Source: a virus
Length of the DNA stretch: 62,899 bases
Virus record (IMG/VR): IMGVR_UViG_3300032304_001576
Span: 1 to 62,899 of that record
Strand: one strand, 5' to 3'
Both the position numbers and the translations under genes were made by a program. Below are positions 1 through 62,899 of this stretch, in pieces. Below the pieces are notes generated by a model, which was not told where the DNA came from, ran no database searches, and saw nothing but the letters and a program-made list of their open reading frames with translations. Positions within the stretch are counted from its first letter, which is position 1. Every line of letters begins with the position of its first letter.

Positions 1-117
1 GTCCTCTAGCATATAGGACTCGCCAGTATATTCTCTAAGGAAGGCTAGATCGGTTTTAGCAATCCAACTATTATCTCCCCGCCCGTCATTATCTATCTCA
101 TAGAAATGAATAGTCAT
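1..117 (-). CDS. hypothetical protein, partial (3' end outside window)
   Basis: The ATG is read from base 117 and the frame stays open to the window edge (39 codons seen, beginning MTIHFYEIDNDG). It overlaps the stop of the upstream gene as TAATG, the usual coupling in this cluster. No family recognised. It is the last visible gene of the unit driven by the promoter near 2126. Confidence 0.6.
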   Translation of the reverse strand, partial: MTIHFYEIDNDGRGDNSWIAKTDLAFLREYTGESYMLED

Positions 118-470
118 TACTCCACCGTCCAGAATGATAGTTGGCCTGCATATTCTTTCTGCTCCCGCTCGTAGTCTGCCCATGTATCCATAGGCTCATC
201 GCAATCCCAGAAGAGCGCCTCCCACAGACGCAGATCATCAAGGAGGCTACGTCCTGTCACCACCGCACCATTAGGCAACTTATATGTCCGATCAAATACA
301 GACTCATCCTCGTAGTCATAGTCCCAATTCTCGGGAATGTCTGCCCATCCTGAGATAAATGGATACGAGTCTGCCTGCAACTCATCGAATATCTCCTGCA
401 CGCGCATCTGAATGTCAGCAGGAATCGGCGGGTAGAAGTTAGCAGTAAGGTGCATGGTGATATTAGGCAT
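117..470 (-). CDS. hypothetical acidic protein, 117 aa
   Basis: Complete frame starting MPNITMHLTANFYPPIP, rich in Trp, Tyr, Asp and Glu, with no visible membrane segment or metal-binding cysteine cluster. It is coupled by TAATG to the genes on both sides, which supports the ATG at 470. Function is not recognised. It belongs to a ten-gene run of small soluble acidic proteins typical of phage early regions, which often act on host proteins; that role is inference only. Confidence 0.75.
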   Translation of the reverse strand: MPNITMHLTANFYPPIPADIQMRVQEIFDELQADSYPFISGWADIPENWDYDYEDESVFDRTYKLPNGAVVTGRSLLDDLRLWEALFWDCDEPMDTWADYEREQKEYAGQLSFWTVE

Positions 471-646
471 TAGCCCTCCATAGGTTCGATACTAACGGAC
501 TCCTGAAGATAGCCGCCCTCAGTAAGTACGGCCTCTCCTTGATAGTCACCATTATAGAAGTTTTCCATAGCCTCGTCAATATTAGAAGCCTCTACGTCCA
601 ACCTCCACCAATCCTCAGTAGTAAAACTAATCCTATACTTAGGCAT
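470..646 (-). CDS. hypothetical small protein, 58 aa
   Basis: Starts MPKYRISFTTEDWWRL and ends SIEPMEG. A GGAGG lies 6 nt before the ATG at 646. An alternative ATG at 659 dies after six codons, so 646 is the start. The segment VEASNIDEAMENF looks like the V-x-A-x-x-x-E-A helix entry also seen in the neighbours at 659-793 and 1013-1144, suggesting a small shared alpha/beta fold. Function unknown. Confidence 0.7.
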   Translation of the reverse strand: MPKYRISFTTEDWWRLDVEASNIDEAMENFYNGDYQGEAVLTEGGYLQESVSIEPMEG

Positions 647-658
647 CCTGATCCTCCA

Positions 659-793
659 TTACTTCCACTTCCAATCCCAATGTACTGAGTAGGGGAAACC
701 ATAGTCCTCATCATAGCCAAAACGCTCGCCCATTACAAGCAAAGCGTCTGCTTCTTCTTCACATTCAATCTCTACAATGAATGTATGTTTCAT
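659..793 (-). CDS. hypothetical small acidic protein, 44 aa
   Basis: Frame from ATG at 793 (MKHTFIVEIECEEEADALL) to TAA at 659. A strand-helix pattern (FIVEIECEEEADAL) resembles the proteins at 470-646 and 1013-1144. The Trp-rich end (HWDWKWK) is unusual. No family recognised. It lies in the same unit as its neighbours. Confidence 0.65.
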   Translation of the reverse strand: MKHTFIVEIECEEEADALLVMGERFGYDEDYGFPYSVHWDWKWK

Positions 794-817
794 TACGCCT
801 CCACCTCTTCAGTAGTC

Positions 818-976
818 TTATGAATAATCGTCTTCAACCTCGGCTTCTAGCCGTTCAACTTCGGAACGCACATAGCGAAAAATCTGATCACGCTCGTCAG
901 CCCTGACCAATGCGATTAGACGACATTGACAGTTGTGTGGATCGTCGTCTGAGAAGCACAGCGGGTCGTGGGTCAT
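818..976 (-). CDS. small His/Cys protein of a common actinophage type, 52 aa
   Basis: Starts MTHDPLCFSDDDPHNCQC and continues with a charged helix (LIALVRADERDQIFRYV). The N-terminal C-x8-C-x-C plus His pattern followed by a charged helix recurs in many short actinobacteriophage proteins (from memory) and may bind zinc. The upstream AGGAGAAACTA is a good ribosome-binding site. Function unknown. Confidence 0.7.
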   Translation of the reverse strand: MTHDPLCFSDDDPHNCQCRLIALVRADERDQIFRYVRSEVERLEAEVEDDYS

Positions 977-1012
977 TAGTTTCTCCTTAGATACTATCTT
1001 TATAGATACTTC

Positions 1013-1144
1013 TTAGTATACTCGCAATTCTGTCCAGTCCCAAGCGTACTCTTGCAGAAAGTCCTCTACCTTAGCGATAGCCTCGCTCTCATCCTCTGCG
1101 TCAATGATGAAACTAACATTCTGAACCTCTACTGAAATATCCAT
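1013..1144 (-). CDS. hypothetical small acidic protein, 43 aa
   Basis: Starts MDISVEVQNVSFIIDAEDES and ends DWTELRVY. The I-I-D-A-x-D-E-x-E-A motif is the same strand-turn-helix signature as in the small proteins at 470-646 and 659-793. Its ATG overlaps the stop of the upstream gene as ATGA. Function unknown. Confidence 0.7.
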   Translation of the reverse strand: MDISVEVQNVSFIIDAEDESEAIAKVEDFLQEYAWDWTELRVY

Positions 1145-1350
1145 CACGCCTCCACAAAGTTGTAGTAGTAACGAGTATAGCCAAGCGGGTTGGAAGAATC
1201 CTCGGGACGGAGGATAGGATGATCTCCAAAATCCAATGCACCCTTCACACCATCAGACTTGCGCTTGACTACACACATGCCATAAGCAAATCCTAGAACC
1301 TCATACTGCTCTAGCATCTGATCTTTGGTAAGCATATTACTGGCTAGCAT
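1144..1350 (-). CDS. hypothetical protein, 68 aa
   Basis: Two in-frame ATGs lie at 1356 and 1350. GGAGG touches the first and is 6 nt from the second, so 1350 (MLASNMLTKDQ) is preferred. The frame ends DYYYNFVEA-like residues before an ATGA overlap with the next gene. No family recognised. Confidence 0.7.
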   Translation of the reverse strand: MLASNMLTKDQMLEQYEVLGFAYGMCVVKRKSDGVKGALDFGDHPILRPEDSSNPLGYTRYYYNFVEA

Positions 1351-1654
1351 CTGCATCCTCCGTTAGATAGAGACTCTGATCTATTACTTCCCAATACAAT
1401 CCCTCGCGGGTATTGGTGTTGAGATATTCTAGCGCATCCTCAAAGGTCCAGTCAATCGAATCAAGAATATCCTGCTCACGATCAAAGTCGTCATCAGGAT
1501 TCTTCATCCAATCTACGTCAGCAACAAAGGCTTCCCACTCCATCTCAAAACCATAGTCATGAGCCAGTTCGATAACTAGACACATGAAATCAAAGTTGGA
1601 GCGGTGGGTACAGTCAATGTAGCAACCAGTCTCAGCATCACTCAGATTCATCAT
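1337..1654 (-). CDS. hypothetical acidic protein, about 105 aa
   Basis: The frame opens further upstream, but a GGAG followed by a run of ATG codons (1660, 1657, 1654, 1651) places the start near 1654 and leaves only a short overlap with the upstream gene. The product is strongly acidic (NPDDDFDREQD) with several Trp, and no domain was recognised. The exact Met is uncertain within three codons. Confidence 0.7.
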   Translation of the reverse strand: MMNLSDAETGCYIDCTHRSNFDFMCLVIELAHDYGFEMEWEAFVADVDWMKNPDDDFDREQDILDSIDWTFEDALEYLNTNTREGLYWEVIDQSLYLTEDADASQ

Positions 1655-1877
1655 CATCATCTCCATAGTCAAATGATACATTCTCTACCGTAGGAACGAT
1701 AGAAATATTACCCATGATCTCGTTATACAACGAGGGGTCGGAGCCAGAAGCAAGATCATTTGCAAACTCCTCCAACTCTCGGCGGGAAAGACCAAACTCC
1801 TCCCAGTCATACTCAAAATCCATAAAGTGACCAGTTCCCTCGTAGATAAGTTCTACTGAGAATGTGATGGTTGCCAT
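1638..1877 (-). CDS. hypothetical acidic protein, 79 aa
   Basis: ATG at 1877 (MATITFSVELIYEGTG) has GGAGG 6 nt upstream and overlaps the preceding stop as TAATG. The frame could be extended to a TTG at 1889, but that would lie on the ribosome-binding site. The C-terminus is an Asp/Glu tail (DYGDDDDESE). Function unknown. Confidence 0.75.
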   Translation of the reverse strand: MATITFSVELIYEGTGHFMDFEYDWEEFGLSRRELEEFANDLASGSDPSLYNEIMGNISIVPTVENVSFDYGDDDDESE

Positions 1878-2080
1878 TAGTTCCTCCAAGTGGTAGGGAT
1901 ACGTCCATTACGCATGTAGTAATCAAGGGCGAGAAGATCGGTGCTAAGAGAGTTCGCAGCATTATCCATGGAAAAGCCCTCGCCTGACAACACTCTGCTA
2001 GCAATATCTAAAAGGTTATCCAACACCTCATCCTCGCCATTAGGCCACTCGTCGCGCAACTTATCTAGATCATATGCCAT
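1877..2080 (-). CDS. hypothetical protein, 67 aa, first gene of its unit
   Basis: Starts MAYDLDKLRDEWPNGEDEVLDNLL, mostly helical, with AGGAGG well placed before the ATG. The promoter box at 2105-2126 lies about 25 bases upstream, making this the first gene of the run that continues to the left edge. No family recognised. Confidence 0.75.
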   Translation of the reverse strand: MAYDLDKLRDEWPNGEDEVLDNLLDIASRVLSGEGFSMDNAANSLSTDLLALDYYMRNGRIPTTWRN

Positions 2081-2104
2081 AGTTTCCTCCTATCGAATAC
2101 ATAA

Positions 2105-2126
2105 AGCGTAGCATAGGGGTCTGACA
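2105..2126 (-). promoter_or_regulatory. TGTCAGACC-box promoter
   Basis: Copy of the recurrent box: TGTCAGACC, four bases, then TGCTACGCT (extended -10 TGnTAnnnT). It faces the gene at 2080 and gives a leader with a Shine-Dalgarno site. Similarity to 13 other copies is the evidence; transcription is inferred. Confidence 0.7.
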
Positions 2127-2224
2127 TATTCCAGCGAAAATTCCTGTGACTTTCGTAAGGGTCATCGTAAAAGGTCTTGGAATATTCTTGGACGGCCCGG
2201 CCCCAAATTCTTAGATTTGTCAAG

Positions 2225-2297
2225 CGCACCTGATGGGATTCGAACCCACGACCTCCACCGTGACAGGGTGGCGAGATAACCGCTACTCTACAAGTGC
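2225..2297 (-). tRNA. tRNA-Asp (GTC)
   Basis: A seven-base acceptor stem (GCACTTG with CAGGTGC), a CCACC/GGTGG anticodon stem around CTGTCAC, and a GTGGG-TTCGAAT-CCCAT T-arm fold cleanly, with discriminator G as expected for Asp. CCA is not encoded. It is the last gene of the unit containing the DUF932 gene and tRNA-Trp, and a GC box follows it. Confidence 0.92.
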
Positions 2298-2301
2298 CAA
2301 G

Positions 2302-2369
2302 CACCACCCCAAAGAATCGAACTCTGCACGACAAGGGTTGGAATCTCGTCTGCGCCCAGCGCGGGTGGC
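2302..2369 (-). tRNA. tRNA-Trp-like (CCA), short D-arm
   Basis: Acceptor GCCACCC/GGGTGGT, T-arm CAGAG-TTCGATT-CTTTG and an anticodon loop TTCCAAC giving CCA are all visible, with discriminator G as in bacterial tRNA-Trp. The D-arm is only about 11 nt (GCTGGGCGCAG), some five short of normal, and the 31:39 pair is A-C. It is therefore either an unusual but working tRNA or one that is decaying. Confidence 0.65.
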
Positions 2370-2373
2370 GTGC

Positions 2374-2397
2374 AGGCAGTTTTACATCATGCCCAGG
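2374..2397 (-). ncRNA. tRNA-leader hairpin, copy A
   Basis: On the minus strand CCTGGGCATGATG is followed by TAAAACTGCC. GGGCA pairs with TGCCT. The element sits between the stop of the DUF932 gene and the 5' end of tRNA-Trp, ending 4 nt before the tRNA. It matches copies B (3764-3793) and C (4874-4899). Confidence 0.6.
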
Positions 2398-2405
2398 ATG
2401 TTTGA

Positions 2406-3401
2406 TTACGCGAAAGCGATCTCCTTGACCGCCCTCAGGATGCGACCCTTCTCCGCATTGGTGACAGGATCGAAACCGCTAGCAGCAGCGAGAACATTCT
2501 CAGCACCACGCTCGCCACGACCCTTGCGGAACCAGTCAAGGCGCTCCGTCATGGCATTGAACGCACCCCACGCGGTGGTAGCGATCATGTTGTTGGTGTC
2601 AGAGGTCCAAATCTCCTCAATGAGATCGACCTTGTTCTCCCACTTCTTGATAGCACCCTTAGCATCAGCCTCAGGACGCGGGTAGACAGCCTGCACGATA
2701 GCATCGAACTTGGCCTTGGTGATATCCTTGGCAATGAGAGCCTGAGCCTCCTTGTCGAACTCGTCCAGGTAGGTGTTTGCGAGAGCAAGAGCCTCGCGTG
2801 CAGCAGCAACCTTGCCACCGACAGTCTGCGTGTGACGAATCTTGAAGGACTGCTTCACACCTGACAGCGCCATGTTGAGAGTGTTCTGGCACACAACGCG
2901 GACGGGAGTGATAGAAGCCTGCACAGCGGTAGAACCGTCATGCGAGGTGTGGACAAGAAGGTAGGACTTCACAACATCCGACACGCCCTTAGGATCAAGG
3001 ACAGTCTCACGCTCAAGCGCGAGCGAACCGAACACAACGCGACCCTGACGAATAGAGCCAGCAGTCTCCCAGCGACCACCGTCAAGCAGCGCATCACCGA
3101 AGTCGAAAAGATCCTCGTTCTGAAGAACGTGGTAACGCTCGCCAACGGTAGCGAGAACGTCAGTACCCTGGTCGAAGGGATTGTCACGAAGGACCATGTA
3201 GGAAGGCGTGATCACATTGTACGCCCTGGGGTAAGGAACGGCCTCCAGGCGAACGTTCCAGTTGGAAAGGTAAGCCGCATCCAGCATCTCGCGGGTGGAC
3301 TTCTCCTCAAAGAACACGGTGCCAAGACCATGCCATGCGGGTTCGCGGAAGGAAGCAAAAGCCTGCTCTCCGTTAGCGCCAACCTCTACTGCGTGTGCCA
3401 T
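2406..3401 (-). CDS. DUF932 family protein (phage/plasmid-like TIGR03299 type)
   Basis: 331 aa with the family's hallmark N-terminus: FREPAWHGLGTVF, then a stretch with YMVLRDNPFD and ATVGERYHVLQNED, and later VRVVCQNTLNMAL. This family is widespread on phages and plasmids; its biochemical role is not established. AGGAGATACAT precedes the ATG. It is the first gene of a unit that runs from the promoter at 3436-3457 into tRNA-Trp and tRNA-Asp. The sequence looks more GC-rich than the virion genes, in line with the rest of this cluster. Confidence 0.9.
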   Translation of the reverse strand: MAHAVEVGANGEQAFASFREPAWHGLGTVFFEEKSTREMLDAAYLSNWNVRLEAVPYPRAYNVITPSYMVLRDNPFDQGTDVLATVGERYHVLQNEDLFDFGDALLDGGRWETAGSIRQGRVVFGSLALERETVLDPKGVSDVVKSYLLVHTSHDGSTAVQASITPVRVVCQNTLNMALSGVKQSFKIRHTQTVGGKVAAAREALALANTYLDEFDKEAQALIAKDITKAKFDAIVQAVYPRPEADAKGAIKKWENKVDLIEEIWTSDTNNMIATTAWGAFNAMTERLDWFRKGRGERGAENVLAAASGFDPVTNAEKGRILRAVKEIAFA

Positions 3402-3435
3402 ATGTATCTCCTTAGTTGATTGAACTTATAGAAGA

Positions 3436-3457
3436 ACTATACACCCTAGGTCTGACA
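3436..3457 (-). promoter_or_regulatory. TGTCAGACC-box promoter with TTGAGA -35
   Basis: TGTCAGACC is followed at the usual offset by -10 hexamer TATAGT. TTGAGA lies 17 nt before the -10, so this copy also resembles an ordinary sigma-70-type promoter. It drives the DUF932 gene at 3401. Confidence 0.7.
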
Positions 3458-3582
3458 GTCTCAAGGATATCTAGCAGATTATTTAGATAAATTTCTGGTA
3501 ACAAATTCCCGTGATCGTAAAATAGAGGTCGTAAATGCTTGACAGATTAAATTTTTTCGGGCCGGGGTCTAATAAAATAAGA

Positions 3583-3612
3583 CGGGGGGAAGGAGACCGT
3601 CACTTCCCCCCG
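3583..3612 (-). terminator. intrinsic terminator after tRNA-Glu
   Basis: A ten-pair hairpin (CGGGGGGAAG with CTTCCCCCCG) is followed on the minus strand by a T-rich run (GTCTTATTTTATT). It ends the unit that contains tRNA-Glu, and a GC box follows at 3559. Confidence 0.75.
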
Positions 3613-3622
3613 CCCGACTAGG

Positions 3623-3684
3623 CCCCTGGAGAGGGAAGCGGAATGGTGGGGTTGGTGGCGGATTCCGCACATTCTCTCCAGGGG
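3623..3684 (-). ncRNA. structured RNA between tRNA-Glu and terminator
   Basis: A perfect 11-base inverted repeat (CCCCTGGAGAG / CTCTCCAGGGG) encloses a second one (GCGGAAT / ATTCCGC), giving a two-level stem with a loop rich in C and A. It starts 3 nt past the tRNA-Glu 3' end and lies before the terminator, so it should be co-transcribed. No known RNA family recognised. Confidence 0.5.
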
Positions 3685-3687
3685 TTG

Positions 3688-3760
3688 TACTCCCAACGGG
3701 ATTCGAACCCGTGCTACCGCCTTGAAAGGGCGGCGTCCTTGGCCTCTAGACGATGGGAGC
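3688..3760 (-). tRNA. tRNA-Glu (TTC)
   Basis: The cloverleaf is clear: acceptor GCTCCCA/TGGGAGT, a D-arm with TCTAGAGGCC, anticodon stem CCGCC/GGCGG around CTTTCAA, T-arm CGGGTTCGAATCCCG. It closely resembles bacterial tRNA-Glu. CCA is not encoded. It follows hairpin copy B and precedes the structured RNA and terminator. Confidence 0.96.
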
Positions 3761-3763
3761 CGT

Positions 3764-3793
3764 GAGCAGTTTATTATGCAAGACATGCTCAGG
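3764..3793 (-). ncRNA. tRNA-leader hairpin, copy B
   Basis: Minus strand: CCTGAGCATG, a 10-base loop, then TAAACTGCTC. The pairing is GAGCA/TGCTC where copies A and C have GGGCA/TGCC(C or T), a compensating G-C to A-T change. It ends 3 nt before tRNA-Glu. Confidence 0.6.
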
Positions 3794-3831
3794 TCTGCAG
3801 GGCGGAGGCGTAGTTAGGATACCACCGCTGC

Positions 3832-4254
3832 CTAACTCTCTGTCCAGTCGATCTCCATATGATCCTCTGAGAAATCAGACTCTAGATCGCTGTAGTAGGA
3901 CACATCAAGACTAGCATTCAGAGAATCCTCAAGTCTATCCATGTCGAAATTGAGAGGAGCAGTAACAATACCAGAGAATGTGACGGTAATTGTCACATCA
4001 TAGTCCTTGGTGATATTGAAACCAAAGATATCGACAATGCTCTGAGAGATATTCTCATCAATGTAGTCAAACTGATCCTTGATGTATTGCTCAAGATTGT
4101 CAATCATTGACTGCTTCTCATGATTCTTGTCCCGCCAGAAGTTACGATCACTCTCCATATCGGCAAGTTTTTTCTCAAGATCGCGGTACTTCTGCTCCAA
4201 CTCCTGCATAGTGGGCGGGAATGGATGAATGTCAGTCATACTAGGATCAATCAT
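3832..4254 (-). CDS. hypothetical coiled-coil protein, 140 aa
   Basis: Residues about 15-55 (ELEQKYRDLEKKLADMESD...) form a clear heptad-rich coiled coil. The C-terminal half is acidic with a beta-like segment (DVTITVTFSGIVTAP). GGAGG is 7 nt from the ATG at 4254. It is the second gene after the promoter at 4675-4696 and the last CDS before tRNA-Glu. Function unknown. Confidence 0.8.
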   Translation of the reverse strand: MIDPSMTDIHPFPPTMQELEQKYRDLEKKLADMESDRNFWRDKNHEKQSMIDNLEQYIKDQFDYIDENISQSIVDIFGFNITKDYDVTITVTFSGIVTAPLNFDMDRLEDSLNASLDVSYYSDLESDFSEDHMEIDWTES

Positions 4255-4255
4255 T

Positions 4256-4645
4256 TCAGACCTCCATCAATGTCTTGGCGTACTTACGGATAAACTCGTT
4301 CAGAGAGAACTCTACAATGATATCAGTCAGCACTCCCGCCGTCCAGTCATAGTCATACAGAGTTACGGTCTGGAATGCAAAGTCATAGACAGGAACCTTA
4401 TGCTCGTTGTCTGCAAGGTAATTGACGGTAACACCCCAGTTATAGTCACTAGACCATGCATCGCCAACCAAACGTGAAATGATGATGCGATTAGCATAAG
4501 CCTGGTCGTCAATGCGTCCAGCATCCTGAACACGGTCAAGAGCATTAGCAAACCTAGCAAGCATACCCTCGCCTGCCCAATGTCCGTAGACGTAGATGAT
4601 GTTGCCGTCTACCTGACGCAATCCAAAGTTAGCGCGGTCTCCCAT
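4256..4645 (-). CDS. conserved phage protein (MGDRAN type), 129 aa
   Basis: The ATG at 4645 gives MGDRANFGLRQVDGN and then VYGHWAGEGML, a pattern I recall from many actinobacteriophage proteins of unknown role. The frame extends to an ATG at 4684, but that codon lies inside the promoter box and could not be transcribed. It is first in its unit and followed directly by the coiled-coil gene. Confidence 0.85.
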   Translation of the reverse strand: MGDRANFGLRQVDGNIIYVYGHWAGEGMLARFANALDRVQDAGRIDDQAYANRIIISRLVGDAWSSDYNWGVTVNYLADNEHKVPVYDFAFQTVTLYDYDWTAGVLTDIIVEFSLNEFIRKYAKTLMEV

Positions 4646-4674
4646 ATCGGTCTCTTTCTGTAGTAGGTAGTAGA

Positions 4675-4696
4675 ACTCTATCATGTGGGTCTGACA
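4675..4696 (-). promoter_or_regulatory. TGTCAGACC-box promoter with TTGACT -35
   Basis: TGTCAGACC plus -10 TAGAGT with extended TG. TTGACT lies 18 nt before the -10. It drives the genes at 4645 and 4254 and then tRNA-Glu. Confidence 0.75.
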
Positions 4697-4713
4697 GTAG
4701 TCAAGACTTTATG

Positions 4714-4795
4714 TGCCTAAGGTGGGACTTGAACCCACACTCCAGATGGAACACGATTTTGAGTCGTGCGTGTCTGCCAATTCCACCACTCAGGC
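4714..4795 (-). tRNA. tRNA-Leu (CAA)
   Basis: 82 nt with acceptor GCCTGAG/CTTAGGC, anticodon stem CACGA/TCGTG around CTCAAAA (CAA, reading TTG), a class II long variable arm and T-arm GTGGGTTCAAGTCCCAC. Discriminator A fits Leu. CCA is not encoded. Confidence 0.94.
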
Positions 4796-4797
4796 TT

Positions 4798-4872
4798 ATG
4801 CGGTGTGTGGGGAGTGTCATCGCAGATCCTCTACATAACCTATCCCACAACTTACTAGGATCTCAACCGCAT
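4798..4872 (-). ncRNA. 75-nt structured RNA upstream of tRNA-Leu
   Basis: The ends pair perfectly (ATGCGGT with ACCGCAT), and AGATCC pairs with GGATCT inside. TGTGGG in the loop could pair with CCCACA downstream (pseudoknot). The length is tRNA-like, but no T-arm or anticodon arm can be drawn. It lies between hairpin C and tRNA-Leu in one transcript. Confidence 0.45.
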
Positions 4873-4873
4873 T

Positions 4874-4899
4874 GGGCAGTTTTAGCGAACATGCCCAGG
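4874..4899 (-). ncRNA. tRNA-leader hairpin, copy C
   Basis: Minus strand: CCTGGGCATG, loop, TAAAACTGCCC, with GGGCA/TGCCC pairing. Same position logic as copies A and B: right after the last CDS of a unit that ends in a tRNA, here separated from the tRNA by the structured RNA. Confidence 0.6.
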
Positions 4900-4908
4900 T
4901 TCGCCCTA

Positions 4909-5064
4909 CTATCGACCAGCAGGGACGCCCTTGCGGAGTGTCTCAAGTGCGGGGGTTGAATCAACGAACTTGCCATCAATGCGGGTGACAATACGAGTCT
5001 GAACCCCGTAGCGAGTGTTCCAAGTCTCAAGATATGAGAACTTGTTTTCCTTCTTCTTAGCCAT
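4909..5064 (-). CDS. hypothetical basic protein, 51 aa
   Basis: Starts MAKKKENKFSYLETWNTRYG and ends KGVPAGR. It is basic at the N-terminus, with VQTRIVTRIDGKFVDSTPAL in the middle. AAGGAG precedes the ATG. It follows the gene at 5075-5284 by a few bases in one unit. No family recognised. Confidence 0.7.
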   Translation of the reverse strand: MAKKKENKFSYLETWNTRYGVQTRIVTRIDGKFVDSTPALETLRKGVPAGR

Positions 5065-5074
5065 TTGTTTCTCC

Positions 5075-5284
5075 TTATTCTAGAATGAGTAGGTCGATCA
5101 TATCATCTTCGGGGAGGTGGTAGATATCTTCCTCTCCGTCAAGGTCTTTATAGTGAATATCATACCCTCCTTCCACCGAATCTACAAAGGAAACGACTAT
5201 CTCATTTCCGTCGGCGGTGCGGAGAATATCATTAGGTTCTATAGAGAACCCATATAACTTATCAGCAACTAGGTATTCACCCAT
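5075..5284 (-). CDS. hypothetical acidic protein, 69 aa
   Basis: Starts MGEYLVADKLYGFSIEPND with a beta-rich middle (GNEIVVSFVDS) and an acidic C-terminus (EDDMIDLLILE); it may be a small SH3-like barrel. GGGGAGG precedes the ATG. It is the first gene after the TTGACG-17-TACTTT promoter at 5315-5343. Confidence 0.75.
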   Translation of the reverse strand: MGEYLVADKLYGFSIEPNDILRTADGNEIVVSFVDSVEGGYDIHYKDLDGEEDIYHLPEDDMIDLLILE

Positions 5285-5314
5285 CTATTTCCTCCCCTCT
5301 TCAGTTATGCCTCT

Positions 5315-5343
5315 AAAGTACACGATATTGCCGTGATCGTCAA
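5315..5343 (-). promoter_or_regulatory. TTGACG-17-TACTTT promoter
   Basis: -35 TTGACG and -10 TACTTT with 17-nt spacing, facing the gene at 5284. The spacer contains TCACGGCAAT, a variant of the repeated TCACrGGAAT motif, so it may be repressible. Confidence 0.65.
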
Positions 5344-5434
5344 GGGGGGAGTCTTAAAAGTTTCTGTGAAATATTCCTGTGATTTCTTAATCGTAATCGT
5401 AAATATATGGACATATGTGTACAAAGCGGCCCGG

Positions 5435-5450
5435 CCCCGCCGAAGCGGGG
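5435..5450 (-). terminator. hairpin plus GC box at end of unit
   Basis: CCCCGC-TTCG-GCGGGG hairpin joined to the GC box CCGGGCCGC. It lies just past the stop of the gene at 5460 and before the promoter at 5343. There is no T-tract, so termination is inferred from position. Confidence 0.5.
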
Positions 5451-5459
5451 CTGTCAAGC

Positions 5460-5531
5460 CTATTTGTCCATGAGTCCGATTATTACTCCTAGGGCGAGGA
5501 AGAATCCGATAGCGACGAGAAAAATCTCCAT
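5460..5531 (-). CDS. 23-aa single-pass membrane peptide
   Basis: MEIFLVAIGFFLALGVIIGL followed by MDK is almost entirely one transmembrane helix. GGGAG lies 6 nt before the ATG. It is the third gene of the unit that starts at 6146. It could be a membrane-acting inhibitor; that is inference from size and hydrophobicity. Confidence 0.6.
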   Translation of the reverse strand: MEIFLVAIGFFLALGVIIGLMDK

Positions 5532-5532
5532 A

Positions 5533-5592
5533 TCACACTCCCACAAAATCGCGCAGCATCTCCCGAAAGTTCTCTAGCGTGATATCGTTCAC
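5533..5592 (-). CDS. possible 19-aa coupled peptide (GTG start)
   Basis: GTG at 5592 overlaps the TGA of the upstream gene (GTGA) and reads NDITLENFREMLRDFVGV to a TGA that ends two bases before the next ATG. The fit between two genes is good, but it is very short. Confidence 0.4.
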   Translation of the reverse strand: MNDITLENFREMLRDFVGV

Positions 5593-6146
5593 GCTGCACC
5601 CCCTCGCACGATGATCCAGATAAGAGCCTGCGCGGTGCGCGGTGTGATTCCAAACTGTGCAGCAACGGACTCAACAGCCTCAGACAGTAGAGCGTATTGA
5701 GTCTTATTAGGAGAGTCAGTCTCCATACCTGCCGCACGCATCATCCAAACGTCAATGACAACCGCGTTAGTGTCGCCTGCGATAGCGCGAGCGAATGCGT
5801 TAGTCTTCTGACCCTTGAGCGCGTCAAAGCCTGCCGCTACGGATGCGTCAGCCATGCGGAGATTATTGCCAAGGCCAGCGGGACGCGAGCCAAGCGAGTA
5901 CGCGATAGCCTTAGCGACATTAGTAGACCAGCGCTCACGCGGGGAGAATGCTGCAACGATAGACGCGCCAACCTCAAGCGAGGTGCCAAGGTTGCGAGCA
6001 ACCTCAGAGGCAACGGCAGCGGCGTCATGGTACCAGACGCTAGCAGCCTCAGTCTGCGAAAGGGTGGCGGTCATGATAAGGCTCTCAAAGCGAGCGGCGT
6101 AGGTAGCGTATGCGAGTGTGCCCTCAGGGGCGGTAACTGTAATCAT
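5589..6146 (-). CDS. conserved phage protein, HhH-GPD-like (DUF7178 type)
   Basis: 185 aa, Ala-rich and helical. The segments WYHDAA, AAFSPRERWSTNV, LKGQKTNAFARAIAGD and VVIDVWMMRAAG match a conserved actinophage family that I associate with DUF7178 and a helix-hairpin-helix glycosylase-like fold (from memory). No catalytic activity is asserted. The ATG lies exactly 6 nt after the -10 hexamer TAGGAT and has no ribosome-binding site, so the mRNA is predicted leaderless. More GC-rich than the virion genes. Confidence 0.8.
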   Translation of the reverse strand: MITVTAPEGTLAYATYAARFESLIMTATLSQTEAASVWYHDAAAVASEVARNLGTSLEVGASIVAAFSPRERWSTNVAKAIAYSLGSRPAGLGNNLRMADASVAAGFDALKGQKTNAFARAIAGDTNAVVIDVWMMRAAGMETDSPNKTQYALLSEAVESVAAQFGITPRTAQALIWIIVRGGAA

Positions 6147-6152
6147 GGAATG

Positions 6153-6174
6153 ATCCTAGCACTAGGGTCTGACA
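6153..6174 (-). promoter_or_regulatory. TGTCAGACC-box promoter, leaderless
   Basis: TGTCAGACC, TG, then -10 TAGGAT. CATTCC (6 nt) separates the -10 from the ATG at 6146. Confidence 0.75.
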
Positions 6175-6195
6175 TTGAAAGGGGGAATATTGGGA

Positions 6196-6342
6196 TCAGT
6201 CGGTAACGAAACGGTTACGATGCTTGTCCTTGCGCGAATACTTGGCCTTATTCTTATGAGGCTGCGCGGCATTAGAGCGACGACGCTCAACAACGATACG
6301 ATTATGCTCCGCACTACGGCGGGGGCTCACACGATTACTCAT
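6196..6342 (-). CDS. small basic protein, 48 aa
   Basis: MSNRVSPRRSAEHNRIVVER followed by an Arg/Lys/Asn-rich tail ending NRFVTD. The high Arg/Lys content suggests nucleic-acid or ribosome contact, but no family is recognised. The ATG is 6 nt after the -10 TATGCT, again leaderless. Confidence 0.75.
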   Translation of the reverse strand: MSNRVSPRRSAEHNRIVVERRRSNAAQPHKNKAKYSRKDKHRNRFVTD

Positions 6343-6348
6343 AGGGTG

Positions 6349-6378
6349 AGCATATCATGACCGTGATCCCCGTGTCAA
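6349..6378 (-). promoter_or_regulatory. TTGACA-18-TATGCT promoter, leaderless
   Basis: Consensus -35, 18-nt spacer with TCACGG, and extended -10 TGATATGCT. CACCCT (6 nt) separates the -10 from the ATG at 6342. Confidence 0.8.
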
Positions 6379-6426
6379 ATCGTAAGAGGTCGTAAATCTA
6401 TGAGTATTCTTGGAATCGCGGCCCGG

Positions 6427-6442
6427 CCCCGCTTTCGCGGGG
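6427..6442 (-). terminator. hairpin plus GC box at end of unit
   Basis: CCCCGC-GAAA-GCGGGG hairpin followed by CCGGGCCGCG, just past the stop of the gene at 6448. Same build as the element at 5435-5450. No T-tract. Confidence 0.5.
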
Positions 6443-6447
6443 TGGTA

Positions 6448-6576
6448 TTAGATAAAATCCACCAAATCCCCATCCATGATCTCTGAGGGATCGATTCCCA
6501 AGTCTTCTGCGATAGCCTCCCACAGTTCATCCTCTGTGAAGTCGCCATCGGCGGGAAGGTAATCTAGATAACTCAT
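6448..6576 (-). CDS. hypothetical acidic protein, 42 aa
   Basis: MSYLDYLPADGDFTEDELWE continues with two short acidic helices to DGDLVDFI. It is the last gene of a six-gene overlapping run that starts at 7296 and includes whiB. AGGAG lies upstream of the ATG. Function unknown. Confidence 0.7.
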   Translation of the reverse strand: MSYLDYLPADGDFTEDELWEAIAEDLGIDPSEIMDGDLVDFI

Positions 6577-6577
6577 T

Positions 6578-6712
6578 CTAATACTCCTGTTCGTCTACTT
6601 GGTCAATGATCTCGTTATACAGAGAAGTTACGATCCATCCCTGCGACATTAGTTCCTGTAGGCACGTTAGCAATTGATCCCAATTGGCACGAGGCATCTC
6701 TACCTTTACCAT
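6578..6712 (-). CDS. hypothetical protein, 44 aa
   Basis: MVKVEMPRANWDQLLTCLQE begins a mostly helical protein ending DQVDEQEY. GAGGAGG precedes the ATG, which overlaps the upstream stop as TAATG. Function unknown. Confidence 0.7.
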   Translation of the reverse strand: MVKVEMPRANWDQLLTCLQELMSQGWIVTSLYNEIIDQVDEQEY

Positions 6713-6795
6713 TAGTCCTCCTCACAATACTTGCAATGATGATGTGGGTTTACGAGCATGTCGATTAGGTGATCGGCAAATTCTAGTCTCATCAT
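6712..6795 (-). CDS. 27-aa peptide with possible metal site
   Basis: MMRLEFADHLIDMLVNPHHH then CKYCEED. A C-x2-C preceded by three His could bind zinc. The ATG overlaps the whiB stop as ATGA and the stop overlaps the next ATG as TAATG, which supports translation despite the small size. Confidence 0.6.
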   Translation of the reverse strand: MMRLEFADHLIDMLVNPHHHCKYCEED

Positions 6796-7007
6796 GCCAC
6801 CGCCAATGCAACGCGCTTACGCTCTTCACCTGTCATGCCACCATAGACATGCGGCTCAAAGTCTTCATTAGCGAGTGCGAATGACAAACACTCTTGGATA
6901 ACGGGACATGATGCACACACAGCCTTAGCAATGTTTACGCGGGAGGTCACTCCCGAAAGGAATACGCTAGAGTCCATACCAGCGCACGCTGCCCTATCCT
7001 GCCACAT
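6792..7007 (-). CDS. whiB: WhiB-family iron-sulfur transcription factor
   Basis: 71 aa with four Cys in WhiB spacing (C8, C31, C34, C40: C-x22-C-x2-C-x5-C), WQDRAAC at the N-terminus and GGMTGEERKR, a variant of the WhiB G-G-x-T-x-E-E-R turn. These proteins hold a 4Fe-4S cluster and act with the host primary sigma factor; phage versions can redirect or repress host whiB-controlled genes. GAGGAGG lies upstream and the ATG overlaps the preceding stop (TGATG). It could regulate the promoter boxes of this cluster; that is a guess. Confidence 0.93.
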   Translation of the reverse strand: MWQDRAACAGMDSSVFLSGVTSRVNIAKAVCASCPVIQECLSFALANEDFEPHVYGGMTGEERKRVALAVA

Positions 7008-7162
7008 CAGAACGGCACCTCCTCATAGCGAACGCCATCAGCGATTAGCGTTCCGTTGTCAAGATATGTCACGCGGGTAGAGTCGAAAGCCTCATCCTCT
7101 AGCGTGTAGTAAACATCTAGCCATGCCTTCTCAAACTCTACGCCAAACTTATTGCACTTCAC
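7007..7162 (-). CDS. hypothetical protein, 51 aa (GTG start)
   Basis: GTG at 7162 overlaps the upstream TGA (GTGA). The product starts MKCNKFGVEFEKAWLDVYYT and ends RYEEVPF. The beta-rich end (RVTYLDNGTLIADGVRY) suggests a small barrel. It directly precedes whiB. Confidence 0.65.
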   Translation of the reverse strand: MKCNKFGVEFEKAWLDVYYTLEDEAFDSTRVTYLDNGTLIADGVRYEEVPF

Positions 7163-7296
7163 AGTTCATCACTCCAATCTAGAATCTCATAGTCTTCAGG
7201 TACGTCCTGAGAGGAAACATACTTCAGAGCCTTATCGCGGGTATTGAATGCCTTCTTGAATCGGTTCAAGTGGAACACGCGGTAGTAGTTGGTCAT
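7159..7296 (-). CDS. hypothetical protein, 45 aa, leaderless
   Basis: MTNYYRVFHLNRFKKAFNTR, then a lysine-rich helix and an acidic C-terminus (EILDWSDEL). The ATG is 6 nt after the -10 TAAGGT and overlaps the upstream stop. It is the first gene of the whiB-containing unit. Confidence 0.7.
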   Translation of the reverse strand: MTNYYRVFHLNRFKKAFNTRDKALKYVSSQDVPEDYEILDWSDEL

Positions 7297-7439
7297 GGCT
7301 TCACCTTATCAGAGGGGTCTGACACCCAAGGGTTAGGGTCAAGGTCAAGGCTCAACTTCATAGCCTCCATCTCGTCATGGTGACGAGCGAACCAATCCTC
7401 GTCGGCGGGGTAATAATGCATCTCTGTCCTTTCACTCAT
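7293..7439 (-). CDS. hypothetical protein, 48 aa, ends in promoter-coded tail
   Basis: MSERTEMHYYPADEDWFARH continues to WVSDPSDKVKP. The last ten codons are the promoter box of the next gene (7303-7324) read as protein. The ATG at 7439 is 6 nt after the -10 TAAAGT; an internal ATG at 7421 with AAAGGA upstream is a second possible start. Confidence 0.7.
   Translation of the reverse strand: MSERTEMHYYPADEDWFARHHDEMEAMKLSLDLDPNPWVSDPSDKVKP
7303..7324 (-). promoter_or_regulatory. TGTCAGACC-box promoter inside a coding end
   Basis: TGTCAGACC, TGA, -10 TAAGGT, then GAAGCC and the ATG at 7296. It lies wholly within the 3' end of the gene at 7293-7439. Confidence 0.75.
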
Positions 7440-7445
7440 AGGATG

Positions 7446-7467
7446 ACTTTATCATAGGGGTCTGACA
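7446..7467 (-). promoter_or_regulatory. TGTCAGACC-box promoter, leaderless
   Basis: TGTCAGACC, TGA, -10 TAAAGT, then CATCCT and the ATG at 7439. Confidence 0.75.
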
Positions 7468-7553
7468 CTCAAGCATCCCCGTGACCGTTTTCGTGTGTGT
7501 CGTATGTCACATCGTAAGACTTGACAATGTGAGGATTTTCGGGCCGGGGCCTT

Positions 7554-7685
7554 TCAGTAGTAGTCGTAGTAGTCGTCATCAAGACGGCGCTGGACAGAGG
7601 CATAGATTGCCCCCATATCGGGGACATAGTTGCAGCCAAGGCCATCGGTGTGTCCACAGCACGGGTAATCTTCACAGCGAGCCAT
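7554..7685 (-). CDS. small Cys-rich protein, 43 aa
   Basis: MARCEDYPCCGHTDGLGCNY with four Cys and a His in the first 18 residues, then a Tyr/Asp tail ending DDDYYDYY. It resembles a short Cys-rich actinophage protein (MARCEDYPCCGH pattern) known to me only as hypothetical; zinc binding is likely. AAAGGACACGAAA precedes the ATG. A GC box lies 5 nt past the stop. Confidence 0.75.
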   Translation of the reverse strand: MARCEDYPCCGHTDGLGCNYVPDMGAIYASVQRRLDDDYYDYY

Positions 7686-7713
7686 TTTCGTGTCCTTTCG
7701 TATGTGTATCGTA

Positions 7714-7735
7714 AGACTAGCACAGGGGTCTGACA
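7714..7735 (-). promoter_or_regulatory. TGTCAGACC-box promoter
   Basis: TGTCAGACC, TGC, -10 TAGTCT, giving a short leader with a ribosome-binding site for the gene at 7685. Confidence 0.7.
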
Positions 7736-7750
7736 GCGAGCCGGGGCCTT

Positions 7751-7855
7751 TCAGTCGTAGGGTTCATCGTAGTAGGGGTCATAGTCCTCATCCTCCATGC
7801 GCGAGAGGTGGAACGCGACGGCATCAAAGCCGTCTGAGTACTCAAACGTGGCCAT
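7751..7855 (-). CDS. hypothetical acidic peptide, 34 aa
   Basis: MATFEYSDGFDAVAFHLSRM then an Asp/Tyr/Pro tail ending DEPYD. AAAGGAGCC precedes the ATG. It is a single-gene unit between the promoter at 7880-7908 and a GC box 3 nt past its stop. The tail resembles that of the neighbour at 7554-7685. Confidence 0.65.
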   Translation of the reverse strand: MATFEYSDGFDAVAFHLSRMEDEDYDPYYDEPYD

Positions 7856-7879
7856 ATCTTGGCTCCTTTCGACATGTCG

Positions 7880-7908
7880 AACCTATCAAAATTCCCGTGA
7901 CTTGTCAA
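7880..7908 (-). promoter_or_regulatory. TTGACA-17-TAGGTT promoter
   Basis: Consensus -35, 17-nt spacer containing TCACGGGAAT, and extended -10 TGATAGGTT, facing the gene at 7855. Confidence 0.8.
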
Positions 7909-7961
7909 GTCGTAACGTAATTATTTATATAACATTTTCACAACGCGGCCCGGCCCGTCTT

Positions 7962-8165
7962 TCAGGATTTGTCAAGTCTATTTCGAATATTCTCCGCAAG
8001 AATGTGTAGAGACTTCTCCAATTCTTCCAAAGTTTGGAAGTCGCCAGGATTCTCAGCACATGCCCACATGCGCTTGCATCGTGTGAGCAATTCCTGAATG
8101 TCATTCCATTGCATTGTCATATTGATATCGAATGGACGGCGGTCTACTACTTTTACGTTAGGCAT
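7962..8165 (-). CDS. hypothetical helical protein, 67 aa
   Basis: MPNVKVVDRRPFDINMTMQW then a helical C-terminus ending NRLDKS. The last codons are formed by the repeated CTTGACAAATC sequence that lies next to the GC box. The start overlaps the upstream gene by 8 nt. Function unknown. Confidence 0.75.
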   Translation of the reverse strand: MPNVKVVDRRPFDINMTMQWNDIQELLTRCKRMWACAENPGDFQTLEELEKSLHILAENIRNRLDKS

Positions 8166-8346
8166 ACTCTCTGACTCTCCTATTCACTGCCGCGCAAAAA
8201 TCTACAAATGTGGGAGTGCTACCGTCTGCCATGAATCCAAAGGTGAAGCAGTCGATTTCTTCACCCTCACGGTTATAAATACTGACGGTATGCGATTCGT
8301 TCCAACGATACGTCAATCCTGAGCGTGAGTCGTGAAGATCAAACAT
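8158..8346 (-). CDS. hypothetical protein, 62 aa
   Basis: MFDLHDSRSGLTYRWNESHT with a central beta-rich, acidic part and a C-terminal helix (FCAAVNRRVREYA). The ATG overlaps the upstream stop as TAATG with GGAG upstream. Function unknown. Confidence 0.75.
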   Translation of the reverse strand: MFDLHDSRSGLTYRWNESHTVSIYNREGEEIDCFTFGFMADGSTPTFVDFCAAVNRRVREYA

Positions 8347-8624
8347 TAGAACTCCAATCCCATAGAAGCCAGTCCTGTAATTAGTTCTGCTTGGATTACA
8401 GGATCATCTTTATCTTCTGGCTTGAGCCAGGTTACTGCCGCGTCACCGCGTGACTTGATCATAGCACCCGTGGCGATGAAGGTCACGAGAAACCAGTCAT
8501 CACCCTCAGGGTCGATGGTGATGGTGGCAAGATCCAGAATGGGTCCAGCGTTCAGAACATAGTCGAACACGGGAGGGCACTCACGAAGCGGAGTGGTAAC
8601 GATACGATCTACTGAGTCAATCAT
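8346..8624 (-). CDS. hypothetical protein, 92 aa, leaderless
   Basis: MIDSVDRIVTTPLRECPPVF continues as a mixed alpha/beta protein (DDWFLVTFIATGAMIKSRGD). The ATG is 6 nt after the -10 TAAGGT with no ribosome-binding site. No family recognised. Confidence 0.75.
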   Translation of the reverse strand: MIDSVDRIVTTPLRECPPVFDYVLNAGPILDLATITIDPEGDDWFLVTFIATGAMIKSRGDAAVTWLKPEDKDDPVIQAELITGLASMGLEF

Positions 8625-8809
8625 GCTGACACCTTATCATCTAGGTCTGACAGGCAATCGCAATCGTAGGAAACCTTGAGGTAGTCCTCAAAGGCTTCCA
8701 CGGTCATGATACCCTTATAGTCATGACACGTTCCGCACACGCGGGTATCAAAGCCAATCTCGTTGTCGCAGAAGCAACAGACGAGGTGGGAATGGAGAGT
8801 GTTGTTCAT
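8621..8809 (-). CDS. zinc-ribbon-like protein, 62 aa
   Basis: CCFC at residues 11-14 and CGTC about 12 residues later form two Cys knuckles; further Cys sit near the end (DCDC). It ends LSDLDDKVSA, which is the downstream gene's promoter box read as protein. AAAGGAACGAA precedes the ATG. Confidence 0.75.
   Translation of the reverse strand: MNNTLHSHLVCCFCDNEIGFDTRVCGTCHDYKGIMTVEAFEDYLKVSYDCDCLSDLDDKVSA
8631..8652 (-). promoter_or_regulatory. TGTCAGACC-box promoter inside a coding end
   Basis: TGTCAGACC, TGA, -10 TAAGGT, GTCAGC, ATG at 8624. It lies within the 3' end of the zinc-ribbon gene. Confidence 0.75.
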
Positions 8810-8832
8810 TTCGTTCCTTTCTATCTAGGTAC

Positions 8833-8854
8833 AACCTATCATGGGGGACTGACA
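8833..8854 (-). promoter_or_regulatory. TGTCAG-box promoter (one mismatch)
   Basis: TGTCAGTCC, TGA, -10 TAGGTT. It gives a leader of about 17 nt with a ribosome-binding site for the gene at 8809. The 5' flank (8855-9013) has no gene but holds two TCACAGGAAT motifs and a GC box. Confidence 0.65.
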
Positions 8855-9013
8855 TTTACCTAATCCAAAACCTATACAAATCGGACAACTTTCATAACAG
8901 GTTGGTAACGTAAAAATTCCTGTGAAATTCCTGTGAATGTTCTTATAAGGTCGTAATTATACTATATGTCCGAATCGCGGCCCGGCCCCGTTTTCCAGAT
9001 TTGTCAAGTACTG

Positions 9014-9040
9014 AAAAACCCTTTATTTATAAGGGTTTTT
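9014..9040 (-). terminator. intrinsic terminator (bidirectional)
   Basis: AAAACCCTT pairs with AAGGGTTTT around a 7-nt A/T loop, followed by T residues, directly after the stop of the gene at 9046. A GC box follows. A near copy lies at 10210-10237. Confidence 0.7.
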
Positions 9041-9045
9041 GGCTA

Positions 9046-9303
9046 CTACCCTCCCGTGCCGTAGTTCTCAAGGAACATTGCGAATTCGATCAGAGAGACA
9101 TACGGGTACACCTCATGCGAGTAGTAGTCTGCCAACTCAGGAAGCGGTTCAGTAACCCATTCGTCATTCTTGAAGAATGCAAGTTCGACGGAATAGGGGA
9201 AGCGTGCATACGCTCCCTGTCCCATAGCGATAGAAACCTCATCGGCCATAGGATGAGCAATCTTAGCCTTAGCATTGACGATACCTTCTGCGCGGGTAAT
9301 CAT
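9046..9303 (-). CDS. hypothetical protein, 85 aa
   Basis: MITRAEGIVNAKAKIAHPMA, soluble, mixed alpha/beta, ending FLENYGTGG. The ATG overlaps the upstream stop as ATGA. Last gene of its unit, before the terminator at 9014-9040. No family recognised. Confidence 0.75.
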   Translation of the reverse strand: MITRAEGIVNAKAKIAHPMADEVSIAMGQGAYARFPYSVELAFFKNDEWVTEPLPELADYYSHEVYPYVSLIEFAMFLENYGTGG

Positions 9304-9404
9304 GGAAGCAATTCTCCAGACTGTATGCCTCCTACGATAGCCATCGCAAAGAGGATGCCGAATACAATGACGAATGATGCAGCGTGCTGCAGGAATGTTC
9401 TCAT
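9300..9404 (-). CDS. 34-aa single-pass membrane peptide, leaderless
   Basis: MRTFLQHAASFVIVFGILFA then MAIVGGIQSGELLP: one transmembrane helix at residues about 9-27. The ATG is 6 nt after the -10 TAAGGT. Confidence 0.7.
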   Translation of the reverse strand: MRTFLQHAASFVIVFGILFAMAIVGGIQSGELLP

Positions 9405-9526
9405 GGGTTCACCTTATCACTAGGGTCTGACAGTCTACGCTCTGCAGCCTTAGCCTGCAGCCACGCCTTCCAATCTTCACGCTGCTTTGCCTCTGCAGCG
9501 TAGTCAAGGTAAGTGAAGCCAATCAT
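9401..9526 (-). CDS. hypothetical helical protein, 41 aa
   Basis: ATG at 9526 overlaps the upstream stop (ATGA). MIGFTYLDYAAEAKQREDWK then an Ala/Lys/Arg helix and the tail LSDPSDKVNP, coded by the promoter box of the next gene. A longer frame exists but would overlap the upstream gene by about 70 bases. Confidence 0.65.
   Translation of the reverse strand: MIGFTYLDYAAEAKQREDWKAWLQAKAAERRLSDPSDKVNP
9411..9432 (-). promoter_or_regulatory. TGTCAGACC-box promoter inside a coding end
   Basis: TGTCAGACC, TGA, -10 TAAGGT, GAACCC, ATG at 9404. Embedded in the 3' end of the gene at 9401-9526. Confidence 0.75.
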
Positions 9527-9714
9527 GCGCTCACCCCATAGAGCGCACCACGCTTGGATTCTACCGCAAGCGTGCGACCAGGCTGATCCTTGGACCATGC
9601 CTCGCGGACGCGCATAGCATCCTCACGCGGCATCCAACGTGTCCACGGGGTACGGTGAAGCGCACCGTTACGCATGGGGGTAAGCACTACCACCCTGTAT
9701 CCTTTGAAAGCCAT
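9523..9714 (-). CDS. hypothetical basic protein, 63 aa
   Basis: MAFKGYRVVVLTPMRNGALH with many Arg and Trp, ending KRGALYGVSA. AAAGGAGAGCCCC precedes the ATG. First gene after the promoter at 9739-9760. No family recognised. Confidence 0.7.
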   Translation of the reverse strand: MAFKGYRVVVLTPMRNGALHRTPWTRWMPREDAMRVREAWSKDQPGRTLAVESKRGALYGVSA

Positions 9715-9738
9715 GGGGCTCTCCTTTCTTCTGCCCCC

Positions 9739-9760
9739 ATCCTAGCAGGGGGGTCTGACA
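9739..9760 (-). promoter_or_regulatory. TGTCAGACC-box promoter
   Basis: TGTCAGACC, TGC, -10 TAGGAT, then a leader with a ribosome-binding site for the gene at 9714. Confidence 0.7.
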
Positions 9761-9765
9761 GTCTG

Positions 9766-9817
9766 GCCTAGGGCTCACCCGCCCGAAGCGGTTTATTTGC
9801 CTAGGAATATTTAGTTA
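9766..9817 (-). repeat. CCTAGG hairpin element, copy 1
   Basis: Minus strand: TAACTAAATATTCCTAGGC, an inner CCGC/GCGG stem with TTCG-like loop, then TGAGCCCTAGGCC. It follows the stop of the gene at 9818. Copy 2 at 10420-10470 shares both arms and the flank TAACTAAATAT. Confidence 0.55.
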
Positions 9818-9958
9818 TTAGGCGAATGCCTTAGCATCGCAATTGGTGCAGATGATATCCGCACCACGCAGGCGCATCGCGCCAGCGGCGTTAGCCGCGC
9901 AATCCGCGCAACGTGCAGCCTGCACGATATCGCGGACGATAGCCTTAGTGATTCTCAT
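9818..9958 (-). CDS. small Cys-rich protein, 46 aa (possible longer form)
   Basis: MRITKAIVRDIVQAARCADC with CADC and a C-terminal CTNC, a probable zinc ribbon. GGAGG lies 7 nt before the ATG at 9958. A second in-frame ATG at 9982 lies 6 nt after the -10 hexamer and would add MSKREEVT, so a leaderless long form and a ribosome-bound short form are both possible. Confidence 0.7.
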   Translation of the reverse strand: MRITKAIVRDIVQAARCADCAANAAGAMRLRGADIICTNCDAKAFA

Positions 9959-9988
9959 GGTCACCTCCTCTCGCTTGCTCATGGAACT

Positions 9989-10010
9989 ATTCAATCATAG
10001 GGGTCTGACA
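9989..10010 (-). promoter_or_regulatory. TGTCAGACC-box promoter, leaderless
   Basis: TGTCAGACC, TGA, then TTGAAT at the -10 position (weakest match of the set), AGTTCC and ATG at 9982. Confidence 0.65.
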
Positions 10011-10209
10011 TTCACCCTACCCTAGGGGGTATACAAACTAGGGTAAAACGGACATCTCTAAAAACAATTTAAAAAAAGTTTTAGTGACTGGTATGTCCGA
10101 ATTGTATGTCAAGCGACACGCCGTGAGTTTTTTAGATCGTAACGTAATTGTTATTATCCGATATGTCCGATTCGGGCCGGGGTCGCGTAAGCGGATTTGT
10201 CAAGTGCTG

Positions 10210-10237
10210 AAAAACCCTTATATCTAAAGGCTTTTTT
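10210..10237 (-). terminator. terminator-like hairpin overlapping a stop
   Basis: AAAAACCCTT against AAGGCTTTTT with one mismatch; a near copy of 9014-9040. It spans the stop of the gene at 10224, and a GC box follows. Confidence 0.5.
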
Positions 10238-10394
10238 GGTCCTTAGCCTGCGCAATCAGCGCACGGTAGTAGTCGATGCGATCTGCATCCTGTTGTGCTA
10301 CAGCATCATTGCCAATGCGAGCGACCAATGAGCGACGCGCACGAAGCGCGGCGGTAGTGCGAGGGGCAATACCCTTGTATGCCTGAGTGTTCAT
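10224..10394 (-). CDS. small basic helical protein, 56 aa
   Basis: MNTQAYKGIAPRTTAALRAR then RSLVARIGND and a helical end finishing AKDQKSL. AAAGG lies upstream of the ATG. The leader carries copy 2 of the CCTAGG hairpin. No family recognised. Confidence 0.7.
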   Translation of the reverse strand: MNTQAYKGIAPRTTAALRARRSLVARIGNDAVAQQDADRIDYYRALIAQAKDQKSL

Positions 10395-10419
10395 GTCTAG
10401 CCTTTCTATCTATGGTGTG

Positions 10420-10470
10420 GCCTAGGGCTCATCCCTCATGGGGCTTATTTGCCTAGGAGATATTTAGTTA
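10420..10470 (-). repeat. CCTAGG hairpin element, copy 2
   Basis: Minus strand: TAACTAAATATCTCCTAGGC, an inner CCCC/GGGG-type stem, TGAGCCCTAGGCC. Here it lies in the 5' leader between the promoter at 10478-10499 and the gene at 10394. Confidence 0.55.
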
Positions 10471-10477
10471 TAGGTAC

Positions 10478-10499
10478 ACCTTAGCATGGGGGTCTGACA
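10478..10499 (-). promoter_or_regulatory. TGTCAGACC-box promoter
   Basis: TGTCAGACC, TGC, -10 TAAGGT. It gives a leader of about 80 nt with the CCTAGG hairpin and faces away from the plus-strand copy at 10618. Confidence 0.7.
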
Positions 10500-10564
10500 T
10501 TGAGACGCTAGAAACGCATACAAATCGGACATGCCTAGGTAACAGGATGATAACTATAGAATCC

Positions 10565-10610
10565 GCATTATGCTGTGATCTAATCGTTATTTTGTGTATC
10601 CGCATAATGC
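10565..10610 (+). promoter_or_regulatory. pair of palindromic operator-like sites
   Basis: GCATTATGC (10565-10573) and GCATAATGC (10602-10610), each preceded by ATCC, with centres 37 bases apart, just upstream of the plus-strand promoter. They are likely binding sites for a dimeric regulator. Confidence 0.5.
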
Positions 10611-10617
10611 TCCAGAA

Positions 10618-10639
10618 TGTCAGACGGCTGTGGTAGGTT
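10618..10639 (+). promoter_or_regulatory. TGTCAGAC-box promoter, plus strand
   Basis: TGTCAGACG, TGG, -10 TAGGTT at the same offset as the minus-strand copies; GGACCT then ATG at 10646. Confidence 0.75.
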
Positions 10640-10666
10640 GGACCTATGAGCATTAAGGAGGTGAAC

Positions 10667-10819
10667 ATGACCCAGGTCATTGATATGATCGGCATCCGCA
10701 AGGGTGACGAGATCTTGACGCTCGCAGGAACTTGCGAGTGTGACCGTTTCGTCTGCACCATGGACGACACGCTGGAGTGGGCGACTAATATCGCCGTCTT
10801 CTGCGACTACTGCTCCTAG
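10667..10819 (+). CDS. zinc-finger-like peptide, 50 aa (possible longer form from 10646)
   Basis: MTQVIDMIGIRKGDEILTLA then CECDRFVC and a C-terminal CDYCS, a likely zinc site. AAGGAGGTGAAC precedes the ATG at 10667. An in-frame ATG at 10646 lies 6 nt after the -10 and adds MSIKEVN, the same two-start layout as the gene at 9818. It is the only plus-strand gene in the first 13 kb. The bases after it (10820-10927) show no gene. Confidence 0.7.
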   Translation: MTQVIDMIGIRKGDEILTLAGTCECDRFVCTMDDTLEWATNIAVFCDYCS

Positions 10820-10927
10820 TATGGGCGCACTAGTGACTCTGAAAGGAGTTACTTAAAATCGTGCATTATACATAATAAAATTTTATTAACATTTTCATGA
10901 AATTAAAAGGTAACAATTTGATAACGG

Positions 10928-11290
10928 TCAGATACCAAGGAAATGCAAGATACTAGTAGGCTCATTATAAATGGGGGTCTTATGCTGATTATAAGAAGCG
11001 CGGGTATCACGGGAATGTCGTGCATGACATAATTTGCAAATAACACGACATTTGTCAATTTCATCTTGAATGGTAGGCCATGCATAATCGGAACGGATTA
11101 AATCGGACACATTGCCTTTTTTTAAATTAGCATCAATATGATCAAAGTCTAGATCTACAGGTTCAAATAAAAAATCGGACGGAAGTGGACAACTGCCACT
11201 CTCACATCCTCTTGATACCTTTATTCGTCCAGAACGACGCCATTTGGCTGCTCTTTGAATATTACGTTTTTCATTCCTTGTCATTCTCAT
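10928..11290 (-). CDS. HNH-type endonuclease
   Basis: 120 aa, basic N-terminus, then a Cys pair (CESGSC), DFDHID and CRVICKLCHARHSR: a His-containing beta-hairpin with zinc-binding Cys and a final His, as in HNH/homing nucleases. It may be a free-standing homing endonuclease; A+T-rich compared with the small-gene cluster. ATGs at 11290 and 11284 are both possible. Confidence 0.8.
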   Translation of the reverse strand: MRMTRNEKRNIQRAAKWRRSGRIKVSRGCESGSCPLPSDFLFEPVDLDFDHIDANLKKGNVSDLIRSDYAWPTIQDEIDKCRVICKLCHARHSRDTRASYNQHKTPIYNEPTSILHFLGI

Positions 11291-11465
11291 CTTCTAACAT
11301 TAAAGACGGCGGGGGAGCCATTAGTTGACCTTGCGAATGCAAGTTGATCAATTGCAAGGCATCCTCTCCCTTGCCTACTGCATCTGCTATCAATACTAGC
11401 ATATCGTATATACGTCCAAGCATGATATACGTTACTGCCCCGAAATTTTCATTGATATCGTTCAT
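11271..11465 (-). CDS. hypothetical helical protein, 64 aa
   Basis: MNDINENFGAVTYIMLGRIY then a helix and a Pro/Glu-rich end (LEDENDKE). The frame extends to 11498, but that overlaps the thyX 3' end, so the ATG at 11465 is preferred; no clear ribosome-binding site for either. It lies downstream of thyX in one unit. Confidence 0.6.
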   Translation of the reverse strand: MNDINENFGAVTYIMLGRIYDMLVLIADAVGKGEDALQLINLHSQGQLMAPPPSLMLEDENDKE

Positions 11466-11469
11466 TTGA

Positions 11470-12159
11470 TCAGACACGATGTTTTTCCCAACTAGCATAC
11501 GTTGATGGAAACTTCTCCTTCACCGCTGCCGCGATAGCGGTAGCGTATTGTTGCATTTCCCATTGTGCGTGACTATCAAGACGTAAGGATACAAAATGGA
11601 GGAGTGCATTGAGAGATGCCGTCCATCTCCATCTTACATACATAGCATAAGCAGGAAGGAATAGTCTTGCTTGTTCTACCGCCACCCCATCTTTCATAGC
11701 CGCCTCATATGCATGTACTCCAGTCTCTGCAAAGTAGTCTAGCAACTTGTTGTATTTAAGAGAAATAAGTGGGTCTACCTCCCCGTTGCTCCCTTGTTTT
11801 TTATTCTCCGCTGTGGCCCTCCAGGAGCCAGGAATATAGAACTCTGGTTCTTCGGTAACGTAGCGACGAGAGGATTCGTTCCAGCCGTTTTGGTCATCCA
11901 CACTTGTCGCGGACACATGGTGCTTCCACCATTGCCGTGCGACGAAAAGTGGGGCATAAACTTCAAAGGTCATAGCACAATGTCTCAAAACGGAATCATG
12001 CTTATTCTTAATCAAATAGTCAATAAGATTAAAGTCAAGGCGAGAGAGTGAAGAAACAGATTTATCAAAAGATACTCTTGCAGAATTTACAACATCTACA
12101 TCAGTACCAAGAGTATTAATTAATCTAACATAACCTTTATCTAGAACATCGATATTCAA
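11470..12159 (-). CDS. thyX: flavin-dependent thymidylate synthase ThyX
   Basis: About 229 aa. It makes dTMP from dUMP with methylene-tetrahydrofolate and FAD. The ThyX signature region is RQWWKHH at residues 75-81 and NESSRRY at 94-100, with about eight extra residues between the two halves compared with the usual R-H-R-x-x-S-x-N-E-x-S-x-R. The other segments (NSARVSFDK, VEQARLFLPAYAMYVRW) match the family. No ATG is in frame at the front, so the start is a TTG at 12159 with weak GGA upstream. A TATAAT at 12182-12187 is its likely -10. It pairs functionally with the ribonucleotide reductase at 15998. Confidence 0.93.
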   Translation of the reverse strand: MNIDVLDKGYVRLINTLGTDVDVVNSARVSFDKSVSSLSRLDFNLIDYLIKNKHDSVLRHCAMTFEVYAPLFVARQWWKHHVSATSVDDQNGWNESSRRYVTEEPEFYIPGSWRATAENKKQGSNGEVDPLISLKYNKLLDYFAETGVHAYEAAMKDGVAVEQARLFLPAYAMYVRWRWTASLNALLHFVSLRLDSHAQWEMQQYATAIAAAVKEKFPSTYASWEKHRV

Positions 12160-12181
12160 AGAAGATCCAATCGTCAGGGGT

Positions 12182-12187
12182 ATTATA
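12182..12187 (-). promoter_or_regulatory. TATAAT -10 for thyX
   Basis: Perfect TATAAT about 23 bases before the thyX start, with no good -35. Confidence 0.45.
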
Positions 12188-12231
12188 GTGTATTCTCATT
12201 TCGGCTTTCGATTTCGACTTTGTGCATAGAG

Positions 12232-12318
12232 CGGAAGTAATAGGATTCGAACCTATGGATCAGTATTACCCGATCACGGTTTAGCAAACCGTTGCAATAA
12301 CCACTCTGCCATACTTCC
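12232..12318 (-). tRNA. tRNA-Ser (GCT)
   Basis: 87 nt with acceptor GGAAGTA/TACTTCC, anticodon stem ACGGT/ACCGT around TTGCTAA, a long variable arm (GATC...GATC) and T-arm TAGGTTCGAATCCTA. Discriminator G fits Ser. CCA not encoded. Confidence 0.94.
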
Positions 12319-12323
12319 ATATG

Positions 12324-12396
12324 TGTGCCTGGAGGGATTCGAACCCCCAACCTAATGGGTAGAAACCATTTGCGCTATCCGTTGCGCCACAGGCAC
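12324..12396 (-). tRNA. tRNA-Arg (TCT)
   Basis: Acceptor GTGCCTG/CAGGCAC, D-arm GGCGC...GCGC, anticodon stem AATGG/CCATT around TTTCTAC (TCT, reads AGA), T-arm GGGGGTTCGAATCCCTC. AGA is common in the virion genes of this window. CCA not encoded. Confidence 0.94.
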
Positions 12397-12401
12397 CTGA
12401 G

Positions 12402-12474
12402 TCCGCCAGGGTGGAATTGAACCACCTATCTTTTCCTTATAAGAGAACTGCATCGACCGTTATGCTACTGGCGG
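12402..12474 (-). tRNA. tRNA-Ile (TAT)
   Basis: Acceptor CCGCCAG/CTGGCGG, D-stem GCAT/ATGC, loop CTTATAA giving anticodon TAT (reads ATA), T-arm GGTGGTTCAATTCCACC, discriminator A. ATA is rare in GC-rich actinobacteria but frequent in the virion genes here. Its 5' ten bases overlap the end of the endonuclease VII gene. Confidence 0.88.
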
Positions 12475-12923
12475 GTGGTAGAGTCAAGATACTCTACTAG
12501 TTTTAGTATTGTCTGCCTATTGTCTTGTGTATGTGCAAGTGCTGAGTTGCACCAGTTACATAATACTCCTCTAACACAGTCTCCGCAACTAAAAGGGCCA
12601 GGACAGCAACCATGATCATGGTCAACACATGTTGCCGCATTTTTCATACAAGAATGACAAAGACCGTTATATTTATTTATAAGAACTTTATGTTGTTCAT
12701 CACTAAGACCATGCCTTCTATGGGAGCCATAACCTTTATAGGTTTTATCATTTTCTTTTACTAACTTTTTATGTTTTTTGTATTGTTCAGGATTCTTCTT
12801 ATAATATTTTTTCATGTATTCAGAAATACATGACTTACATTGTTTCTTATGGCCAAGTTTAGTAGGAGCATAAGAGAATGCTGCTATATCTTTTTCTATT
12901 TGGCAGGTTGTACATTTATACAT
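12465..12923 (-). CDS. recombination endonuclease VII-like protein
   Basis: 152 aa. N-terminal Cys pairs (CTTC, CKSC), a Lys-rich linker, then HGLSDEQ, CHSC, VDHDHG and VRGVLCNWCNSALAHTQDN: the zinc-His-Asn pattern of T4 endonuclease VII, which resolves branched DNA during phage packaging and repair. The ATG lies 6 nt after a consensus promoter and has no ribosome-binding site. The stop lies inside tRNA-Ile, so mRNA and tRNA processing compete. Confidence 0.9.
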   Translation of the reverse strand: MYKCTTCQIEKDIAAFSYAPTKLGHKKQCKSCISEYMKKYYKKNPEQYKKHKKLVKENDKTYKGYGSHRRHGLSDEQHKVLINKYNGLCHSCMKNAATCVDHDHGCCPGPFSCGDCVRGVLCNWCNSALAHTQDNRQTILKLVEYLDSTTRQ

Positions 12924-12929
12924 AAATGT

Positions 12930-12958
12930 ATTATAAGATATTATAAGAATAATGTCAA
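12930..12958 (-). promoter_or_regulatory. consensus promoter TTGACA-17-TATAAT, leaderless
   Basis: Perfect -35 and -10 with 17-nt spacing. ACATTT (6 nt) separates the -10 from the ATG at 12923. It supports the leaderless reading of the other genes. It should also drive the three downstream tRNAs. Confidence 0.9.
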
Positions 12959-12959
12959 G

Positions 12960-13202
12960 TTATGCAGAAGATTCAGACTTTGCATTTATTAGATGCCTTT
13001 CGTCAATGACTTCATAGGCATCCTTAATTAGTGCGGCTTCAAATTTATCAAAGTGGTGGGAACAAAACAACAATTCTCCCGAAAGAAATTTTACTAATAC
13101 CCAAGCCTGTGCAGGACAGTTACCTGTGTCACAACGATCTTGCCTTGTCAAGTCATTTTGAACTGATACTGCAGATGCTGATTCTTGTGTCATGGTATCC
13201 AT
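12960..13202 (-). CDS. DUF7455-like zinc protein, 80 aa
   Basis: Central DRCDTGNCPAQAWVLVKFLS and LLFCSHHFDKF match a small actinobacterial family (Cys-x4-Cys, then C-S-H-H) that I associate with DUF7455. Zinc binding is likely, function unknown. AAGGAG precedes the ATG. It is divergent from the lysis genes; the 168 bases up to 13370 are A+T-rich with no firm promoter. Confidence 0.8.
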   Translation of the reverse strand: MDTMTQESASAVSVQNDLTRQDRCDTGNCPAQAWVLVKFLSGELLFCSHHFDKFEAALIKDAYEVIDERHLINAKSESSA

Positions 13203-13370
13203 TTTTCTCCTTAGGAGTTGTAGTTATATTGTAGTATTGTTTTTGTTCCGGCTCTGATTCGCGCTTTGTGTTTTTAATAATATAGAAGAAAGTATACTTA
13301 TATTTAAGTGTTAGAAATTTAACATATTCAATATCTTTAACATCTTTATATATGAAAGGATTGTAGCAGA

Positions 13371-13595
13371 ATGAGTAAAGAGGAAGCATTACAAGTTACC
13401 AAAACGTTATTAACTATTTTCATTTCTTCAGCCTTAGCAGCATTTATCGGTCTTGGAGTGAACATCTTTGATGTTACCCTAGAAGGCTGGAAGGGTATTG
13501 CTGGTGCTGCTATTGCTGCCGTTGCCGTTGCTGCTTTCAATTACCTTAATCCAAGAGATACACGATATGGAATAGGAGCAAAAAAGAATGCCTGA
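13371..13595 (+). CDS. holin
   Basis: 74 aa with two hydrophobic helices (residues about 12-32 and 41-58) and charged ends (MSKEEALQVTK; DTRYGIGAKKNA). Size, topology and position just before the endolysin fit a holin that lets the endolysin reach the wall. GAAAGGA lies upstream of the ATG. Confidence 0.8.
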   Translation: MSKEEALQVTKTLLTIFISSALAAFIGLGVNIFDVTLEGWKGIAGAAIAAVAVAAFNYLNPRDTRYGIGAKKNA

Positions 13596-13719
13596 AGTTA
13601 ACGGTGATCTTGATCTAGCCGATATTGATACAAACCAGCCAGTTCCTGCTGGATGGGCTCCAGAACAAGATGAACTCCCCTTCCCAGCGTCTGATAAGAA
13701 TGAGGACCCCAATGGTTAA
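13588..13719 (+). CDS. hypothetical acidic Pro-rich peptide, 43 aa
   Basis: MPEVNGDLDLADIDTNQPVP continues acidic and Pro-rich to NEDPNG. It overlaps the holin end and the endolysin start by 8 nt each, with AGGAG before the ATG. Position suggests a lysis accessory role; no family recognised. Confidence 0.7.
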   Translation: MPEVNGDLDLADIDTNQPVPAGWAPEQDELPFPASDKNEDPNG

Positions 13720-14596
13720 TCCTACTCCCACCCAAATTCGTCAAGCCCTCATCGATCACGGTGTTGATGCTCAATTCTATAAAGATTGGGATAAGAAAGG
13801 GCAATCATGGAGTAATGGCTTGCAGGCATGTGTAGTCCATCACACTTCAACTCAATCTGCTGTAAACGGAAACGGTGCGCCATCACTTTACTGGGCTGTA
13901 AATGCTTTTGCCCCCATGATGGTTGCAAACCAACTAGTCGGAAAAGATAGAGGTAGTAACTGGTATCTTAGCGCTGGAGGGACATATCATAGCGGCGACG
14001 GTGGACCTTGGAGCGCAGTAGGTGTAGGTACAGGAAATGTTCTACATTGGCGTGCATGGGGTATTGAAATAGATGACCCAGGTCAATCAAATACTATTAA
14101 TGCTTATCAGGTAGAGCAAGTCGGTAGAACTCTTGCTGCTCTTTGGGACCTTTGTGAATGGCCTGAAGATGGATCTCGTATCATCACCCACGGCGACTGG
14201 ACTGACTCAGGTCCATACCTTGGTGAAAAGAACTATGGCCCATATCGTTATCGTAAGAATGACACATTACGTCAATGGTATGATCAGGAATTCTGGCGTA
14301 ATGAGGCAAGAAAGTATAGACTAAAGGCTTCCACCTGGGACGGTACAATTCCTTCCCGCTCTATTGCAACAAAGGCTGCTACAGAAAAACTAAAGAACAA
14401 GGCTTCATGGCGTGTTGCCTGCCACCTACATGATCTTGGATTCCGTAAGCAAAAACCATTCGCTGCAGGGAAACAATCATTTCCAACAGCCGCTCTTAAG
14501 TTATACCAAGAGTCAATCGGAATTAAGGAAGATCGCCGTGACGGTATGCCTAATAAGACCACCTGGATTAAATTATTTGGGAAGGATAAACCATAA
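13712..14596 (+). CDS. endolysin, N-acetylmuramoyl-L-alanine amidase
   Basis: 294 aa from the ATG at 13712 (GAGG 6 nt upstream). Residues about 36-190 form an amidase_2/PGRP-type domain, with VVHHTS (H43, H44), WGIEIDD and ITHGDW (H160) as probable zinc or active-site positions. Residues about 220-292 look like a peptidoglycan-binding domain (CHLHDLGF, FPTAALKLYQ, GMPNKTTW). It cleaves the stem peptide from the glycan at lysis. The frame could be opened 29 codons earlier, but that would overlap the preceding gene fully. Confidence 0.9.
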   Translation: MVNPTPTQIRQALIDHGVDAQFYKDWDKKGQSWSNGLQACVVHHTSTQSAVNGNGAPSLYWAVNAFAPMMVANQLVGKDRGSNWYLSAGGTYHSGDGGPWSAVGVGTGNVLHWRAWGIEIDDPGQSNTINAYQVEQVGRTLAALWDLCEWPEDGSRIITHGDWTDSGPYLGEKNYGPYRYRKNDTLRQWYDQEFWRNEARKYRLKASTWDGTIPSRSIATKAATEKLKNKASWRVACHLHDLGFRKQKPFAAGKQSFPTAALKLYQESIGIKEDRRDGMPNKTTWIKLFGKDKP

Positions 14597-14620
14597 TTTA
14601 ACAGTAGGTGACAACTGAAT

Positions 14621-14977
14621 ATGACAAACTGGCTAATAACAGAAAACATAATAGCAATTGCTGCACTTATCACCGCCGCAACTATAATCATTGTTGCTAC
14701 AGTTAAAAGCAGTAAGTTTATAAAAAGAATAGTCCATTTCTTTGATGATTATTTTGGTGAAGAAGAGAGACCAGGATTCCCTGCTAGACCAGGATTTTCA
14801 GAGCGATTAGGAAAGATAGAGTCTTGCTTAGAAAAAGTAGATTCTAAATTTAAAACAGTAGAGTTCAATTTAGATAGTATAGATAAAGAACTTAAACCAA
14901 ACTCTGGAACTTCTCTCAGAGATGCAATTAACAGGATTGAACAAAGAGTAGAGAAACTTGAATCTAGGAGTAACTAA
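14621..14977 (+). CDS. membrane-anchored coiled-coil protein
   Basis: 118 aa: a transmembrane helix at residues about 9-30 (IIAIAALITAATIIIVATV), then a linker (ERPGFPARPGFSERL) and a coiled coil (IESCLEKVDSKFKTVE; INRIEQRVEKLES). Proteins of this shape sit next to lysis genes in actinophages and may be a second holin or an antiholin. AGGTGA precedes the ATG. Confidence 0.75.
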   Translation: MTNWLITENIIAIAALITAATIIIVATVKSSKFIKRIVHFFDDYFGEEERPGFPARPGFSERLGKIESCLEKVDSKFKTVEFNLDSIDKELKPNSGTSLRDAINRIEQRVEKLESRSN

Positions 14978-15354
14978 TGTCAGACGTTGATAACATTTCT
15001 ATAACGTACTCCGACGCAGTAGATAATATAAATATTAACTATCAGTCAACTGTAGACACTATTCTTCTAAACATGAGTTCCGCCATAGTAACTGGCGCTG
15101 CGGTAACATCAGTAAACGCATTGACGGATGCTGTTATTCTTACTGCTTCTGGAACATTAACTCTTACAACCGCATCAAATAATTACTTCAATCATTTCTT
15201 TTATCATAACTTAAATTATCAAAATGTAATTGTTAATGTTTTTGATCAACAGAATCGTCTTATCATTGCAGATATAGCAAACGAAAGTACAAACTATGTT
15301 AATATTAAGGCTCTAATAAATCTTACTGGATATAAGGTGGTAGCACAAAGATGA
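14977..15354 (+). CDS. hypothetical beta-rich virion protein, 125 aa
   Basis: MSDVDNISITYSDAVDNINI, Ser/Thr/Asn-rich with beta-strand patterning and few charges, like the fibre and baseplate proteins that follow. Start overlaps the previous stop as TAATG. No family recognised. Confidence 0.65.
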   Translation: MSDVDNISITYSDAVDNININYQSTVDTILLNMSSAIVTGAAVTSVNALTDAVILTASGTLTLTTASNNYFNHFFYHNLNYQNVIVNVFDQQNRLIIADIANESTNYVNIKALINLTGYKVVAQR

Positions 15355-15692
15355 CAATGCCTGCATACAATTCTTTTCAGTTATATAAGGGTGACACTTT
15401 ACAGTTTAGTTTAACTCTTAATGCCTCAGGTAGCGCTTACACAATACCTGCAGGATCTACTTTTACAGGAGCCATAAAAGAAAAAGGTGCGGCTACAATA
15501 ACAGCCGACTTTAGTTCTAGTATTACGTCTGCTTCTGCTGGTAAGGTTCTTTTCACACTACCGTCTTCTGAATCTTCGCTACTTGACGCAAAGAAAAACT
15601 GGGTTTATGATGTTCAGTTTCAAACGGTAACTGGTGTAGTAACTACTTTAATGGCAGGAAATATTTTCGTTACTGACCAAGTAACGACCTAA
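15351..15692 (+). CDS. BppU-like baseplate/fibre protein, 113 aa
   Basis: YKGDTLQFSLTLNASGSAY and later KVLFTLPSSE and NWVYDVQFQT follow the pattern of the Ig-like N-terminal domain of phage upper baseplate proteins (BppU_N, from memory). ATGA overlap with the preceding gene. Confidence 0.65.
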   Translation: MTMPAYNSFQLYKGDTLQFSLTLNASGSAYTIPAGSTFTGAIKEKGAATITADFSSSITSASAGKVLFTLPSSESSLLDAKKNWVYDVQFQTVTGVVTTLMAGNIFVTDQVTT

Positions 15693-15882
15693 TATAATCT
15701 TCCCTTTCAGATCCTAGATAAACTTTAGAATTACAATAAATACACCATAAACATACTTTATCTTCTTCATCAGTCCATGGAAAAATTTCATTGTGTAAAA
15801 CATCTATTGGGCAAACTAGAGATGGAACAACACCAATGTCAGATAATTTTTTATACGCATGAAGTTCTTTAATTGTGATCAT
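15670..15882 (-). CDS. small Cys protein on the opposite strand, 70 aa
   Basis: MITIKELHAYKKLSDIGVVP, then CPIDVLHNEIFPWTD and CLWCIYCNSKVYLG. The Cys pairs suggest zinc binding, and the HNEIFPWTD/CLWC pattern looks like a real conserved phage protein. It overlaps the preceding plus-strand gene by 23 bases and is convergent with it. A lone minus-strand gene here may be a late insertion. Confidence 0.6.
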   Translation of the reverse strand: MITIKELHAYKKLSDIGVVPSLVCPIDVLHNEIFPWTDEEDKVCLWCIYCNSKVYLGSEREDYIRSLLGQ

Positions 15883-15997
15883 TCCGATATGATATCACAT
15901 CAAAAAATCTTATACTTTAAACTCCATAAGTAGTAGAATTGTAAAGGTCGCCATACTATGTGTGGTGACTATATTTTATATTTTAATAGGAGTAAAA

Positions 15998-17932
15998 ATG
16001 ACAGTTTCACTACCAACCGCCTACCAGCAAGTTATCCATAAGACACGTTATGCAAGATGGATAGAAGAAGAAAATCGTAGAGAGGATTGGCACGAAACTG
16101 TTAATAGGTTCGTAGAATATTTGTCTGAGTCATTGGAAAAGCACAATAACTACAAGGTTAATAAAGAACTTAAAGATAGAATACAAAACTTTATTCTAGA
16201 GACTAAGGTTATGCCATCTATGCGCGGCCTAATGACTGCAGGGCCATCACTAGAAAGAGATAATACATGCCTATATAACTGTTCTTACCTACCCGTGGAC
16301 TCTCTAAGATCATTCGATGAGGCAATGTATATTCTAATGTGTGGTACAGGCGTTGGATACTCAGTAGAGTCAAAGTATGTAAGTCAACTACCAGCAGTAA
16401 ATGAACATTTTGAAGATTCCTCTACAGTAATTGTTGTAGATGACTCTAAGGCTGGTTGGGCTAAGGCTTTAAGAGAACTTATCGCTCTTTTATATCAAGG
16501 ACAAGTTCCTTCATGGGATATGTCAAATGTTCGACCTGCAGGGGCAAGGTTAAAGACATTTGGTGGAAGAGCGTCAGGTCCAGAGCCATTAGATAGATTA
16601 TTTAAATTTACTGTAGAAACTGTTAAGTCATCTGCTGGTAGAAAACTTACTCCATTAGAGGCCCACGACATTATGTGTAAGATCGCTGAAGTTGTTGTAG
16701 TAGGTGGGGTTCGCAGATCCGCCATGATTTCCCTATCAGATCTTGAGGATAGGAATATGGCGGCAGCAAAATCAGGATCTTGGTGGGAGTATAACGGACA
16801 AAGAGCGCTTGCAAATAATTCAGCCGTCTATGAGACAAAGCCAAGCATGGAAGTATTCATGGCTGAGTGGAAGTCTTTATATGATTCTAAGAGTGGCGAA
16901 AGAGGTATCTTTTCTAGAGATGCCGCTCGTAAAGTAGCCTCCAAGAATGGTCGCAGAGATGCAACAGCAGAGTTTGGAACTAATCCATGTTCAGAGATCA
17001 TTCTGAAGCCGTTTGAGTTTTGCAACCTTACTGAAATTGTCGTTAGAGAAAACGATACCTTAGAAGATCTTTTAGAAAAGGTTGAGGTTGCCACTATTCT
17101 TGGAACATTCCAGTCAACATTTACTAGATTCAAATATCTTCGTAAGCAATGGCAAAAGAATTGTGAAGATGAAAGGCTTCTAGGAGTTTCACTAACTGGA
17201 CAATTAGGCCATAAAGTTCTTAGTGGAAGTAAAGGACACGATAAACTAATTGAGTGGCTAGACGCTATGAGGGAAAAGGCGGTAGAAATAAATGCTGTAT
17301 ACGCCACCGATCTTGGCATTAATCCTGCTGCCGCTATCACCTGTGTAAAGCCCTCTGGAACAGTATCTCAGTTAGTTGGTGTGTCGTCTGGAATGCACCC
17401 CTGGCACAATGAATTCTATGCCCGTACTATTCGTGGGGATAATAAAGATCCTATTACTACAATGCTTAAAGATTTTGGAATATTGGCAGAACCAGACGTA
17501 ATGAAACCTTCAGATACAACTGTTTTTACATTTCCCATTAAAGCACCTAAAGATGCTTTAACTAGAACAGACCTATCAGCAATTGAGCATCTTGAGTTAT
17601 GGCTAATATATCAGCGCCATTGGTCTGAGCATAAGCCTTCTATTACTGTCTCTGTCAAGGAACATGAATGGATGGCAGTAGGTGCCTGGGTATATGATCA
17701 TATGGATGAATTGTCTGGAGTATCATTTTTGCCCCATTCCGATCACACATATCAACAAGCGCCCTATCAGGACATAACCGAATCGGAGTATAATGAATTA
17801 TTAGAAAAAACTCCGAAAGATATCGATTGGACCTGGCTTACCTACTATGAATCTTCAGATGGTACCACGGGCAGCCAGGATCTTGCATGTACAGCAGGGT
17901 ACTGCGAAACGGTTGATATCACTTCGGCATAA
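15998..17932 (+). CDS. nrdJ: class II (B12-dependent) ribonucleoside-triphosphate reductase
   Basis: 644 aa from the ATG at 15998 (AGGAG upstream). It reduces NTPs to dNTPs with adenosylcobalamin. Key parts: DNTCLYNCSY (C91, C95), FGTNPCSEI with the probable thiyl Cys at 331, NLTEI, CVKPSGTVSQL and a C-terminal C631-x4-C636 pair, as in the Lactobacillus leichmannii enzyme. The monomeric class II form needs neither a second subunit nor oxygen, only host B12. With thyX it supplies dNTPs for replication. Its place between lysis and fibre genes is unusual. Confidence 0.93.
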   Translation: MTVSLPTAYQQVIHKTRYARWIEEENRREDWHETVNRFVEYLSESLEKHNNYKVNKELKDRIQNFILETKVMPSMRGLMTAGPSLERDNTCLYNCSYLPVDSLRSFDEAMYILMCGTGVGYSVESKYVSQLPAVNEHFEDSSTVIVVDDSKAGWAKALRELIALLYQGQVPSWDMSNVRPAGARLKTFGGRASGPEPLDRLFKFTVETVKSSAGRKLTPLEAHDIMCKIAEVVVVGGVRRSAMISLSDLEDRNMAAAKSGSWWEYNGQRALANNSAVYETKPSMEVFMAEWKSLYDSKSGERGIFSRDAARKVASKNGRRDATAEFGTNPCSEIILKPFEFCNLTEIVVRENDTLEDLLEKVEVATILGTFQSTFTRFKYLRKQWQKNCEDERLLGVSLTGQLGHKVLSGSKGHDKLIEWLDAMREKAVEINAVYATDLGINPAAAITCVKPSGTVSQLVGVSSGMHPWHNEFYARTIRGDNKDPITTMLKDFGILAEPDVMKPSDTTVFTFPIKAPKDALTRTDLSAIEHLELWLIYQRHWSEHKPSITVSVKEHEWMAVGAWVYDHMDELSGVSFLPHSDHTYQQAPYQDITESEYNELLEKTPKDIDWTWLTYYESSDGTTGSQDLACTAGYCETVDITSA

Positions 17933-17942
17933 TGGAGGATAG

Positions 17943-20900
17943 GTGTCCTATAGCCAACTTATTTTGCGCGACTCAGCCGAAATTGTATGGCCCCTGGATG
18001 ATATAACCGAATCATCTTCTGTATCAAAGCCAATCAATTTTTTCACAGATAATGAGAATGCATACAGCGCATCAATTAATATAGCCTCTACTAATATAGT
18101 AAAGAACCCTATGGTTTTTGGCGGTGGAACCTTACTAGAGTTTACTAGTTCCGCAGTAGGCCTATCGATTCCTGCCATGGACAGATTCTCTGAGTATTAT
18201 GACAATAGAGACTCTACTATATCTTTATGGTTTCAAACTAATTCATTACCTACAGAAGAATATACTATTTTTAAAAAACGTGGGTATGAAAATATTGGTC
18301 TATTCATTAAAAATAATTATTTAATATTTAGATACGGGACAAGTGCTAGTTACAATGAATTGTCCGTAGACTTTGTAAATGTTAAAGAACCTCATCACAT
18401 AGTACTATCTAGAAATAGATCTGGGCTAGTAATGGTTCTAGACGGAGTTTCATACTCTAGCAAAGACGGTGAAAGTATAAGGCTAGAGAAAGACGCATCT
18501 CATGCAAACAATAACTACATAGATTTTTATGGACCACCAAATGGTTCATGGAATATAGACGCCCCCTCATTCTATCCAAACATATTGAATACTAATGTTG
18601 CTAAAAGACATTATGTTTATGGTCTTGGAAAGAGTGTTCCAGAAAAAACTTTTTATTCTCGCGGTGGCAGCCTTTACAACTTTACAACAATATATACAGA
18701 AAGACTTAGTGATATTAATTGGGACTACCCAGATGAGTGGAAGATTACAGAATTAGTAGATTTAAATAATGATGAGTTTGGATTAGGTCCAGTAAAATTT
18801 ACAGGTCCGCATACATACTCATTTGATAACAATATTGATACATCTTCTAATAAATATAAGTTTAGTTCAAGTGTTGCCAATACTGAGGCTTCATACATAG
18901 AAATAAATAAACTATTTTCTAAATTAGATTCTGGACAGTACCCGTTTTTTGTTAAATTTAAATTAGACGGAGAACTTCCAGCAAAATATTTATCTCAAAG
19001 ATTAATATCAATAGGTCGTATTGCTAATGAAGAAGTTCTAAAATTTGATTTATACAATAATAACGGAACGTATCAGGTAAAAGTATCGGCAATTAATTCA
19101 TCATCTGTAGCATTCAATATATCAAACGTATCCGCTAGTTTGAGTTTCTATGTAGGTATGAAGTTTGACGGAGCCACTAGTTTATACTTTGCCCAGTCAG
19201 GTAGTGCTATACAAACAGCATCATTCAACTATACTTCTGCTAGTTCAACAGGCCTAGACCCACTTCTTCCTTATCTACCTTGGACGTATGAGACATTACT
19301 AAGAATTGGTAGTTCTTTAAATTATGATGAGACTAGTTTTAATAACAATGTTTACGGGGTAGAGCAGTATTTAGGATCAGTACAAAGATTTTTAGTTGCA
19401 CAAACAGATTTTTCAGCGTCATCAAATTATTCTTATATAGAAAACTATGATAAACCAAGGTATGAGTTTAACTATGATTCCAGTATAAATAGATTTAAGG
19501 TTAAAACATATGGTCATGGAAGTTTTAACTTACACACTATAAATTTTTCAGAATACATAAGTGATACCAATCAAAGAATTGGTGCAAACTACATTGCAAT
19601 AGGTTATCCATTTACAGAATCTTCATCATTCGTAAACTTCTACGCTACGCTAATGTCATATAGTGGTAGCGTTATTAATCCACAAACTATGCTATCTGAA
19701 AACAACTACCTAAACTTTCTCAATAACGTTGACCTGTCTGACAAATATTTAAAGATAGACTTTGAAATATATTCGGACGATTCACTTTACTACCCACCAA
19801 GAGTAAAATACTTTAAGATGCAGACATTTAAAACTACAAATAACTCTGTAGTTTTAAAGGACGACGCTGGACCTAGTTATACTTTGTATCCTTCAGCATC
19901 ATCGGTGTATCTTCCAGAAATAAGATATACCCCAAGCATTTTTATGACAGAAGATTCTGGTATTAAAATAACAAGAACCTACGCAGATTTTACTGAAAAT
20001 ATTTTGCCAAAGCCACTCAACCCTTTGACAATAAATGGCCTTAAATTATGGCTAGACTCTAGGTTTATAAATGGATTGAATAAAATTAATCCTAATGATG
20101 ACACAAGATTAACTTCGTGGAAAGATTTATCAAATAACAATAATAACGCGATTCAGACAACATCCTCAGTAGCACCAGTTTTTAGAACACAGTCGTTAAA
20201 CTTGTTAAGAATGAACCAGTTGGATGGCGGAGAGGGTGATGACACCTCATTTATTATTCCAACTAATTCAACGATATCAACAAACGTTGAGGGGGCTATT
20301 TCTGGAACGAGAGGAATACAGGTAATTCCAAGCGGCAGTTCAACAAACTCCTATATTGATGTAAGTTTTAATACTGCTTCTATTACTGTATTTCCCTCGC
20401 AATCATATTCTGTAGTTGGAAGTATAAAAATGTTTAAGCCTCAAACGGCATCTTCCCTGCATCAGAATGCAAGAAAAATAATGGTATATACAACAGACGG
20501 AGTTACTGAAACTTTATCGGCATCTTCTATTGCTGCAAATAATTCTGCCAGCGTTTATTCATTATCAGCAGTATTTACTACCACCGCATCCACAGTATCT
20601 GCAAGAATATTGTTTTATAACGGCTCCTATGATGCAAGCGATAGTGTTTATTGGGATAACTTAGGTTTATATCCAGTAACCGCATCAAGTTCTCAGTATC
20701 AATGGGTTCAACCTTTGACCCTAAGAGATAACCCAGTTGTAAAATTTGATGGGTATAAAACATTTTTACAGTCATCTGCCTCTATAAGCCAGCCTTATAC
20801 ACTATATGTTGTTGGAAGGACTTTCAATAAATCAGTAATTTTAGGAAACTCTTCTTCTGCATTATTGTATTCTAAGGATGGATACTACTACTTTAACTCT

Positions 20901-21185
20901 GGTAGCGCCGCTCAAATGAGTCCAATAAATAAAGAGTTTAATATCTACACAGTAACTGTTAATTCTGGTAGTGCAAGATTTTATCTGAATGGACAATCAG
21001 AGGGTCTTAAATACTCTGGATTTAATAATTTTAATAATTTAAATATAGGTAAAGGTATCATTCCTGGAGAAGCAGTATCCTATTTGTCAGGAGATGTATG
21101 CTCTGTCCTGCTATTTGAAAATGAACATAATTCTAACACTAGGGAAACTATAGAAAATTGGCTTCTAGAGTCATTTAACATTTAG
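17943..21185 (+). CDS. large virion protein with LamG-like lectin domains
   Basis: 1080 aa from GTG with GGAGGATAG upstream. Residues about 50-165 show a LamG/concanavalin-like jellyroll (STISLWFQTN, HHIVLSRN, GLVMVLDGVSY), and a second occurs near residues 690-1075 (GLKLWLDSRFINGL, DNPVVKFDGYK, ARFYLNGQSEGLKY). Such domains bind glycans. It is likely a tail-tip or fibre protein that contacts the host cell wall. Confidence 0.75.
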   Translation: MSYSQLILRDSAEIVWPLDDITESSSVSKPINFFTDNENAYSASINIASTNIVKNPMVFGGGTLLEFTSSAVGLSIPAMDRFSEYYDNRDSTISLWFQTNSLPTEEYTIFKKRGYENIGLFIKNNYLIFRYGTSASYNELSVDFVNVKEPHHIVLSRNRSGLVMVLDGVSYSSKDGESIRLEKDASHANNNYIDFYGPPNGSWNIDAPSFYPNILNTNVAKRHYVYGLGKSVPEKTFYSRGGSLYNFTTIYTERLSDINWDYPDEWKITELVDLNNDEFGLGPVKFTGPHTYSFDNNIDTSSNKYKFSSSVANTEASYIEINKLFSKLDSGQYPFFVKFKLDGELPAKYLSQRLISIGRIANEEVLKFDLYNNNGTYQVKVSAINSSSVAFNISNVSASLSFYVGMKFDGATSLYFAQSGSAIQTASFNYTSASSTGLDPLLPYLPWTYETLLRIGSSLNYDETSFNNNVYGVEQYLGSVQRFLVAQTDFSASSNYSYIENYDKPRYEFNYDSSINRFKVKTYGHGSFNLHTINFSEYISDTNQRIGANYIAIGYPFTESSSFVNFYATLMSYSGSVINPQTMLSENNYLNFLNNVDLSDKYLKIDFEIYSDDSLYYPPRVKYFKMQTFKTTNNSVVLKDDAGPSYTLYPSASSVYLPEIRYTPSIFMTEDSGIKITRTYADFTENILPKPLNPLTINGLKLWLDSRFINGLNKINPNDDTRLTSWKDLSNNNNNAIQTTSSVAPVFRTQSLNLLRMNQLDGGEGDDTSFIIPTNSTISTNVEGAISGTRGIQVIPSGSSTNSYIDVSFNTASITVFPSQSYSVVGSIKMFKPQTASSLHQNARKIMVYTTDGVTETLSASSIAANNSASVYSLSAVFTTTASTVSARILFYNGSYDASDSVYWDNLGLYPVTASSSQYQWVQPLTLRDNPVVKFDGYKTFLQSSASISQPYTLYVVGRTFNKSVILGNSSSALLYSKDGYYYFNSGSAAQMSPINKEFNIYTVTVNSGSARFYLNGQSEGLKYSGFNNFNNLNIGKGIIPGEAVSYLSGDVCSVLLFENEHNSNTRETIENWLLESFNI

Positions 21186-21192
21186 TTAGATA

Positions 21193-21198
21193 TATAAT
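21193..21198 (+). promoter_or_regulatory. TATAAT, leaderless late promoter candidate
   Basis: GATATATAAT with TATAAT ending 6 nt before the ATG at 21205 and no ribosome-binding site. No convincing -35. Similar TATAAT boxes occur at 21685, 24950 and 38893. Confidence 0.5.
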
Positions 21199-21204
21199 TG
21201 ATTC

Positions 21205-21681
21205 ATGACTATTCCTCCAATTAGATCTCATGGTGACTCCGGCCATTTACAAGACCATAATGATTTAAGAAATACTTTAAATACACATGATGGCTATTTG
21301 GATCAATCAGTCACTACCAGCAGTTCCCCCACATTTCAGGCACTCCTTTATGCTCACGCCCAAAGTAAATCATCCACTATTAATATAACCACTAACCTCA
21401 CCACCACCATCGATTCATTCCCAGTATCTTCTTATAGAAGCGCGGAATATAATATACAACTTGTTCAAGGAACAAAGTATACTACTGTAAAGGCTGTAGT
21501 CGTACATAATGGTACAGATGCAGGTATATGTGAGTACGGAAAAATAGAGTTAGGTGGGGGAATAAATTACACCCTGTCCGCTGACATTATTAACTCAAAC
21601 GCCGTTCTTAGGATAGTGGTGCCAAACGGAGATGTTAGCCCTCTCACCGTCAAGATTTACAAAATTATGATAAACATATAG
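21205..21681 (+). CDS. fibre-associated protein, 158 aa
   Basis: N-terminal GDSGHLQDHNDLRNTLNTHD, a pattern seen in small actinophage virion proteins. The C-terminal ~100 residues (TTIDSFPVSSYRSAEYNIQL...VKIYKI) are a diverged copy of the C-terminal domain of the next fibre gene, so this is a spare or alternative tip domain. Predicted leaderless. Confidence 0.7.
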   Translation: MTIPPIRSHGDSGHLQDHNDLRNTLNTHDGYLDQSVTTSSSPTFQALLYAHAQSKSSTINITTNLTTTIDSFPVSSYRSAEYNIQLVQGTKYTTVKAVVVHNGTDAGICEYGKIELGGGINYTLSADIINSNAVLRIVVPNGDVSPLTVKIYKIMINI

Positions 21682-21724
21682 TGATATAATCTAGTAGAAA
21701 TATAAATTTTTTTGTGAGGTGCCC

Positions 21725-23413
21725 ATGGCTACTGTAAATAAAGACTTTGTTGTAAAGAATGGCGTTATTGCTGGCGATAACGTTCAGGGGGTTCAATTAG
21801 TATCAACTACTTCTTCTTCACCCCCATTAACTGTTACATCATCAGTAAACGTATCTAACCTGAATGCTGACCTTCTTGACGGTCAACACGGATCGCACTA
21901 CCTTGATTTTACTAATGCGACAAATATTCCAGATCCCACAATTGGTATTTATTTAGACGGATCAGTTTCTGGTTCTGGGGTAGCAACTTTAACTAATCTA
22001 TCAAGTGCGTCAATTACTCTTTTTAACACAATAGTTAATGCAGACAGCGTGACTCTTGGGGTAGAAACTACTGGTAATTATGTTGCCAACCTTGTTGCAG
22101 GAACTGGTGTTACCGTAAGTGCATCTGCTGGTGAATCAGCAAGTCCAACAATTTCTATTGGTCAAAATGTTAGCACCTCATCAAACGTATCTTTTAATAC
22201 TATTACTTCTACCACTACTGCTAGCGCACCATTTACAGTATCTTCATCTGTTCAAGTAAACAACCTGAATGTTGAATACCTAGGTGGCTACACCTTAGCG
22301 CAAGTTCTATCCGGCGGCGGAGTTCAGTCAGTTATTGGTACAGCAAACGAAATTGAAGTTTCTGCATCAACAGGTGCAATTCAAATTGGTCTTCCAAACA
22401 ATGTTAACGTCGGCGGGTCACTTACAGTAGGAGAAAATCTTATTGTAACAGGCTCAGTAGTTACCATTAATAGCACCGTTGTCACCATTGATGACCCAAT
22501 CTTTACATTAGGAGGAGACACCGCTCCTAGCGTAGATGACAATAAGGATCGCGGTATTGAATTTAGATACCACAATGGATCATCTGCTAAAGTTGGCTTC
22601 TTTGGTTATGATGATTCTACTGGCAAGTTTACTTTTATTCCAGATGCTACGAATACATCTGAAGTATTTAGCGGAACTAAAGGAACAATTGATGCCAGTA
22701 TTGAATGGGCAGATGTTCTTAGCAAGCCAGACCCCACAGTTACATTAACTGGTGATGTTTCAGGTTCTGGGACACTTACAGATCTTGGTTCTGCATCAAT
22801 TTCTGTCACAGTAGAAAAAGACTTCTCCCTCACATTCACAGGTGATGTTACTGGATCTGGAACTGTTAATAATCTTGGCAGCGCAAGCATTTCTCTTACC
22901 GTTGCAGCAAATTCTGTTGCTTTAGGTTCAGATACAACAGGAGATTATGTTGCTGGAGTTTATGGTACTGCTAATCAAGTCCTTGTTTCTGGTACTGGTG
23001 AATCAGCATCTGTTACCTTAAGCCTTCCACAGGATATTGCAACTACATCAACTCCCACATTTGCTGGTGTAGCGCTATCAAATGCAGCGGTAACAAGTTC
23101 AAGTGTTACGGTTACAGCGAATAATACTGCTACTACTATAGACTCATTTGCAGTATCAACATTCACAACTGCTGAATATATCATTCAGGCCAAGCAAAGC
23201 ACTAAGATGACCTCCACAAAGATTCTTGTTATGTGGGATGGAACTAATGCTTATGTATCTGAATATGCTGTAGTGGATAGTTCTGCTGGTGCAGCCAATG
23301 TTGACTTTACCGCAACAGAATCTGGTGGTACACTTTCAGTTACCGCTTCATCTCCAGACGCTGCATCTACTAACGTAGTAATTAAAGCAGTTAGAACAAG
23401 CCTAGAAGCATAA
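21725..23413 (+). CDS. tail fibre protein with DLLDGQH and SGDVSGSG repeats
   Basis: 563 aa from ATG 21725 (GAGGTG upstream). Starts MATVNKDFVVKNGVIAGDNV, then LDGQHGSHYLDF, repeats of G-D-V-S/T-G-S-G-T-x-x-N/D-L-G-S-A-S-I, and the C-terminal domain shared with the gene at 21205. Such repeats build trimeric fibre shafts. Paralogous at its N-terminus to the next gene. Confidence 0.8.
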   Translation: MATVNKDFVVKNGVIAGDNVQGVQLVSTTSSSPPLTVTSSVNVSNLNADLLDGQHGSHYLDFTNATNIPDPTIGIYLDGSVSGSGVATLTNLSSASITLFNTIVNADSVTLGVETTGNYVANLVAGTGVTVSASAGESASPTISIGQNVSTSSNVSFNTITSTTTASAPFTVSSSVQVNNLNVEYLGGYTLAQVLSGGGVQSVIGTANEIEVSASTGAIQIGLPNNVNVGGSLTVGENLIVTGSVVTINSTVVTIDDPIFTLGGDTAPSVDDNKDRGIEFRYHNGSSAKVGFFGYDDSTGKFTFIPDATNTSEVFSGTKGTIDASIEWADVLSKPDPTVTLTGDVSGSGTLTDLGSASISVTVEKDFSLTFTGDVTGSGTVNNLGSASISLTVAANSVALGSDTTGDYVAGVYGTANQVLVSGTGESASVTLSLPQDIATTSTPTFAGVALSNAAVTSSSVTVTANNTATTIDSFAVSTFTTAEYIIQAKQSTKMTSTKILVMWDGTNAYVSEYAVVDSSAGAANVDFTATESGGTLSVTASSPDAASTNVVIKAVRTSLEA

Positions 23414-23440
23414 ATTTAAAGACTAGGGGGATAGGGAACC

Positions 23441-24940
23441 TTGGCCAGTATTGATAAAGATTTTAAGGTAAAGAACGGCCTTATTGTAGGCGACTCCACT
23501 AACCTTGTCAATTACACCTCATCGTCCCCATCAAATCCCTTTCTTGGTCAACTTTGGATTAGTGCAAGTAGCCTATATGCATGGTCTTCAGCGTCTACAT
23601 GGGTTCTAGTTGGTGACGGCGGCGGAGGTGGATCAGCCTCTGGAACTCCATTAAATATACCTAACACCCTAGTTTCTAGAAGTGCTTCTGGAATATTTTC
23701 TATTGGCGGGATAGACCTTGATCTTTCTGGAACAGTACCTCTAGGTGTAGGTAGGTTTCAATGGAATTCTTCTTTTGGCACTCCAGAAGTTGGTTTAACT
23801 GGCGGCAACGTTACCGCTCATATTGGTCAGCATGTTCATGCCTATGTAACAAACGCTCAAGGTTCCCCTCTTGTTAAAGGTGATGTTGTTTATTTATTTG
23901 GAGCGTCAGGAGATAGAGCATCTGTTAAAAAAGCAATTAACACAGGAGAACCCACATCTGCTAAAACTTTAGGTGTGGTGGCAGAGGCAATAACAACAGG
24001 AGGCCAAGGTTATGTTACTGTATTTGGCGTTGTCGATAAACTTAACTTAAGTGCATATTCACCTGGAGATACTTTATGGCTATCTGCTTCTGCTGGTAAA
24101 TTTACTAGCGTTAAACCTTCTGCTCCAAATCATGCAGTTTTTGTTGGTGTTGTAGAAAGAGCAAATGCTGGCAACGGTCAACTTTTTGTTAATGTTCAGA
24201 ATGGCTATCAGTTAGACGAACTTCATAATGTTTCAATAATAAATGCTGCAGACAACGATATAATTTCATACAATCAATCTGCTAGTTTATGGCTTAATCA
24301 AAATCTTGCAACTGCCATTACAGAGGTTGACGGAGCGGGATCAGGAATAGATGCCGATTTACTTGATGGTCAACATGCATCATATTTTCTTAATACTTCT
24401 AGTGCAACCCAAGAAAGAACGGGAACAACAACGTTCCATGGAACCGTTAATATTAATAATTTAGTTATTACAGGAAGTGCTACAACAATTAGTTCAACAA
24501 ACTTAGCACTTACAGACTCACTTATTCAACTGGCACATGAACAATATACAACAGATGCTGTAGATATTGGTCTAGTTGGATCTTATGGCGATGTCACAAC
24601 ATCTTCTGCAAATCATTATCATGCATCCTTTGCAAGAGATGCTTCACAAAATAAATGGAAACTTCTTTCAAAAGGACCATTAGCGGTCAATAATACCATT
24701 AACTATTCAGATCCATCTGTAGAGTTTGGTGTTTTGCAGATAGCAGCACTAGAAGTTTCATCGAGCACTGTCGTAACTAATTTTAATGCTGACATGCTAG
24801 ATGGTCAACATGCAAGTTACTTTTTGGCGGCAGGAACAGCATCTGCAACTTATCTTTCTCAAGCCAATGCTTCTGCAACTTATGTTACTAAACAAGAATT
24901 TGAGAATCTAAAGATTGCAACTATAATGGGAATTTACTAA
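23441..24940 (+). CDS. tail fibre protein, paralog
   Basis: 499 aa from a TTG (MASIDKDFKVKNGLIVGDST). The N-terminus matches that of the gene at 21725; two DADLLDGQHASYFL-type repeats occur at about residues 306-319 and 447-460. The central region (GQHVHAYVTNAQGSPLVKGD) resembles a beta-rich tip module. AGGGGGATAGGG lies upstream of the start. Confidence 0.75.
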   Translation: MASIDKDFKVKNGLIVGDSTNLVNYTSSSPSNPFLGQLWISASSLYAWSSASTWVLVGDGGGGGSASGTPLNIPNTLVSRSASGIFSIGGIDLDLSGTVPLGVGRFQWNSSFGTPEVGLTGGNVTAHIGQHVHAYVTNAQGSPLVKGDVVYLFGASGDRASVKKAINTGEPTSAKTLGVVAEAITTGGQGYVTVFGVVDKLNLSAYSPGDTLWLSASAGKFTSVKPSAPNHAVFVGVVERANAGNGQLFVNVQNGYQLDELHNVSIINAADNDIISYNQSASLWLNQNLATAITEVDGAGSGIDADLLDGQHASYFLNTSSATQERTGTTTFHGTVNINNLVITGSATTISSTNLALTDSLIQLAHEQYTTDAVDIGLVGSYGDVTTSSANHYHASFARDASQNKWKLLSKGPLAVNNTINYSDPSVEFGVLQIAALEVSSSTVVTNFNADMLDGQHASYFLAAGTASATYLSQANASATYVTKQEFENLKIATIMGIY

Positions 24941-24975
24941 TATGAATGATATAATTTATAAAAAAGGAGGTTTAA

Positions 24976-25311
24976 GTGTCAACTTATAATCTTAAACAAT
25001 TAGTTCCTGCCAGACCTCTTCCTAGTTCTGCTAGTGTTTTATATACCGTTCCATCTTTAACTCAAACAGTAGTTAGACAAATAATTCTTGGAAATACCAC
25101 AGCAACAGATCTTACTGCAACTATATATTTTGTTCCAGACAGTGGATCACCATCTACGTCTAATTCAATGTTTCCAGAAATTATTATTCAAGCCAATAAT
25201 GCTGTGACAATAGATATTGCCAGCGTTTTGTCGTCTTCTTCATCAATTCACGCTAAAGCAAGTGCTTCTGCCTCTATAAATATTCATATCTCAGGAGTAG
25301 AGGTTAGTTAA
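24976..25311 (+). CDS. small beta-rich virion protein, 111 aa
   Basis: GTG start with a strong AAAAGGAGG. MSTYNLKQLVPARPLPSSAS then beta strands (RQIILGNTT, LTATIYFVPD, NAVTIDIASVL). It resembles small phage decoration or adapter proteins; exact role unknown. TATAAT at 24950-24955 may drive it and the fibre gene that follows. Confidence 0.65.
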   Translation: MSTYNLKQLVPARPLPSSASVLYTVPSLTQTVVRQIILGNTTATDLTATIYFVPDSGSPSTSNSMFPEIIIQANNAVTIDIASVLSSSSSIHAKASASASINIHISGVEVS

Positions 25312-26966
25312 TGTCTATAGAAAATATTCCAGTTACTGGGATATATAATACTCGCGGCGGAGAATCGGTATATGGACCTGGAACAGATGGAAATGTTACA
25401 ATAACAGGAACAGTCTCTTTAAATAGAGATATGTATTATAACAATCTAACTGTTCAATCTGGGGCACAACTGGATACAAATGGCTATAGGGTTTTTGTAA
25501 AAAATACTCTTAATATGTCAGACCCTACTGCAACGATAGGAAGACTTTCTAATACAACAACAACAGGAACTTTAAAAGGCGGTGCCGTAGCAGGTATCAA
25601 GGCATCTGATACTTTAGGGGGAAATGGAGGTCTAAACCCAGGAGAAAATTTTTTCGGGGAGGCCGAATTTTATAATTTTTCTCAGGCTATTGCTGGTTAT
25701 AAGTTTAATGCGGTTGCAGGAACATTAAAGTTTTTAATGGGTGGCAGCGGTGGTGCCTCTGGACCAGCAGGCGCAACAGGACAAAGTGGATCTTTTACCT
25801 CTGGAAGCCCAGGGACTTCTGGTAGCGCTGGATCTCTTGGCACCCGTCCAGGATTTACTGCATCAGTAGGGGCTCCTGGTGGACAGGGGTATCCAGGGAC
25901 TAGTGGTAGCGCAGGTTCTCCAGGAATTGGAGGCGCTGGTGGAGCAGGAGGTATAGGGGGGACTGGAGGCGCAGGCGGAGGGGTCGTAATAATATCAGCA
26001 AGATATATTACTGGATATGGAATAATTAGAGCCGATGGACTTGGAGGTCTGGCTGGCACCGCAGGATCTCCTGGATCTCCAGGTTCAAATGGATCTTCAG
26101 GGGCAAACGGAGTAGCAGGATTACCCGCACCAGACTTCTTTGAAGCAGCGTACACATATATATCACAGTATGCTTACAACTATTATTTTTCATATTCTAA
26201 TGAAGCCTATACTGTGTATGGTACAACATATAGTTATCCAGCGACTCCTACTGTTGGATATAATACCGCTTATGTCCCACCACAGTATGACCCACCTGTT
26301 CCAGCATATGGAGGAAATAGACCCACTACACTAGGAAATGAAGCAAGAGTAAATCCATTCGTTGCTTCATCTGGTGGAAATCAGATAAGAACAACTGGTG
26401 GAAATCAAAATCCTTTTGCAAGAAATCCAGCAAGACAATTCGGAGGAAACTTCAACCCTGTATCCGAACTTAGAGTAAATCCATTCGTTCCTTCATATGG
26501 TGGAAACCAGATAAGAGTAAATCCTACTACATATGGACCTGTTAACCCATTTGTCCCTGCTTATGCAGGATACTTCAAGCCAGGATATACAAATACTTAT
26601 GCATACCCATATGTGGCATATCCATTGGCAGCATATCCATTTAGCGTGTATATACCACCCTCGCCTGCGTCCAACTTTGAATTTTCACCACAACAAAATG
26701 CATTCGTTCCATCACAATTTTGGCCTGGTGGAGCAGGAGGCGCTGCTGGAATAGGTGGCGCGGGTGGAATTGGAAGCGCTGGATTACCAGGATCTCCAGG
26801 AACTTCTGGTTATGCTGGTGGTGGAGGCGTGGTGTTAGTGATTACTGAAAATAATATTACTGAAAATATAGAAATTCGTGCTGCTGCAGGCACAGGCGGC
26901 AGCGGCGCGGCAACATCAGGAACTGTTATAATTATTAAAAATGAGGCGGTAAAAAATGGCAATTAA
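25311..26966 (+). CDS. collagen/polyglycine-like fibre with Pro/Tyr-rich insert
   Basis: 551 aa. Residues 1-70 form a domain shared with the next gene (RDMYYNNLTVQSGAQLDTNG). About 144-275 is Gly-rich with G-x-y runs (GPAGATGQSG, GSPGTSGSAG, GGAGGAGGIGG), as in collagen-like or polyglycine-helix adhesins. About 276-470 is an odd Pro/Tyr/Asn low-complexity stretch with repeats of VNPFVPSYGG and YPxxAYP. A second Gly-rich block and a beta tail follow. Probable receptor-binding protein, and candidate substrate of the downstream hydroxylase and glycosyltransferases. Confidence 0.75.
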   Translation: MSIENIPVTGIYNTRGGESVYGPGTDGNVTITGTVSLNRDMYYNNLTVQSGAQLDTNGYRVFVKNTLNMSDPTATIGRLSNTTTTGTLKGGAVAGIKASDTLGGNGGLNPGENFFGEAEFYNFSQAIAGYKFNAVAGTLKFLMGGSGGASGPAGATGQSGSFTSGSPGTSGSAGSLGTRPGFTASVGAPGGQGYPGTSGSAGSPGIGGAGGAGGIGGTGGAGGGVVIISARYITGYGIIRADGLGGLAGTAGSPGSPGSNGSSGANGVAGLPAPDFFEAAYTYISQYAYNYYFSYSNEAYTVYGTTYSYPATPTVGYNTAYVPPQYDPPVPAYGGNRPTTLGNEARVNPFVASSGGNQIRTTGGNQNPFARNPARQFGGNFNPVSELRVNPFVPSYGGNQIRVNPTTYGPVNPFVPAYAGYFKPGYTNTYAYPYVAYPLAAYPFSVYIPPSPASNFEFSPQQNAFVPSQFWPGGAGGAAGIGGAGGIGSAGLPGSPGTSGYAGGGGVVLVITENNITENIEIRAAAGTGGSGAATSGTVIIIKNEAVKNGN

Positions 26967-27630
26967 AAATTATGCTGGAAATTCAGCATCTACTACTTTT
27001 ATTCCAGACCCAATTTATGGTTCTGGAAAAGATGGAAATTCTACTGCATCTGCTAATTTTTCTCTTACTAGAGATATGTATTATAATAACTTAACTATTA
27101 ACTCTGGAGTCCATCTGAATACTAATGGGTACAGAGTTTTTGTTAGGAATATTTTACTTTTTAATGGATCTACAGATCAAGATGCTAACACTAGCCTAGG
27201 TCTTAAGAATGGATCTAATTCTGTAGGGTCTTTAGGAAGAGGTTTTACTGCTTCAGTTTCAAATAGCCTTGGTGGAAATAGCGCAAGTTATAATGCATTT
27301 GGCCCATCTGCTAGTTTCGGAGGGGCAGACTACTTTGACCGACCAGAATATGCCGTAGAAGGGTATATTTTAAATGCTATACAGCAAACTCCCCTGCCTT
27401 TAAATGGTGGCGCGGGGAATTCAACTAATCCTGGTGGAGGGGTGGTAGTAGTATCAGCAAGAAGAGTCTCTGGAAGGGGGACTATTTATGCCGATGGGTT
27501 TAATAATGGAACGGCATATTTAACGGGTGGTGGAGTAGCAATATATTGTTCTAATAAAATAAAACCTTCATCAATTAATATTAATACGTTAGGATATACA
27601 AGTGGATCAGCCCTACAGTTTGTGGTATAA
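26956..27630 (+). CDS. fibre tip paralog, 224 aa
   Basis: Shares the N-terminal module of the preceding gene (GSGKDGN...LTRDMYYNNLTINSG, NTNGYRVFVRN) and the Gly-rich end motif (GGGVVVVSARRVSGRGTIYADG), but lacks the long Gly and Pro/Tyr blocks. Overlaps the previous gene by 11 bases. A minimal version of the same adhesin. Confidence 0.7.
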   Translation: MAIKNYAGNSASTTFIPDPIYGSGKDGNSTASANFSLTRDMYYNNLTINSGVHLNTNGYRVFVRNILLFNGSTDQDANTSLGLKNGSNSVGSLGRGFTASVSNSLGGNSASYNAFGPSASFGGADYFDRPEYAVEGYILNAIQQTPLPLNGGAGNSTNPGGGVVVVSARRVSGRGTIYADGFNNGTAYLTGGGVAIYCSNKIKPSSININTLGYTSGSALQFVV

Positions 27631-27633
27631 ATA

Positions 27634-28116
27634 ATGAAAGTCTATTTATATGTTCCAGAAGATTTAGATGCTTCAGAGTATCTTATAACGGCAGCACAAA
27701 ATAATATAGATCAGATAATCCACGGATCGTCTGATATATTAAAAGATCTTAAATATAATCATAATGAAGTCAGCGCAATAAATGTTCCAGAATTTTGCGG
27801 AGTCTGGATGGAGTCAGTAGTGTTCCCTACTGATACAGATGTACCTCTAGTTTTTATTGATGAGTGGAGTAATGAAAAAGGGTATAGTAAAATAACTGCT
27901 GTAATAGATGAAATAGATTTAGAAAATCCAAAAAAACACTCAACAATAGAAGAAGTTGAGTTAAACTATGATGATAAAAATTCATACTATTATAAATTTA
28001 GTTTTAAAAACATTGGTGAATATAGAATTAATTTAATGGCAGAATTTTTAGACGGGGAAAAAACTTTAATAGAGAGTAAAGACATTATTGTATTTAGAGG
28101 TAAAAATGGAAATTGA
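27634..28116 (+). CDS. hypothetical protein, 160 aa
   Basis: MKVYLYVPEDLDASEYLITA, acidic, with beta-strand patterning in the second half (YKFSFKNIGEYRINLMAEFLDG) like an Ig-type fold. First gene of the probable modification cassette; it may instead belong to the fibre set. No family recognised. Confidence 0.65.
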   Translation: MKVYLYVPEDLDASEYLITAAQNNIDQIIHGSSDILKDLKYNHNEVSAINVPEFCGVWMESVVFPTDTDVPLVFIDEWSNEKGYSKITAVIDEIDLENPKKHSTIEEVELNYDDKNSYYYKFSFKNIGEYRINLMAEFLDGEKTLIESKDIIVFRGKNGN

Positions 28117-28741
28117 TAAAAATATTCCAGGGCTTGCGTCCTTTGATCAAGTATTAATCTTTTCTGAAGAAGAAATAAACATGTTTGAAAATATATTCAA
28201 TAGTGATGAGTTTAAAAAACTTAATGAATCAAAAAGTATAAAAAACTCTCTATGGAATATATTTTACCATCTAGATTGTATAGAATTAATTAAAAAAATT
28301 CAAAAGACACTCTTAATTTGTTTAGCAGAATATTCAGATTATTATAAAGAGTCAATACATTCTATTCAATGGCAGGAAAGAATAGATTTAAAGATATTAT
28401 ACCCAGGCGAGTCAGAGTATATGTTTAATCCAAGTAAATCCTTCAATGTAAAAGATAATATACCTTTCAGCCGTCAAATAGTTGCTGAGATTGGTATTGA
28501 AGATGCTCACCATGGCGGCAAATCCTCATGGGAGTATTTTAATGTAGATGAGAAAATACTAAAATCTGGAGAGATAAGAATTTATCCTGCAAGTTACTTG
28601 TATTCAAATACTACATCAACTATACTGGATGGAAGAAAGATATATCTAAGGACATTCTTTAATGGTGGCAAAGACTTTATATCAGAAGATGAGTCTTTCG
28701 ATGGTTTTGAAAACATTTATATGTTTTCCTATATGAGATAA
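28106..28741 (+). CDS. degenerate 2OG-oxygenase-like protein
   Basis: 211 aa from ATG 28106 (GAGG upstream). It aligns by eye with the C-terminal half of the next protein: LYPGESEYMFNPSKS against YSPGNEYKAHSDSG, and YLYSNTTSTILDGRKIY against YAYMHRAKAVLDGIKY. The iron ligands His, Asp and His of the neighbour are replaced by Asn, Ser and Asn. It is therefore probably an inactive partner or a repurposed fold. Confidence 0.6.
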   Translation: MEIDKNIPGLASFDQVLIFSEEEINMFENIFNSDEFKKLNESKSIKNSLWNIFYHLDCIELIKKIQKTLLICLAEYSDYYKESIHSIQWQERIDLKILYPGESEYMFNPSKSFNVKDNIPFSRQIVAEIGIEDAHHGGKSSWEYFNVDEKILKSGEIRIYPASYLYSNTTSTILDGRKIYLRTFFNGGKDFISEDESFDGFENIYMFSYMR

Positions 28742-28749
28742 GGATCGTA

Positions 28750-29397
28750 ATGACCACAGAGGCACCGTATCCCTCAAAAACTGAGGCAGGCTGCATTGAA
28801 ATATATAATAATATAATGCCTCAAAGTGCTGCAGATAAATTAATTGAATCGTTTGAGTTTTCAGATACTAGTAGTCTATGTAAGGCTGAATATTCAAAGG
28901 CACGCATGGGGGCGGGGCCACAATCTATTAATGGGGGTCTCTATAGATCTAATCAGACAATGAGCCTCTTCCCTCATGATTGTGAAGATAAAGATTGCAA
29001 GATGACTAATGCTATAGAGTATTTGTTAGAGAGATATGTTGCTTGCGTAAATCACTATCAATCAAAGTACGAGGTTGAGATAGGCTTTGACGAGGGCTTT
29101 CAATTGCTAAAGTATTCACCAGGAAATGAATACAAGGCTCACTCAGATAGTGGTCCAGGGCAAGATTTTAGAGTTGTATCTGGTCTAATTCTTTTGAATC
29201 CATCAGAATATATCGGAGGCGGAACGTACTTTACTAATTTTGACGTTACTATAAAAACAGATACGCCATCTATAATTTTATTCCCATCAAATTATGCTTA
29301 TATGCACAGGGCAAAAGCAGTACTTGATGGCATTAAGTACGCTATTGTTACATGGATGGGTCCACCATGGAGAGGTCCAGAATTACATGAACAATAA
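28750..29397 (+). CDS. 2-oxoglutarate/Fe(II) oxygenase, prolyl 4-hydroxylase type
   Basis: 215 aa double-stranded beta-helix enzyme. Iron ligands H131-x-D133 (AHSDSG) and H186 (YMHRAK), 2-oxoglutarate-binding K196 (GIKYAIVTW) and the strand GGGTYF, like the G-G-x-T-x-F of P4Hc proteins. It should hydroxylate a protein side chain, most simply proline, using O2. Placed between the Pro/Gly-rich fibre and three GlcNAc-type glycosyltransferases. Confidence 0.88.
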   Translation: MTTEAPYPSKTEAGCIEIYNNIMPQSAADKLIESFEFSDTSSLCKAEYSKARMGAGPQSINGGLYRSNQTMSLFPHDCEDKDCKMTNAIEYLLERYVACVNHYQSKYEVEIGFDEGFQLLKYSPGNEYKAHSDSGPGQDFRVVSGLILLNPSEYIGGGTYFTNFDVTIKTDTPSIILFPSNYAYMHRAKAVLDGIKYAIVTWMGPPWRGPELHEQ

Positions 29398-30601
29398 AAA
29401 AAGATTTGACAGTTATTCAAACACCTTTCTAAATTATGATGAAATAGAAAGACTTACTAAATCTATTTTTATTTCAATAGTTTCATATAATGATGAAAAT
29501 ATTTTAAGGACAATTAATTCAATAATGTTGAATTCTAAAAGACCTGAAAATATTTTTATTGGGCTGGCGGTAGTAGATTATCAAGAGTCTCATATAAAAA
29601 CTCTTTTAGAAATTAGTGAAAAGAATAGAAATTTAAATATTTATATAATTAATGAACGTACAACATATGGGTATCTAAAACATAAAGCCGATTCATTTTA
29701 TAACAAAGAAGACTACTATATGAGTGTTTCATCTTGCTCAGAATTTGACCCATATTGGGATGACATATTAATAAAACAATATGATGCATTTGAAACAATA
29801 ACCTCTCCACAACCACTATTAATAACTGGAGAGCCTAGAGGCTGGCTTCCACACGATAATGTGGTTGAGGGGTATGTATATTTTACTAATCATAGAACTA
29901 ATGCATCTATGCAAAGAGAAGTAAATGATTCATCCTACCTTCCTATATCTGGATATCATGAGAATATAAAAAAAGAACATCTTGAAAGTAATTTTTCTTC
30001 ATCAATGAGTGAGTATGATATATCAAGGTATATTACCGAACTATCTGAATGCTCAGAATTTCTAAAAGAAAATGGGTTTGTAAAGTTTTCAAAAAGAAAG
30101 TTCCTAGACGATGAATTTGTTGCAAGATCTCTAGGACTTTCTTGCAATTTTATTTTCACTAAAGCAAAAAACTATATAAAAATTAACACACTAAATAATA
30201 ATTTAATAGATGAGGAAGACTTTAATTTTAACTCAATGATTAACCTACTGAATAATGACTATTTAATTTTATCAACAAGGTATATCCCCCTGTATCATTT
30301 ATATGATAATAAAGAAGTATTTTCTTATAAAAGAAAAAGAATATCTGAAGAATATACTCCAGATGAAAAATTAAATATGAGGTCATATATTTTAGATAGA
30401 GTAAAGAATTTTGAATTCCTAGGTGATGATAAAAAATTATATTACTCTGTAATATTTAGCACAGACTGGTACGCTAGAGAATTCAAATTGAGGAAAAGTC
30501 ACATAAGAACTAGTCTAGAAACTTTGATAAACCTATCTATATCTATGTACAATTTCTCTATGAATGAAAACTCTCTACATTGGAATAAAAGGGACAGATG
30601 A
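29387..30601 (+). CDS. GlcNAc-type glycosyltransferase homolog, catalytic motif altered
   Basis: 404 aa from ATG 29387. IFISIVSYNDENILRTINSI and KRPENIFIGLAV match the start of PF11397-type GlcNAc-transferases, and KEDYYMSVSSCSEFDPYWDD fills the place where active members have D-S/C-H. Loss of the Asp and His suggests an inactive or changed enzyme. Overlaps the oxygenase gene by 11 bases. Confidence 0.7.
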   Translation: MNNKKRFDSYSNTFLNYDEIERLTKSIFISIVSYNDENILRTINSIMLNSKRPENIFIGLAVVDYQESHIKTLLEISEKNRNLNIYIINERTTYGYLKHKADSFYNKEDYYMSVSSCSEFDPYWDDILIKQYDAFETITSPQPLLITGEPRGWLPHDNVVEGYVYFTNHRTNASMQREVNDSSYLPISGYHENIKKEHLESNFSSSMSEYDISRYITELSECSEFLKENGFVKFSKRKFLDDEFVARSLGLSCNFIFTKAKNYIKINTLNNNLIDEEDFNFNSMINLLNNDYLILSTRYIPLYHLYDNKEVFSYKRKRISEEYTPDEKLNMRSYILDRVKNFEFLGDDKKLYYSVIFSTDWYAREFKLRKSHIRTSLETLINLSISMYNFSMNENSLHWNKRDR

Positions 30602-31305
30602 AAAAAATAATATTTACTATGACAGAACCAGACCTATCAGATGTAGCAGAATTCCCCTCACCATCTATTAAAAATCTACCAGAATGGTATAAAGAAATGT
30701 CTACTTTTATTGGTGGCGAAAAAATGAAAGTAGACAATGGTGAGGCCAATCTAACTGTTAAAAAATGTGTTCCCGTACTTGATGCGATATCATCTGGATA
30801 CATAATAAAGTTATGGACTGATGTTTTTGTATCTAGGGATGATAATGGAGTATCATACTCCTTTAGTGTAAAAAACAATAATGTGCCACCAGCAGTAACT
30901 GGCCACCCAATGGATCAGGCTCCGACTTATCCTATTAAAGATATGTACGATAAAGATATTCTGAAGTGGGTAAACCCATGGCATATAAAAACTCCAAGTG
31001 GGTACAGTACATTATTCACTACTCCAAATCATAGAGATCTACCTTTTGAAATAATGGAAGGGGTTGTAGATACAGATATATTCCCTCTTTCAGTTAACTT
31101 TCCATTTTTCATAAAAAAGGGTTTTGAAGGACTTATTCCATATGGGACTCCAATAGCCCAGGTTATTCCGTTTAAAAGAGATTCCTGGTCCTCTTCGGAA
31201 GGAGAGTTCGATCAGAAGAAGTATTCTTCTATGCATAATTTTCATGATAGCAACTTTATAAATAGATATAAGAGAAAATGGTGGAGCAGAAAGGTATATA
31301 AGTGA
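30598..31305 (+). CDS. cassette paralog 1 (DUF6065-like?), 235 aa
   Basis: LPEWYKEM near the N-terminus, KKCVPVLDAISSGYIIKLW, WHIKTPSGYSTLFTTPNHRDLPF, VDTDIFPL and YGTPIAQVIPFKRDSW. These blocks recur in the next two genes and recall a phage family I associate with DUF6065 (unverified). Start overlaps the glycosyltransferase stop as ATGA. Function unknown. Confidence 0.7.
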   Translation: MKKIIFTMTEPDLSDVAEFPSPSIKNLPEWYKEMSTFIGGEKMKVDNGEANLTVKKCVPVLDAISSGYIIKLWTDVFVSRDDNGVSYSFSVKNNNVPPAVTGHPMDQAPTYPIKDMYDKDILKWVNPWHIKTPSGYSTLFTTPNHRDLPFEIMEGVVDTDIFPLSVNFPFFIKKGFEGLIPYGTPIAQVIPFKRDSWSSSEGEFDQKKYSSMHNFHDSNFINRYKRKWWSRKVYK

Positions 31306-32045
31306 TTTTTAAAAAAAATAAAAATACAGTTAAAGAGTATTTAGATATAACTTTTGTGGCTAAAGATGAATTTATTGCAGAGGCGACACAGGCTCCTGTT
31401 CCAGCCAGAACATTAGTGCCAGAGTGGTATAAGGATATGTCAACTCATAGAACAAAAACACCCGACTTTGACGAACATTTTGGTAATCAAAATACTACAT
31501 TTAAAGCCTGTATGCCATTTTTTGATAGTTGGACTTTTGGCTATGTAGCAGTCACGCCGTGTGACCTAGTTGTTGAAGTTGGTTTTGATGAAAATGACAT
31601 TAAGATACACGGAAATAAAATTTTTGATCTTATTGGATATCGTGGGGCACCGAATAAACATTCTATGCCAATCCCAGATGATTACTATCAATTAGAGTTT
31701 ACATGGCAAACTCATTGGGAGGCCCAGACTCCTGATGGATACAGTTCTTTTTATACACATCCAATAAATAGGCCCGAACTACCATTCTATACAATATCTG
31801 GAGTAATGGATACTGATAAGTGGTATGCTACTGGAAATCATCCATTTTTCTTAAAAAAAGGTTTTGAGGGCATTATCCCCATGGGCACCCCAATGATGAG
31901 TATCATTCCTTTTAAAAGAGACACTTGGAAAAGTGATAAAAGATCAATGAGGCCGATGGAATACGATGTTTTAAATAGTAAAGTTAGAAGACATGCTTCT
32001 TCTGGGTATAAAAAAGAGATGTGGCAGAGAAAGGATTTTTCATAA
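31302..32045 (+). CDS. cassette paralog 2, 247 aa
   Basis: GTG start overlapping the previous stop (GTGA), AAAGG upstream. Same blocks as paralog 1: VPEWYKDM, KACMPFFDSWTFGYVAV, QTPDGYSSFYTHPINRPELPF, MDTDKWYA, MGTPMMSIIPFKRDTW. The order and spacing are kept. Function unknown. Confidence 0.7.
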   Translation: MIFKKNKNTVKEYLDITFVAKDEFIAEATQAPVPARTLVPEWYKDMSTHRTKTPDFDEHFGNQNTTFKACMPFFDSWTFGYVAVTPCDLVVEVGFDENDIKIHGNKIFDLIGYRGAPNKHSMPIPDDYYQLEFTWQTHWEAQTPDGYSSFYTHPINRPELPFYTISGVMDTDKWYATGNHPFFLKKGFEGIIPMGTPMMSIIPFKRDTWKSDKRSMRPMEYDVLNSKVRRHASSGYKKEMWQRKDFS

Positions 32046-32737
32046 TGAAGGTAAAATGGATACCTCAGAACGAATTTGCTAGTAAGTTTATAGATCCGCC
32101 AAAGCCAGCAAAAAATTATATACCAGAATGGTATAAAAAACTACCGCAATTTACGACTGGTAATAGACCTAAATTTTTTGGTAAAAGAGCAAATACAACT
32201 GCAAAACATTGTATGCCATTGCTAGATTCATTTACTACTGGCTATATTCAGGAAACATGGTGCGACATAGCAGTTACTAGATTAGACAATGAAATTCAAG
32301 TTTCTTTTGCAGCACCAGAACAAAATCTTTTTGTAGATGGGCACGATAAAAATCCAATATTTCCAGAAACTGGGTACTATGATAAAATGTTAGCATGGTG
32401 GACCCAATGGGAGCCTCAGACTCCTAAGGGATGGTCTACACTATACACCCACCCGCTGAACCAAAATAATTTACCATTTTATACAATAAGCGGAGTCATT
32501 GATACAGATAAATGGCCTGTAGGTGGTAAAATTCAATTCTATATAAAAGATGGGTTCGAAGGAATAATTCCAAAAGGTACTCCTATGTATCAAATGATTT
32601 TTTTTAAGAGAGAGAACTGGAAATCAGAAGTTAATCCACATGATCAAGAATGGTTTGTTAAAACAAATAAAAAAGTTTTTGATTACTTCCATTCTGGATA
32701 TAGAAATAATATCTGGGTGAAAAAAAATTATGAATAA
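32045..32737 (+). CDS. cassette paralog 3, 230 aa
   Basis: ATG 32045 overlaps the previous stop (TAATG) with AAAGGA upstream. Same blocks: IPEWYKKL, KHCMPLLDSFTTGYIQE, QTPKGWSTLYTHPLNQNNLPF, IDTDKWPV, KGTPMYQMIFFKRENW. Most similar to paralog 2. Three tandem copies suggest subunits of one complex or copies for different targets. Confidence 0.7.
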   Translation: MKVKWIPQNEFASKFIDPPKPAKNYIPEWYKKLPQFTTGNRPKFFGKRANTTAKHCMPLLDSFTTGYIQETWCDIAVTRLDNEIQVSFAAPEQNLFVDGHDKNPIFPETGYYDKMLAWWTQWEPQTPKGWSTLYTHPLNQNNLPFYTISGVIDTDKWPVGGKIQFYIKDGFEGIIPKGTPMYQMIFFKRENWKSEVNPHDQEWFVKTNKKVFDYFHSGYRNNIWVKKNYE

Positions 32738-33872
32738 AAAGTCTATATTTGTATCTATACCGTCTATGAATGATAGAGAATATCTTCATACGGTTAAAAG
32801 ACTTTTCGAATCAGCAACTCACCCAGAAAGAATTTTTTTAGGCAGCACTATCTTTTGGAAAAAATCAGATATATCAGAAGTAGGAGCCCCATTCTTCTAT
32901 CACTTTGATCAACAACTTTCAAAAATAAAAAGAAATATAAAGTACGATATTTTATATTGGAATAATTACCCAGGGGTTGGATTTGGAAGAACAGAGCCTT
33001 TAAAACATTATAATAATGAAGATTATTATCTTTCATTAGATTCTCATACAATGTTTGTAAAAGGGTGGGACGAAAAAGTAATAGAGACTTATGAGAATGC
33101 AAAAAAAAGTTTTGGCAAACGACTAGTTTTAACTTCATATTTAGCCCCATATTATATTAAATCCGACAAAGATGCCCCTCTAGAAATAGACAAACTTCTT
33201 CCAGGAGTAGATGGTCTAGACGTATTTGAGTATGAAGATATAGTGTTTGTACAAAATGATAATGATCCAAGGTGGCAGTTTTTTGACTATACTCATTTTA
33301 GATATAGGTCTAACATTCAAACTAAAAGTATCTTTCCCTATCCAAATGATGTATCTTTAAATAGGGCTGGTCAATTTATTCTTCCACATTTAATAGATGA
33401 AATGTATTTGCCTGCTAAAAAAATATCTGCTCACTTTACTTTTACGGAAGCAGATCCATGGGTAACTAAATTTAATCTTAATTTAGATAGAAGAATATCT
33501 TTTTGGCTAGAAGAGTTTTATCAATCATCTTTATCCTATGCTAGAGGGTATAATCTTGTTTGGGCGAAAGAAACATTTTTCTTCCATAAATATTTAAACT
33601 CACAACACAGGCTACACGATCAAAAATATGAATATGACTCAATGTACAAAAAAAGAATTTTTTATGAAAAATATATAAAAACTATAGAAAATAAGACCCC
33701 GTTGCCGTTAGATGAAAATGAAATAATTAAAAAATTTCTCAATAAAGAAGAGTATTTTGGCTTTCTTCCTAGAAGCCCTATTTCTTTTCAAAAATACTCA
33801 GGAGTCAACCTAGAGATATCTAGGTGTGAACCGTGGTGGAAGGTGCCCGAGGTTGATATCATCTACAAATAA
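32730..33872 (+). CDS. GlcNAc-type glycosyltransferase (PF11397-like)
   Basis: 380 aa. SIFVSIPSMNDREYLHTVKR, HPERIFLGS, GVGFGRTEPLKHYNNEDYYL and SLDSHTMFVKGWDEKVIE follow the family pattern closely, with the D-S-H metal/nucleotide-sugar motif intact. The founding members add GlcNAc to hydroxyproline on a cytoplasmic protein in Dictyostelium (Skp1). Overlaps the preceding gene by 8 bases. Confidence 0.82.
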   Translation: MNKKSIFVSIPSMNDREYLHTVKRLFESATHPERIFLGSTIFWKKSDISEVGAPFFYHFDQQLSKIKRNIKYDILYWNNYPGVGFGRTEPLKHYNNEDYYLSLDSHTMFVKGWDEKVIETYENAKKSFGKRLVLTSYLAPYYIKSDKDAPLEIDKLLPGVDGLDVFEYEDIVFVQNDNDPRWQFFDYTHFRYRSNIQTKSIFPYPNDVSLNRAGQFILPHLIDEMYLPAKKISAHFTFTEADPWVTKFNLNLDRRISFWLEEFYQSSLSYARGYNLVWAKETFFFHKYLNSQHRLHDQKYEYDSMYKKRIFYEKYIKTIENKTPLPLDENEIIKKFLNKEEYFGFLPRSPISFQKYSGVNLEISRCEPWWKVPEVDIIYK

Positions 33873-34587
33873 AAATATTTATATTCCTTTTAGAGAAGAC
33901 AGTATAACCAATAGGAATGAAATGTTCAAAGTGGTAAAAGAATATTATAATAACTTGGGGTATAACGTAGTCGCTCTAGACTCAGGAGATGATGACTTTA
34001 ACCTATCTAAGTCAAGGAATATGGCCTTCACTAACTACGATGATAATGAAGTTATATTAATAAATGCAGACTGCCTGATCTTTGATATGGCAATAGAGGA
34101 TTCTTTGAAATTAATAAAAGAAAGATCTTCTATTGTAAAACCATTCTTAAAACTTTTAAGAGTTTCAGCCATAGATAAAAAATTTATTGAATCTATCATA
34201 GATAATGAAATTTTTGATATAAAGATAGAGTCTCAAAGTAATAGTTTTTATCCTGGAGAGGCTTTTATTTTAAATAAAAGTTCTTGGGAAAAAGTTGGCG
34301 GGTTCAATGAAAATCTTTTAGACCCAATAATATCAAGTATAGACTTCTGCCTGAGAGCATCAGAATTATCAGAGTTAGTATTTTTAGAATACGATGCATA
34401 TAGTTTTCATCATCCAAAAGTCTCTGGAAGAAAAGAAAGAGATGGAGAGTCCCACCTATTTGAAGTGAATAAATCATTTTTTAATGGTGATAAAAATATT
34501 TATTTATCAAGATTTGGGAACAAACTTATTAAAATGAATGAAAGTGAAAATAAAATCAGTTTAATATTTAATTTAGAAAACTATTAA
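33853..34587 (+). CDS. GT2-like glycosyltransferase
   Basis: About 244 aa from TTG 33853 (AAGG upstream; a GTG at 33826 is possible but overlaps more). IYIPFREDSITNRNEMFKVV, FNLSKSRNMAFTN, ILINADC in place of D-x-D, and WEKVGGFNENLLDP are typical of GT2/GT7-C type transferases. Probably extends or adds a second sugar; donor and acceptor unknown. Confidence 0.7.
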   Translation: MISSTNKNIYIPFREDSITNRNEMFKVVKEYYNNLGYNVVALDSGDDDFNLSKSRNMAFTNYDDNEVILINADCLIFDMAIEDSLKLIKERSSIVKPFLKLLRVSAIDKKFIESIIDNEIFDIKIESQSNSFYPGEAFILNKSSWEKVGGFNENLLDPIISSIDFCLRASELSELVFLEYDAYSFHHPKVSGRKERDGESHLFEVNKSFFNGDKNIYLSRFGNKLIKMNESENKISLIFNLENY

Positions 34588-35539
34588 TAAGTTCGTTTTC
34601 ATTACTAAGTCCCCGAACACCATCAATAAATAAGTCTTGCATATTAACTTTAGCGTACTCTTGAAACTTTTTAATCTTGTGTTTATTAGAAATATAATAA
34701 TTAATGATTTCTTCTTTTGCTTCACTTCTATATAAAAATTCTGTGGATAGAATTTCTCTTTTACCCCCAATAGAATTAATATCCTCATAGTAAAGATGAG
34801 CCACAGGCATAGGCTCTAGTGGAGTTAGCAGTTTGAATCCATGATGGATTAATTCTATAGACATAAATAACTCTTCCTCTGGAAGAGTATAGTCGTATTG
34901 TATTAAAGAGTCATAGTTTTCAGCGAATTGTTGATCTCCAAATAATAAACCTCCAGAAATTTTTTGGTTCAATTCAAAATTTCCTGGAGAGTCATCAACC
35001 ACTCTATCATTAAAATTGGGGAGTATATTGTATATACTTGGGTCATCGCGGTACTGAGTGGATGAGATATTAGTATCAATAAAATAAGATACTGCTGGAA
35101 ACCATGAGTACCGCAAACTAATTCCATTTTCAGTATAAAAATAAGAATCAGGGTAGCCAGTTATAACAGATTTTCCAAAGATACTTTGCCCACGAATTAA
35201 TTGATCGATAAGAGTTAAGTCCCAATCCTTTTTATAAAGGCTATGGCAGTCCACTTGGAGCATATAATCCTCTCCTGAGTACATCTCATAAGCCTTCCTT
35301 CTTCCCACCCCTGTACCCATGTGATTAGTTGAACTGTAATATTTAAAATTACTTTTAGGAACTATTTGCTGTATTTCTTTTCCAATATTTAATATATCTT
35401 CTTTACTTAAAACTCTAGATGAATGAGCAATTCCTAAAAATATTTCATTCTCTCCGCTAGATTGAGATAAACAACTCTTAATAGATTTTATTAGTTCAGA
35501 GTCAGATAAACTACATATAGAAACATATATGCTGGACAT
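34568..35539 (-). CDS. GlcNAc-type glycosyltransferase on opposite strand
   Basis: 323 aa. SSIYVSICSLSDSELIKSIK, GENEIFLGIAH, GTGVGRRKAYEMYSGEDYML and QVDCHSLYKKDWD show the same family as the gene at 32730 with D-C-H intact. Convergent with the GT2-like gene, overlapping it by 20 bases. AGGAA precedes the ATG. Its reverse orientation suggests separate control or recent inversion. Confidence 0.78.
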   Translation of the reverse strand: MSSIYVSICSLSDSELIKSIKSCLSQSSGENEIFLGIAHSSRVLSKEDILNIGKEIQQIVPKSNFKYYSSTNHMGTGVGRRKAYEMYSGEDYMLQVDCHSLYKKDWDLTLIDQLIRGQSIFGKSVITGYPDSYFYTENGISLRYSWFPAVSYFIDTNISSTQYRDDPSIYNILPNFNDRVVDDSPGNFELNQKISGGLLFGDQQFAENYDSLIQYDYTLPEEELFMSIELIHHGFKLLTPLEPMPVAHLYYEDINSIGGKREILSTEFLYRSEAKEEIINYYISNKHKIKKFQEYAKVNMQDLFIDGVRGLSNENELINSFLN

Positions 35540-35554
35540 TTAATATTCCTGTCT

Positions 35555-36052
35555 TTAGTTAAAGGTTTCTAGCCATTCAGAATAAGTATAATAATTTCCA
35601 TCTTCTGCTAAGAATTTAGTAAAATTATCTTGGTATTCTATACACCACTTTTTTAACATCTCATTAACAAATGGCTCGCGTTGATCAAGGGGAGGAGGCA
35701 TTAGAAGAACTTGATTGTAATATGCTAAATAAGATTTAATAGCGCTACCGATCCAGTACCCAATTCCATTGCTCTGAAAAAAAGAATTTACAGTTAAAGA
35801 TGTAACGTAAAATACGTTGCCATTTAATCCGGTAAACCATCCAATAGATGCAACAATAAATTCTGGATTAATGTCGTAATTATTATCAAATATAATAGAC
35901 TTATTATCGTGATCGGGATTGTTTATTAAAAAGGCTTTCTTAAAACCATTGGGCTCGTCCTTGATGTTTAACCAAGAATTTTCTACAATAGTAGGCCAAT
36001 AAGTAGTTAAAAATTCTAAATCATAAACCATTCCATTTAATTCTTCACGCAT
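35555..36052 (-). CDS. GNAT-like acetyltransferase (tentative), 165 aa
   Basis: The segment FYVTSLTVNSFFQSNGIGYW and IGSAIKSYLAYY resembles GNAT motif A (V-x-x-x-x-Q/R-x-x-G-x-G/A). The rest is not recognised. Forms a two-gene minus-strand unit with the glycosyltransferase at 34568. Confidence 0.5.
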   Translation of the reverse strand: MREELNGMVYDLEFLTTYWPTIVENSWLNIKDEPNGFKKAFLINNPDHDNKSIIFDNNYDINPEFIVASIGWFTGLNGNVFYVTSLTVNSFFQSNGIGYWIGSAIKSYLAYYNQVLLMPPPLDQREPFVNEMLKKWCIEYQDNFTKFLAEDGNYYTYSEWLETFN

Positions 36053-36107
36053 TATTCTTCTCCATTTATAAATAATTATACCCTTTTCATCAATATTAGT
36101 TTATAAT

Positions 36108-36965
36108 ATGAATCAAATGATTAAATATTTAGGCTCAGTCGGAGCATTTATTAGACTTAATGATAGCGAAAATAAAACCTATACCCTTTTAAATGTATAT
36201 TCCTCTTCAGCCGCACAATTATCATTATTTTCTGCAAGTGTCAACAATCTATCTGGCGCGGTCACATTTAACTCTGCCTCAACATCTTTATATGTGAATG
36301 GAGTATCTGGGTCAGTTATTCCAGGCAAACAATGGGCGCATGTCACGTTCTCTTTTAATGATAAGTTGGCCACCTATGACACCAATAATTTTTTAATTAG
36401 ATTCGGACATGCTGCATCAAGTAACTTCAACATACAAAATCTTTACATACTAGAGAACTCGTTTACTGATTCAGAGGTTGCCTACCTTCATCAAGAATTT
36501 ACAGGCGGCACGACAAATAAATTGACCGTTCCACCTTCGGCTTCATACTCTATCAACATTATTGATTACCCAGAAACTAATTTCACCTCTGCCTCTACAA
36601 ATGTAATTTATCAGCCATCATTTGGACAAAACAAATATCTTATGGATATAAGTGCGGTGGCAGAGGAAAGCCTTAGTAAATTTGTTTCTGCATCAGTAAT
36701 GACCAACGATAACTTATACATAGACTCAGTAAATGTAAGTATTGGGGATAATATTTTATCTTTAGCGGACAATCAAATATATAGGCTAACATCATCTTCA
36801 CAACTTATTACCGTTTCAAGTTCTGTAGGAGATGTTGTTAAAGTTTTATATGGACAGTATTTCAACCGAATCTCTTTCATAAAGACTGCGAGTGGGTTCA
36901 ACGTTGAGCCAATAGTGGTAAAAATTAACTCATACCTGAACACAATACAGTCAAATAATGCCTAG
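36108..36965 (+). CDS. LamG-like virion protein, 285 aa
   Basis: VIPGKQWAHVTFSFNDKL and NFLIRFGHAASSNFNIQNLY look like a LamG/jellyroll half-domain; the rest is Ser/Thr-rich beta. Related in style to the gene at 17943. A TATAAT touches the first ATG, so an ATG at 36117 is an alternative start. Confidence 0.65.
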   Translation: MNQMIKYLGSVGAFIRLNDSENKTYTLLNVYSSSAAQLSLFSASVNNLSGAVTFNSASTSLYVNGVSGSVIPGKQWAHVTFSFNDKLATYDTNNFLIRFGHAASSNFNIQNLYILENSFTDSEVAYLHQEFTGGTTNKLTVPPSASYSINIIDYPETNFTSASTNVIYQPSFGQNKYLMDISAVAEESLSKFVSASVMTNDNLYIDSVNVSIGDNILSLADNQIYRLTSSSQLITVSSSVGDVVKVLYGQYFNRISFIKTASGFNVEPIVVKINSYLNTIQSNNA

Positions 36966-36983
36966 TGTGGTATTATTTGGTAC

Positions 36984-37310
36984 ATGGGACTTCAAGTAGT
37001 AAGAGATAAAAGTAACTTCGGCATCTATGTATGGCTTCTACCAGAAGGTGGAGTATTCAAAGATGATGATGACAATGTTCTCAACATTCCATCACAGCGC
37101 GGAGATATAACAAAGATGGCTGAACTTCGTAAGGTTGCGGCCCATTATGGTCAGCCAGATGGTCAGGCGGTATTCATTCCTGGTATTGGGCGGGTAACAG
37201 AAGAGGAATATCAGGAAGATAAGTACCGCATGGAGAATGGTTTATTAAGTTACGGTGACACAGGAGCGTGGAGAGATGCAGCAAGAACCAGAAGAGACCT
37301 GGATAGATAA
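36984..37310 (+). CDS. conserved protein next to portal, 108 aa
   Basis: MGLQVVRDKSNFGIYVWLLP, NIPSQRGDITKMAELRKVAA, FIPGIGRVTEEEY. I recall this arrangement directly before the portal gene in large Streptomyces phages; role unknown. TATTAT lies 7 nt before the ATG and there is no ribosome-binding site, so it may be leaderless. Confidence 0.75.
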   Translation: MGLQVVRDKSNFGIYVWLLPEGGVFKDDDDNVLNIPSQRGDITKMAELRKVAAHYGQPDGQAVFIPGIGRVTEEEYQEDKYRMENGLLSYGDTGAWRDAARTRRDLDR

Positions 37311-38877
37311 CGTCGGCCTGAGCAAGGCCATGAGTCCAGAATCATTTATTCCTGTGGACAAAGATGATTTCAGCCAGGATGCCGATTCAATTCTTAACCT
37401 AAATGGTCTATCACAAAATTTTAAAAGATCCGTTAGACGTAAATTAAACAAAAGCCTCATAACTGCAGGAGGCGAAATTGTAACAGCAGAAGATAACATG
37501 TATGCTGGCGACGACGCTACATCTAAGCAGATTATTCCAGATAAGTATGGGTACGGCATCTTTGACGTTGTAGAGCCTCTTTATAATCCTTATGCATTGG
37601 CTAAGATCTATGAACTATCTGCCCCCAACTATTCAGCAATCAATGCTAAGGTGGCAAATATTGTTGGCCTTGGATATGATTTGTTGCCTACCCTCAATGT
37701 CATGGAAAAACTTGAATCCATTTCAAGCACAGAAGAAATTGGTAGAGTGAGAAGAAATCTTGCTCGCCAGAAGCATCGTGTAATTGATTGGCTAGAAACA
37801 AGAAATGACGACGATACATTCACCATGACGTTGATGAAGGCCTACATTGATGCAGAGTCAACGGGGAATGGGTACATTGAAGTTGGAAGAAAAACAACTG
37901 GAGAAATTGGTTATATTGGACATATTCCTGCACCAACAATGAGAGTACGTCGTTTAAGAGATGGGTTTGTCCAAATTGTTAACGGTAAGGCTGTATTCTT
38001 CCGTAACTTCCAAGGTGAAGAAAAAAATCCTATTACCAACGACCCCAGGCCAAACGAAATAATTCATATCAAGAATTACACTCCAACAAATACTTATTAT
38101 GGACTACCTGCAATTGTGGCAGCAAAGAATGCAATGGCAGGAAATGAATTTGCTTCTCGCTTTAATCTAGAGTACTTTGAGAATAAGGCTGTTCCCCGCT
38201 ACATCTTTTGGCTTAAGGGTGCAAAGATGAGCCGCGCAGCAGAAGAAAGATTGTTTGAATTTTTCCAAGGTAATCTGCGCGGACAGTCCCATAGAACAGC
38301 CATTATCCCCATTCCTGGCGATACTCCAGATCATAAGGTAGAAATGAAGATGGAGCCCATTGAGACTAATATCCAGGATTCATCATTCAATAACTACAAG
38401 AAGATGAATAAGGATGAAATCCTTATGGCTCACCGTGTACCCTCCTCAAAAGTAGGATCTACAGAAGGAATTGGTTTGGCGGCGGCTAGAGAAGCAGATA
38501 GAACCTTTAAGGAACAAGTATGCAGACCAGCCCAAGATGCATTAGAAAAGAAAATCAACAAAATAATTGCTGAGAAAACTGATGCATTCAAGTTTGAGTT
38601 TAATGAACTCACCCTTACTGATGAGGAAACAAGATCTAAGATTGATGAGCGGTACCTGAGGATGCAAGTTATTGTTCCTAATGAAGTAAGAGAGCGACTT
38701 GGAATGTCCACCCTTCCTAGTGGAGACACCCCCGTTGTTCTTAATGCTCAAGCACAAGCAGAGCAAACTGCACAGTCAACAAGAAATAGAGTAAGAGATC
38801 AGCAACGTGCCTCAAATGCTCCAGATAACGATGAGTTAGGAAGAGCAACCCAAGGAGAAGGTAGGCAGCAAAATTAA
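37276..38877 (+). CDS. portal protein (HK97-type)
   Basis: 533 aa from the ATG at 37276 (MQQEPEETWIDNVGLS). The central block (NEIIHIKNYTPTNTYYGLPA, AAKNAMAGNEFASRFNLEYF, AVPRYIFWLKG) is the portal core, and DEILMAHRVPSSKVG the clip-side helix. It forms the dodecameric DNA channel at the capsid vertex. The start overlaps the previous gene by 35 bases. The C-terminal end is Gln/Ala/Arg-rich and disordered. Confidence 0.88.
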   Translation: MQQEPEETWIDNVGLSKAMSPESFIPVDKDDFSQDADSILNLNGLSQNFKRSVRRKLNKSLITAGGEIVTAEDNMYAGDDATSKQIIPDKYGYGIFDVVEPLYNPYALAKIYELSAPNYSAINAKVANIVGLGYDLLPTLNVMEKLESISSTEEIGRVRRNLARQKHRVIDWLETRNDDDTFTMTLMKAYIDAESTGNGYIEVGRKTTGEIGYIGHIPAPTMRVRRLRDGFVQIVNGKAVFFRNFQGEEKNPITNDPRPNEIIHIKNYTPTNTYYGLPAIVAAKNAMAGNEFASRFNLEYFENKAVPRYIFWLKGAKMSRAAEERLFEFFQGNLRGQSHRTAIIPIPGDTPDHKVEMKMEPIETNIQDSSFNNYKKMNKDEILMAHRVPSSKVGSTEGIGLAAAREADRTFKEQVCRPAQDALEKKINKIIAEKTDAFKFEFNELTLTDEETRSKIDERYLRMQVIVPNEVRERLGMSTLPSGDTPVVLNAQAQAEQTAQSTRNRVRDQQRASNAPDNDELGRATQGEGRQQN

Positions 38878-38907
38878 TAAACTTAGATATAATATAATTT
38901 AATTGTT

Positions 38908-41139
38908 ATGATTATTAATAAAGCACACTTCGATGTAGATGGAGACAGTCTCCGTCTTACTATGCCTATTGCTAAAATAGATGAAGAACGTAGAGTAGTT
39001 AGCGGATTCGCCACCCTTGACAACATAGATCGTCAAGGGGACATTCTTTTATCAGAAGCATCAAGAAAAGCCTTTGAAAACTTTAGAGGAAATGTCCGAT
39101 TGATGCATCAGCCAATTCCTGCTGGAAAAGTTATTTCCTTCCGTGAGAATTCTTTCTATGATCAAGAAACTGGAAAAACATACAGCGGCATATTCGTTGA
39201 CGCATACATCTCTAAAGGTGCAGAAAATATTTGGCAAATGGTTCTAGATGGTACCCTTACAGGTTTTTCAATCGGTGGCAGAATTGTAGATTTTGAAAAT
39301 AAGATGGACGATCAAGATGCTGATCGTGGCGCAGTAAGGGTTGTAAAAGAATATGAACTTATGGAACTCTCCTTAGTTGATAGCCCAGCCAATCAATTCG
39401 CTAACATCTTCTCTATTCAAAAATTAGGTGACGAAATCGTTACATCTGGAATTGCAACAGAATTTTCTACAGAAAATGTTTTTTGGTGCGCCTCAGACAA
39501 GATTGCTCTGACAGAAAAATCTGACTCTGCAGACTGCCCAGTTTGCCAAAACTCTATGAATGAAATCGGTTGGGTAGAATCAACGGATGTAAAGAAGAAT
39601 GAAGAGGTTGGAAGACTTGTGGATGGCTTTATTTCAAAGGCAGACTCAGTAAGAGTAGGAGATTTTGTATCATGGGGTTCAAGCGGTGGAACGGCTAGAG
39701 GAAAGGTAGAAAGAGTTGTACGATCAGGCTCTATTGATGTTCCTGGCTCAGACTTTACCATTAACGCAGAAGAAGGAAATCCTGCTGTTTTAATTAGAGT
39801 TTATCGTAAGGGTGCCGATGGCTGGGCTCCTTCAGATACAAGGGTTGGTCACAAAATGAGTACTCTTAGAAGAATCTCTGCCCTAAGCGCTAAGATGCAC
39901 GATGAAGACATGGAGGATGAGGATCTAGAAAAAGAAACAATAACTAGTGAAAATACTCCTGCTCGTAATGCACAGCAAGGTTTACCTGGAGGCATTCCAA
40001 AGTCTCCACGAAAGAAAAAGCGTATGTATCGCAAAGATGAGGGTATGGTTAAGTCTGGCGATTATGTAGTATTCTCAGACAAAGGGAAACTTTCTAAGGG
40101 TCGTGTGGATGTTATTGACACAGAGAAAGCGGCGGTTAGAATTTACAAAGAAGTGGCAGATAATAAGTTCCAACCAACCAATAACATCATCACTAAAAAT
40201 ATTACAGACTTAACAAAAATTAAGGTTGCAAGCAAAGAAGCATTAGAGAAGTCATTATCAAATGAAGATATTGATCATTTAAATACCTTAATTTCTCAGC
40301 ATAATGAAAAATATGGTAATGTTGATTCTAAGAATGTCTCATTCGACACGCTGCGTAAGGTTTTTGAGCGCGGCGTAACAGCATTTAAGGCTAACCCAGA
40401 GATGCAAAAGTCAGATGAGTATTCTCCTGAGCAATGGGCGTATGCAAGAGTTAATGGATTCTTGCAGGCGGTAAGATCAGGAAAATTCAACAACAGACCA
40501 TATGACACAGATTTGTTGCCAAAGGGTCACCCATTGTCAACGAAAAAGTCAGATAATTCAGAGGAAAATGAACTGGCTTTACAAAAACGAGAAGGAGGTG
40601 TTGAAATGGCTGACAATAATACAAGCCATGAAGAACTTGACACCGCCGAGGCAACAGACGAGACTTCTGAGGAAGTAACGTTTGAAGTAGAAGAAACTGT
40701 AGAGGACGTAGTTACGGAAGCGCTTGCAATGGCTAAGTCCGATGGTGTTGAGGCTGAAGTTGCCGATGATACCACCTCTGAAGTTTTTGACATGGAAAAG
40801 GCCCTTGGCGAGGTTAAGTCCTTCGTAGAAGAGACAATTACTAAGTCCATTGAAACTAATACCGAATCACTTGAAAAGTTCTCCAACGCAGTAGTCGAAC
40901 TTGCTAAGGCAGTTGACGAAAAGATTGGTCAACTTCAATCAAAGTATGAAGAGGTTACCAAAAGTTTAGCCGATCTTAATTCTGCTGCTGTAGAAATCGC
41001 TAACCGCGTAGAATCAGTAGAAGAAGAAACGGCAATTAAGAAGTCTGGTGAACTGGAATCCAGTATCCCAGAGCAACCCATAATGAAGAAATCAGTATGG
41101 GGCGGACGCTTCCTCAGTTCCGCAGAAGTATTTAACTAA
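38908..41139 (+). CDS. prohead protease fused to scaffold
   Basis: 743 aa. Residues about 1-165 are an HK97-type S78/U35 protease with likely catalytic H67 (RLMHQP) and S121 (GFSIGG) and the typical LMELSLVDSPAN. Then a Cys-pair insert (FWCASD...CPVC), two small barrels (VGDFVSWGSSGG; SGDYVVFSDKG) and an acidic coiled-coil scaffold from about 567. TATAAT boxes lie close upstream with no ribosome-binding site, so the start may be near-leaderless. Cleaves the scaffold during capsid maturation. Confidence 0.87.
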   Translation: MIINKAHFDVDGDSLRLTMPIAKIDEERRVVSGFATLDNIDRQGDILLSEASRKAFENFRGNVRLMHQPIPAGKVISFRENSFYDQETGKTYSGIFVDAYISKGAENIWQMVLDGTLTGFSIGGRIVDFENKMDDQDADRGAVRVVKEYELMELSLVDSPANQFANIFSIQKLGDEIVTSGIATEFSTENVFWCASDKIALTEKSDSADCPVCQNSMNEIGWVESTDVKKNEEVGRLVDGFISKADSVRVGDFVSWGSSGGTARGKVERVVRSGSIDVPGSDFTINAEEGNPAVLIRVYRKGADGWAPSDTRVGHKMSTLRRISALSAKMHDEDMEDEDLEKETITSENTPARNAQQGLPGGIPKSPRKKKRMYRKDEGMVKSGDYVVFSDKGKLSKGRVDVIDTEKAAVRIYKEVADNKFQPTNNIITKNITDLTKIKVASKEALEKSLSNEDIDHLNTLISQHNEKYGNVDSKNVSFDTLRKVFERGVTAFKANPEMQKSDEYSPEQWAYARVNGFLQAVRSGKFNNRPYDTDLLPKGHPLSTKKSDNSEENELALQKREGGVEMADNNTSHEELDTAEATDETSEEVTFEVEETVEDVVTEALAMAKSDGVEAEVADDTTSEVFDMEKALGEVKSFVEETITKSIETNTESLEKFSNAVVELAKAVDEKIGQLQSKYEEVTKSLADLNSAAVEIANRVESVEEETAIKKSGELESSIPEQPIMKKSVWGGRFLSSAEVFN
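40606..41139 (+). CDS. internal in-frame scaffold protein
   Basis: A strong AAGGAGG lies 7 nt before an in-frame ATG (MADNNTSHEELDTAEATDET) inside the protease gene. The 177-aa product is an acidic coiled coil (EEVTFEVEETVEDV; SLADLNSAAVEIANRVES), as expected for a scaffold made separately in excess, like lambda C/Nu3. Confidence 0.7.
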   Translation: MADNNTSHEELDTAEATDETSEEVTFEVEETVEDVVTEALAMAKSDGVEAEVADDTTSEVFDMEKALGEVKSFVEETITKSIETNTESLEKFSNAVVELAKAVDEKIGQLQSKYEEVTKSLADLNSAAVEIANRVESVEEETAIKKSGELESSIPEQPIMKKSVWGGRFLSSAEVFN

Positions 41140-41171
41140 TTAATTAAAGAAAGAGAGGTGCAAAGAAAAGC

Positions 41172-42290
41172 ATGAGTGACGCAATTAATAAGGCCGCTGC
41201 CGCAGTAAATGTTGGTACAGGTGCAATCATCTCAGATCTCGCTTCAAGCGGTGATATGGAGAACTTGACAAGCAACCCACTAACACAAAATGGTGGCGTC
41301 CTACTTCCAGAACAATCCCGTCGATTCCTAGACTATGTGTTTGACCAAATGGTCCTAGGTAACGATGGTCGTAGACAAGTCATGCGTTCAAATACCGCTG
41401 AATTCGATAAGATTCAGGTCGGTACACGCTTGATCCGTAAAGCATCACAGGCAAGTGATAACATCTTTGATGCTGCTGCAGGCGAAACAGACTACGCTAA
41501 CCGTGGCGCACAATTCACCAAGGTTGAAATTGTCACTACTAAGTTCCGCTTGGATTACGAACTCTCAACTGAGGCACTTGAGGATAACATTGAAGGTACT
41601 GCTCTTGAAGATCACATCGTACGCCTAATGGCTAACCAATTCGGTAATGATCTTGAAGATATCGCCATCAATGGTCTCGCTGCTCAGGGTACTGCATCAT
41701 ACGCTGGTACAACTTACCCATACACAATCGATGGGTTCGTTAAACTCGCTGATGGCGCTGCTGGTGGTACTCACTTCGGTACCGCTGCAACCCTTACCAC
41801 AGCATCAACATTCTTCACCGCTGCTACTACAGCAGGTCAGGTAAAGAGTGGTTCCGCAATCGCCTTCTTTGAGCAACTTTACAACGCATTGCCCCGTAAG
41901 TTCAAGGCTCGTCGTCAAGAGTTGAAGTTCTATGCTTCAACAAAGAACGTACAAACCCTTCTTACGGATCTCCGCGCAATTGGTTCAGGTGGCGTTCCTG
42001 AGGATATCGCTTCTGGTATCCTTCGTGGTTCACAGCCTCGCGTCGGTGGTCCTGCTGGTATGACAACCTCCATCTTCGGTATTCCCGTGATGGAAGTTCC
42101 ACTATACCCAGATCACTACGTTGACCTTACGTTCCCACAGAACAGAATCTGGGGCTTCCAGAGAGATGTTACTGTACACCGTGAGTTCCAGCCAAAGAAA
42201 GACACCGTAGAGTACACAGTTTACGTCCGCATGGGTCTTAACATTGAGGAACTTTCCGCAATGGCTAAGGCTAACGCCGTAACTGGCTGA
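41172..42290 (+). CDS. major capsid protein (HK97 fold)
   Basis: 372 aa. LLPEQSRRFLDYVFDQMVLG, KVEIVTTKFRLDYELSTEAL (E-loop/spine region), LEDIAINGL and GIPVMEVPLYPDHYVDLTFP fit HK97-type capsid proteins. Codons are more GC-rich and regular than those of the neighbours, as in other highly expressed genes here. GAGAGGTG precedes the ATG; a terminator follows. Confidence 0.9.
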   Translation: MSDAINKAAAAVNVGTGAIISDLASSGDMENLTSNPLTQNGGVLLPEQSRRFLDYVFDQMVLGNDGRRQVMRSNTAEFDKIQVGTRLIRKASQASDNIFDAAAGETDYANRGAQFTKVEIVTTKFRLDYELSTEALEDNIEGTALEDHIVRLMANQFGNDLEDIAINGLAAQGTASYAGTTYPYTIDGFVKLADGAAGGTHFGTAATLTTASTFFTAATTAGQVKSGSAIAFFEQLYNALPRKFKARRQELKFYASTKNVQTLLTDLRAIGSGGVPEDIASGILRGSQPRVGGPAGMTTSIFGIPVMEVPLYPDHYVDLTFPQNRIWGFQRDVTVHREFQPKKDTVEYTVYVRMGLNIEELSAMAKANAVTG

Positions 42291-42311
42291 TAATTTAATA
42301 GTTGTTGGGTA

Positions 42312-42336
42312 GGGGGCCGCATACGCGGCCCCCTTT
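42312..42336 (+). terminator. intrinsic terminator after capsid gene
   Basis: GGGGGCCGC pairs with GCGGCCCCC around ATAC, followed by TTT, 20 bases past the stop. It should limit read-through and keep capsid mRNA high. Confidence 0.85.
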
Positions 42337-42388
42337 CCATATTCCAAAATATAGTAAAATATAAATAATTAAATCATGGCGGTGCTGA

Positions 42389-43294
42389 ATGCTTGAATAT
42401 TTAAGAAAAGATAACTCTCCGTTAACAATATCTTATACGGCGAGTTCATACGCTACTAATGTGTATTTTGAAGCCTATGATTTGGATACAGAAGAGTTTA
42501 TCCAAAGTGGAGCGGCGACAACTAGTGGGTCATCCATTTATTCAATTACTTTTACAGCAGACTCAACAGCATACGATAGAAATATCAAATTAGAAATAAT
42601 CACAACAAGTTCTGCTAATGCCTACAATGAAATACAAAATGTTTCCTTGATAAGACCTTATGCGTCAGTAAGTAGAATTGAATCTCTGGCTACTATCCCT
42701 CCTAACACAGCATCATCTACATTACTTAAATTAGAACGCAGGGCACGACTAAGCCTCAACGCATTTATTGGACATAGTTTTTATAAACTTAAAAAAGATA
42801 TGACTGTATATGGTAACAACACAGATATTCTTACACTTCCAGAAAATCTTTACAGAATAGATAAAGTTTATGAAGACGATTTATTAGTATATGAAAGAGA
42901 TAATACAGAAATTCAATTAGAGCATCCAATAGAAATTGCCGACTCACGAAATAGAATTAAGATTGTTAACACTTCATCTAAGAGTAAAGACACGGCAGAA
43001 TCACCTATATTTTCAGTATTCTATTATCAAGGTGTATTTAAAAAAGATCATGCCTACAGAATAGATGGGATATGGGGTTGGGACTATATTCCAGCCGATA
43101 TTGAGCAGGCGACGGCATTACTAGTAGAAGATTATTTATGCAATGATTTCAATATCAGGAACAAAAATATTGCAGAACTATCCAACGACTCATATGATAT
43201 TAAATATGGCTCAGATTTCGCCACAGGAACAGGAAACCTTGCTGTAGACAATCTTATTGCTCACTATAAAGAGCCTAGATATTTGGTGATTTAA
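42389..43294 (+). CDS. head-tail connector (adaptor), 301 aa
   Basis: N-terminal Ig-like Ser/Thr domain (residues about 1-95) followed by an adaptor-like helical domain (LLKLERRARLSLNAFIGHSF, DIEQATALLVEDYLCNDF). Position after the capsid gene and before the stopper supports a gp6/gp15-like role under the portal. Confidence 0.75.
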   Translation: MLEYLRKDNSPLTISYTASSYATNVYFEAYDLDTEEFIQSGAATTSGSSIYSITFTADSTAYDRNIKLEIITTSSANAYNEIQNVSLIRPYASVSRIESLATIPPNTASSTLLKLERRARLSLNAFIGHSFYKLKKDMTVYGNNTDILTLPENLYRIDKVYEDDLLVYERDNTEIQLEHPIEIADSRNRIKIVNTSSKSKDTAESPIFSVFYYQGVFKKDHAYRIDGIWGWDYIPADIEQATALLVEDYLCNDFNIRNKNIAELSNDSYDIKYGSDFATGTGNLAVDNLIAHYKEPRYLVI

Positions 43295-43737
43295 TGTCTG
43301 GGTGCATTAGTTCTACATCATATACGATGAAAGCCGATATTTATTCTGCCTCTGTTACTCAAGGGGCGGCTGGTGAAGTAATAAGAACTTGGGTCAAGGA
43401 AGAAACTATAGATTGTTACGCAAGAGGAATTCTCCGTAAGGGTGTTGGAGAAAACTCAACGGCGTTTGAAATTAATAATTATGTAAATATTCTTAACTCT
43501 ATGGTCAAGGTAAGGGCTAATAAAATTATTGCTGCAGATAAAAGAATAGCAAATATTAGAAACGACTATGAAATTATTTATAAGGAAGGTCAAGACCCAG
43601 CAACTGCTGGTGGCATTGGTGGGTCAACCATTTTTGAACCTAGAGGTAGCACCCCTATAACTAATTTTGATGGATCAATTATAGAATACGAAACTGTTCT
43701 TATGCGGCAAGAAATTCAAAGACTGGGTATTGTTTAA
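43294..43737 (+). CDS. head-tail connector (stopper), 147 aa
   Basis: Small beta-rich protein (ADIYSASVTQGAAGEVIRTW, ETIDCYARGILRKG) with an EYETVLMRQEIQRLG end. Order in the connector block fits the stopper that closes the portal channel. Starts overlap as TAATG on both sides. Confidence 0.7.
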   Translation: MSGCISSTSYTMKADIYSASVTQGAAGEVIRTWVKEETIDCYARGILRKGVGENSTAFEINNYVNILNSMVKVRANKIIAADKRIANIRNDYEIIYKEGQDPATAGGIGGSTIFEPRGSTPITNFDGSIIEYETVLMRQEIQRLGIV

Positions 43738-44441
43738 TGGCAACTAAAGTTTTTAATACAGATAAATTTTCTGAAAAAGTGATAGCCTTATCAATGTACG
43801 ATAGTACGCTTTTAACAGATTTATATTTAAATCCATTTAACGCTCAAAAAATTAATCGTGGGGCAGCCTTTCTTATTAAAAATTATTTTGAAGAATATAT
43901 GGATGCAAAGTCTAAACAAAATCCTCAGTCATATCATCATGTTTATGAGTTTGATAACATAGGAAATAGATCTTCTAGATTATTTAAAGCAAATATTAAT
44001 AGTACGCCAGATGGAAGCGCTACAATAACTTATTCATTCACTAACGCTAAATTACCTAATAGAGAAGGATACCCTTTTCCTAATAAAGCAGAGGTAATGG
44101 AGGCTGGAAACCCAATTACAATAACTCCGAAAAAATCAGAATATTTACAGTTTATGTTAGAGGATGGAAAGTTTGTTAAAAGTAAAAAGGTAGTTGTTAA
44201 TAATCCTGGTGGCCCAGGGGTAGCAAAAAGTTTTGAAACTACTCTAAATAGATTTATGTCATCTCAAGCACAAGTTGTTTTAACAAAAGCAAGGTATTTT
44301 GAAAGAATAGAAGATGCTGTGGTTGTAAAAAGAACCATTATGATTCCTAGAATAAATTCTGGATTAGTCTCAGATGCTATACAGCGTGCTAAAATAGATG
44401 CAGATCAAATAACTGCAGGCTTAGGAGCATTATATGCCTAG
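43737..44441 (+). CDS. neck / tail-completion protein, 234 aa
   Basis: MATKVFNTDKFSEKVIALSM with a basic helical N-terminus and beta segments, ending QRAKIDADQITAGLGALYA. Its place between stopper and terminator suggests an HK97 gp10-like neck protein; similarity is weak. Confidence 0.65.
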   Translation: MATKVFNTDKFSEKVIALSMYDSTLLTDLYLNPFNAQKINRGAAFLIKNYFEEYMDAKSKQNPQSYHHVYEFDNIGNRSSRLFKANINSTPDGSATITYSFTNAKLPNREGYPFPNKAEVMEAGNPITITPKKSEYLQFMLEDGKFVKSKKVVVNNPGGPGVAKSFETTLNRFMSSQAQVVLTKARYFERIEDAVVVKRTIMIPRINSGLVSDAIQRAKIDADQITAGLGALYA

Positions 44442-44928
44442 TTACACAGAACTTCCAATAGTTCTTATTAATAATTATTTGTGGGCTCTTGCCCGTGGAA
44501 ATGTTGCGGGTCAACCAGCGGTTGCCAGCGCTGTATGGAATACAGCCTCATATACCTTCACACCATTCTATCCCGTAAGTGAAAACCTTGCTCCAGACTC
44601 TGAACCGATTCCATATATTTTATACGATTACATATTTCTTCCAAAGCCAGGAACATTTTGGCCTATGCAAAAAGAAGAAGCAGACTACATAATAGTAGGC
44701 GATTTACCTCAAATTTATTATATAAAAAACTATATTGTAGAGGCTTTGGAAAAGTTTGATGAAAGTGCGCGGGAAGTAAATAACCATCTTCTTACCGCTT
44801 CAGTATCTACTAATTTTAAATACATAACGGTAGACCAAGAAAACTATATTGCGGAAGAAAAAAGAATTGGTAGTTTTGCCCCTAAGTTCATCACATGTCT
44901 TAAATTAACTTATGAATATACTAAATAA
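44434..44928 (+). CDS. tail terminator protein, 164 aa
   Basis: PYILYDYIFLPKPGTFWPMQ, IVGDLPQIYYIKNYIVEALE and FITCLKLTYEYTK match the tail-terminator layout (alpha/beta ring that caps the tail tube). Overlaps the previous gene by 8 bases. Confidence 0.75.
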   Translation: MPSYTELPIVLINNYLWALARGNVAGQPAVASAVWNTASYTFTPFYPVSENLAPDSEPIPYILYDYIFLPKPGTFWPMQKEEADYIIVGDLPQIYYIKNYIVEALEKFDESAREVNNHLLTASVSTNFKYITVDQENYIAEEKRIGSFAPKFITCLKLTYEYTK

Positions 44929-44996
44929 ACCCAGATATGATAACATATCTATGAGGAAGCGTAATACAATATCGCTTCAAGGAGGTGAAAAAATAA

Positions 44997-45755
44997 ATGG
45001 CCAGAGACTTTAATGCAAAGAATATTATTACAGGCGCAGCAACCGTATATGTCGGCAAGGACGGTGTAGAGAATAACAGAATCAATGTTTCATCTGCTAC
45101 TGCAACCGCACAAGATCCAGGTAACGTTACCACAGTTACTGACGGTGAATGGTACCACCTAGGTTACACAATGGAAGGCGTCACGCTCAACATTGAACCA
45201 ACCTTCAATGACGTTATGGTTGATCAGTTGCTTGACACAGCAAGACTGTTCAAGACTCAACAAAGAGTTACTGTCGCTACATCACTTACAGAGGCTACGC
45301 TAGAAAATCTTTATGTTGCTATTGGTGGCGCTTCAACTGACTACCAAACTGCTTCCGCAGGCGCATCATATAACCAAATCACCGCAGCAGACGGCTCTGC
45401 AAGCGCCCTAGGTGCAGCAGGTGCTAGTGCAGTTTTCGTTAGTGGTTCCGCTAATGCACAGGTTCAGAATCTACTTCATCTTAATGGTGGTTCACTTGGT
45501 ATTGCTCCTGTGGAGCGTTCCATGTGTTTCGTTGGTTCTGCACCCACCTCAGTCGCTGAATCAGGTGGTGCAAACAAGAGAGCAGAAAGAATCTACACGG
45601 TTTACCGCGCTGTTTCTGTTGAAGCAGTTGGTGTTGGTGTTCGTCGTGACGACGCCACAGTATTCCCTGTTAACTTCCGCGTTCTACCCTCTACCTCTAA
45701 CGAGGCACCTGACGGCAACGCCGCATACGGCAAGATTGTTGACCGTATCTTCTAA
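44997..45755 (+). CDS. major tail protein
   Basis: 252 aa. ITGAATVYVGKDGVENNRIN, WYHLGYTMEGVTLNIEPTFN and DQLLDTARLFKTQQRVTVAT are typical of the tail-tube fold. A very strong AAGGAGGTGA and GC-richer codons point to high expression. It is followed by a 15-bp terminator hairpin. Confidence 0.9.
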   Translation: MARDFNAKNIITGAATVYVGKDGVENNRINVSSATATAQDPGNVTTVTDGEWYHLGYTMEGVTLNIEPTFNDVMVDQLLDTARLFKTQQRVTVATSLTEATLENLYVAIGGASTDYQTASAGASYNQITAADGSASALGAAGASAVFVSGSANAQVQNLLHLNGGSLGIAPVERSMCFVGSAPTSVAESGGANKRAERIYTVYRAVSVEAVGVGVRRDDATVFPVNFRVLPSTSNEAPDGNAAYGKIVDRIF

Positions 45756-45773
45756 TAATTCAACATAGTTTAT

Positions 45774-45806
45774 GATAAAGGCGCAGTATTTTACTGCGTC
45801 TTTATC
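45774..45806 (+). terminator. bidirectional terminator hairpin
   Basis: A 15-pair stem from GATAAAGGCGCAGTA to its partner (one G-T pair) with a TTT loop, 19 bases past the major tail gene. Confidence 0.8.
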
Positions 45807-45847
45807 ATTTATACTGTATAATATTGCTAACAACGAAAGGATATCAA

Positions 45848-46183
45848 ATGGCAACCAAAGTATATGAAACTGTAGAACTAGAACTCCTTGATGGCAGAAC
45901 AATTACTGTCAAGCCCCTTAATCTTAAAAACCTCCGTGAGGTTATGAAGGAATGGCAGAAGGCCTCAGAAGTTGAAAATGAGGACGAGTTCCTTGACGTT
46001 CTAATTAAATGTACATCGATTGCTTTCCGTCAATTTGCTCCAGATTTGGCTGGAACAACTGAAGAACTTGAAGAAGCGGTAGACCTTCAGACAATGTATA
46101 AGATCCTTGAGGTTGCTGCCGATATCAAGTTGAACGACCCAAACCTAGTAGCGACGGCTCAGGAACTCGCTGGGAGGATCTAG
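45848..46183 (+). CDS. tail assembly chaperone, short form
   Basis: 111 aa from ATG 45848 (AAAGGA upstream): MATKVYETVELELLDGRTIT, LREVMKEWQKASEVENEDEF, then helices. It sits just before the tape measure gene, as in lambda G. The slippery CCCAAAC lies near its end. Confidence 0.85.
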   Translation: MATKVYETVELELLDGRTITVKPLNLKNLREVMKEWQKASEVENEDEFLDVLIKCTSIAFRQFAPDLAGTTEELEEAVDLQTMYKILEVAADIKLNDPNLVATAQELAGRI

Positions 46184-46527
46184 ACCTAGCCTCCATGCTT
46201 GGAGAAGTCTTTCTGTTGGGACATTGGAAAGACTACGAAGAACTTGAATCGTCGCTATCTATGCCAGAACTTGCCGCTACATTAAAAGCAGTTTATGAGG
46301 CGGAAAGAAGAAGACAAAAGTTTATGGCTGCTCTTCAGGGCATAGACATTGACGAAAATTCTGAAGAACCAAAGGAGGAGTCCCGAATTCCTAGCGTAGA
46401 AGAAATTCAGGCTAGGGCAGTCGCAAGACTGACTGGTGATAAGAGTATGGCTGGAGCAATTGAACAAGGGTTTACCCCAGATATGGGTGTTATATATGAG
46501 TTAGCAGAGGGCGCTGAACTTGGCTAA
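45848..46527 (+). CDS. tail assembly chaperone, -1 frameshift fusion (G-GT type)
   Basis: Slippery heptamer CCCAAAC at 46138-46144 in the frame C-CCA-AAC. A -1 slip leads into KPSSDGSGTRWEDLDLASML and the open frame to 46527 (LLGHWKDYEELESSLSMPEL ... IYELAEGAELG). The fusion would be about 226 aa. The second frame's only own ATG is at 46195, without a ribosome-binding site. Confidence 0.85.
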
Positions 46528-49500
46528 CATTCAATCTACCATCGTATATAACGCTAATCTTTCTGCTGCCCAGGCACAAATTAAGGCTCTCACTACTCAA
46601 ATTGGAACTCTTACTGCGGCATTTAATACTTTAGATAAAGCAGCCCTTAGTACTCAAAGAAGTCTTGCGGCAACATTTGCTGCTAACGTTGGACAAATTG
46701 GTGGATTTACTGCACAAACTGTAAAGGCAACTGATGCAGTAGAAACATTTGGGAAACGTCTTGCTTCAAATAAACTGACGATGAGAGAGTATTTCCGTGA
46801 GGCTATTGCTGGATATACTAATCAAGAAAGTTTAATGAGAAGACTTGCTGCACAGCAAGTAAGATATCAACAATCTGTAGCAGTACCAATGGGTGCTGGT
46901 CAAGCAATGCTCTTGACCCCTCAGTCTATAGCGGCAGCAGGAAATGCCACCGCATTAGCCTCTCAGAAATTTTCAATATTCAATGAATTAATTAATGGTG
47001 GATCTACAGCCATGCTTAACTGGGGTAAGAATACCCAATGGGCTGGACGCCAGTTAATGGTTGGCTTTACCGTTCCCCTGATGTTGTTTACTGCTGTTGC
47101 TTCAAAACAATTCCGCGAACTTGACAAAGAATTAACTAGATTCCAGAAGGTATACGGATCTGATCTTGGTAATGCTATTAGTGCTTCAACTGCGAGAATG
47201 CGCGAAGATGTAAAAGAACTGGCGTTTGAAATTTCTCGTACCTACGGAATTGCTGCTAAGGAAACTGCTGCCCTTGCTGCAGATATTGCTGCTACGGGAG
47301 CAGAAGGAGAGCAACTATTATCATCAGTACAACAAACAACAAGACTTGCAGTACTTGGTGAAGTAGATAGACAAGAGGCAATGAAAGCAACTCTTGCACT
47401 TCAGTCTGCCTTTAAGATGAGTACTACTGAATTAGCGGAATCAATTAACTTCCTTAATGCTGTAGAAAATCAAACGTCTGCAACACTAGAGGATCTTTCA
47501 ATTGCTATCCCGAAGGTTGGGCCTGTTGTTAGATCCCTTGGGGGAGACATTGAAGATCTTTCAATACTTCTTGTTGCTATGCGTGAAGGTGGCATTCCAG
47601 CAGCAGAAGCAGCAAATGCATTAAAGTCTGGCCTTGCATCACTTATCAATCCAACAAAACAAGCATCAGAAGTAGCAAAACAATTTGGAGTAGACCTTGT
47701 TGGGATTGTAGAGGCAAATCAAGGTCAATTAATGCCAACTATTTATGCAATGAAAGATGCTCTATCTGGTTTAGATAGTTTTGCTAGGGCTAGAATTATT
47801 GAGCAAATTTTTGGTAAGTACCAGTTTGCAAGAATTACAGCCCTATTCGATAATATTGGTAGATTAGGATCACAAACACAATCGGTGGTAGAACTAGCCG
47901 CTAAATCATCTGCAGAATTAGCGGCAGTAGCAAATGGAGAAATAAGAGTTCTTACAGAATCTACAGCAGTTAAATTCCAAAGAACATTAGAAGAACTTAA
48001 AAATTCAATAATGCCAATAGGTGAGGCTATTACTGAAACCCTTATCCCCATATTTGAGTTTATTGGTAAGGGCGTAAAAATGTTTACATCATTCTTCCAA
48101 GCCCTTCCAGAGCCAGTTAAGAATTTTGCTAAATACGGGGTTGCTATAGCGGCATTAGCGGGTCCAGTAATTATGTTGGTGGGTCTATTTGGAAACCTTA
48201 TTGCTAATGGAATTAAATTTGGGATGATGATTACTAGACTAGGCGCTAGGGTTGCTGGTCTTAAATTTGAGAAATTTGAATTATTAGACAGTCATGTCAT
48301 GGCTGCCAAACTAGGAGTAGACCAACTTACTCTGTCATTTGATACACAAGAGGCAGCACTAAGAAGATTAACGGGAGTTCTATCCGCATATGAAACATCT
48401 TTAAATAGATTAACAAAATCTAATCCTGCACTATTTATTCCAGGGGCTATTCCTGGCGCTAGAGGACAGGTTCCAATTAGAAGAAGTAAAGGCTCTACTT
48501 CACCAGAAAAAGTTCCTGGTGGTTACGGTGGCGGAGACAGAATTCCAGCATTATTAGAGCCAGGAGAATCTGTAGTAACTAAAGAGGCTACTTCAAGATA
48601 CTGGCCAGTTATTTCTGCAATGAATAAAGGAAAACTTCCTGGATTCGCTAGCGGAGTAGTTTTCCTTGGAATGGCAAGAAAATATCAGGACGTACAGCAA
48701 GCAAAAGAATTAAGAACAAGATTATCTAGAGTAAATGCAGAAGCAACTACTGGAAGATTTGCTGATCTTCCAGTTACTCCTTTGGGCGCAAAAGTAACTT
48801 CAATCGGTGGTAAAAGTTCTTCTATTCCAGGAATCAATGGAGTGTATGAGGATAATGGTCAAAGGTATGTAGTTAAAACACATGATTCGGCAGACTCTGC
48901 ATTAGCAGAGGTTCGCGGATCTCAATTAACTAGAGATATTTTTGGACTTAAAACTCCTGTGCAAGAATTAATTAAAATTAAGCATCCTATAACAGGAGAT
49001 GTTGTATTTGCTGTTAGATCCCCCTATGATGCTAGATTTGCTGCCAGCAGCGGAAAGATAGATGAGGGAGATTTCTTCACTCAAGCACTTGCTTCTGTTA
49101 TTAGAAGAGATAAAGATTTACAGCCAGATAATTTATATGACGGTGTTGTAACAGATGTAGGGGCAGCCTTTGTTGCCAATAAAGCCTCTCAGCCAAGAGT
49201 AATTGGTGGAGATGTTCCAAGTGTTCAGGATCAGGCAGAGATCAACTTCTTGATGAAAAAGGGTGGGGCAAGAAAGTGGTTTGCAGAAGAAACAGCATCC
49301 TTAGCAAAATCAATGACAGAGCAAGAATATGTTAGTGGATTTAGAACAGCCATTGCTAAAGCATCTGAAAATGTCCGTGGCGCGATAGATAAACTTCCAT
49401 ATCTAGATGAAAATGAAAGACAGATGTACATGCGTTTAGTTAAAGACCTAGACGATGCTGAAAAGATAGACTGGAGCGCTGTATATAGATTCCATAAAGA

Positions 49501-52500
49501 CATAGTTCCCGAAGTTAAGCGGCCACCTACAGCCGCTGCTATTGCTAAAAAAGAGGCAGCAGAGGCAGAAAGAATTAGACAGACTGGAGATATGGCCCCA
49601 TGGCAATACGGTCTTCCGCTAACATTTAATACTGGCGGAAAAGTCCCAGGTAGCGGTGAAGGAGATAAGATTCCGGCACTACTAGAACCAGGAGAGTTTG
49701 TTGTAACTAAAAAGGCAACAAAAGATTATGCACCAATCTTACATGCAATGAATAAAGGTGTTCTTCAAGGTTTTGCCCTAGGAACTCCAAGAAATGATGC
49801 TGTAGACAAATGGTTGAGAGAATATGAGGCAGCAACTACTGGTATTGGACAGGGACAAGTTTCTCTTGGCCCATGGGATGCCACAAAAAGAGCGCGTAAA
49901 TCTAGCGCTCCTTCATCAATAAGAAACCTTGGAGCGCCAGAGGATATCCCTGGAGTTAGATGGGCTAGAGGACACTATACAGAGGCAGGCGCAGATGTAA
50001 AAAGTATGAGACTTGATAGAAATCCATTAGTTAATATATCCTGGCATCCAGAACTATGGAAATTTATTACAGATGCAGAAAATCAACTAGCAAACAAATT
50101 ATCTACGGCTGGTGCTGGATCTGCACAAATTAGACGCCAGATAGAAGTAGCCTTACGAGATACTGGAGCAAATACAGAAAAAATAGATAGAATCATGTTT
50201 GCAATAACTGAAGGCATAATGGTTCACTCTGAAGATATACAAGAATATGAAAATGCTTTAAGGCATCTGCACGCCCAGGGTGCTGACATTACATTTCTTG
50301 GAGATACTTTATCTCAGGCAGATATATTAAAGAGTCAAGGTAGACCTGGATTAGCATCTGCTACAACAACAGAACTTAGGGACGCACAAGCAATTCAATT
50401 AAGAAATTATCAGGCACTAGAAAGAAGACTCGCTGCAGATCCAGGAAATGCTGTTTTGCAGCAAGGAAGAGATAGAATTGCTAGACAAATAATTCAAATT
50501 GAGGACTATTTAGAAAAATTTGGTGAAGATGTAGGAAGATTGCCAGAAACAGTTCTTAGAAGTATTAGAGAACATTCAGATCAAGCATCTCCATCAAGAG
50601 AAGCGGAAAAGGTCGGACGAAATATGTCCGAAGGATATCTACAGGGCGCTGAAAGTGTTGATGGTCGTTCTGCTGGAGAAGATTTAGGAAGAGAAATAGT
50701 TTCTGGTGCAAAATCTTCTAAAACTAATGCAAGGCCCGTAGGCCCAGGAATTGAATCTGCTTCCACTAGCCAGCAAATTGCAGCAGCAGAGAAGTCCGTA
50801 CTTGATTATACTAAAGCCCAGGCAAAGTTCACCAGCCAGAGATCTGTTGCACAGCAACAAATAGCAGCAATTGATGCAGAAATTTTAAGATTGCGTCAAG
50901 AAGAACGTGCTGGAAGAATGACGGCTGGAACTAGACTAGCAAAAGAACTTGTATTGCTAGAAGAACGTAATAAATACGATACAGAACTTACTCGCGCTAG
51001 CAGACTTGAACAGATGTATCAAGAAAAAATTAATGCCGCAAAGCAAAGAATTGCTGCCGCAGATGAAAGACAGTTAAGAGCAGAAGAAGAAGAGGCTAGA
51101 AGGGCTGAAGCCCGTGCCCAGGCTGCTCCTGGAAGAATAACCATGGGAATGCTTGGTGGCAGCCAAACAGATGCAAAGACTCTTTCAGCAATGAGAAGAG
51201 TGCAGGCTGGTTATGGAAAGCCTGGAGATAAAGATCTTATCAATCAAGCGCTTGGAATACAAAGTGGGCCTACTGATAGTTTAAGAAGAGCCAAGGATGC
51301 CTCAGGCGATATAGATAATCGCCGTGGAATGGGCACTATGGCTCTAACAAATATAATGTTTACTCTATCGGCAGCCGTTTCTGGAATAACCGCTATGACT
51401 GGAGCATCAGAAGACGCAGCCGCAAAGATAGGTATGCTTACCACCGCGATGATGGGTCTTACTACAATACTATCGTTTAGAGATATGATTCCAGGAGGCG
51501 GTGGTTTCCTAGGGTTGAAGGCCGCTGGCGCTAAATTAAGTGATTTGGGTGCTAATAAAATACCAGCACCCTTTGCACCTACACTTGGAGGAGCGGCTGC
51601 AGCGCGTGGCGCTGGACAGTCTGTTGGGTTTGGTGCTTCAACATTACTTAGGGGTGGCGCTGCACTTTCATTTATGGGCAGCGGACCTGGAATTGCTATT
51701 GCTGCTGGACTTACTGCTGCTGTAACTGGATATATGATGTACAAAAAGGCAGCAGATGAAGCAAGAGAAAGAGCCATAGCAGCATTCGAAGATCCAGCGG
51801 AAAGCGCAAAATATTTTGGCGAAGAAATTAAGGATTTAAGTAGATTATTAGAAGAAAGAGCGGGAAGATTCCTTCCAGGAGATAATGCTGCAGCAGTAGA
51901 TCAAGGATTAAGGGATATTGTTAAAGAAGAGTACGCTCCGCTTATTGAAAAAGTTAAATACTCTAATGCCGAGGCGGGGGCTAGAGAACTAGCAATTGCA
52001 TATAATAGCATGTTGCTAAACGGACTTTCTTCAGATGCTGCTAAAGAAACTTTAAAGGCTATAGCAGTAGAAGCGGGTATAGTAGGAGGACAAGCCTATG
52101 GGGAAGCGTTCACAAGCAATCTTTTAGTAGCAGATAACGCAGAGCAGGCGATACAAGAGCAACTTGATAGATTAAATCCAGAAAATTATAAAGGGTTGGC
52201 AGACAAACTAGAAGCATCCTTGCCACAAATGCAACAGGGGGTATATGATGCTATAGATGCAGATGCTATAGATAGATGGAAACAACTAGGAAAAGGTCTT
52301 CTTCAAATAAGTGGCGTAGATTTTGAGAAACCATCAAGAGGAATATTAGATATTAGTAGATCTTTACAGAATATGGGTGCTGGCCTAACTAATGTTTGGC
52401 AATCATTTACCGGACAACTTTTTGATAGCACCCCACTTGCACAAGCAGCAGATGCTGCTTCAAATAGATTAGATCAGATTAAGAATCAGATAGAAGAAAT

Positions 52501-55500
52501 GAGAAATCTATCAGCAGATGCATTCCTAGCCAACGCAGAAGATTTTATGAAAGCATATGAGGCTGCCCCAGAAGCCGTAGTTGAGGCAATACAAACAAGT
52601 GGTCAATGGATGGATGATACTGCTGAAAATCTAGATATAGTTAAAGCCAAATTAATGGAACTTAACCCACTATCAGCAGGATTTATTAATCTTATTGGCA
52701 GTATGGAAGATGCAGTTCTAGCATTCCAATTAACAACAATGGGAATAGATTTATCTAGAGTATTTACTGTTGGTGAAGATGGTGTAATAGTATTTAATTC
52801 AGCATTAGCAGAATCAATTAAATTAACTCAAGCCTACTACGATCAACAAGAATTAGAATCAAAAGAATCATTCGACAAACTAAAAGAAAATACTGTTGCA
52901 TTTATAGATGAAGAAATCAAGGCAACTAAGAAGGGCATCAATAGAATAAATGACTACTTTGATTCATGGAAAAAGATTATTAATAAGCAAGAGCGCGAAT
53001 CTGAAAGACAATTTAAGCAAGATCAAAGAAGATCAGAGAAGTTCATTGACGCTAAAGAAGATGAAATTGATTCTATACAGGACGCTCTTGAGGCTAGCCG
53101 CGAGGCATTTGATGACAAAATGCAGCAGTATGAAGATGAAAGAAAGGCTATTGAAGATAGTTCAGATGCTTATATTAAATCTCTTCAAAAAAATCAAGCA
53201 GCCGATTCATTCTATGCACAGCAAAGACAAACTTCTCTTGGCGCTCTAGAAAAACTTGCATCTGGTGATGTGTTTGGATTCCTTCAAGATCGTGAGAAAA
53301 TGTCAGCAGATGCACAATCATTCTCCTATGACACAATGATTGCAGAGATTGAAGATAGAAGAGACCTGGAATTAAAAGCCATTGATGAAACAATGGAGAA
53401 GGAAAGAAGAAAGCAAGAAGAATATGAAGAAAATCAACAGAAGAAGATTGACTTAATCAATGATCAAATAGAGGCGGAAAGAGAATTAATGGATGCGCGT
53501 CAAAAAGCGCATGAAAAAGAATTAAGGCAGTTTGAAAAGAAGAGAAAGACTATTGAAACAAATAGAAAGATGGAGTTGAAAGATGAGCAAACTAAACTTT
53601 CCGATCTACAAAGACAAAGAGAAACTGCCCAAACTACTGAACTAAAAGATTATCAGAAGTTTACAGAAAGTCTTGGGGAAGAATACAAAAAGAGATACGG
53701 TAAAGAAATAGTTGAATTACAAAAAGTACAATACTATATTAGATTTAATGCTCTTTATCAACAAAATCAATCAAGAGAAACAAGCAAGCAACTATCTGAT
53801 GACCAATTAATGATTGCTGCATTTACTCAATCATTTGGGAAAAAGCCGCAGGCTAAAGTTCCAATTCAACAACAAATATTAAATATGGGCCTGGACCCGT
53901 ATGATCCTAACAACCCAATGTATAAGCCAAGGACAGCAGCAAACGGCGGTCTGATGAAATTTGGTGATGGAAGCGGTGGGAAGGTCGTTGGTCCAGGCGG
54001 TCCTAAGTCTGATGTAATTCCTGCATACCTATCTAATGGTGAATATGTTGTCAAGGCTTCTAGCGTAAAATCGTACGGCGTTCCAATGATGGAAGCAATT
54101 AACGCCGGAAAATTTGCATATGGCGGATATGTTGGATCTGCCGACGCCCAGGAGACCAGGGCACAGGGCAATGTATATGGAGGTACACCAAAAACAAATT
54201 ATTCATATACACCTGGATCTTCAGTTAGACAAATTCCTTGGAGCGCCAATAGGCCAAACCTTACATCATTATTAGATGATACGCCAAATGATAATTATAA
54301 GGCACGGGGTAAGTATGCTGATAGAAAATATGTAGCGTACGCATTAGAGGCTAAAGAATATAGACCAGGATATTCTGGCGGTAAAAAGTGGCGCGAGAAT
54401 ATGTCAAGGATGCAAAACCTTGGGCTGAATATAACTAGTGCTTTTGAAGAGTGGCGCAATCTTAGAAGGTGGGAGAAAGAACAGTTTATTAGAGGACTTC
54501 CACCAACAACAACTTCTTCGCAACAAACTACTAATTCTACTACTACGAATAATTATCCAGGAACAACTATACCTTCTGCTCAAATGAGAGGTGAGGGTAC
54601 ATCACCTTACTACAAAGACTGGTGGACCAACTATGAATCTAAGGCAAAGGCATATCTAAGAACTCTTCCAGGCGGGGCAAATAGATGGATGATTGAACAC
54701 TTCCAAGATACAGATGGGCATCATTCATATAGAATTATTCCAAGGGCTCAGGATAATAGACCTTGGTGGCAAAAACTTCTTCAACCAGCGTATGATGATG
54801 GCGCAGGGCATCTTAAGGGAGACTATAACTATGATGGAAAAACTTGGCCAAATAAGGGAGATAAAGGAACTGCAGTAGATTATGGGTGGAAAGATGGAGG
54901 ATTAGTTAAAGGTTTTAAAAATGGTGGAATAATTAAAGCCTATGACGGCACCTATGTATCTGCCGACCGTGCAGAAACTAATGCTGCAGATCGCCGCGCC
55001 CGTAACCAAAACCGTACTACAACAACATATACTGGTGGAACACCAACAGCAGCATATGCTCCAAAAGCATCATATTACACGACTCCAAACTGGAATCCAA
55101 GAAAACACGGAGTTCTGCCACAATATAAAAATCCTCTTCCCATAGGAAGAATTGCTGGAACTACAAATCCATATTCTATGGCTGGAGCATTTACAGCGGA
55201 TACAGCAACTATGTATTCACAAAATTATTCACATAAACTTCCCGCATATGCTTCATACGATCAGATACAAAGTCGTTTAATGAGCAAGGCATTTAATAAT
55301 TATGGCTCTAGTCAAGGTGGCGATAGATGGAAACAAATTGCTTCTATGCTAGCCTCACCATATGATACTCCAGCAAAACAAAGATTAATTTCTTCTGCGA
55401 GAGGTGTGCCAACAATGGCATACTGGAGAAACTTAAGTAGAGAGCAAAAAGATTGGTTTATTAGATATGCAACTACTGGCAATGGTGCTAGTTGGACTGG

Positions 55501-57844
55501 TGCAAAGCCATTTAAGATTCTTCCTTGGATGCCGCCACCAGGAAAAACAATTGAAAGAGGGCTATCTAATAAACAAATTTTTGATGATCGTGGGCCAATA
55601 GAAGCGTTATTAAGTTATCCAAATACTGCAACTATTGGTGGAGCAAACTATGCATGGGATTCAATTACAAAACAATGGGTTAAACTTTCTGATGTTGATC
55701 GTCCACTAGGAGGAACAAAGTATTCACCCGCGCCTAATCTTCCAACACCAGATATGATGAGAGATGGAAAAACTGGGGCATATGATAGATACACCTATGA
55801 CATGTCTCGCCCAGACAATCTTCCATATCCTACCGGAATGGGCTGGACTACTGCCTGGGACTTAAATACTAGAGTCCCAGTAAATAATCTTCCAAGAGAT
55901 CCTGGTAGTTGGAATATCCCTGGCCCTAATTTTGGCAATCCAGATGGAGTTATAAGATTTAGACCAAATATGACTCCAGCAACTACAAGAACATCACAGC
56001 AAGAGCAATTCCCCATAGGAATGTCTGGACTATATCTTGGACAAGAAGATTCTCCATTCTCAGTAGGATCAAGAACTTCTGGAGCAGTTGGTTCGATACT
56101 TGATAGAGTTTTATCAGAACGTGGATCTATAACTAGAGCAATAGAAGTTCTTACTCCAGAAGAAAGAAGTAGATTAATCACAGAATTGTATCTTAGATCT
56201 ACTGGCCCACAGGCATCATTAAGAAGTTTAAACTCTGAATATGGATTATCTAACAACCTTGGAGAAATATCATTAGATAAGATTGTCTACAATGAAAGTC
56301 TTCTTCGTAGGTTTGCTGAAGGTGGACTGGTCTCATTAGATGAAAATCTTCTTAGACAAGAGGGGGTATCTCTTAATACTGCTAAAAATGCCGTAAGTTA
56401 TATTAATAATGGCGGATGGCCAGATAATTTAACTAGATTAGCGTTTGCTATTGCTATGAGAGAGTCAAACGGTAATGCAAATGCATTCTCAAGATATTCT
56501 CCAACTAATTCAGATACTGGATTATTCCAAGTAAATGAAGCCGCATACGGAAAACAGCCGTGGTTCGACCTGAATAGATTAAAGGATGGATCATATAATG
56601 CTGGAGTAGCATATAAGTATGTTTCTCAAGGCGGCACCCACTTCCTACCTTGGGCGCTAACGCCAGGATTTGATGGTACAAATGGCTGGGATTGGTCATA
56701 TTATGCAAATTCATCATATTTTGCTCCAGGATCACAGGCTAGAGGTGAAACAATAAGAAGAACTAAGTTGTTCTGGGATGCTTTCAAGGGATCATCTGGT
56801 GGCAATGGGACGACTGATACAACAAATAATAATTCTAATGAAACAGATAATGATAATTATTATCTGCCAGAAAGAGGATTGTTAGGCCGTCTATCATTAA
56901 TACAACGTGGAGAAGGTGGAAATAGAGGCGGTATTCCTGCTCCAGATGGAAGTTACCAGCCTCCAGTTAATACAGGAAATCCAGATGGAGTTCTAGCGGT
57001 TGCATTTGCTAAACAACAATTAGGCGAGCCATACGTTGCAGATGCTGATGGTCCAGATCAATGGGATTGTTCTGGTTTAACTGCTGCAGCATACAATGTT
57101 GGTGTGCCAGACGGGTATAAAAAATATAGTTTAGTTTCATACTCTACATCTCAAGCAGAAAGATTGAAGATTAATGTTAGAAGAACTTCTGGAACTCCTG
57201 GGGACGGTAGTATGCCAGAAATTCAAGATAATTTTAATATAGGAGATATTCTTTACTTTACAAATACTGGCATTGGATCTTCTGGAAAACATGTTTCTAT
57301 GTATGCTGGAAATGGTCAAATAATTGAGGCCGGAGATCCAGTACAGATGAATCCCTTGAATAATGACTGGAATAAAAAATATTTTACTTTTGGTGGCACA
57401 CCTATTGCTAAGTTTGCATCTGGAGGATTTATTTCTGGACCTGGCGGACCTAGATCTGATATGATTCCAGCAATGCTTTCTAACGGGGAGTATGTAGTTA
57501 AAGCATCATCTGTTGCAAAATACGGTAAAGGATTTATGGATCAAGTTAATTCTGGTTCACTTAATCCATTCCAGGGTTCATCCATGCAACCTAGAATGTT
57601 TGCAGACGGTGGAATGGTTGGATCTGCACCTATGCCAGCATTTAGTATGCCAGCAATGGCAGATACATCTGTTGGAGTTAATAATACTAATTATGCTGGA
57701 AATTCCTCTTCAACAAGAAATAACACCAAGGTTAAGGTTGTTATAAATGGTGCTGGTGGCAAGGGTGCTAACGCAATTGCTAATAAAGTTGTTAGTATGA
57801 TTAACTCTGCAAACAATAGAAGAAACCATAGTAGGAGTATCTAA
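46520..57844 (+). CDS. giant tape measure protein with kinase-like, SLT and NlpC/P60 domains
   Basis: 3774 aa from TTG. N-terminal tape-measure domain (to ~570, with a hydrophobic segment near 530-570); a kinase-like segment at about 755-895 (K786, E797, D866-x4-N871, D879-V-G); hydrophobic segments near 1610-1640 and 1711-1740; a long coiled coil at about 2110-2375; a lytic transglycosylase near 3298-3425 (E3315 in AMRESNG); and NlpC/P60 near 3491-3630 (C3517 in DCSG, H3591 in GKHVSMY). Four copies of an I-P-A-x-L-x-x-G-E-x-V-V module lie near 670, 1045, 2487 and 3637. It sets tail length and cuts the wall during entry. Confidence 0.92.
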   Translation: MANIQSTIVYNANLSAAQAQIKALTTQIGTLTAAFNTLDKAALSTQRSLAATFAANVGQIGGFTAQTVKATDAVETFGKRLASNKLTMREYFREAIAGYTNQESLMRRLAAQQVRYQQSVAVPMGAGQAMLLTPQSIAAAGNATALASQKFSIFNELINGGSTAMLNWGKNTQWAGRQLMVGFTVPLMLFTAVASKQFRELDKELTRFQKVYGSDLGNAISASTARMREDVKELAFEISRTYGIAAKETAALAADIAATGAEGEQLLSSVQQTTRLAVLGEVDRQEAMKATLALQSAFKMSTTELAESINFLNAVENQTSATLEDLSIAIPKVGPVVRSLGGDIEDLSILLVAMREGGIPAAEAANALKSGLASLINPTKQASEVAKQFGVDLVGIVEANQGQLMPTIYAMKDALSGLDSFARARIIEQIFGKYQFARITALFDNIGRLGSQTQSVVELAAKSSAELAAVANGEIRVLTESTAVKFQRTLEELKNSIMPIGEAITETLIPIFEFIGKGVKMFTSFFQALPEPVKNFAKYGVAIAALAGPVIMLVGLFGNLIANGIKFGMMITRLGARVAGLKFEKFELLDSHVMAAKLGVDQLTLSFDTQEAALRRLTGVLSAYETSLNRLTKSNPALFIPGAIPGARGQVPIRRSKGSTSPEKVPGGYGGGDRIPALLEPGESVVTKEATSRYWPVISAMNKGKLPGFASGVVFLGMARKYQDVQQAKELRTRLSRVNAEATTGRFADLPVTPLGAKVTSIGGKSSSIPGINGVYEDNGQRYVVKTHDSADSALAEVRGSQLTRDIFGLKTPVQELIKIKHPITGDVVFAVRSPYDARFAASSGKIDEGDFFTQALASVIRRDKDLQPDNLYDGVVTDVGAAFVANKASQPRVIGGDVPSVQDQAEINFLMKKGGARKWFAEETASLAKSMTEQEYVSGFRTAIAKASENVRGAIDKLPYLDENERQMYMRLVKDLDDAEKIDWSAVYRFHKDIVPEVKRPPTAAAIAKKEAAEAERIRQTGDMAPWQYGLPLTFNTGGKVPGSGEGDKIPALLEPGEFVVTKKATKDYAPILHAMNKGVLQGFALGTPRNDAVDKWLREYEAATTGIGQGQVSLGPWDATKRARKSSAPSSIRNLGAPEDIPGVRWARGHYTEAGADVKSMRLDRNPLVNISWHPELWKFITDAENQLANKLSTAGAGSAQIRRQIEVALRDTGANTEKIDRIMFAITEGIMVHSEDIQEYENALRHLHAQGADITFLGDTLSQADILKSQGRPGLASATTTELRDAQAIQLRNYQALERRLAADPGNAVLQQGRDRIARQIIQIEDYLEKFGEDVGRLPETVLRSIREHSDQASPSREAEKVGRNMSEGYLQGAESVDGRSAGEDLGREIVSGAKSSKTNARPVGPGIESASTSQQIAAAEKSVLDYTKAQAKFTSQRSVAQQQIAAIDAEILRLRQEERAGRMTAGTRLAKELVLLEERNKYDTELTRASRLEQMYQEKINAAKQRIAAADERQLRAEEEEARRAEARAQAAPGRITMGMLGGSQTDAKTLSAMRRVQAGYGKPGDKDLINQALGIQSGPTDSLRRAKDASGDIDNRRGMGTMALTNIMFTLSAAVSGITAMTGASEDAAAKIGMLTTAMMGLTTILSFRDMIPGGGGFLGLKAAGAKLSDLGANKIPAPFAPTLGGAAAARGAGQSVGFGASTLLRGGAALSFMGSGPGIAIAAGLTAAVTGYMMYKKAADEARERAIAAFEDPAESAKYFGEEIKDLSRLLEERAGRFLPGDNAAAVDQGLRDIVKEEYAPLIEKVKYSNAEAGARELAIAYNSMLLNGLSSDAAKETLKAIAVEAGIVGGQAYGEAFTSNLLVADNAEQAIQEQLDRLNPENYKGLADKLEASLPQMQQGVYDAIDADAIDRWKQLGKGLLQISGVDFEKPSRGILDISRSLQNMGAGLTNVWQSFTGQLFDSTPLAQAADAASNRLDQIKNQIEEMRNLSADAFLANAEDFMKAYEAAPEAVVEAIQTSGQWMDDTAENLDIVKAKLMELNPLSAGFINLIGSMEDAVLAFQLTTMGIDLSRVFTVGEDGVIVFNSALAESIKLTQAYYDQQELESKESFDKLKENTVAFIDEEIKATKKGINRINDYFDSWKKIINKQERESERQFKQDQRRSEKFIDAKEDEIDSIQDALEASREAFDDKMQQYEDERKAIEDSSDAYIKSLQKNQAADSFYAQQRQTSLGALEKLASGDVFGFLQDREKMSADAQSFSYDTMIAEIEDRRDLELKAIDETMEKERRKQEEYEENQQKKIDLINDQIEAERELMDARQKAHEKELRQFEKKRKTIETNRKMELKDEQTKLSDLQRQRETAQTTELKDYQKFTESLGEEYKKRYGKEIVELQKVQYYIRFNALYQQNQSRETSKQLSDDQLMIAAFTQSFGKKPQAKVPIQQQILNMGLDPYDPNNPMYKPRTAANGGLMKFGDGSGGKVVGPGGPKSDVIPAYLSNGEYVVKASSVKSYGVPMMEAINAGKFAYGGYVGSADAQETRAQGNVYGGTPKTNYSYTPGSSVRQIPWSANRPNLTSLLDDTPNDNYKARGKYADRKYVAYALEAKEYRPGYSGGKKWRENMSRMQNLGLNITSAFEEWRNLRRWEKEQFIRGLPPTTTSSQQTTNSTTTNNYPGTTIPSAQMRGEGTSPYYKDWWTNYESKAKAYLRTLPGGANRWMIEHFQDTDGHHSYRIIPRAQDNRPWWQKLLQPAYDDGAGHLKGDYNYDGKTWPNKGDKGTAVDYGWKDGGLVKGFKNGGIIKAYDGTYVSADRAETNAADRRARNQNRTTTTYTGGTPTAAYAPKASYYTTPNWNPRKHGVLPQYKNPLPIGRIAGTTNPYSMAGAFTADTATMYSQNYSHKLPAYASYDQIQSRLMSKAFNNYGSSQGGDRWKQIASMLASPYDTPAKQRLISSARGVPTMAYWRNLSREQKDWFIRYATTGNGASWTGAKPFKILPWMPPPGKTIERGLSNKQIFDDRGPIEALLSYPNTATIGGANYAWDSITKQWVKLSDVDRPLGGTKYSPAPNLPTPDMMRDGKTGAYDRYTYDMSRPDNLPYPTGMGWTTAWDLNTRVPVNNLPRDPGSWNIPGPNFGNPDGVIRFRPNMTPATTRTSQQEQFPIGMSGLYLGQEDSPFSVGSRTSGAVGSILDRVLSERGSITRAIEVLTPEERSRLITELYLRSTGPQASLRSLNSEYGLSNNLGEISLDKIVYNESLLRRFAEGGLVSLDENLLRQEGVSLNTAKNAVSYINNGGWPDNLTRLAFAIAMRESNGNANAFSRYSPTNSDTGLFQVNEAAYGKQPWFDLNRLKDGSYNAGVAYKYVSQGGTHFLPWALTPGFDGTNGWDWSYYANSSYFAPGSQARGETIRRTKLFWDAFKGSSGGNGTTDTTNNNSNETDNDNYYLPERGLLGRLSLIQRGEGGNRGGIPAPDGSYQPPVNTGNPDGVLAVAFAKQQLGEPYVADADGPDQWDCSGLTAAAYNVGVPDGYKKYSLVSYSTSQAERLKINVRRTSGTPGDGSMPEIQDNFNIGDILYFTNTGIGSSGKHVSMYAGNGQIIEAGDPVQMNPLNNDWNKKYFTFGGTPIAKFASGGFISGPGGPRSDMIPAMLSNGEYVVKASSVAKYGKGFMDQVNSGSLNPFQGSSMQPRMFADGGMVGSAPMPAFSMPAMADTSVGVNNTNYAGNSSSTRNNTKVKVVINGAGGKGANAIANKVVSMINSANNRRNHSRSI

Positions 57845-57847
57845 CAC

Positions 57848-58387
57848 ATGTCTACTACGACATTACAAAGAATATGGACTCGTCCAGCATTAATGATATT
57901 TTCAGAAAATGCTCCCGTGGTGGTAAATGCTGCCTCAGGTCAATGGAATCTTGGCACGGCAGATACAGACTTCCTTTACCTTACTGACGACAGTAGATCG
58001 GAGTTACAGGTAGCAATAGAAAGAATTGAATATAAGAAAAGAATGATTAATGGAAGAATGAGATCTTATCATGTGGCAGATAAGAAAACATTCTCTGTGT
58101 CATGGGAGGATCTTCCTTCCGTACGAGATGAATTATCTGAGACTAGATTTGGCGGAACTACAACAGGCTGGGCATCCTCTCAACAGATGCTTGACTGGCA
58201 TAAAGATCATACAGACAGTTTCTATCTCACTTTGGTTTATGACACTCCTACATCATCTTCAGCCGTACCGCTGAAGTACTCATTAGAATACTATAATGTG
58301 TTCTTTGAGGATTTTAGTTATGTCATTACAAAGCGAGGGGCGACACACGATCTTTGGGATATCTCCATGACTTTGGTGGAGGTGTAA
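57848..58387 (+). CDS. minor tail protein (distal-tail-like), 179 aa
   Basis: MSTTTLQRIWTRPALMIFSE, RIEYKKRMINGRMRSYHVAD and KTFSVSWEDLPS. Follows the tape measure directly, where the distal tail protein is usual. Beta-rich; no catalytic motif. Confidence 0.75.
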   Translation: MSTTTLQRIWTRPALMIFSENAPVVVNAASGQWNLGTADTDFLYLTDDSRSELQVAIERIEYKKRMINGRMRSYHVADKKTFSVSWEDLPSVRDELSETRFGGTTTGWASSQQMLDWHKDHTDSFYLTLVYDTPTSSSAVPLKYSLEYYNVFFEDFSYVITKRGATHDLWDISMTLVEV

Positions 58388-61300
58388 TGTTAAACTATAG
58401 CGACATTCGTGACCTATATAAAAATGCCGACAGAATAAATAGCGAGCATCAAGTTATTGCTGAATGGAATATGAATAAATATTTTTCTATAGAAAAATAT
58501 GGATTGTATAAACTCTATGGTCAACAATTTACCTATTCGTCTAGTAGTTCAAATATTATCGACGGCAAAAACAGAATTTTATTTAATGAAGATGAAACAA
58601 AAATAGATCCTAAATCAGAATTTTATTCACAACTATCATCTGTTTTTAAGCCCAATAGACCAGACGCTGGAATTGTTTTTGCTCAAAAACATCCTGGTGC
58701 CGTGTTCTCAGATAGCGTATTTGATATTAGAGTGTCAAGACTTTCTACTGCTTCTGCTAGATTTTATCCAGTATCAGAAGGCAGAACATATGATTACTAT
58801 AACTCTGGCAAGTTTCTTGGCTTTGATCAGATTGCTGATGTAAAAAGAAAAATGGTCGGGGTGGCGAATAGTTTTGGGAGCATCTCAGACGTTAACCCAT
58901 TTGTTGTTTATGAGCAAGATGTTATGTGCAATAAGATAGTCATTAAGGTACAAAATCATCTCGCTATTCCTTCATCATTTTCAATAGATATTTTAGTTAG
59001 TGGCTCATGGACTCAAATTTATAATGTTCCAAGAACTGAAGCAAGATTATCAAATCCAAGCGCTAGTGCTAATAGCAACGATGACTTTATATCAGGAGAA
59101 CTTAATTTATACTATCAAAGAAATGGAACTTGGTCTAAAACAGTTACAAGGCTAGATGATTTTGATGAAATTATATCAGCATCTCCAACTCACTTCAAAA
59201 GAATTCGTGGGCTAAGGTTTAGAGTAGACTCAATGGTTCCAGTAGTTCTACCTCCTCAAAAACCAACTGGAGAAAAATGGGTAAGCACCCTTAAGAATGC
59301 ACCTTTGGAACTTATAGAAATATCTCCACGCTTAGAAGCAGATGTTAGTGACTACGTTGAATCTTTTAGTCTAGCCTCTTCTATTGGTGATTCTACAAGT
59401 TTTGGTCTACCAGTTGGAACGGTAGTGTCTGGAACTGGTAATATATCATTGTCAAATGAAGACGGGCAATTTCTTTTCGCAAGCATCCTAAGTACATCTA
59501 AAATGCTTAATGAGGATGTAAAGTTTAGTCTTTACCAAAAGGTATATGTGCCAGATGTAAATCAGACATTCAATATTCCAATGGGAGTTTTATACTCAAA
59601 TCAATGGAACATAGGTGGAGATTATTCTGTATCAGTTTCTTTAGAGGATGGTATGAAGTACCTTAGGCAACTGTCCGCCCCTGATTTTATGATATCTTCA
59701 TTTGCTGCTACATCAGCCATTATTTTAATGATATTAGATAATGTTGGAGTGACTGGCCTAGACTTTAGGAAGTCCTCCGATTACAGTAAAAACGATAAAG
59801 AAGATACCTTAATTAAGAATTTCTTTTGTAAAAGAGAGCAAACGGTGGCAGAAGTATTTGAACAGATAGCGGTGGCAACACAATGTTCTATGTACTATGA
59901 TGCTACAGGTAAATTAAACGTACTCACAAAAGAAAGATTAACAGAGAATGCTGCAATAGAAGACTCTGTTCAAGAAATTAATAATTTAAACCCAGATCCA
60001 TATAAATATGTCTGGTACAACAACAATTGGTTCTTTTACGGTAGTAATACTGACGCTCTTCCAACAGAGACAGAATGGACCTATAGTGATTACTATGGGT
60101 TCTGGGTTTCTGAGGATCATCCAGTTCCAGCACAGTCTCCTGGGACAGACTTCTGGTTTATTATGGATGAAAATGTTTCTGCGTCAGCGACTGAATATCC
60201 ATATACTGCAAGTTATACTTCTAATGTTGTATCTTTAGCGGAAGAAAAAATTAACCCAATAACAGATGGAGATATTACATATCATTTTTATGGCCCTAAA
60301 AGAGCCCCACTTTCTAATATAATTGAGGATACGCAGAAAAAACTTTATCAGCAGTTATTGCTAGATCAATTCCCTATGAATTCTTTGGCCTTTTCGAACT
60401 TTGAGTATGGAACAACCATAATGTGGCAGCCATCGGATGATAACTCATCTGTTCTAGGGGCAGCAAATGTCATTAAAGATCTATATGAATATAGATTAAA
60501 AAATCTATATGATGGAAAAACTTATACAAAATTTAATGAAGAAGACGCAATTAGAGCGATGTTTACTACCGAAACTGATGATAACTACAGAAGATCTTTA
60601 GTAATTTATTTAGATGCAAACGAGGGCTTTACGATACCAGATTATGAAGGATATGTTCTTATAGATAATGAATATATTAAGTATCGTGGAAAGTTATTTT
60701 ATGTCGCTGGCACCAATGGAGTTTATGGCAGTAGGATAATCTTTACTGAAGAAGAGTTTTTTGAGTTAAAGTCTTCTTTAGGAAAAGGTGATTCAATATC
60801 ATTTAGAGGTTTAATAGTAGACGTTAAATTTAAAAATATTGAAAAAGTAAATGATAAATATAAATATAGAGTAATAGGCGATGGTAGAGGTAAATTCAGT
60901 AGTGATGTATCAAGACATTATGCAGTAGTAGAGGAATCAGATGGAATAGAGCCTTCAAATAGATTTAAACTAGTTCTTGGTGAAAAAGCAAACTATAATG
61001 TTCCAGGTCAACTAGAGGCCACAACAAAATTTAATTTCTTGGATAAAGTTAAATATAAGTCTGCTAAAAAATTCTTAGGAACTATTCCGAGCGATACGCT
61101 AGACACCTACCTTGGATTTCTTAAAATATCAGGGCCTGTTGCCCCCAAGTCGGATAGAGATGTTGTTGAGTCTATTACAACCGCTTCGCCGTCTAATTCT
61201 GTAGTAAAAGAATTAAACAAAATAAATAATCAGGTAAACGACGATGTTCCTGGAAAAGACTTTGATCCATTTGTATCTCTTATGGGAGAAAAGGCATTAT

Positions 61301-62631
61301 ATGGTCAGAAAATTACTCTGCCATTTGCTCCAAACTTTATATCTACAAGGATGAGGCTCTACTCTCCTAGAAAGATAGTTGATAAAAATTATGTAGTATC
61401 ATCTACAAACTCTTCAATTGCTGGAATAGGCTTTGGCATAAATAGCCTAGGTGAAGGATACTATCTAGAGGTGGAAAACGCGGCGGCAGGTAAAGGTTTT
61501 TATAAAGAAGATGATGTTACTAAAAACCTTAGATTCTATAGAATTAAATTAGAAAAACAAAAGGATAGTGTTGTATATACTCCAACTCTTCTAATGAGGG
61601 CAAGCGTCGGCGGGGCAACTGTATCTGATACTGCTGTTCAAGTTATAAAATCTGACAATCAATCAGGAGACCCTGTATTTGAACTTGACATTGAAATAGA
61701 ACAGTTTAAAGACGCTATGAAGTATACAATTTACTACGGAGATAATAAGATCGGTAGTTATGTAGAAAAAATTGGTGAGTCTGTAGGAATTAACTCAAAA
61801 AATATTTGCATGTTTGTAAGAAATGATTCTCAGGCCATTTATGAATACATTGCTGCTGCGGCAAAGCCATTTGAAGATAGCACAGGATCATACTTTAAGG
61901 GTAAGAAACAATTTGAAAAAGTGTTAAATCAAGGGGCTATTTCTGTAAATAAATCTTTCTTGTTTAAGGATGATAAGAATGAAGCACTATTTTATTACAA
62001 TGATTTTGCTAGACTTGCAAGACAAGTAAGAGAGTATGAGATTAGATTTGCTGGCCCTGCTTTAACAACATCTCTTCTAGATATTTCAGAAATTAATCCT
62101 AAGTATCTAATTAAAAAATATGAGCCTAATGCCTTCGGTGCTAAATTGGTTGTAGCCAATATTTCTGGCGGAGCCATGAGGCTAGGTTCTGACGCTAGGC
62201 TTCCCCTATATATCGTTGGAATTGCGTTAGAGGAATTAAGTTCTGGAACCGTTACAGCAAAAGATTTATATGAAAATAGTGAAGAAGATAAATTAAAGCA
62301 GACGGAGAGAGAGAAAAATATTTCTATTTATGGAGATCAAACATTTTCTCTAGATAGCCAATACATCCAGTCACTATCTCAAGCAAGATCTATGATGCAA
62401 TGGGTTTTGAGGTATTGCAGTAGACAAAGAATAAAACTAACTATGGAAATTTTTGAGAACCCCCTAATAGAACTTGGAGATAAAGTAAAGATATACGATA
62501 AATCCCGTGGGTACTATGAGGGCAATAGTAACTTTGGCGACAAAACATTTGTTGTATCTTCTATCGCTCATTCAGTAAGCCCCAGCGGTCCATCAATGAC
62601 TATATCAATAGTAGAGGTCGGTGAAGCATAG
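58387..62631 (+). CDS. large minor tail / tail-hub protein, 1414 aa
   Basis: ATG 58387 overlaps the previous stop (TAATG) with GGAGGTGTA upstream. Blocks such as FFCKREQTVAEVFEQIAVAT, QCSMYYDATGKLNVLTKERL and a C-terminal FENPLIELGDKVKIYDKSRG are typical of act-phage tail-tip hubs. The middle (IAGIGFGINSLGEGYYLEVE) resembles a LamG-type domain. Likely forms the tail tip that carries the fibres. Confidence 0.8.
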   Translation: MLNYSDIRDLYKNADRINSEHQVIAEWNMNKYFSIEKYGLYKLYGQQFTYSSSSSNIIDGKNRILFNEDETKIDPKSEFYSQLSSVFKPNRPDAGIVFAQKHPGAVFSDSVFDIRVSRLSTASARFYPVSEGRTYDYYNSGKFLGFDQIADVKRKMVGVANSFGSISDVNPFVVYEQDVMCNKIVIKVQNHLAIPSSFSIDILVSGSWTQIYNVPRTEARLSNPSASANSNDDFISGELNLYYQRNGTWSKTVTRLDDFDEIISASPTHFKRIRGLRFRVDSMVPVVLPPQKPTGEKWVSTLKNAPLELIEISPRLEADVSDYVESFSLASSIGDSTSFGLPVGTVVSGTGNISLSNEDGQFLFASILSTSKMLNEDVKFSLYQKVYVPDVNQTFNIPMGVLYSNQWNIGGDYSVSVSLEDGMKYLRQLSAPDFMISSFAATSAIILMILDNVGVTGLDFRKSSDYSKNDKEDTLIKNFFCKREQTVAEVFEQIAVATQCSMYYDATGKLNVLTKERLTENAAIEDSVQEINNLNPDPYKYVWYNNNWFFYGSNTDALPTETEWTYSDYYGFWVSEDHPVPAQSPGTDFWFIMDENVSASATEYPYTASYTSNVVSLAEEKINPITDGDITYHFYGPKRAPLSNIIEDTQKKLYQQLLLDQFPMNSLAFSNFEYGTTIMWQPSDDNSSVLGAANVIKDLYEYRLKNLYDGKTYTKFNEEDAIRAMFTTETDDNYRRSLVIYLDANEGFTIPDYEGYVLIDNEYIKYRGKLFYVAGTNGVYGSRIIFTEEEFFELKSSLGKGDSISFRGLIVDVKFKNIEKVNDKYKYRVIGDGRGKFSSDVSRHYAVVEESDGIEPSNRFKLVLGEKANYNVPGQLEATTKFNFLDKVKYKSAKKFLGTIPSDTLDTYLGFLKISGPVAPKSDRDVVESITTASPSNSVVKELNKINNQVNDDVPGKDFDPFVSLMGEKALYGQKITLPFAPNFISTRMRLYSPRKIVDKNYVVSSTNSSIAGIGFGINSLGEGYYLEVENAAAGKGFYKEDDVTKNLRFYRIKLEKQKDSVVYTPTLLMRASVGGATVSDTAVQVIKSDNQSGDPVFELDIEIEQFKDAMKYTIYYGDNKIGSYVEKIGESVGINSKNICMFVRNDSQAIYEYIAAAAKPFEDSTGSYFKGKKQFEKVLNQGAISVNKSFLFKDDKNEALFYYNDFARLARQVREYEIRFAGPALTTSLLDISEINPKYLIKKYEPNAFGAKLVVANISGGAMRLGSDARLPLYIVGIALEELSSGTVTAKDLYENSEEDKLKQTEREKNISIYGDQTFSLDSQYIQSLSQARSMMQWVLRYCSRQRIKLTMEIFENPLIELGDKVKIYDKSRGYYEGNSNFGDKTFVVSSIAHSVSPSGPSMTISIVEVGEA

Positions 62632-62899
62632 TGACTGACTTGCAAAAAATATTAGATAAAGTTAATTATGCTAGAAGTCAAAAGTTTATTTCTCAGGAAG
62701 AGGCTGAAAACTTACGCGCCCGTGCTAAAAAAATGGCGGACAATAAAGGCAACCTTAAAGAAGATGAAAGAAGTAAAATTAACACTATCCTTAACAATTC
62801 TTTGAATAAAAAAGGGCAGGAGGTTAAAAAAGAAACTGGTCTTAAGCCACCCGCAAGTAGTGATTTAACTCGTTTAGATAAACCAGGATCTGGTCAAAA
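62631..62899 (+). CDS. hypothetical coiled-coil tail protein, partial
   Basis: GTG at 62631 overlaps the previous stop (TAGTG). MTDLQKILDKVNYARSQKFI then Lys/Glu/Asn-rich helices. Open to the window end. Role unknown. Confidence 0.6.
   Translation, partial: MTDLQKILDKVNYARSQKFISQEEAENLRARAKKMADNKGNLKEDERSKINTILNNSLNKKGQEVKKETGLKPPASSDLTRLDKPGSGQ

Follow-up and report, generated by a model that had tools for sequence, protein, structure and literature searches.

Why does a freshwater phage carry a prolyl-4-hydroxylase (P4H)-type oxygenase and a set of glycosyltransferases directly behind genes for glycine-rich fibres? The window analysed here, a 62,899-nucleotide stretch of DNA from an IMG/VR virus record, raises this question between positions 24,976 and 36,052 (Table 1). 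Phage and bacterial collagen-like proteins have been described as free of hydroxyproline (PMC3368898), the use of P4Hs by viruses has been described as cryptic (PMC9301287), and our literature searches for phage hydroxyproline glycosylation found no paper. An earlier note on this DNA had proposed that the phage hydroxylates prolines of its own fibre and attaches GlcNAc to them. We lean towards a broader reading of the stretch, as a swappable fibre- or adhesin-tailoring island in which a fibre would travel with the enzymes that modify it after translation. Set beside dozens of its relatives, the phage seems to carry an enzyme set that would chemically decorate the fibre with which it probably binds its host; on these sequence comparisons we consider fibre modification likely, proline hydroxylation plausible and a hydroxyproline-linked glycan possible. 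All open reading frames named in the earlier note are present and intact, and its list lacked U1-U3, the degenerate oxygenase at 28088 and the reverse-strand reading frame at 35555.

Table 1. Genes of the island, with positions in the window and the basis of each assignment.
Feature	Position	Strand	Basis and remarks
C, small conserved protein	24976..25311	+	Immediately 5' of the fibre gene in almost every relative (synteny); phrog_1276 E 4e-7
FIBa, fibre	25311..26966	+	Proposed substrate; phrog_5073 tail fibre E 2e-5; alignments
FIBb, short fibre-like protein	26956..27630	+	Paralogue of FIBa N-terminus; tblastn cross-matches with FIBa, alignment
D, conserved protein	27634..28116	+	Conserved in clade I and less strongly so in clade II; zero matches in Pfam and PHROG profile searches
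E, degenerate 2OG oxygenase	28088..28741	+	hhalign against P4H alignment, E 3e-5, prob 73%
Prolyl-4-hydroxylase-type 2OG-Fe(II) oxygenase	28750..29397	+	PF13640 E 7e-9; H131/D133/H186/K196
gtA, PF11397-type glycosyltransferase, DxH altered (SSC)	29387..30601	+	PF11397 E 3e-11; motif table
U1, dUTPase-fold protein	30598..31305	+	phrog_7084 E 9e-53; AlphaFold2 pLDDT 75
U2, U1 paralogue	31302..32045	+	phrog_7084 E 2e-39; alignment A4
U3, U1 paralogue	32021..32737	+	phrog_7084 E 2e-35; alignment A4
gtB, PF11397 glycosyltransferase, DSH intact	32730..33872	+	PF11397 E 2e-23; motif table
gtC, GT2-like transferase	33853..34587	+	phrog_1721 E 2e-15; PF10111 E 3e-4 (below cut-off)
gtD, PF11397 glycosyltransferase, DxH intact, accessory	34568..35539	-	PF11397 E 1e-15; motif table; synteny
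Conserved ORF, possibly acetyltransferase-like (by eye)	35555..36052	-	36% identity to an ORF of locus L012; zero matches in Pfam search

The assignment of 28750 as an intact P4H-type oxygenase, already made in the earlier note, held: its product scores 36.9 bits against PF13640 (cut-off 27), matches phrog_61 (E 3e-25) and retains the HxD/H/K residues listed in Table 1, which are invariant in its four closest sequences and across clade I, and nearly invariant among 89 homologues. The nearest solved structures (E 2e-5) are the anthrax, PBCV-1 and Chlamydomonas P4Hs: six of the seven structure matches at E ≤0.01 are P4Hs (3itq and 5hv0 from Bacillus anthracis, the species of the glycosylated BclA; 5c5t from PBCV-1; 5iax, 2jig and 2jij), and the seventh, 3gze, entered as "Predicted protein", we take to be the Chlamydomonas P4H. 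Judged by profile, iron- and 2OG-binding residues and nearest solved structures, 28750 is a P4H-type 2OG-Fe(II) oxygenase. The PBCV-1 and B. anthracis enzymes, which it resembles by sequence, act on proline-rich or collagen-like peptides; neither is known to us to be encoded alongside PF11397 enzymes in a fibre cassette. A scan of genome contigs for P4H returned a single short, uninformative match.

The three transferases that the earlier note had likened to PF11397 all belong to that family, 32730 scoring 83.9 bits and 34568 (minus strand) 58.5 bits against a cut-off of 21, with the 29294/29387 reading frame likewise above the curated cut-off; profile scores and DxH motifs agree with its count of two intact enzymes and an altered one. 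The motif reads DSH in gtB, where it is intact in 8/8 other homologues found, and DCH in gtD, a gene that synteny places in neither L012 nor L013. Searches with the gtB sequence found no relative in the PDB and no match among GenBank phage sequences. For gtC, the GT2-like label is borne out by PHROGs but not by Pfam, where the match stays below cut-off. In gtA the DxH position reads SSC; other members of clade I show SSA, SPS, SSR or GSD there, whereas clade III keeps DSH or DAH; since the loss is common to all clade I relatives, a sequencing error was ruled out. The oxygenase at 28088 has lost its HxD throughout clade I and its distal His in all clade I members but L098, both being intact in marine clade II orthologues. 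Both 28088 and 29387 are conserved pseudoenzymes in the window's clade. That two enzyme genes are catalytically altered counts against tailoring, and gene neighbourhood is no proof of substrate.

FIBa consists of a conserved N-terminal domain, a glycine-rich region with proline at the Y position of Gly-X-Y, a low-complexity insert and a conserved glycine-rich C-terminus. The insert (residues 282-466; 14% Pro, 14% Tyr) is hypervariable and lies between conserved glycine-rich blocks; AlphaFold2 is confident at about residues 20-281 and 467-548, with pLDDT <50 in the insert. The description of FIBa as a collagen-like fibre with a Pro/Tyr insert thus stands for the glycine-rich flanks and the insert itself, but FIBa fails the collagen profile PF01391 (16.4 bits, cut-off 27.2), so we do not class it as a true Pfam collagen; nor is the insert conserved, being rich in Asn, Arg and Glu in L008 and in His in clade IV, and because of this clade-dependent composition we dismissed it as a conserved substrate. 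Foldseek, in a comparison aimed at gp38-like polyglycine folds and solved adhesins, matched FIBa to no PDB chain, and its N-terminus found no tblastn match in 50,697 GenBank phage records. FIBb has no collagen tract; with it, FIBa is probably a host-recognition fibre or adhesin.

The position of proline within Gly-X-Y sets FIBa apart. Phage and bacterial collagens favour proline at X and lack it at Y, a pattern attributed to a missing prolyl hydroxylase (PMC3368898), and the anthrax P4H prefers proline at Y (PMC8968730). Clade I FIBa sequences place 79 prolines at Y versus 3 at X (8 and 1 in the window), the opposite holds for other glycine-rich reading frames on these contigs (19 versus 323), and marine FIBa sequences hold 242 xPG versus 6 GPx. 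By composition, then, FIBa carries Y-position proline as hydroxylated collagens do, X-Pro-Gly being the context of collagen P4Hs. Clade IV fibres have only a weak Y bias (17 versus 8) and the collagen-like reading frame adjoining the clade III P4H has proline at X; both observations, like FIBa's score under the Pfam collagen cut-off, speak against tailoring.

Further phage contigs show this gene order too, so the genes are grouped by more than chance. Among 58 distinct FIBa homologues from IMG/VR scans with at least 6 kb of downstream sequence, a P4H-type oxygenase follows in 56 and a U gene in all 58, counts that, like the p-values, overstate independence, since the loci are related by descent; many fibre loci were moreover gathered through the P4H scan. 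Where the N-terminal fibre motif is all that is shared (25 loci), P4H, U, PF11397 and halogenase genes are all absent. Streptomyces phage Karimac, which also speaks for tailoring, has its ribonucleotide reductase gene followed by LysM, two hypothetical genes and portal, and the annotation of this interval lists neither a fibre nor an oxygenase nor a PF11397 gene. Conversely, every hydroxylase relative at at least 50% identity with enough upstream sequence has the fibre; here, as in the PF11397 membership of the transferases, the earlier proposal could have failed, and both outcomes favour it. The correlation of 0.89 between fibre and P4H distances we do not count as evidence, because FIBb and P4H reach 0.82, as expected from shared descent. 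What stays constant across loci is fibre, P4H and U, and not the transferase: P4H and PF11397 occur together in every locus of clades I and III, most marine relatives keep the hydroxylase with the PF11397 gene absent or undetected (homologues in 12 of 53 loci), and clade IV has a flavin-dependent halogenase, no detected PF11397 gene and His-rich inserts. The sparse marine PF11397 record weighs against tailoring, as do the remote P4H relatives (35-39% identity) in loci with no glycine-rich fibre among the genes examined.

These distributions bear directly on the chemistry first proposed, in which fibre prolines are hydroxylated, a PF11397 enzyme adds GlcNAc as Gnt1 does on Skp1, and the GT2-like enzyme extends the glycan. 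The T. cruzi GT60 polypeptide GlcNAc transferase has Thr as its acceptor. The island's P4H-type, PF11397/GT60 and GT2-like genes together do recall PhyA, Gnt1 and PgtA of the Skp1 pathway in Dictyostelium and Toxoplasma (PMC6939170), and the X-Pro-Gly bias and joint presence of P4H and PF11397 in clades I and III agree with such a route; but the candidate substrate here is a phage fibre and not Skp1, no PgtA fusion is seen, and the phage island has additional pseudoenzymes and dUTPase-fold proteins. The claim is weakened because GT60 extends beyond hydroxyproline, including as it does the T. cruzi enzyme outside the Skp1 pathway (PMC6939170), because PF11397 goes undetected in the majority of marine loci with a P4H, and because a halogenase takes the transferase's place in another clade. 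With the transferase outside the constant set, we regard this specific pathway as doubtful. The wider idea of a phage hydroxylating and glycosylating its own fibre fares better, drawing on the tie between hydroxylase and fibre, the P4H structures and X-Pro-Gly.

Some phages are known to pair a 2OG oxygenase with glycosyltransferases in modifying their DNA, and the oxygenase, transferase, halogenase and dUTPase-fold genes might likewise hypermodify bases or nucleotides, their place by the fibre being merely positional. In favour of this, dUTPases fill all 50 entries listed for the U1 model (Z up to 9.9), so that the U proteins are predicted to have the dUTPase fold, and haloviruses HF2 and HRTV-15 have a U homologue not far from their ribonucleotide reductase gene. 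Set against the catalytic motifs 1-5 of dUTPases, however, the U proteins appear to fall short: by inspection of the 14-row alignment A4, a motif-3-like GVxDTD is present and the Gly-rich motif 5 occurs in 0/14. The HF2 and HRTV-15 U genes also lie close to virion and tail-fibre/adhesin genes; 28750 matches protein P4Hs and PF13640, its sole Pfam match at E ≤1, with no TET/JBP-type profile; and the module keeps a constant place after the fibre and not in a replication region. As it also leaves the fibre's composition unexplained, we hold base hypermodification to be highly improbable.

Could the enzymes instead act on other virion proteins, FIBa being an ordinary hypervariable adhesin with receptor-binding loops in its insert? 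We know of no prolyl hydroxylase and no fibre linkage in mycobacteriophage virion glycosylation. There, phage-encoded transferases act on virion proteins, as proposed here, with capsid and tail tube as targets rather than a fibre (Freeman et al. 2023, cited in PMC12619734). This precedent and the hypervariable insert between conserved glycine-rich blocks would suit the alternative; the enzymes, though, track the FIBa family across several phage clades, and Y-position proline occurs in FIBa and not in other glycine-rich proteins of the same contigs, which makes it unlikely to our minds. Remodelling of the host envelope or its glycans, for superinfection exclusion or an O-antigen-like change, is the usual proposal for transferases of phage host-recognition regions and has a precedent in pelagi- and cyanomyophages, whose hypervariable host-recognition clusters likewise join glycosyltransferases to tail fibres and collagen-repeat structural proteins and are read as altering the host surface, with no fixed fibre-P4H-U order described (PMC7029224). 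Saturated divergence of the cassette, as in surface modules, fits this too. Yet the GT60 enzymes named in PMC6939170 act on polypeptides, it is not obvious what a P4H would do for the envelope, and neither the proline signature nor the linkage to the fibre is explained; we find envelope remodelling decidedly unlikely.

Under fibre tailoring, 28750 would hydroxylate FIBa prolines, chiefly X-Pro-Gly in the glycine-rich stretches and perhaps those of the disordered insert; 32730 and 34568 would attach a glycan, to hydroxyproline or to Thr, Ser or Tyr of the insert, which 33853 would extend; 28088 and 29387 may serve as non-catalytic partners and the U proteins as a constant accessory. Alternatively, Tyr, Thr, Ser, Asn or His could be the target residue. 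The modification may alter host binding or shield the fibre. Mimivirus collagen chemistry is lysyl, not prolyl. Mimivirus nevertheless is a case of a virus that encodes both a hydroxylase and a glycosyltransferase for a glycine-rich protein of its own (mentioned in PMC8968730; PMC9546862), here in a eukaryotic giant virus and with enzyme families different from those of the phage island. The P4H described here comes with a testable candidate substrate a few genes away, bearing a composition signature missing from ordinary phage collagens; if tailoring is correct, phages adjust how their fibres bind receptors, or how stable these fibres are, by chemical changes made after translation, and it would be easier to see why aquatic phages commonly carry 2OG oxygenases and halogenases.

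More tentatively, such islands may be interchangeable across several lineages, fibre, 2OG oxygenase and dUTPase-fold protein being near-constant and the finishing enzyme swapped between GT60 and flavin-dependent halogenase, thereby varying the chemistry of receptor-binding loops; these would then differ by side chain (hydroxylated, glycosylated or halogenated) as well as by sequence. The divergence pattern of the enzymes, which also favours the tailoring reading itself, resembles that of an exchangeable surface module: their dS between phages is saturated or nearly so, whereas adjacent structural genes diverge less, with dS of 0.5-0.7 for F36108 and portal and about 0.2 for A21719 and FIBb.

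All open reading frames (ORFs, designated by start position) that the earlier note had gathered into a hydroxyproline-glycosylation cassette were recovered where it had placed them. Its prolyl-4-hydroxylase (P4H)-type oxygenase, 28750, falls in PF13640 above the curated Pfam cut-off, with catalytic residues H131, D133, H186 and K196, and 29294/29387 (gtA), 32730 (gtB) and 34568 (gtD) all exceed those for PF11397, two of them intact (DSH in 32730, DCH in 34568) and one altered (SSC in 29387), as had been described. The GT2-like label of 33853 (gtC) survives in part: the protein matches a PHROG of transferases but stays under the Pfam cut-off. Interspersed with these enzymes are genes missing from that account, namely 28088 (E) and the tandem phrog_7084 paralogues 30598, 31302 and 32021 (U1 to U3). 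The solved structures nearest to the window oxygenase are P4Hs, which we take to be those of Bacillus anthracis, PBCV-1 and Chlamydomonas.

Alignment-based scans with the oxygenase retrieved 80 loci and those with the fibre 78, and HMM labelling divides those bearing the fibre gene FIBa (25311 in the window) into clades I (the window's own) to IV, which are groupings drawn from scores and gene order and not branches of a tree; the labels marine and freshwater are inferred, not taken from sample records. In tblastn with the window genes, loci L011 and L008 keep the order C (24976), FIBa, FIBb (26956), D (27634), E, P4H, gtA, U1, U2, U3, gtB and gtC, with the contig terminating within gtC; L013 keeps the full C-to-gtC order, then F and the portal gene, and L012, whose contig starts there, the part from D onward. 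The order is FIBa, FIBb, gtA, U, U, P4H in clade III and FIBb, FIBa, P4H, U in clade IV. Across 58 distinct FIBa sequences with at least 6 kb downstream, P4H is present in 56 and a U gene in all; the two exceptions, L131 and L143, carry a 498-residue protein at the halogenase position, in L143 a PF04820 member. Per-locus tallies, which count some contigs twice and in which many clade II loci came from the P4H scan, detect PF11397 homologues in only 12 of 53 clade II (marine) loci, never a halogenase and PF11397 in one fibre locus, and P4H, U, PF11397 or halogenase genes in 0 of 25 loci with the N-terminal fibre motif only.

In Gly-X-Y tracts of at least six triplets, proline in clade I FIBa occupies Y 79 times versus X 3 times, against 19 in Y and 323 in X for all other Gly-rich ORFs on clade I contigs. 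Clade III FIBa has 10 in Y versus 2 in X, clade IV is mixed (17 versus 8), and marine FIBa, with no tracts of that length, has 242 X-Pro-Gly versus 6 Gly-Pro-X. P4H adjacency alone does not create the pattern, since an ORF that Pfam classes as collagen (E 5e-29), lying immediately downstream of a clade III P4H, has proline in X, not Y. According to a published survey, phage and bacterial collagens favour proline in X and have none in Y, which its authors attribute to missing prolyl hydroxylase (PMC3368898), and the anthrax P4H favours Y-position prolines (PMC8968730). Together, the Y-proline bias and the P4H kinship provide the strongest, if indirect, evidence for the fibre as a candidate P4H substrate.

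Judged from sequence, we lean modestly towards modification of the fibre by the cassette as the best explanation, over rival readings in which the enzymes would instead modify DNA, the host envelope or virion targets other than the fibre. The exact pathway proposed earlier, in which the phage hydroxylates its own fibre prolines and adds GlcNAc as on Skp1, is a special case of fibre modification, so that the two estimates overlap; it is possible, if rather doubtful, because GT60, the type to which the PF11397 enzymes belong, has a member that is not part of the Skp1 pathway (PMC6939170) and PF11397 went undetected in most marine relatives.

In clade IV, and also in more remote loci that have a different Gly-rich fibre, a flavin-dependent halogenase of PF04820 (E 1e-85 to 1e-109) lies beside the P4H and U genes. 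The FIBa insert is composed of Pro/Tyr/Asn/Thr in clades I–III (richer in Asn, Arg and Glu in L008) and of 24–27% His in clade IV; this swapping of the finishing enzyme along with insert composition suggests that halogenase and PF11397 enzyme both target the fibre. The FIBa model is mostly confident at residues ~20–281 and 467–548, the insert (282–466) has a pLDDT below 50, and Foldseek returned no match in the PDB. Separately, flavin-dependent (tryptophan) halogenase and P4H-type oxygenase, often with a U gene, co-occur near Gly-rich fibres in related phages, and the cyanophage Synechococcus phage S-SCSM2R (L014) has 2OG oxygenases clustered with several glycosyltransferases, a radical SAM maturase and an amidinotransferase.

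E aligns to the P4H profile (hhalign with four sequences per side; E 3e-5, probability 73%), and its marine orthologues retain HSD/HGD, the distal H and R; in clade I the HxD is lost in all members and the distal His in all but L098. The gtA DxH is likewise present in clade III and lost throughout clade I. Both reading frames are open under moderate constraint (pN/pS 0.39–0.57), and E and gtA are probably kept as non-catalytic partners.

The phrog_7084/DUF6065-like U proteins have a predicted dUTPase fold: the matches listed for an AlphaFold2 model (14 sequences, pLDDT 75) are dUTPases throughout. A conserved GVxDTD resembles what we take to be dUTPase motif 3, and the Gly-rich stretch that we take to be motif 5 is not visible in the U alignment. 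As dUTPases are trimers, U1, U2 and U3 could assemble as a heterotrimer. Homologues in haloviruses HF2 and HRTV-15 lie between ribonucleotide reductase (RNR) and virion genes, which in HRTV-15 include a putative adhesin and a tail fibre.

The window, a 62.9-kb IMG/VR virus record, has a portal 52% identical to those of Streptomyces phages of the Karimac/Bmoc group and shares the Karimac backbone of RNR, then portal, protease, capsid and tape measure; the fibre region and cassette occupy the interval that in Karimac contains no genes but LysM and two hypothetical ones. Comparison of the window with L011 or L012 shows synonymous divergence that is saturated or nearly so in the enzymes (dS >1) and unsaturated in neighbours (A21719 and FIBb ~0.2, F36108 0.5, portal 0.7), and GC is 32% in the cassette versus 42% from portal to capsid. 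This divergence and GC content match the behaviour of exchangeable surface modules. Additional features of the window are included in the table.

Coordinates of features in the window and in related phage loci
Feature	Locus	Coordinates	Remark
tRNA-Tyr (ARAGORN)	window	12401-12474(-)	ATA anticodon in place of the GTA expected for tyrosine, which is unusual
323-residue ORF	window	13625-14596	upstream of RNR, placed like Karimac glycosyltransferase gene 43; no match in Pfam or PHROG
Structural protein, 1080 residues	window	17943-21185	LamG/ConA-like domains (PF13385 E 1e-6)
U1 to U3	window	30598-32737	tandem triplicate
Collagen ORF	L108	16209-17597	
U homologue, halovirus	L172		near tail-fibre genes
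U homologue, halovirus	L173		near tail-fibre genes
PF04820 halogenase	L132	13444-14937	
PF04820 halogenase	L128	14759-16237	
PF04820 halogenase	L149	13164-14657	
PF04820 halogenase	L092	8463-9914	
PF04820 halogenase	L080	2161-3600	
PF04820 halogenase	L066	11192-12634	
PF04820 halogenase	L091	10588-12165	
PF04820 halogenase	L093	2394-3992
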